From Saprolegnia diclina VS20 (lineage: Eukaryota > Oomycota > Saprolegniomycetes > Saprolegniales > Saprolegniaceae): a stretch of DNA of 21,628 nucleotides. Where the stretch lies: the NCBI RefSeq assembly GCF_000281045.1, contig NW_008246082.1:293524-315151 (forward strand), in the 5' to 3' direction. Below the pieces are notes generated by a model. The model did not search any database. It was not told the DNA's origin and worked only from the letters and a program-made list of their open reading frames with translations. The translations under genes and the position numbers were made by a program. Positions within the stretch are counted from its first letter, which is position 1; every line of letters begins with the position of its first letter. Positions 1-21,628 of this stretch are shown here, piece by piece.

Positions 1-3000
1 GAGGATTCTAATGACCGGTGACAAACAAACGCTACCGCCCAGCCAGCACTCCAGTTGTGCAGGCGCCCTCCGTAGAGGGGCGCTGCTACCGTAATGACAT
101 TGTGTCTGTGGCTTCCTTTATTGTGGCGCTAGCGGGCAGCAGCATTGCTGCCGCAGGGATTGAACGATGGCTTTCGGTGCCATTGGGTAGCACGTCCACC
201 GTCAGTAGTGTCACTGTGTCGCAACCGTGTTTGCATTGTGTTTCGTTTTGAAGCGACCTTGCTGCCAAAACAGGGGTGAACGACAGAGCTCCCAACGCTG
301 TCTTGACAAGAACGCTACCAGGGACTCCGCCGTACTAGGTCGTTGCCGACAATTGCGTCAACATTTATCGTGCCCAGTTGATGCCGCCACCGTCGATATA
401 AACGATCGGTGACGTGCTCCACCGTCTTGAGCAGAGTCGTTCCCTAGTGTTTCGTTGCGCGCAAATGGTGGTCAGCAGTGCGTGGTGGTGCACGTGTTGG
501 AGTTTCGACGAGACTTGGAGGAGAGCATGACCGGAAACATCGCTCACGAATGGGTGGCGATACGCAAATTCGCTATCCTATCGGGTCTGTACCCGCCTAG
601 TATGTATCGTTCCTCCGTTTATGGAATATGAAGCGCCCTGTTGTCCTACGCGTGCTCACAAAAAAACTTGTTTCAGCCTGGAATCGCACATGGGAACGAG
701 CACTATGATAGCAGAAACCAAACTGCACGCGACACACGTGTGTCTACGATGACGAGAATGCGAAACCGTGGTTGTCCAGAACCACCAGGATGGTTCTATC
801 ACCAATGTAGTGAAGACAGGGACACCATGGCAGTGATGTCCTTGCTGCAGCCGAAGCAGGAATAATATTTTCCGCCGTCAGAGGACAGTAGGTCGGCGAC
901 GTGTGCCGTACTCATCTGACACATCTCACTAGAAGGACGAGCGGACACCGGGAGCTGCCTGAGGTATTGCAGCACAGATTGCACTCCAGTCCTTTCAGTC
1001 ACTGTCCTTTCTACGTCTGAGTTCGTGCAAGGGCTTCGACACGACGTTTACGTCGACGTTTGTGACGACATACTGTACTAAGATCGAAACGTGACGTCGC
1101 GACTCGAGATGCGCCGTCCGACGTGTGAATGCATCAAACACTTCGCCTCCACAAGTCGAGGTTCGGGCGCGACGATCCTTTTCGACGCCTAGCATCAAAG
1201 GCCCACAATAATTTTAATCCTTGCTATTATTCTTATCAGGGCGTACGTTATTACGTGATTTACCCTTTGGTTTTGGCTTCGGTGCACGGTGCTCGATGCT
1301 CCTGTTGGTTCGACGTTGTTCTGATGTTGACACTTTGTGTTATGCTCATGCACGTGACGCCACTGTCCAGCCGCGGCGTGTGTCCTTGCTAGTATTCTAT
1401 AGAGACAGGTTATACATCGATCTCACGTACTGGTCGTATTCCTAGTCCACGGTGCAGTGGCTTGCACCGGTGCTGTCAACATTTACGTGGGTTATGGAGA
1501 ATGGGGTAGGGTAATGCGTACCGTTTACAGTACAATATTATACGTAACCTTCGGACGATCGTGGGCGCTATCGTGGGTGATGAGTCTTTTAGCAGTGCGT
1601 GTACCCGAGAGCTGAACTAGTATTCGCTATTTAATGATACCCGCAACACAGGAATGCACTCACGCCAAGCTTGTGCGTCACCACCCGTTGTCGTAAATCG
1701 TCGTACGTTCAAGCGTTGTGGAGTCTTGGTGAGCACGTTACTACAATTCTGCATGCGTGAACTAAAAGCGCAAACATTGCGACCGTCGGTGGTGGGTGTG
1801 GTGCCAGTCACAGCGGTGAAAATCGAAGACGCCAATACCAATCATTCGACGTATCTTCGATGTTTCGTTGAAAACGTCAAGCCACTTCATGGAACGAACC
1901 CATTCGCGCATGCTTCTCTTGGATAGTTGGGCGCGCGCCCAGAGTGGCGGAGAGATCCATGCGACTGGAGGCAGAGAAGAGGAGGATAGCATGGGAGGCG
2001 TGGGAGGATGCTGACGTCCCTGTAAAGGCCTTCACGGCGTTCCATAAATGCTGACTACGCCATACAAAGGCCCAGGTTACTTCAAGTAGCTGCCGTTCGG
2101 GCGGAAGAAGAAGAGTCGTTTTTCCACCGATTTTGCGCGATCACCCACACACAGCCGAGCGTGTAATCACGGGTGGGACCATGTGGACACGGGCCTGACA
2201 AGCACCACCCATGATGCTACGGAGGCCAGAATCAACAAGAAGGGACCGCCTAGCACCCCCGTACGTGAAGGCTGTAGACTGGAGCCAGCGTACTCGATCG
2301 ACGTACGGCGCTGATATTTCAGAGCCGCTTAACCGTACGCTGTGCACCGTACGTACGCGCATGCGACACGTCTTCGAACTTCGATGCCACTGGGCGCGGT
2401 TTACAAATGCCAAGTGACAAGCCAACAAGGAACTTCCTTCCTCCAGCGTTCTTCTGGATGACTCAATGGCTTCGAACTTCGAACCATCTGAGTCCCAGCA
2501 ATGGACAAACCCCCATTTACCTTCGCACGGGGTTTGTTTAACGCGTTTACCGTCCCCTTGTAACGATGCTTCAGACGCTTGAAGTAGAAGACGGCGACGT
2601 GGCAGAGGCAGAGTTTGCAGCCGCTTGGGAACTATGTGCACTGTGCATTTCGGGGCAGCAAGCAATCATACGCAATGTAGTGAGACTGATATGGTGGTCG
2701 TTGCTGGTCTCTGCACGACCTTGTTCGATATAAGTATACGTACACGCCTGTAGTACCCTGTAGTACGGTATTTGGGATCTACACTACGTTCTTAGCGCTT
2801 GAAATCGTGTCTATGACGAGCGGAATCTGCGCGGTGGGCTTTTCTGTTAGACCGGTAAACAAACCGCGTTTAAACCACGTCGTGTCGCAGCATGGGTGCA
2901 AGGTGGGATGCGAGGAAGGTGGATGGAACCTACGTCTTCCCGCCGCCGTGCATGGCGAAATCATCGCTACTTCTGCGCCAATGGACGCCTCTGACCACTA

Positions 3001-3347
3001 GCGCCCATGTGGTGTCTCTCTCGCTCTCTCCACTTCCCACTCGTTAGAAGAGCTACACGCCTCGGTACTAGTGTACTCGGTGATCCGACGAGTAGAATTC
3101 AACGCCATTCCGGTGGCTTGCTCGTGTCCTAACACGCCCAGGCGACGATTACTCTTGGGCTCCAATCGTCCCACTGTGTCGGCAGGGTTTGCCCCAAGGC
3201 GCCGTCGGGACATCCGGATACCGGTGGTGTCGCACTAGGCTGGAATAAGGCAATACCGGATACGGGTGTGTGATTACGGGGGATTGGGATATACCGACTT
3301 GCAGCCATCACGGTTATATGTGCTTCTTCGGCGAAATATCCCAGTTG
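1..3347. other. Long spacer without a recognisable gene
   Basis: I see no credible gene on either strand in this stretch. Open frames are short, begin at non-ATG codons or have no protein-like composition. The GC-rich, third-position-biased look of the exons further right is absent. No chain of frames can be joined by the short GT...TAG introns seen elsewhere. Small features noted: a 13-bp direct repeat (2372-2384 and 2470-2482), a tandem pair of CTGTAGTAC around 2750-2766, a CT-rich tract near 3014-3031, and a CCAAT pentamer at 3162-3166, about 205 bp upstream of the next gene. It could be decayed mobile-element sequence, but no terminal repeat or coding remnant supports that. Confidence 0.6.
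2372..2482. repeat. 13-bp direct repeat pair
   Basis: The 13-mer CTTCGAACTTCGA occurs at 2372-2384 and again, exactly, at 2470-2482, 98 bp apart. The motif also contains an internal TTCGAA palindrome and a CTTCGA duplication. The function is unknown. It lies in the gene-free spacer and may be only local sequence history. Confidence 0.5.
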
Positions 3348-3354
3348 CCATTTT
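3348..3354 (+). promoter_or_regulatory. Candidate oomycete-type initiator (Inr)
   Basis: CCATTTT at 3348-3354 fits the oomycete initiator core YCAYTYY. The putative start of transcription would be A3350, giving a leader of only about 21 nt before the ATG at 3371. Short leaders of this kind are typical of oomycete genes. This is a pattern match only. It favours 3371 as the start over the longer frame that opens further upstream. Confidence 0.4.
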
Positions 3355-3370
3355 GCAGGTTGTCGGACGC

Positions 3371-4180
3371 ATGGTCGCGCAGTCGTGCAGTGTCGTCGCG
3401 CCGGCGCCGGACGTCGTCCTTACGCTCACCGACCTCGAGCTATCGAGCCCGCCGGCCGCGTGTGGCCGGTCCATCGCGCAGCAGCGCCAGTACTTTGTCC
3501 GCCTTCTCTGCCGCGAAGTGCTCAAAGTGCACACGCTCCTCCGCGCGCCGTTCGAGAAGCGCACGGTCATCGACACGTGCCGGTCCGTCGAAGAGAGCCT
3601 CTTCGCCGCCAACGCCGATTCCTTTGACGCGTACGTGCGCCACATGCGCACGCGTGTCCAGCTCATCGCCAAGAAGGGCTGCGCGCTCGTGCGCCAGACA
3701 AGCGACGACGACGTAGTGCAAGCGCCGACCGAGCCGACGAATGCAGCGCCGGCCACCACGACGCATGAAGAGACAGCCGCCGCGTTCCAGCAAGCGCAGC
3801 TGCGGTATACCGTGGGCGCGGCGTGGATAAAGAACCAACGCAAGCGGGCGCGCTTCCGCTGGAGTCTGGCAAGCCCGGCCGAAGACGCGCACGTCGACGC
3901 CGTCATGGCCTCGGCCCGCGCCGAAGTGCTCGCCTCGCTCCGCACCATGTATGCCGAACCCCTCGCTCTGTACGAGGCGCAGCTGCGCTCGTCGCTCGCG
4001 GTCCAACACCGGGACTGGGTCGCCTACGATCTGAGTGTTGTCCAGTCGCTCCGGGACGCGCTTCGCCCCGACGCCGAGACGGACGCCGAGATGTCGACGC
4101 TCCACACTCAGATCCAGCGCCTCCTCAAAGAGAAGGCGCTCTTCGACTACATGTGGGCCATGGAAATGGCGTCCACTTGA
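3371..4180 (+). CDS. Hypothetical single-exon protein, 269 aa
   Basis: An uninterrupted GC-rich reading frame with strong third-position bias ends at a TGA at 4178-4180. I chose the ATG at 3371 (MVAQSCSVV...). The frame is open upstream to 3266, but that part has a poorer composition and an initiator-like motif lies 20 bp before 3371. The protein looks soluble and mostly helical. I see no signal peptide, membrane segment or known catalytic motif. A low-complexity linker rich in A, T, P and E falls at about residues 118-138. It is followed by a basic stretch (NQRKRARFRW, about residues 155-164) and a helical C-terminal half, with a probable short coiled coil (STLHTQIQRLLKEKALF) near the end. 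I do not recognise the family. Its nearest neighbour is vigilin, 900 bp downstream on the same strand, with no sign of a functional link. Confidence 0.75.
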   Translation: MVAQSCSVVAPAPDVVLTLTDLELSSPPAACGRSIAQQRQYFVRLLCREVLKVHTLLRAPFEKRTVIDTCRSVEESLFAANADSFDAYVRHMRTRVQLIAKKGCALVRQTSDDDVVQAPTEPTNAAPATTTHEETAAAFQQAQLRYTVGAAWIKNQRKRARFRWSLASPAEDAHVDAVMASARAEVLASLRTMYAEPLALYEAQLRSSLAVQHRDWVAYDLSVVQSLRDALRPDAETDAEMSTLHTQIQRLLKEKALFDYMWAMEMAST

Positions 4181-5081
4181 TTATTTAACACCGCCGCAGT
4201 AGTAGGCCGCTCTCCCGTACGAATATAGCACGCATAGTTAATATAAAGAGCGCCACTTCTAGTTGAAGTACACCGTGTCTCCACGTGGCTCTTTGTCGTC
4301 CTCGCGTCGACTCGACTGCCGACTCAGACGCGACCTTCAAGTGGCGCTAATGACGCGGCAGCGTGCCGTGCCCCGGCCGCGCCCCGGCATTCCGATTCCG
4401 CCAAATCCGTGTCGACATGAAATAGTGTACGGCTTGAAGCGGCGCCGATGCAAGCCGATATACGCCGTGTGGCGGCCGCGACAAAAGGCTCGAGTGGGAT
4501 AACGCCGTGGAGCTTTGAGTATTGCACGAGTGCATGGGACGAGCGAGCATCCGAGAGGCGGCGCCCTGTTGCCAGCGACACGCAATATTACACTATATCA
4601 ATACGCGCCTTCAACCTGAATACGCCACGGATATAGTATATACGTTGGACCCACCGCAGAGACGTCACAGGCTCTTGCTCGTTGATCCAGCTCCAGAAAG
4701 GGCGCTCTCCCCTCAAAAGTGGCAAAAAATGCGACGTCAGAGGCGCTTGCCCCCGCGTATCGATATCTGTGGGGTTTTAGACCACGGGGATCGCCGTTTT
4801 GAAGTGCTGTTTCTCTTGGTGGCGTCGATTCAGGATACATTCGAACGATAGACAATTATGTTGTTGGCGCTAGACTACTAGAGCACGCTGCGGATCCTTG
4901 GGGACTCGTATCACACATACGTGGAGCTTGGAGCCTCTTGGCGTCCGTAGAATTGGCACGTGCGTCTCTCTTGTCCCGTGGTTTCGTACACTATTTACAC
5001 TATTTCCGACGCCATGTTGCGACCTCAACTTGGCATCAAATCTTTTTTTTGTCCACAAGTCAATTCGCCTCGGTCCGTACC
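4181..5081. other. Spacer between the hypothetical gene and vigilin
   Basis: Nothing convincing is coded here. Frames reach about 110 codons but lack the exon-like composition of neighbouring genes. The left end holds the 3' flank of the 269-aa gene, including an AT-rich patch around 4181-4190 and TTAATATAAAG near 4237-4247. AT-rich patches (ATATAGTATATA near 4631) lie in the middle. The last about 200 bp form the presumed vigilin promoter and leader, with a T-rich run at 5042-5050 just before a possible initiator. Confidence 0.55.
5060..5066 (+). promoter_or_regulatory. Possible initiator upstream of vigilin
   Basis: TCAATTC at 5060-5066 matches a loose initiator TCANTYY and sits 20 nt upstream of the vigilin ATG at 5082. 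That is the same spacing as the candidate initiator of the gene at 3371. A T9 pyrimidine run at 5042-5050 precedes it. The support is weak and comes from sequence pattern and spacing only. Confidence 0.25.
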
Positions 5082-8000
5082 ATGTCGGGCAAAGGAGGCA
5101 AGGGCAAGACGCCCGCAACGAAGGCTGCCAAGCAGCCAGCTCAAGCTCCCCCTGCTGCACCGGCCAAGGCTGCGTCCAAGGCCGCGCCCAAGCCCGCGTC
5201 GCCCAAGGCCAAGGCGCCGGTCGTGACGCCAGAGCTCGTAGCGCAAAAGAAGGCGCTCCTCGAGAGCCTCTCGACAAGCAAGGTGACGATGGCCCGTGAT
5301 GCCAAGGCTGCGGATGAGGAGCTCGCGAAGCTTCTGAAGACGCCCAAGGCCCGTGTCCAGGGCACGGTCGCGCAGCTCGAAGAGGAAGCCAAGCAGCTCG
5401 AGTTCCGCCGTACGACGACGTCCATGTCGCTCAACGAAGAAAAGCGTGTGCTCAAGGACCTCGAGGCCATCAAGGTCCGGAAGGTCCAAGTCACCGAGTA
5501 CGAGGAGTTCCAAGCGACCGTCCAGACGCTTAAGGACAAGAAGAACGAGCTCTACGATACGCTGCGCGCGACCGAGACGCACGAAAAGCTGCTTCAGGCC
5601 GAGCTCCGCAAGATGCAACTCGCGCTCGAGTTGCATACGACGCTCGACGCGTTCGAAACGATCACGATCTCGGTACCCAAGGACAAGATGGGCATGGTCG
5701 TCGGCAAGAACTACACCAAGCTGCGCCAGTTTGAAGAGACGTACCACGTGCTGCTCGACGTCGAGAACGGTATCCCATTGCTCTCTTCCATTCGTGTATC
5801 CTCATGCATGCGATAGGGACGCAGGAGGTCAAGGCGACGAGCTTGCCGAAGCAAAACGCGCTCGTGCTGGCCGCCATCAACAACATTGCGCTCGCGACGA
5901 CGCAGTCGCTGGCCGTGCATCCGGACGTGCTCAAGCTGCTCATGATCCAGAAAGGTCTCCATCTCAAGGCGCTCGAGGCCAAGTGCGACGTCAAGATCGA
6001 CGTGCAGCGCGCTGAAAACACAATCTCGTTCCAGGCGTCGCCCGAGCGCACAGCGCTGCTCGAAGCGACGCTCAAGTCGCTCAACACCAGCAAGGCGACC
6101 ATCGACCTCCCGACCGACGTGATCCCCAAGCTCATTGGCAAGAAGGGCGAGGTCATCTCCAAGATCATGGAAGAGACCGGCGCGCTCCTCGACATTGACC
6201 GCGTCGTACGTGGCCCTTTCTTTCAATCTATCAGTGTATCAACTACTCACCTAGACCAACTGCGTGCACATTGTTGGCCCGGCCGAGAGCGTCGTCGCCG
6301 CGACCGCCCAGGTGGACGCGATCATCCACGACCAAGCCGCGACCGCCGTCAAGGTCAACGCGTCCGATGTCGCCTTCTTTGGGCGCTGGGATGCGTCGCA
6401 GTTCCCGGCATTTGTCGAGTACCTCATGGGCGACAAGGCGGCCAAGCTCAAGGCGCTGCGCAAGGAGGCTCTGGATATCCGTCTGCAAGTCAACAAGGTA
6501 CACTATCAATGTTTCAAGTGAACCGCACAAATGGCGACTAGAACAAGAACCGGTTTGATGTCGACGGCAACCGCCACCAAATCGAAGCGCTCAAGGGCGC
6601 GATTCAGTCGGCGGTCGCGAGCTTCCTGGAGAACGTGCATACGTTTGATGTGGACGAGCGCTGCTTGAGCCTCATTATCGGCAAGAAGGGCTCCAAGATC
6701 AAGGCGATCGAGGCGGAGAGCGGCGCCAAGGTCGACATTCAAGGCCATACCCTCTACATCCTCGGCGAACCCGACCAGGTACGGCACCACTTGCTACACG
6801 CCGATGCTAAAGCGAGTGCAGATTCAAAAAGCAACGGCCTTGGTGGACGAGATTGTGGCCAAGAGCCAGCGGTCGGTCGTGTACACGTCATCGCACTTGA
6901 CGAGCCTCTTGCTCAACAACAAGCGCGCCAAGCTCAACGAGATTGAAAAGGTGAGTGGCTGCAACGTGCAGCTGCCGCCGGCGCCCGCGGGCGGCAAGGC
7001 CCCGCGCACGAAAGCGACGACGATGGCCATCACGCTCACGGGCACGACGGTACGTCAAGATATCAATGTATCGACTTGATAGATATATGGATGTAGAGTG
7101 CGATTCAGCTCGCGTCGACGGCGCTCGAAGCACTCAACGCCGAGAACAAGGTCGTGTACCTCCCATTGGACAGCGACGAGGTCGCGACCGTGATTGGCAA
7201 GAAGGGCGAGACGATCATGAAGCTGGAGAAGGACACGGGGTGCCGTCTCCGTGTGCTGGACGACGCGTCGGATGGCGAGAGCAGCCGCGAGCTTGAGCTC
7301 ATGGGCAACGCCGACCAAGTGGCGGCGGCGACGGCCGCGCTGGACGGGCTGCTTCGCACGTCGGCGCGCCAGCTCTTGCACTTGGACGAGTTCTCGGTCG
7401 CGTGCCTCATTGGCAAGAAGGGCGAGCGCATCAAGGAAGTGCGCGCGGCGCACCCGAACGTGACGCTCGACACGTTCCAAAAGAGCCAGGTGGTCCGCAT
7501 CCAGGGCAACGACAAGGGCGACGTGGACGCGTGCGCAGCCGCGATTCTGGACCTGCTCCAGAACACGACGGTGTTTGAGACGATCAAGGCCAGCGGGCGC
7601 GGGCGCTTTGACGCCCTCCTTTCGGACCAGACGATCGCGCTGCACCTCGCGGAGCTTGAAGCGCAGGGTGGTGTGAAAGCCAGCGTGCTCGAGAACGGCG
7701 CGCAGGTCAAGCTCCGTGGGTCGCCGCTGGGCATCGCGAAGCTCAAGAGCTTCCTCGACATGCTCGCCGACGAGTCATCGCACTGCGTCGCGTCGATTCC
7801 GTTGTCGTCCAAAGCGCATGCGACGTCGCTGCGCGGGCCGACCGACGATAGCCTCCACGAGAATGTCCTCCAGGTTGTCAAGCAAACCAAGACGGTGATT
7901 CGCATCAAGGCCGACAAGGCGAGCCCGAGTGGCTTTGCCGTCTCGCTCGAAGGCGCGTCACTGGCCAAGGTCCTCGACGCCAAGCTCCGTATCGAGAGCC

Positions 8001-9348
8001 TCCTCCAGTTCTTCTTCCCGTCGCACGTCAAGGTCCTCTCGGGCGTCTCGGCCTCGGCCGTGCCCCGTCTCTTCCAGTCGCTGCCCCTCCTCGGTGCCTA
8101 CCACGTACGTGTCCTCATCACTTTGGTGCTTTCGCTGTAACGGAGGGATGTAGGCGACCTTGTCGCTGGCGTCCAAAGACTCGATCAAGATCATCACTGA
8201 CTCGGAGGCCAACACCAAAACGGTGCACAAGAAGCTCCAGGACATCCTCAAGGCGCATGTAAAGGAATACCATGAGATGACGATTCCTGGGTCGGTGACG
8301 CCCCTTTGTGTCGCAGGTCGCTCACCCTGTGTAGACACCTCGTGCCGCAGCTAGTCGGCAAGAATGGCGAGTCGATCAAGCGCCTCTCGAGTGAAAGCCA
8401 TGCGACACTCAACTTGTCGCCCGCCGACGCCGACGACCCGTGGGCCACCCGGTCCCTCACGATCCACTCGCGCGACGAAGCTAACGTCAAGGCGGCGGTA
8501 CCCTACCTGCCACTTTCGATATAGATCTGATGGCGCGTAGGTGCGGCTTGTCCAAGAGCTCTTGCATGCGTACGAAGCCGAGTGCGCGTCGGTCGTCGTG
8601 CCGCTGACGCTGCTCGACGCGGCAATGGGCCTCAAGCGCCAGAGCCCGAGTGGTGTCTCGTTCAACGTGCAGGAGAAGACGGACCTTTCGGCCACGATTC
8701 AGGTTCACGCCAAGAACGCCAGTGAGCGCGCGTCCACGGTCGCCAAGCTCCAAGAGCTCGTGGCCAATACGACGGTGCTGCAGATTGTCTTGCCGTCCAA
8801 CGACATTGTCGGCTCGCTCATCGGGAAGGGCGGCGCCAACATCAAGACGCTCCAGTCCATGCACCCCGGTCTCTTTCCTATTTCAACGTGACGTTCGTCA
8901 ACTCATACTACGATGCGTAGGGCTCCAGGTTGACATTCGCCGCGCTGAGAAGGACGGTGTCCAGAGCAAGGTGTCGCTCCGCGGCGACAAGGCGGCGGTG
9001 GCGGCCGCGGCCGTTTGGGTCCGCGAGAAGATTGCGTCGATCGTGGCCATGGACGTGGAGAAGCGCACGTTTACCAAGCCCAAGCCCGAGAAGGCGGCGG
9101 CGCCCGTCGACGCGCCAGTGGAAGCGCCAATCGAAACGCCGGCCAAACCGACGCGTCACGTCCCTGTGGGTGCGCCGGCGGCTCTGGACAAGAACGCGCG
9201 TCGCCGCCAGCGCAAGCGCGAAGAGAAGGAGCAGGCGGATGCTGCGGCGGCCAAGGCGGCCAAGGGCGTCCTCTCGCCGCGGGCCCACTACGGCCCCAAG
9301 TCGGACTTTGCGTCCCCCTTCAACTACCTTCCCCCCGGCACCAAGTAG
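5082..9348 (+). CDS. Vigilin/Scp160-type multi-KH RNA-binding protein with N-terminal Bfr1-like coiled coil
   Basis: Ten exons: 5082-5769, 5817-6205, 6255-6497, 6542-6778, 6822-7049, 7097-8104, 8154-8290, 8335-8497, 8541-8868, 8921-9348. They join without a break into 3849 nt (1282 aa, close to the usual vigilin length of about 1200-1300). Residues 1-45 are rich in K, A and P. About residues 90-190 form a charged coiled coil with the segment LEFRRTTTSMSLNEEKRVL at about 106-124, which resembles Bfr1. About 14 consecutive KH units follow from residue 193. Six keep a canonical GxxG loop (GKKG near 335, 486, 628 and 700; GKNG near 985; GKGG near 1125). The first has GKNY and the others are degenerate, as in other vigilins where many KH units lost RNA contacts. 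The tail is basic (KNARRRQRKREEKE). Vigilins bind mRNA, rRNA and tRNA on ER-bound polysomes. The KH identity is certain; intron 1 and the acceptor at 6821 were chosen because they restore KH alignment. Confidence 0.93.
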
Positions 9349-9413
9349 AATGCTTTTTGGAGATGGAGACAACTGCGAGACTGTAGACAGCTGAATGACG
9401 ACAATATCTACGT

Positions 9414-9421
9414 TGTACATA
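9414..9421 (+). promoter_or_regulatory. Candidate Pumilio/PUF-binding element in the vigilin 3' flank
   Basis: TGTACATA fits the PUF consensus UGUANAUA exactly. It lies 66 nt after the vigilin stop codon on the sense strand, before the end of the convergent FPGS gene. A second TGTACA follows at 9423-9428, making a small two-copy palindromic cluster. An 8-mer can occur by chance. It matters only if the vigilin transcript extends this far. Confidence 0.3.
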
Positions 9422-9433
9422 TTGTACACAACA

Positions 9434-11086
9434 CTAGGCGTTTTCCTGGCGCTGGGCCGCGGTCTTGACACCGGCACCAGCGATTGCCTTGAGCTCGGCG
9501 CTGTCTCTGGGCTCGGAAAACCCGAGCGCGGTGCGGGCTTCGGCCATGATAAAGACACTGCCGCAGACGACGACCACGTCGTTCTCACTGGCCGCCGCTA
9601 CCCGTATCACCCTGAGAGAAGGCCGACGACGTCGCAGACGTACCGTCCATCGCAGCCGAGACGCCCGACGCGACGCTGCGCTCACCGTCGTGGAAGTGAA
9701 AACCATCGTCCTACGTCATGTCTTCGATTCAAATGTGGTGCGGGCTCGGGTTCGAACCGTCGCCGAGGGCCGGAGCGCAGCTTGAATCTCCGTCATGGTC
9801 GCACAGCGCGGGTGGTAGCCCTGTACGAAATGCACCTTGTTCGGCGTCGTCTTGGCCGTGAGGAGGTCGGTGACGTGAGCCATGTCCTTGTCGGCCGAGA
9901 AGCCGCAGACGAAGCGCAGACTTTGGCTTGGGTACCTCAGCTACCCACCGCCTTCAATGCATGCTGCTTTTGAGAGTCTTGTACCTCAAGGAGGTCGAGG
10001 AGCTTCTCAAAGGCCGGAAGGTTGTGGGCAACGTCCAGAACCACAGTCGCCTGCGGTGTCTTGACGACTTCAAAGCGGCACGGCGGCCGCGACGCCAGGC
10101 ACTTGGCCACTGCGCTTGACGTCGTGTCGAGCGTCAGCTAGTACCTCTGCTCCTAAGCTCTGAAAACAAAGAGGGATAGGGAGATACCTTGGTCTTGTGC
10201 TGGCCGTGAAGGATGTTGAGCTGCACGGCCGCCATAAATGCTACGTCCGAGTTCTCGGCGTTGTAGTCCTTTGCGTGCGCCGGTGTCGGTGCCACGCACA
10301 CGATCGGACTCTGCGCATTCCGCGCGTGCTGACGACAAGACGCTCAGAAATCGACTTGGGTGATGGGAGGAGCCGTACCTGCTGCATGATGTGCTGTGGC
10401 GTTTGCGGCCCGACAACCACCGGGACGTTGGGCTTCATAATGCCGGCCTTCTCGCGCGCAATCTCGGGGATCGTGCTGCCCAGAATACGCGTGTGGTCAA
10501 GCCTAGCGTATAGAGACATAGCGTCTTGGCCATCGAGGGCGAGCTACCCGATCGACGTGATGACCGAGAGGACCGGAGTCACAATGTTGGTCGCGTCCAG
10601 GCGGCCACCAAGACCGGTTTCAAGCACGACGCAGTCGACGTCTTGAGCTGCAAAGTGCTGCAGCGCCAGCATGGTCGTGAGCTCAAAGAAGGTGGCGGGA
10701 ATGCCCTTGTCCTCGGTGAGCGCAAAGAGCGTCGGTAGGTGCGTCTCGACGTCGGCTTCCGAAATGAGCTCGCCGTTGATCTGGATGCGCTCGCGAAAGC
10801 ACGACACGTGGGGCGAGACAAAGAGGCCGGTCTTGAAGCCCGACGCCTCCAGTGCCTTGGCGAGCTTCCACGAGACGGATCCCTTGCCGTTGGTCCCCGC
10901 CACGTGCACCGTGTCAAACCGCTACAAGAGGAGTTGAGGCGGCGGCGTCAACATGCGTGGGCGCACCGTCGCCGGCTGCCCGAGGGCGTCATGGAGCGCG
11001 ACCGAGTTGCGGAGGCCCATCTTGACGGCCGCCGAGAACTGGTTGACGCCCAAGAGCCGCTTCAGCAGCACGTCATACGCGGTCAT
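9434..11086 (-). CDS. Folylpolyglutamate synthase / dihydrofolate synthase (FolC family)
   Basis: Eight exons read from the right: 11086-10967, 10921-10548, 10502-10379, 10310-10188, 10137-9985, 9940-9758, 9710-9644, 9597-9434. They total 1308 nt (435 aa), close to bacterial FolC (about 420-440). Landmarks in order: the ATP-binding loop GTNGKGSV (residues 49-56), GLGGRLDATN, SIGLDHTRILG (near 163-173) followed by EKAGI, the C-terminal-domain motif VLDVAHN (near 280-286), FSADKD (near 312-317), and a final GSVFIMAEAR strand. The enzyme adds glutamate to folates, or to dihydropteroate when bifunctional, using ATP. Sequence alone does not separate the two activities. The ATG at 11086 opens a normal FolC N-terminus (YDVLLKRLLGVNQF) with no obvious organelle-targeting extension. 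Intron 3 (10311-10378, 68 bp) is the longest placed and one of few with a CAG acceptor. The gene converges on vigilin, with 85 bp between stops. Confidence 0.92.
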
Positions 11087-11184
11087 CTTCTCGTCCTTTC
11101 TTCGAGCACCACAGTCAAACGAGCCAATGAGGTTGCCGACACCCCTTCAAGGACCAATCAGAATCGGCGAAAGGGCACGCGACG
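11087..11184. promoter_or_regulatory. Compact bidirectional promoter with CCAAT motifs (FPGS and large gene)
   Basis: Only 98 bp separate the two divergent start codons (155 bp if the right-hand gene starts at 11242). CCAAT pentamers occur at 11124-11128 and 11154-11158 on the plus strand. A minus-strand copy (ATTGG, 11190-11194) lies just inside the right-hand gene or its leader. CCAAT is the NF-Y binding core in eukaryotes. Shared control of both genes is an inference from spacing. No TATA box is visible. Confidence 0.45.
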
Positions 11185-14100
11185 ATGCCATTGGCTACTC
11201 GATGCAAGAGTGGTATCTATGCATCACAAGCCGTTTCGAGGATGCACCTTCGGCCGCTGACCAAGAGCCCCGTCAAGGCGCCGCCACCACTGGGCCCGAC
11301 AAGCGGGTCGCCGCGCAAGCAGCGAACGTTGGCAGCTGCCAAGGTAAGCGACGTCCGCGCTGCGCACGCATTTACTGCAAACGACCTCGTGACCATCTTG
11401 CCGGGCAACTACACCGAGTGTGACGCCAACGGCACGGGCACACTCCACGACATTCTCCTCTTTGACCAAAAGCTTCGGGATGCGACCGCCGCCGGCGTCC
11501 ATCTCGAAGCCACGCAGTGGACGTCGTGGGACATGGCGCGCGCAAGCCGTGACGTCGAGCGCCCCGTCGACACGGCGTCGCTGCGCCTGCTCACGTCCAA
11601 CAAGCTCACGTTGGAGATCCTCACGAGTGATCGCGGCCACCGCGTTGTACCCGCGCTCATTGCGCAGTGGGACCAAGACAAGTTTTCCGACAACGTATTA
11701 TTTCCCGCTGCCTGTCGTATCGTATGAACGAAATTAGGGTCTTCGGCTCTGGACGATTCTCGACACGTTCTTCAACTCGCTTCCGTACGTATTTGTGCGC
11801 GCAGACGAGGTCCATACGAAGCTCGTCGTACGCTACGCGAGCGCAATGACGCAGCTCAAAGCTGCGCTGGCGGACGCGCTCTTTTGCTCGAACCCGTTCG
11901 TCGCAGCCGCCGTCACGGCGTCGCTTGCACCGACGCACTGCGAGAAGCTACCGTTGTACCACTACTGCCACCAGCTCGAGCGAGAGATCCAGCTGCTCAA
12001 GAATAGCTCCGCGGATCAATCCTGGGAGATGGTGCAACAACATGCAACATGCCATTTTATCCGATGCCATGTAGATCCATGCGACCGACGTCGGGCTCAT
12101 GCAAGACGCGACCGCGCGCCTCCTCCTCGAGTACTGGAAGCTGCCCAAGCGCGAGCGGCTTGCATTTCTTGCCCAGATCTTTACGCACATTTCCGAAATG
12201 GAAGTCGAGATCGTTCGACTCCTTCTCGAGACGAGCACCTTTGTCCTACGCCGGGCGCTCGAAGAGCTCGGGTACGAGAGCAAGGAAGAGCGGCAGGCGC
12301 GCCACGTGCACACGATGACGAGCCTTGTCGCGAAATCGGTGACGGCGACGCTCGAGGCCAAGAAGCTCCGGCTGCAGAATGAAGCGAAGCGCAAGGAGCT
12401 TGAGCCGATCTCGCTTCGGCACAAGGGCATCCAGGTCAACCTGGACGTCGACCTCTTGCCTACGGTCGGGTCACCACCCCATACGCCAAAAGAAAGCTTG
12501 TACTCGCCACGCCGGTTTGTCGCCAACCGGGAGAAGAGTTTGCAGCTGCTCACCGAGCACAAGATCAAAGAAACAAAGAGCCGCGTGCTCGTCAAGGACC
12601 TCTGGACGGTCGCGGCGCTCACCGACAACCTTATCCACCACCTCTCTACGTTTGTCGACAATGGCAACGACAAGCACAACGTTCCGCTGCAGGTGCTCTC
12701 GATGGCGACGCTTCTGCTCGAGTGGTACTACTTGTCTGTACGAACGGTGCAACGAGGCGCGTAGGCTGCGCTTTGAAAAGACGCGCGCAGTCTCGTCGGC
12801 GAAAGAAGCGACGTTGGAGCTCCACGCCAACCCCCACTACAAGCAGTGCATGGTCAACATGCTCCAGCTCTTTATGGACCACGACCATGCACCGCTGAGC
12901 ATCAAGACCGAAGCCCAGGCGCTGCAAGACTACGTTCTCAACCAACGCGCACCGGCGCACATGACGGGCAATATTCCCCGGTGCGATAGTTCCACACCTA
13001 CACTGTCGAATGACATGAATGTAGCAATGACGACGCGCTGCACGCGGCACCGAGTGTGCACCCGTCGGACGTGCGCAATTTTCTAAAGCTCGGGTTCCCG
13101 GCCGAGATTGCGTCGCACCTCGTGACGATCGCCTCGGACACGACCGCGCTCGAGAAGCAGTCGCATCTGCTTCTCCTCATGGAGCAGCTCGAGCGCCACA
13201 CGCGCAACACGCTGCACAAGCCATCGTCGGCCAAACCGTCGGGCTTTGGCGACCGCCCCGTCTCGTCGGAAGCGTCCGTGGCGCTGCTGCTCGACAACAT
13301 CAAGGGCTTGATCGCGACGGCCAACGATGCCAACCGCGAGGCCATTGGCCACCAAGCCGCCGCGCTCGTCTTGGGCTACACGACCAGCCGCAAACAATCC
13401 TCGATGGTCTCGGGTCACATGCGGACGCTGGACGCCGAGAGCGTCTGCCACGTGCTATTGACCAAACTCGAGCACGAGATGCAGACCGGGCCGCTCCAGC
13501 ACTCGACGCGGCGTGAGCTCACGCGACTGCACTCGCTCGTCGCTACGTTCGTGCACGCAGACGACGCGCCGTCGACGACCGAAGCCCTCTTGGCGCCCGA
13601 CCATATTCAGAACAGCATTTCGTGGCTGGGCGCACTCGTCGCCCAAGCGCTGCTGCAAAAAGCCTCGCTGGGACCGTCGACCGGCGCGGTCTTGGACGCC
13701 TTGCACGTACGTATGGTTTATCACATGGATCATATGGACACTGTGTCTGCAATAGAGCCTCTTGATCAAGACGCAGGCCAAGATGCACGGTGCGTCCGTC
13801 CACGCGTGTTTGGCGACCATGGTCAACGCGCTCCAGCTCGCCAAGGACAAGAAGGTGCTCGCCGACTTTATCCAAGGCCTCGATGACCTCCAAGCAACAC
13901 TCAAAGCACTTTTGCAGCCGTTGGGACTTGGCACGACAGTGGTCAAACCACAAGAGGCGCATTGGGCCATGCCGGACGCAGCCATCGACGCGGTGGTCGC
14001 CGACGTTCGCGTGGACGCGACGCCCGTCTGTATCATGCAGCTCGCGACCGCGCTACGGAATCTTCACGAGGCCAACGTGGCCGCGGCGTCAGCGCCCAAG

Positions 14101-16115
14101 CCACGCGCCAATCTCTTTCCCGGTCTCATGGCGCTGGAGAAGGACAAGGGACGGCGGCCCCACGTGCTCGGTATCTCGGTCGCCGAGCTCTCCGAGATGT
14201 TTAGCGAGAACAAGGTCGTTATGAACCTCAGCACCGTGCTCAAGCTCATGTACCAGGTCCGACGCGCTGCATGAACACGTAGCGACGAGGTGGTCGTAGA
14301 TCTACCGCGAGCGGTATGAGTGCAACCTCACCGACCAAGACAGCGTCGGGTCCACAGCCTTTATCGATTTTGTGTACGACTGGTACCTTCGCAAGTACGT
14401 GCTTCGCCATCGCGACCTCTCGGACGGAGCGCGTAGGTATGGACTCCGGAAACTAGCGATGCAGCACCTCTCCAAGCTCCTTCTCTCGCTCAAGAAGCAC
14501 CGCAAGCACAGCAAAAAATGTCTTTTGTACGTACGTCCTCGAGAATGGACACATTGTCTGAGAAGCGTCTAGGTTTAGCCGCTTTTTAGGCGTCGAGATA
14601 TCCTTTTCCCCATGTTTTGGTTGCGTGTGAGTAGTCGCGACAGGTCCTTGACGCAGTGTACCTCCCCGCATACGAGTACGGAACACTCAACTTTGCTTTG
14701 GTACAACAAACCGAGTGGGAATAACGACTGACTCTCAACTAGGGACTTTTGCATCTCTGGACCAACGGCTCGTTCTTGCTCAACGCGAACACCTCTGCCA
14801 AAATGCCGCTGGCGACACTGCTCTCGATGCTCGAAGACAGGTATCAATCAATCTATCAATCTATCGACGGACGCGTCGTTAGCTATGACAAGCGGTTCGG
14901 GCCTTTTTGCTCCACCGAGCAGATCAAGGCCAAGGTGACGGCCAAGACGTGCGTCGACGACGTGTCGGTCATCGACCAAGATGTGGCCCTCGAAATCGCC
15001 CTCGACGAATTTAGCGCCATGAAAGTCATCGTGGAAACGGTGTCGTCCGCAGAAAATAAGACAAGTTGTCTATAGTTTGCCTGACTAGATGCTACTCGAC
15101 ATTTACGCGGCCGGGGACGTGCTCGGGCAAGACGACATGGGCTACGACGAGTTCTCCATCGTGCTGCACGACCTCGCGCCGTGCATCTCGGACCGTGACA
15201 CCGCACGACTCTACCGCGACGCCGTCGCGGATGTGTCGCTCGGCACGGTGCCCCGGGCGCGGTTCGTGGCGGTCATCCTCGACAACGGCGTGCTCTCGAC
15301 ACGCCAAAACAAGTTCAAGGCGTCCGGGGCCGCGTACCCGACAGTATTTTGAATATTGCAATTGAGCTTGGTCCAAGCCATGGTCGTAGGAGTACGAAGA
15401 CGACCAGTTCACGGCACTCGACGAGACGTGGCAGGCCACCGAGAGCGACCTGCTCGCCGCCGTGCAGCGGATACCCCACGCCGAGACCGCTGCGTCGCTC
15501 ACCTTGCGCGTCCGCATTCTCAAAATGGTCAACTTGTCTGCGCAAATGGCGATATGACGGAAACGGCGTTAGATTATCGCACGGAAGATCGACTCGGAGA
15601 CCGCGTGGGTCGCGTACCGTACGATTGTACGGGATGTCAACCGGTTTCGGGACCTCCAAGCAGCCGAGATTGCAGCCATCAAGGCCAAAGAAGCCACGTT
15701 CAAGGACGCTGTCGCGCGTCTCACGTCGGTCAAGTTCAAGCTGCTGCGCAAAGGGTCCGCCACCAAGACCGAAACCAATCCCGCCAGTACGAGCGCAACC
15801 TCGGTCGTGGCCTTTGTCACCGAGTTGGACGAGAACGCGCTCGAGATCGACGCGCCTCCAGCGGTGGTCGCGCAGCTCGAAGAAAAGCTCCGGGACGAGC
15901 TACTTCGACTCTCGGACGCCGCGGACGCCTCCAAAATTGAAGCGACGCTCGACTCGTACGGCGTCGCTGTGCAGAAAGTACGGCGCGTGAATGAGAAGTA
16001 TGCCAAGATCCTGCGTCGGGTGACGGTGGCGATGAAGGCGCTGGGACCAACAACGACACCAACAACGACCGAGTCGGACACCAACGACATGGACGACGGA
16101 GGCGACGCAGGTTGA
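11185..16115 (+). CDS. Large multi-exon protein of unknown family (about 1446 aa) with a weak EF-hand-like loop
   Basis: Proposed exons: 11185-11694, 11738-12031, 12075-12724, 12765-12980, 13025-13706, 13756-14256, 14300-14526, 14579-14591, 14644-14700, 14743-14840, 14883-15039, 15089-15343, 15390-15527, 15573-16115. They total 4341 nt with frame kept throughout. The boundary at 12724/12765 (40-bp intron, split Trp codon) and the 13-bp exon at 14579-14591 are the least certain. Start is ATG 11185 or the in-frame ATG 11242. I do not recognise the family. The product is long, helical and apparently soluble. Visible parts: an R/K/E-rich helix at about residues 300-360 (EELGYESKEERQARH), DFVYDWYLRKYVLRHRDL near 980-1000, and a region around 1135-1175 (MLLDIYAAGDVLGQDDMGYDEF) that looks like a degenerate EF-hand loop with D at position 1 and E at 12. 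A Glu/Lys-rich probable coiled coil near 1300-1410 ends in a T-rich acidic tail. No enzyme motif is apparent. Confidence 0.7.
14841..14882 (+). other. Fully open 42-bp intron (possible retained-intron isoform)
   Basis: This intron of the large gene has a GTATCA donor and a TTAG acceptor. It is 42 bp long, a multiple of three, and has no stop in the reading frame. Retention would add 14 residues between ...SMLED and SYDKRF. It carries three close TATCAAT/TCAATC repeats. Treating it as an intron is supported by its typical length and ends and by a smoother join after removal, but the sequence cannot exclude it being coding. Confidence 0.5.
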
Positions 16116-16164
16116 GCTTTGTGTGCACCGTTTAAACACTGGATCGAAACAAGATTGCTCGATG
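16116..16164. other. 49-bp convergent junction between two stop codons
   Basis: The stop of the large plus-strand gene (16113-16115) and the stop of MIOS on the minus strand (16165-16167) are only 49 bp apart. There is no room for two separate 3' untranslated regions, so the mature transcripts very probably overlap antisense. No AATAAA is visible on either strand in the gap. Confidence 0.6.
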
Positions 16165-19100
16165 TTAAAAGCTCAGTGCACCGTAGCCAAGCCCCGCGGG
16201 GGGCGGCGATCGCGCATCGTGCAGACGCGGGGGGGCGTCGGCTTCGGCGAGGGTCGTTGCTACTCCAAGCGTGAGTCACTGGAGATTGCGAAGTAAAAAC
16301 TACCTTGGAGTTGCTGCTCGAGCATCGCAGCGTAATCGGTCGGCTGCGCGGCGAGCATTGGCGACTTGGGCGTCGACGTCGATGCAAACGCCGTGGTCGG
16401 GCGCGTCACGGGCCCGTCGAGCTGCTTGCAGGGGCAGTCGCAGTCTGAGACTGGGCACACATCGTGCGTGGCGAACCAGTCGGTCATGTGATGCGCGTGG
16501 CCGCCTACCCCCAACCCGTCGACTAATTAACGAAAACCAAGAGTCGTACCGTGCTTGCACGTCTGGCACCACGTAAACCACTCTGCGAATGGGATGCTCG
16601 AGAGGTCGGCGAGGCTGTCGGCGTGGCTGCTGTGGCTTTCATGCTCCAACTTGAGTTTGTCGCCTTTGCGGAGCGCAAGCTCCAAGTACGGGTTGAGGGC
16701 GCCAAACGGCAGCAAGCACAGTGCGCACTGTGGCAAGGGCTTCTTGCAGCTCGGGCAGTTGTTGAGTTTTGGCTTGGCCTTGACGAGCCAGTCGCCGTTG
16801 CCGACACGGAGCAGCGACGAGAGCGCGAGCGACGACCCACAAAAGTTGCAGCGTACGTACATCTGCGGCTGCGGGAGGTTCATTTGCGCGGGCGCGGCGC
16901 CTCCGTCCGGCGACGAGAGCGCCGTGAGCTGGTCCATGAGCTGGGCCCGGCCCACATCAAAGAGCGCGCGCTCGTGGAAGAGCTGCCATTGGTTGAGCAG
17001 ATCGCGGTACAATGCGATCCACGTCGCCATCATCGGGTACTCGCTCGGCACGACGCGCGCCGCCAGCAGCGCAATCGTTTGGATATCGCCCGTGCGATCC
17101 AAGTACTCTTGGAGCAACGTGGGGTCGAGGCCAATGAGGAGGAGGCCCTGGAGGTTGCCGTCGCGCACGCAGCGCTCGACACAAGTGTCGATAAAGCGCG
17201 TGAGCGCGTCGAGCGGAAGGAACCGACACGCAAACGCGGTGCGGTCCGAGAGGAGCAAGGTCTCGTCGTGCAAAATAGAGGCAAAGAGCGGCGGCCCGTC
17301 GTCGACGACAGGCATGAACGACGCGCTCGAGTTGCGCCGGAGGTGGGCGGCCACATTGTTCTTGGGCGGCCGATGCAACGGCGTCGACGTGGACGCGGCG
17401 AGGTCCTTGGCCGTGCTCAAAAACGAACAGAGCGCGTGGAGGTACCGGGGCGCGCCGCTCGATTGGACCTCGGGGCGCTTGAGGAGCTGCAAAATCATCG
17501 AGCCCCAGAGTGCATTCGTGGTCGGCCCGTTCACCGAGTAGCCTGCGATCGCCATGGCCACCAGCTGACGCAGATCGCGGTGCGGGTCCGAGTCGGCGCC
17601 CCGCTGGAGCACCGAGACGGCCGCAAGGAGGTCGCCGTGAAAGACGGCGAGCGCCGCCGCACGGTCATAGTCGTGCGTCGACTCGCACTGAGCCAAGAGC
17701 GACGAGAGCGACGGCAAGGACGCGGCGAGGGGCGGGTCGTCCATGTAGTCTTCGTTGAGCGAGGCCCACGACCCGTTGTTGAGCTTTGTACGAGGCATCG
17801 CCGATGCGTTGAGGCCTAGCCCGCACTCGGGGTCCCACTGGCACGCGAGGAGTGCGGTGCGCCGTCCGAGGCTGTCGTAGACGAGGCAGCCGAGGTTCGG
17901 GTCGCGCATCGACGTCTCCATGGACGAGCTCGAGAGCGCGGGGGCCTTCGAGAGACCGAGAAGGTGCTGAACCCCAGCGTTCATGAGGGCTTGCGCGTCG
18001 ATGGGCCACGCGCGGAGCGGGCCGCGGTGCAAGCTCGATGTCAACAATCCTATTTTGTATCAATCTACCAAGTTGATACAAAAAGACACAACGTACCGCG
18101 CGCGTCTTGGCTGTGCATGTCCAAGGTCGCAATCGCGTGTCGCCGCAGGGCCTCGACTTGCTCGACCCACATCCACACAAAACGCAGATCGCGGTTGTCT
18201 TCCTTGACGAAGATCTGCAGCGACGTGAGCACGTTCATCGAGTAGCCGGCCTTGACGCGGCGCACCATGCGCGCCGCAATGTCGTCGTGGCCCCGGCGTT
18301 CCGGCACCTAGCACAAACACGAGAACGGTAAGGTGGGATCCGGCGCCAGAGACGACGAGCGTACCCCCGACGCGTCGGCAAAGAGGAAGTTGCCGCAGCC
18401 AAAGCCGAGCTGCCCCGTCGACGCCAGCGCCAAAGGCATTGTATCGTGGATCGACACGTTCTCCAATTTGCCCGTGATCGACGCGGTCACGAGGCGGTCC
18501 GGGTTGGCAACAACATCGGCGTTGGTGACCGCCCGCCACGAGAAAGCAAACACGGGCTCCTTGGTCGACCGCCGCTTGACGGGCTTGCGCAGCGAGCCCG
18601 AGGGCTGGTCGACGTCCCAGAGCGAGATCGATCGATCGTCCGAGGTCGTAGTCGCGAGAATACCGGGCTTGGTCGGCGACCACGCGATTTGCGTAATCGT
18701 CTTGCCGCTTGGGTAGATGGACACGAGCGGCTCGGGCGCGTCGCCCTGTCGGATCGAGCGGATGTCCCACACTTTTACGGGCTCTTTCGGGTCGTCGCTG
18801 TACGTGGCGAGGATGTGCGGACGGTGCGTGTCGAACACGACGCCGTAGACACCTAACCGCGATGGCGAAATCGCTCTCTAGCGCCATGTAGCATCCTCAA
18901 ACCTTTGGTGTGTGCCGAGACGACCATGGGCGTTGTCTTGGTGCGCAGATCGTAGATGCGGAGCCTAACGAGAGGTCACTTGGCATATAGTCGAGTAGGG
19001 TGCCACAGACCATTTGAAGCCCGTGCCCGTCGCGAGGTACGACGGGTCGGAGGGCAGCCACGCCATGGCCACGATGGCCTCCGCGTGCGACAGCTCGTGC

Positions 19101-19862
19101 GTGATCATGGGCTTGGTGAAAAACGAAAAACCTATTTGACCACGTAGGTACGCCTGTGGAGTCGATGTTTACCGGCGCCGGACCGGCTCTGAAAATGGTT
19201 TTGCTTGGACTCGTAGTGGGGCGGATCTACGGACCCTGGTGGAGGTTAGAAGCAGCAACGGGGTGCGTACCGGCGAGGATCGGGCCCGCGGCAAGCGACG
19301 TCATGGGCGTTTGCGTCGTGAGGTCCCACACGAACGCGCAGCAGTCGACGCGGACCTTCTCAAACCCGGCGGCGATCTGCGTCGGGTTGTGCGGGTTCCA
19401 TGCCACCGTGTTGCACGCAATCGGCGTGTGCATGGATGGCCGCGACGACTTGAGGCCCGGCATGGGCTGCAGTAGGTTCGTTGAGCTTCCGGACGTGCGC
19501 GATGGCATGAGCTCGACGACGGTCTGGCTAAAATCCGACAAGATGACCTTGCCCGCGCCGACGCCGGCCGCGATGAGCTGGCGGGGCAGCGGGCACCACT
19601 GCAGGCTCTTCACTTGGGCGATGTCCGAGTTGGTTTGCACCATGCGGAAGATATCCTTCTTGCGGCGGGCGGTCGTGACGTGCGGGAGGCTGTGCAGCAT
19701 CGTGTCGACGTCAACGCCCATGAGGTCCATGCCATTGCCCGCCATCTCGCGCTGCGTCTGGCACTCGTAGAGGCTCAGCGAGTCGGCGCCGGCCGCGAAG
19801 AGCGCGCTGTTGTACGGGCACCACTCGACGAGCACCTTGGGGTTGTACGGCTTCGTGCTCAT
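16165..19862 (-). CDS. MIOS: GATOR2 complex subunit MIOS (SEA4/Mio), WD40 and zinc-ribbon protein
   Basis: Nine exons read from the right: 19862-19271, 19226-19173, 19131-19011, 18964-18903, 18852-18365, 18307-18097, 18049-16550, 16504-16304, 16259-16165. They total 3324 nt (1107 aa; human MIOS is shorter, yeast Sea4 similar). The N-terminal third is a WD40 propeller ([20 protein letters not shown], then [27 protein letters not shown]). A helical middle follows. The C-terminal zinc module is diagnostic of Mio: CNFC near 910, CPSC near 941 and PLPQCALC near 951, then [10 protein letters not shown] near 1004 joined across an intron to [25 protein letters not shown]2 acts at the lysosome or vacuole, opposing GATOR1 to allow amino-acid activation of TORC1. 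The last exon was added because reading on from exon 8 enters a normal 44-bp intron. It yields a short P-rich tail ending LGYGALSF. The start ATG is just before a CCAAT-rich promoter. Confidence 0.93.
18053..18083. repeat. Perfect 11-bp inverted repeat inside MIOS intron 6
   Basis: TTTTGTATCAA at 18053-18063 is the exact reverse complement of TTGATACAAAA at 18073-18083, with a 9-nt loop. It fills most of the 47-bp intron at 18050-18096 and would form a stable hairpin in the pre-mRNA, starting about 2 nt from the TAG acceptor. It could bring the splice sites together or mask the acceptor. The role is inferred. Confidence 0.7.
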
Positions 19863-20018
19863 CTTGCCAAATATGCCACTTCCGCAAGCATTTTACCCAT
19901 ATAGAGTGGATTTAACCTGCAAAAAACCTAGGCAACGGCGTTCAAATCCGCCATTGGCCAATATGAGAGCGAATAAGCCAATGGGAGGCGAGGTAGGTGG
20001 CAGGACGGCAATTCTGCA
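19863..20018. promoter_or_regulatory. Bidirectional promoter with a tight CCAAT cluster (MIOS and MSS51-like)
   Basis: The divergent start codons are 156 bp apart. Three CCAAT pentamers lie within 30 bp: reverse at 19953-19957 and forward at 19958-19962 and 19978-19982, the first two abutting as ATTGGCCAAT. This is the densest CCAAT cluster I noticed in the window and resembles the other divergent promoter at 11087-11184. NF-Y binding is inferred from the motif alone. Confidence 0.5.
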
Positions 20019-20801
20019 ATGTGGCAGCAGCCGCCGACCACCTGGGACGACTTTAGCCGGTGGGCCGCGCCCGTGCTCAAGGAGACCGCGCCCATCGAGG
20101 AACTCAGCTATGCCCACTCGCGCTCCATGACGATCCTCAAGGCGCTGGAACGCGCCAAGCTTTTGTCCACGCCCGGCGTCCAGCACAAGAAGCACAAAAC
20201 GACGGTCGCGCCCACCAAGAAGAAGCTCGTGCTGCACATTGTTGGCGCGGATCAGCGCGAAGGAACCTCCGTGCCCGCGACGCTCAAGGTGTTTGAGGTG
20301 CTGCTCGCTGCCTTTGGAAGCGCGGGCCAGCCCGACCACGGCTACGAAGAACTCGTGCTCGTCCTCATTGGGCCTAACGTCGAGCAGCGTCTACATGGCA
20401 CAGCGTCCACGAGCGCGATCCCCGGCAGCGACAAGAGCGTCTGCGTCGTGTACGCGTCGGAGCTCTGGTCGGAGCACCTTGCAGGCCCGATGTATCTGTC
20501 GCCGTCGGCCATTTTTTGCTTCAACGCTGGCGTGTGGGGCTACGACGAGTGGCTTCCGACGTTTGCGCTCATGATGACCGAAGAGCCCAAAACGCCGATC
20601 GTCATCACGTCGTACAACGCACTCGAGGCGATCGACGACGCCGACTGCCTCGACGATTTGGAAATGGCGTTTGTCTGGCGCTGGCGGCACGAAGTGAACG
20701 CATTCTGGTGCCTCACGCAGCGCGCGACGCAGCACACGCTGCCGGACCGCGTCTTGAACGAAAACCAGTCGTGGCAGTGCATCGCAGCGACCCCCCACTA
20801 A
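20019..20801 (+). CDS. Protein resembling the MSS51 C-terminal domain, 260 aa
   Basis: A single-exon frame from ATG 20019 to TAA 20799-20801. The pattern of conserved pieces fits the domain shared by the C-termini of MSS51 and its relatives: LVLHIVGADQREG (near residues 69-81), ELVLVLIGPNVE (near 109-120), a central VCVVYAS strand, AIFCFNAGVWGYDEWLPTF (near 166-184), then TPIVITSYNALEAIDDADCL (near 192-211). Fungal Mss51 controls mitochondrial COX1 mRNA translation. Animal and protist proteins with this domain often carry an N-terminal MYND zinc finger. None is present here: the first 65 residues have no Cys/His cluster, only a basic Lys-rich segment (KKHKTTVAPTKKK). Function is therefore uncertain. 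The assignment is from remembered family pattern, not a search. A polyadenylation signal follows the stop. Confidence 0.8.
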   Translation: MWQQPPTTWDDFSRWAAPVLKETAPIEELSYAHSRSMTILKALERAKLLSTPGVQHKKHKTTVAPTKKKLVLHIVGADQREGTSVPATLKVFEVLLAAFGSAGQPDHGYEELVLVLIGPNVEQRLHGTASTSAIPGSDKSVCVVYASELWSEHLAGPMYLSPSAIFCFNAGVWGYDEWLPTFALMMTEEPKTPIVITSYNALEAIDDADCLDDLEMAFVWRWRHEVNAFWCLTQRATQHTLPDRVLNENQSWQCIAATPH

Positions 20802-20837
20802 CGTGCATTGGCCTGCGTCGGTCGTTGATAGGCCATC

Positions 20838-20843
20838 AATAAA
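20838..20843 (+). terminator. Polyadenylation signal AATAAA
   Basis: A canonical AATAAA hexamer begins 37 nt after the stop codon of the MSS51-like gene, at the expected distance for a short 3' untranslated region. It is the only canonical signal I noticed just downstream of a gene in this window. Confidence 0.5.
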
Positions 20844-20943
20844 CGTATAAACTTTTTCGTGTGTAGCGACGATATATGGCATGCTTGCAACCCTCGACAT
20901 TCGATACGCCATAGCGTCAGACAATAAGCTGCGAGGTGCTGGA

Positions 20944-21399
20944 AATAATTCCAGCATTTTTCATTGCTTTCTACATTTTGGCCACGCACCGCTACGGCAG
21001 GCGTGAGGCTTGTCGATTCCGAATCGAATCTTTTGCAATTTTCACCAATCGCTGGGATATTCTCAGGGGCGCTTTCTCTAGCTCTAGAGAGGTCGTATGC
21101 CAACGTGCGTGGCTATCAAAGACTTGCAAGCATATATATAACTCGCCAACGATTTTTTTCCAGCATATTTCGTCTAGATATTCAACGCGAGCCCATGCAT
21201 GGCGCTCTCAGCCTTCATAATTCTAGACAGATGTCCTTGGCCACTGAAATGACCCCAGCGTTGTGGCTACGCGCATATAGCGTGGTTTCGAAAATGCCAT
21301 TTTATTCTAATCAATGCACTGAAAAATCACACAGGAATAACACCTAGTGAACCTCACTAGCGACTTGTAGTGGGCCGTTGAAAATAATCCCAGCATTTT
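20944..21399. repeat. Dispersed 17-bp near-identical repeat
   Basis: AATAATTCCAGCATTTT at 20944-20960 recurs as AATAATCCCAGCATTTT at 21383-21399, matching at 16 of 17 positions. A weaker relative (TTTTTTCCAGCATATTTC) lies near 21156-21173. The copies are on the same strand about 440 bp apart. They may mark the ends or internal repeats of an unidentified element; no coding capacity lies between them. Confidence 0.5.
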
Positions 21400-21449
21400 C
21401 CAATATTTACTTGACGCAAAGCTTGTTGCCGTCGCTGCGCTTGATCTTG

Positions 21450-21478
21450 AATGTCGACATTGAGTTATCAATGTCGAC
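21450..21478. repeat. 12-bp palindrome with a second half copy 20 bp on
   Basis: AATGTCGACATT at 21450-21461 is a perfect palindrome. The 9-mer AATGTCGAC repeats at 21470-21478, exactly 20 bp later. About 50 bp further on, TATCCGGA is directly repeated at 21527-21534 and 21539-21546, 12 bp apart. Such spacing is typical of protein-binding sites on one DNA face, possibly upstream of a gene beyond the window. That role is speculative. Confidence 0.45.
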
Positions 21479-21628
21479 CTCAAGTGGTCAAGCGCTTTTA
21501 TAGAAGCGGCAATGGCGGTGCATATGTATCCGGAAGCTTATCCGGATGAAAGGTGCTCGGCGTCGTTGCTCGGCAGCGTGGTGACGTGGTTTGAAGTTTT
21601 TTATGGAGTCGTATGTTTTGTTCGATAT

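Follow-up and report, generated by a model that had tools for sequence, protein, structure and literature searches.

The closest described systems are the Bfr1 family, represented by yeast Bfr1 and T. brucei ERBP1, and the multi-KH proteins Vigilin and Scp160. Yeast Bfr1 and Scp160 are described as an interacting pair found on polysomes at the ER (PMC8783092), and their co-immunoprecipitation is reported to be RNA-dependent (PMC8783092). ERBP1 is assigned to the Bfr1 family (IPR039604/PTHR31027) and described as ER-associated; outside kinetoplastids, a protein of Phytophthora parasitica is among its nearest matches (PMC7025706), which agrees with the occurrence of a separate Bfr1 in oomycetes. 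Among the titles and abstract openings listed for the Bfr1, vigilin and Scp160 literature, there was no report of a Bfr1 segment arranged together with a KH array.

We identified this arrangement in SDRG_05670 of Saprolegnia diclina, an oomycete of the order Saprolegniales. The gene lies in the stretch of DNA analyzed here (the window; 21,628 nucleotides, C15:293524-315151 of the 54-Mb genome), and its database record carries only the name 'hypothetical protein'. The spliced model encoded 1282 amino acids and was letter-for-letter equal to database protein P0002 (Saprolegnia diclina VS20); three options kept the reading frame at the seventh intron, one of which reproduced the 1282-residue SDRG_05670 protein. 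An earlier note on this DNA had listed its feature at 5082..5770; exon 1 itself spans 5082-5769, the GT donor supplying the G at 5770. As the same note had stated, exon 1 continues uninterrupted into KH1: it is open from MSGKGG and stop-free, and the helical segment shares the exon with most of KH1. The block LEFRRTTTSMSLNEEK, which the note had compared with Bfr1, indeed begins at residue 106. The features of the gene are as follows (window coordinates):

5082..9348, + strand: SDRG_05670, multi-KH (vigilin-like) gene, ten exons
5082-5769, 5817-6205, 6255-6497, 6542-6778, 6822-7049, + strand: exons 1-5
7097-8104, 8154-8290, 8335-8497, 8541-8868, 8921-9348, + strand: exons 6-10
5082..5222, + strand: Lys/Ala/Pro-rich low-complexity tail, residues 1-47 (sequence; ten-residue mean pLDDT 35-63)
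5223..5561, + strand: Bfr1-related segment, residues 48-160 (genome match to the Bfr1 gene on C28; profile-profile probability 95.5)
5229..5339, + strand: helix 1, residues 50-86 (AlphaFold2 model)
5367..5417, + strand: helix 2, residues 96-112, just before the turn (AlphaFold2 model; counterpart 109-124 in the yeast Bfr1 model)
5418..5429, + strand: turn, residues 113-116, within the motif T.[ST][MI][ST][LN]..EK (AlphaFold2 model; motif in 9/9 proteins)
5430..5630, + strand: helix 3, residues 117-183 (AlphaFold2 model)
5670..9033, + strand: tandem array with 13 KH-like units, spanning residues 197-1178 and split by introns (iterated KH profile; Pfam KH_1)

Like Vigilin and Scp160, SDRG_05670 contains a long tandem KH array. 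The iterated KH profile detected 13 KH-like units in P0002, two of them below 10 bits, and Pfam KH_1 matched eight stretches of the protein (E 3.5e-85). Among the loci listed, no other had more than three KH_1 matches; SDRG_05670 had at least 7 of at least 15 in the genome. The vigilin label is based on this array. We also compared the order of the KH units with that of a human vigilin sequence, using 11 blocks for single proteins and 14 blocks for a profile of nine homologous proteins (see below). Permuted orders equaled or beat the native order in 90/150 (P0002), 65/150 (P0006) and 101/150 (P0082) cases, and 79 of 93 permutations reached or exceeded it with the nine-protein profile. Because the native order did not beat permuted ones, a negative or uninformative outcome, 'vigilin' is to be read here as multi-KH, vigilin-like. 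SDRG_05670 differs from human vigilin in that the latter shows no Bfr1-like segment ahead of KH1; its N-terminus scored at most -1.5 bits with three profiles.

Other coding regions were also observed in the window. On the minus strand, 16527-19862 contained pieces of an alpha-solenoid (PF21719, E 1.9e-20) and of WD40 repeats (PF21720) in three open frames, which we take to be a MIOS-like gene (GATOR2 subunit). A protein with an MSS51 C-terminal domain (PF20179, E 2.5e-30) is encoded on the plus strand at 20019-20801. A piece of a Mur ligase middle domain on the minus strand at 10544-10909 (E 0.00025; 21.5 bits, under the family cut-off of 24) presumably resembles folylpolyglutamate synthase.

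Homologs of SDRG_05670 were collected in three protein-database searches, in which 7999, 7999 and 7992 candidates were scored, so that other oomycete homologs may lie outside these sets. Among its 7992 candidates, the third search yielded nine proteins with E values of 1e-20 or lower, the query species included. Eight of them belong to Saprolegnia, Achlya, Thraustotheca and Aphanomyces, all Saprolegniales, and the ninth is P0082 (38% identity), whose N-terminus is shorter than the others and whose gene model is perhaps incomplete. Each of the nine contained 12-14 KH-like units, the weakest scoring near or below zero bits. Conservation of the fusion across oomycetes had been named as support for it; all nine proteins found have the arrangement, and its recovered range comprises the Saprolegniales plus P0082. 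Two Aphanomyces proteins (P0079 and P0080) and P0082 end with GYYHS..GYSLRL, an ending absent from two Saprolegnia proteins.

The proposal that the non-KH N-terminus resembles Bfr1 was borne out: residues 48-160 are mostly helical, precede KH1 and are related to Bfr1 by both genome and profile-profile matches. When residues 46-192 were searched against the whole 54-Mb genome, the best non-self match was C28:266009-266347 (E 0.0025; next match E 0.577), which lies in the following gene:

C28:265097-266557 (L005:979-2439, - strand): S. diclina Bfr1 homolog P0083, one open frame

With P0083 as the query, only itself and exon 1 of SDRG_05670 (E 0.0045) were found in the whole genome (E up to 10, 11 candidates scored), and the two segments are thus reciprocal best non-self matches. 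Residues 48-160 of SDRG_05670 matched residues 71-183 of P0083, and the reciprocal match paired residues 41-158 with 63-181. BLASTP of the segment against S. diclina Bfr1 gave 34% identity over 71 residues (single-comparison E 8e-7).

Profile comparisons gave the same relationship. The N-termini of the nine multi-KH proteins, compared with eight Bfr1 hairpins including P0083, had a profile-profile probability of 95.5 and a score of 52.1, which was reached by none of 200 column shuffles (maximum 24.1) and none of 200 heptad-class shuffles (maximum 20.5); the reversed profile scored 14.1. Against the 16 proteins from the yeast Bfr1 search, without P0083, the nine N-termini had a probability of 80.6 and a score of 43.4, with the register unchanged, and five N-termini a probability of 66.1 (score 39.2). 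The profile of nine N-termini scored 23.8 bits on P0083, a value reached by 0/4000 shuffles (3921 reported), and 16.0 and 15.0 bits on P0078 and P0076, respectively, neither of which was reached by any of 4000 shuffles. A near-identical profile had a maximum of 16.4 bits among 177,635 PDB sequences. In the reverse direction, a Bfr1-hairpin profile scored 10.7-19.3 bits on the nine N-termini (0/2000 shuffles for each of three tested). When P0083 was removed, it gave 12.3 (P0002), 13.2 (P0006) and 9.4 bits (P0082), which were reached by 0/2000, 1/2000 and 4/1997 reported shuffles, respectively. This direction is weaker and not decisive alone, because the best PDB coiled coil, a designed one, reached 16.3 bits with a similar profile.

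Yeast Bfr1 by itself did not reveal the relationship. In the database, the yeast Bfr1 query returned P0007 (470 aa) with 100% identity across its whole length. It scored 2.9 bits with the profile of nine N-termini, which was not above chance (56/2000 plain and 72/2000 heptad-class shuffles). BLASTP of exon 1 against it gave a best E of 1.1, the alignment with the turn in register having an E of 1.7; neither was significant. Searched with P0007, the genome yielded nothing within an E limit of 10 among the 12 candidates scored, so a yeast query alone would miss the C28 gene. Pfam detected no Bfr1 family in exon 1, only KH_1, beginning at residue 193 with E 9e-4, plus seven further entries at E 0.099 or above, and the PDB sequence search of exon 1 found no Bfr1 match, the best E outside KH1 being 0.21. 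The turn motif T.[ST][MI][ST][LN]..EK was present in all nine multi-KH proteins and in S. diclina Bfr1; this expression, tuned to oomycete sequences, matched 0/5 Bfr1 proteins from the yeast Bfr1 search, and in several such proteins the turn reads SG.LS[LI]V.EK.

The predicted structures agreed in their helix pattern, compared by helix boundaries. AlphaFold2 placed helices at residues 50-86, 96-112 and 117-183 of exon 1, with a four-residue turn (mean pLDDT 79.3; residues 50-183 mostly above 90), and at residues 48-100, 109-124 and 130-176 of yeast Bfr1, with a five-residue turn (mean pLDDT 81.1). Both models consist of a helix, an 8-9 residue loop, a 16-17 residue helix, a 4-5 residue turn and a long helix, and helix 3 starts at the same aligned Leu. 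The SDRG_05670 segment is thus like the Bfr1 family in having a long helix, a loop, a short helix, a turn before an E-K helix and a long helix, as well as in sequence over approximately 110 residues; this helix-turn-helix segment, with its conserved turn and E-K helix, is present in SDRG_05670, and in sequence yeast Bfr1 taken alone does not match it above chance. Foldseek with the exon 1 model reached a best E of 0.13, with nothing inside the 0.001 limit and only generic helical hairpins, and a VIA comparison of the model also returned generic helical hairpins, which is evidence neither way.

The resemblance might instead be that of a convergent coiled coil, produced by charged heptads and a common helix-capping turn. 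The Lys/Glu-rich composition of the segment fits this explanation, as do the scores of yeast Bfr1 alone, which were not above those of shuffles, and the reverse profile, whose scores do not stand clear of that for the best coiled coil in the PDB (16.3 bits); the Foldseek value of 0.13 and the generic hairpins from VIA fit it as well but say little either way. However, heptad-class column shuffles never reached the profile-profile score (0/200), the match was reciprocal across a 54-Mb genome, and the PDB maximum was 16.4 bits compared to 23.8 for S. diclina Bfr1. We consider convergence very unlikely, and homology of the segment to Bfr1 is the reading followed below.

The earlier note had also asked for a check that the genome lacks a separate Bfr1 and had named a distinct full-length homolog as one of two grounds for rejecting its proposal; P0083, at C28:265097-266557, is such a homolog. 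It is Bfr1-like along its length, with a probability of 99.1 against 16 Bfr1 proteins over 381 columns (residues 14-411 of 487), and a basidiomycete Bfr1 (P0078, Rhodosporidiobolus ruineniae) found it at E 1.7e-9. Two weak matches were observed elsewhere in the genome, one to the basidiomycete Bfr1 at C38:317727-318017 (L006, E 0.088) and one to the SDRG_05670 N-terminus at C53:44696-44851 (L004, E 0.577). The C-terminal tail of the C28 Bfr1 reads FPSLSG...SAWGP. The tails of human vigilin and yeast Scp160 presumably resemble this FPSL...WGP tail.

Full-length Bfr1 architecture (about 450-500 residues, with a C-terminal region) is absent from SDRG_05670, in which KH1 starts at residue 197. The segment differs from Bfr1 family members in lacking their (K/R)PD start, later long helix and C-terminal region, in being attached to KH domains and in coexisting with a complete Bfr1 in the genome. 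Only residues 48-160 match and the C28 gene is complete; therefore, the SDRG_05670 protein holds one Bfr1 segment. These data bear on the original idea of a Rosetta-stone fusion, in which one chain would unite the functions of Bfr1 and vigilin and replace the two-protein complex. The Bfr1-related segment and most of KH1 do lie in one exon, the whole array is part of one chain, and the arrangement was seen in 9/9 proteins found. However, a separate full-length Bfr1 is encoded on C28 of the same genome, and SDRG_05670 has a counterpart for only ~110 of 486-487 Bfr1 residues, which leaves this explanation largely refuted. What stands of the claim that Bfr1 and vigilin are joined in one chain is a Bfr1-related N-terminus within a single exon; the remainder of Bfr1, beyond ~110 of its 486-487 residues, is missing. 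The further suggestion that the fusion explains the partnership of yeast Bfr1 and Scp160 is weakened because a distinct full-length Bfr1 exists in the genome, and also by the RNA dependence of the yeast co-immunoprecipitation as reported in PMC8783092. Since the genome also keeps a complete Bfr1, the segment is better viewed as a shared module than as a merger of whole genes.

Such a module might also be an ancient helix-turn-helix element of several mRNP proteins, inherited by both families and not specifically derived from Bfr1. In a 50-residue core, the multi-KH segments share 15, 16 and 18 positions (10 for P0082) with S. diclina Bfr1, similar to the 11-19 core positions that this Bfr1 shares with six other Bfr1 proteins. 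With these six, the segments have 6-14 positions in common, and any two Bfr1 proteins agree at 11 or more, values from which the direction of transfer is unreadable. On the other hand, S. diclina Bfr1 matched itself and exon 1 only in the genome (E up to 10, 11 candidates scored), the two weak places noted above (E 0.577 and 0.088) having come from other queries; the N-terminus of human vigilin also reached no more than -1.5 bits with any of three profiles. An ancient common element therefore appears unlikely, although less so than convergence.

Computation established that the segment is homologous to Bfr1, that its exon is uninterrupted, that nine proteins conserve the arrangement and that a complete Bfr1 gene coexists with it. 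The picture is of a genuine Bfr1-type module, conserved and attached to a multi-KH protein, rather than of two whole partner proteins merged into one. The N-terminus of SDRG_05670 is probably a Bfr1-homologous helical module, most likely gained when a Bfr1-type segment was duplicated or shuffled onto a multi-KH protein, although this direction of transfer is presumed. The hairpin may serve as a protein-docking arm. It would place the KH array on a polysome or ER mRNP occupied by Bfr1, whether it pairs with Bfr1 itself or uses the same binding surface as Bfr1, while the KH array would hold the mRNA. We also consider it possible, but rather doubtful, that the partners traded modules, such that the KH protein has a Bfr1 hairpin, Bfr1 has a vigilin-like tail, and the hairpin contacts Bfr1 directly; if so, the two proteins would associate directly here, whereas in yeast their association depends on RNA.

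A family can now be assigned to the front of a protein recorded merely as a 'hypothetical protein'. As a natural protein that carries a Bfr1 segment together with a KH array, SDRG_05670 singles out a module of ~110 residues, which becomes a candidate contact surface and is directly testable.
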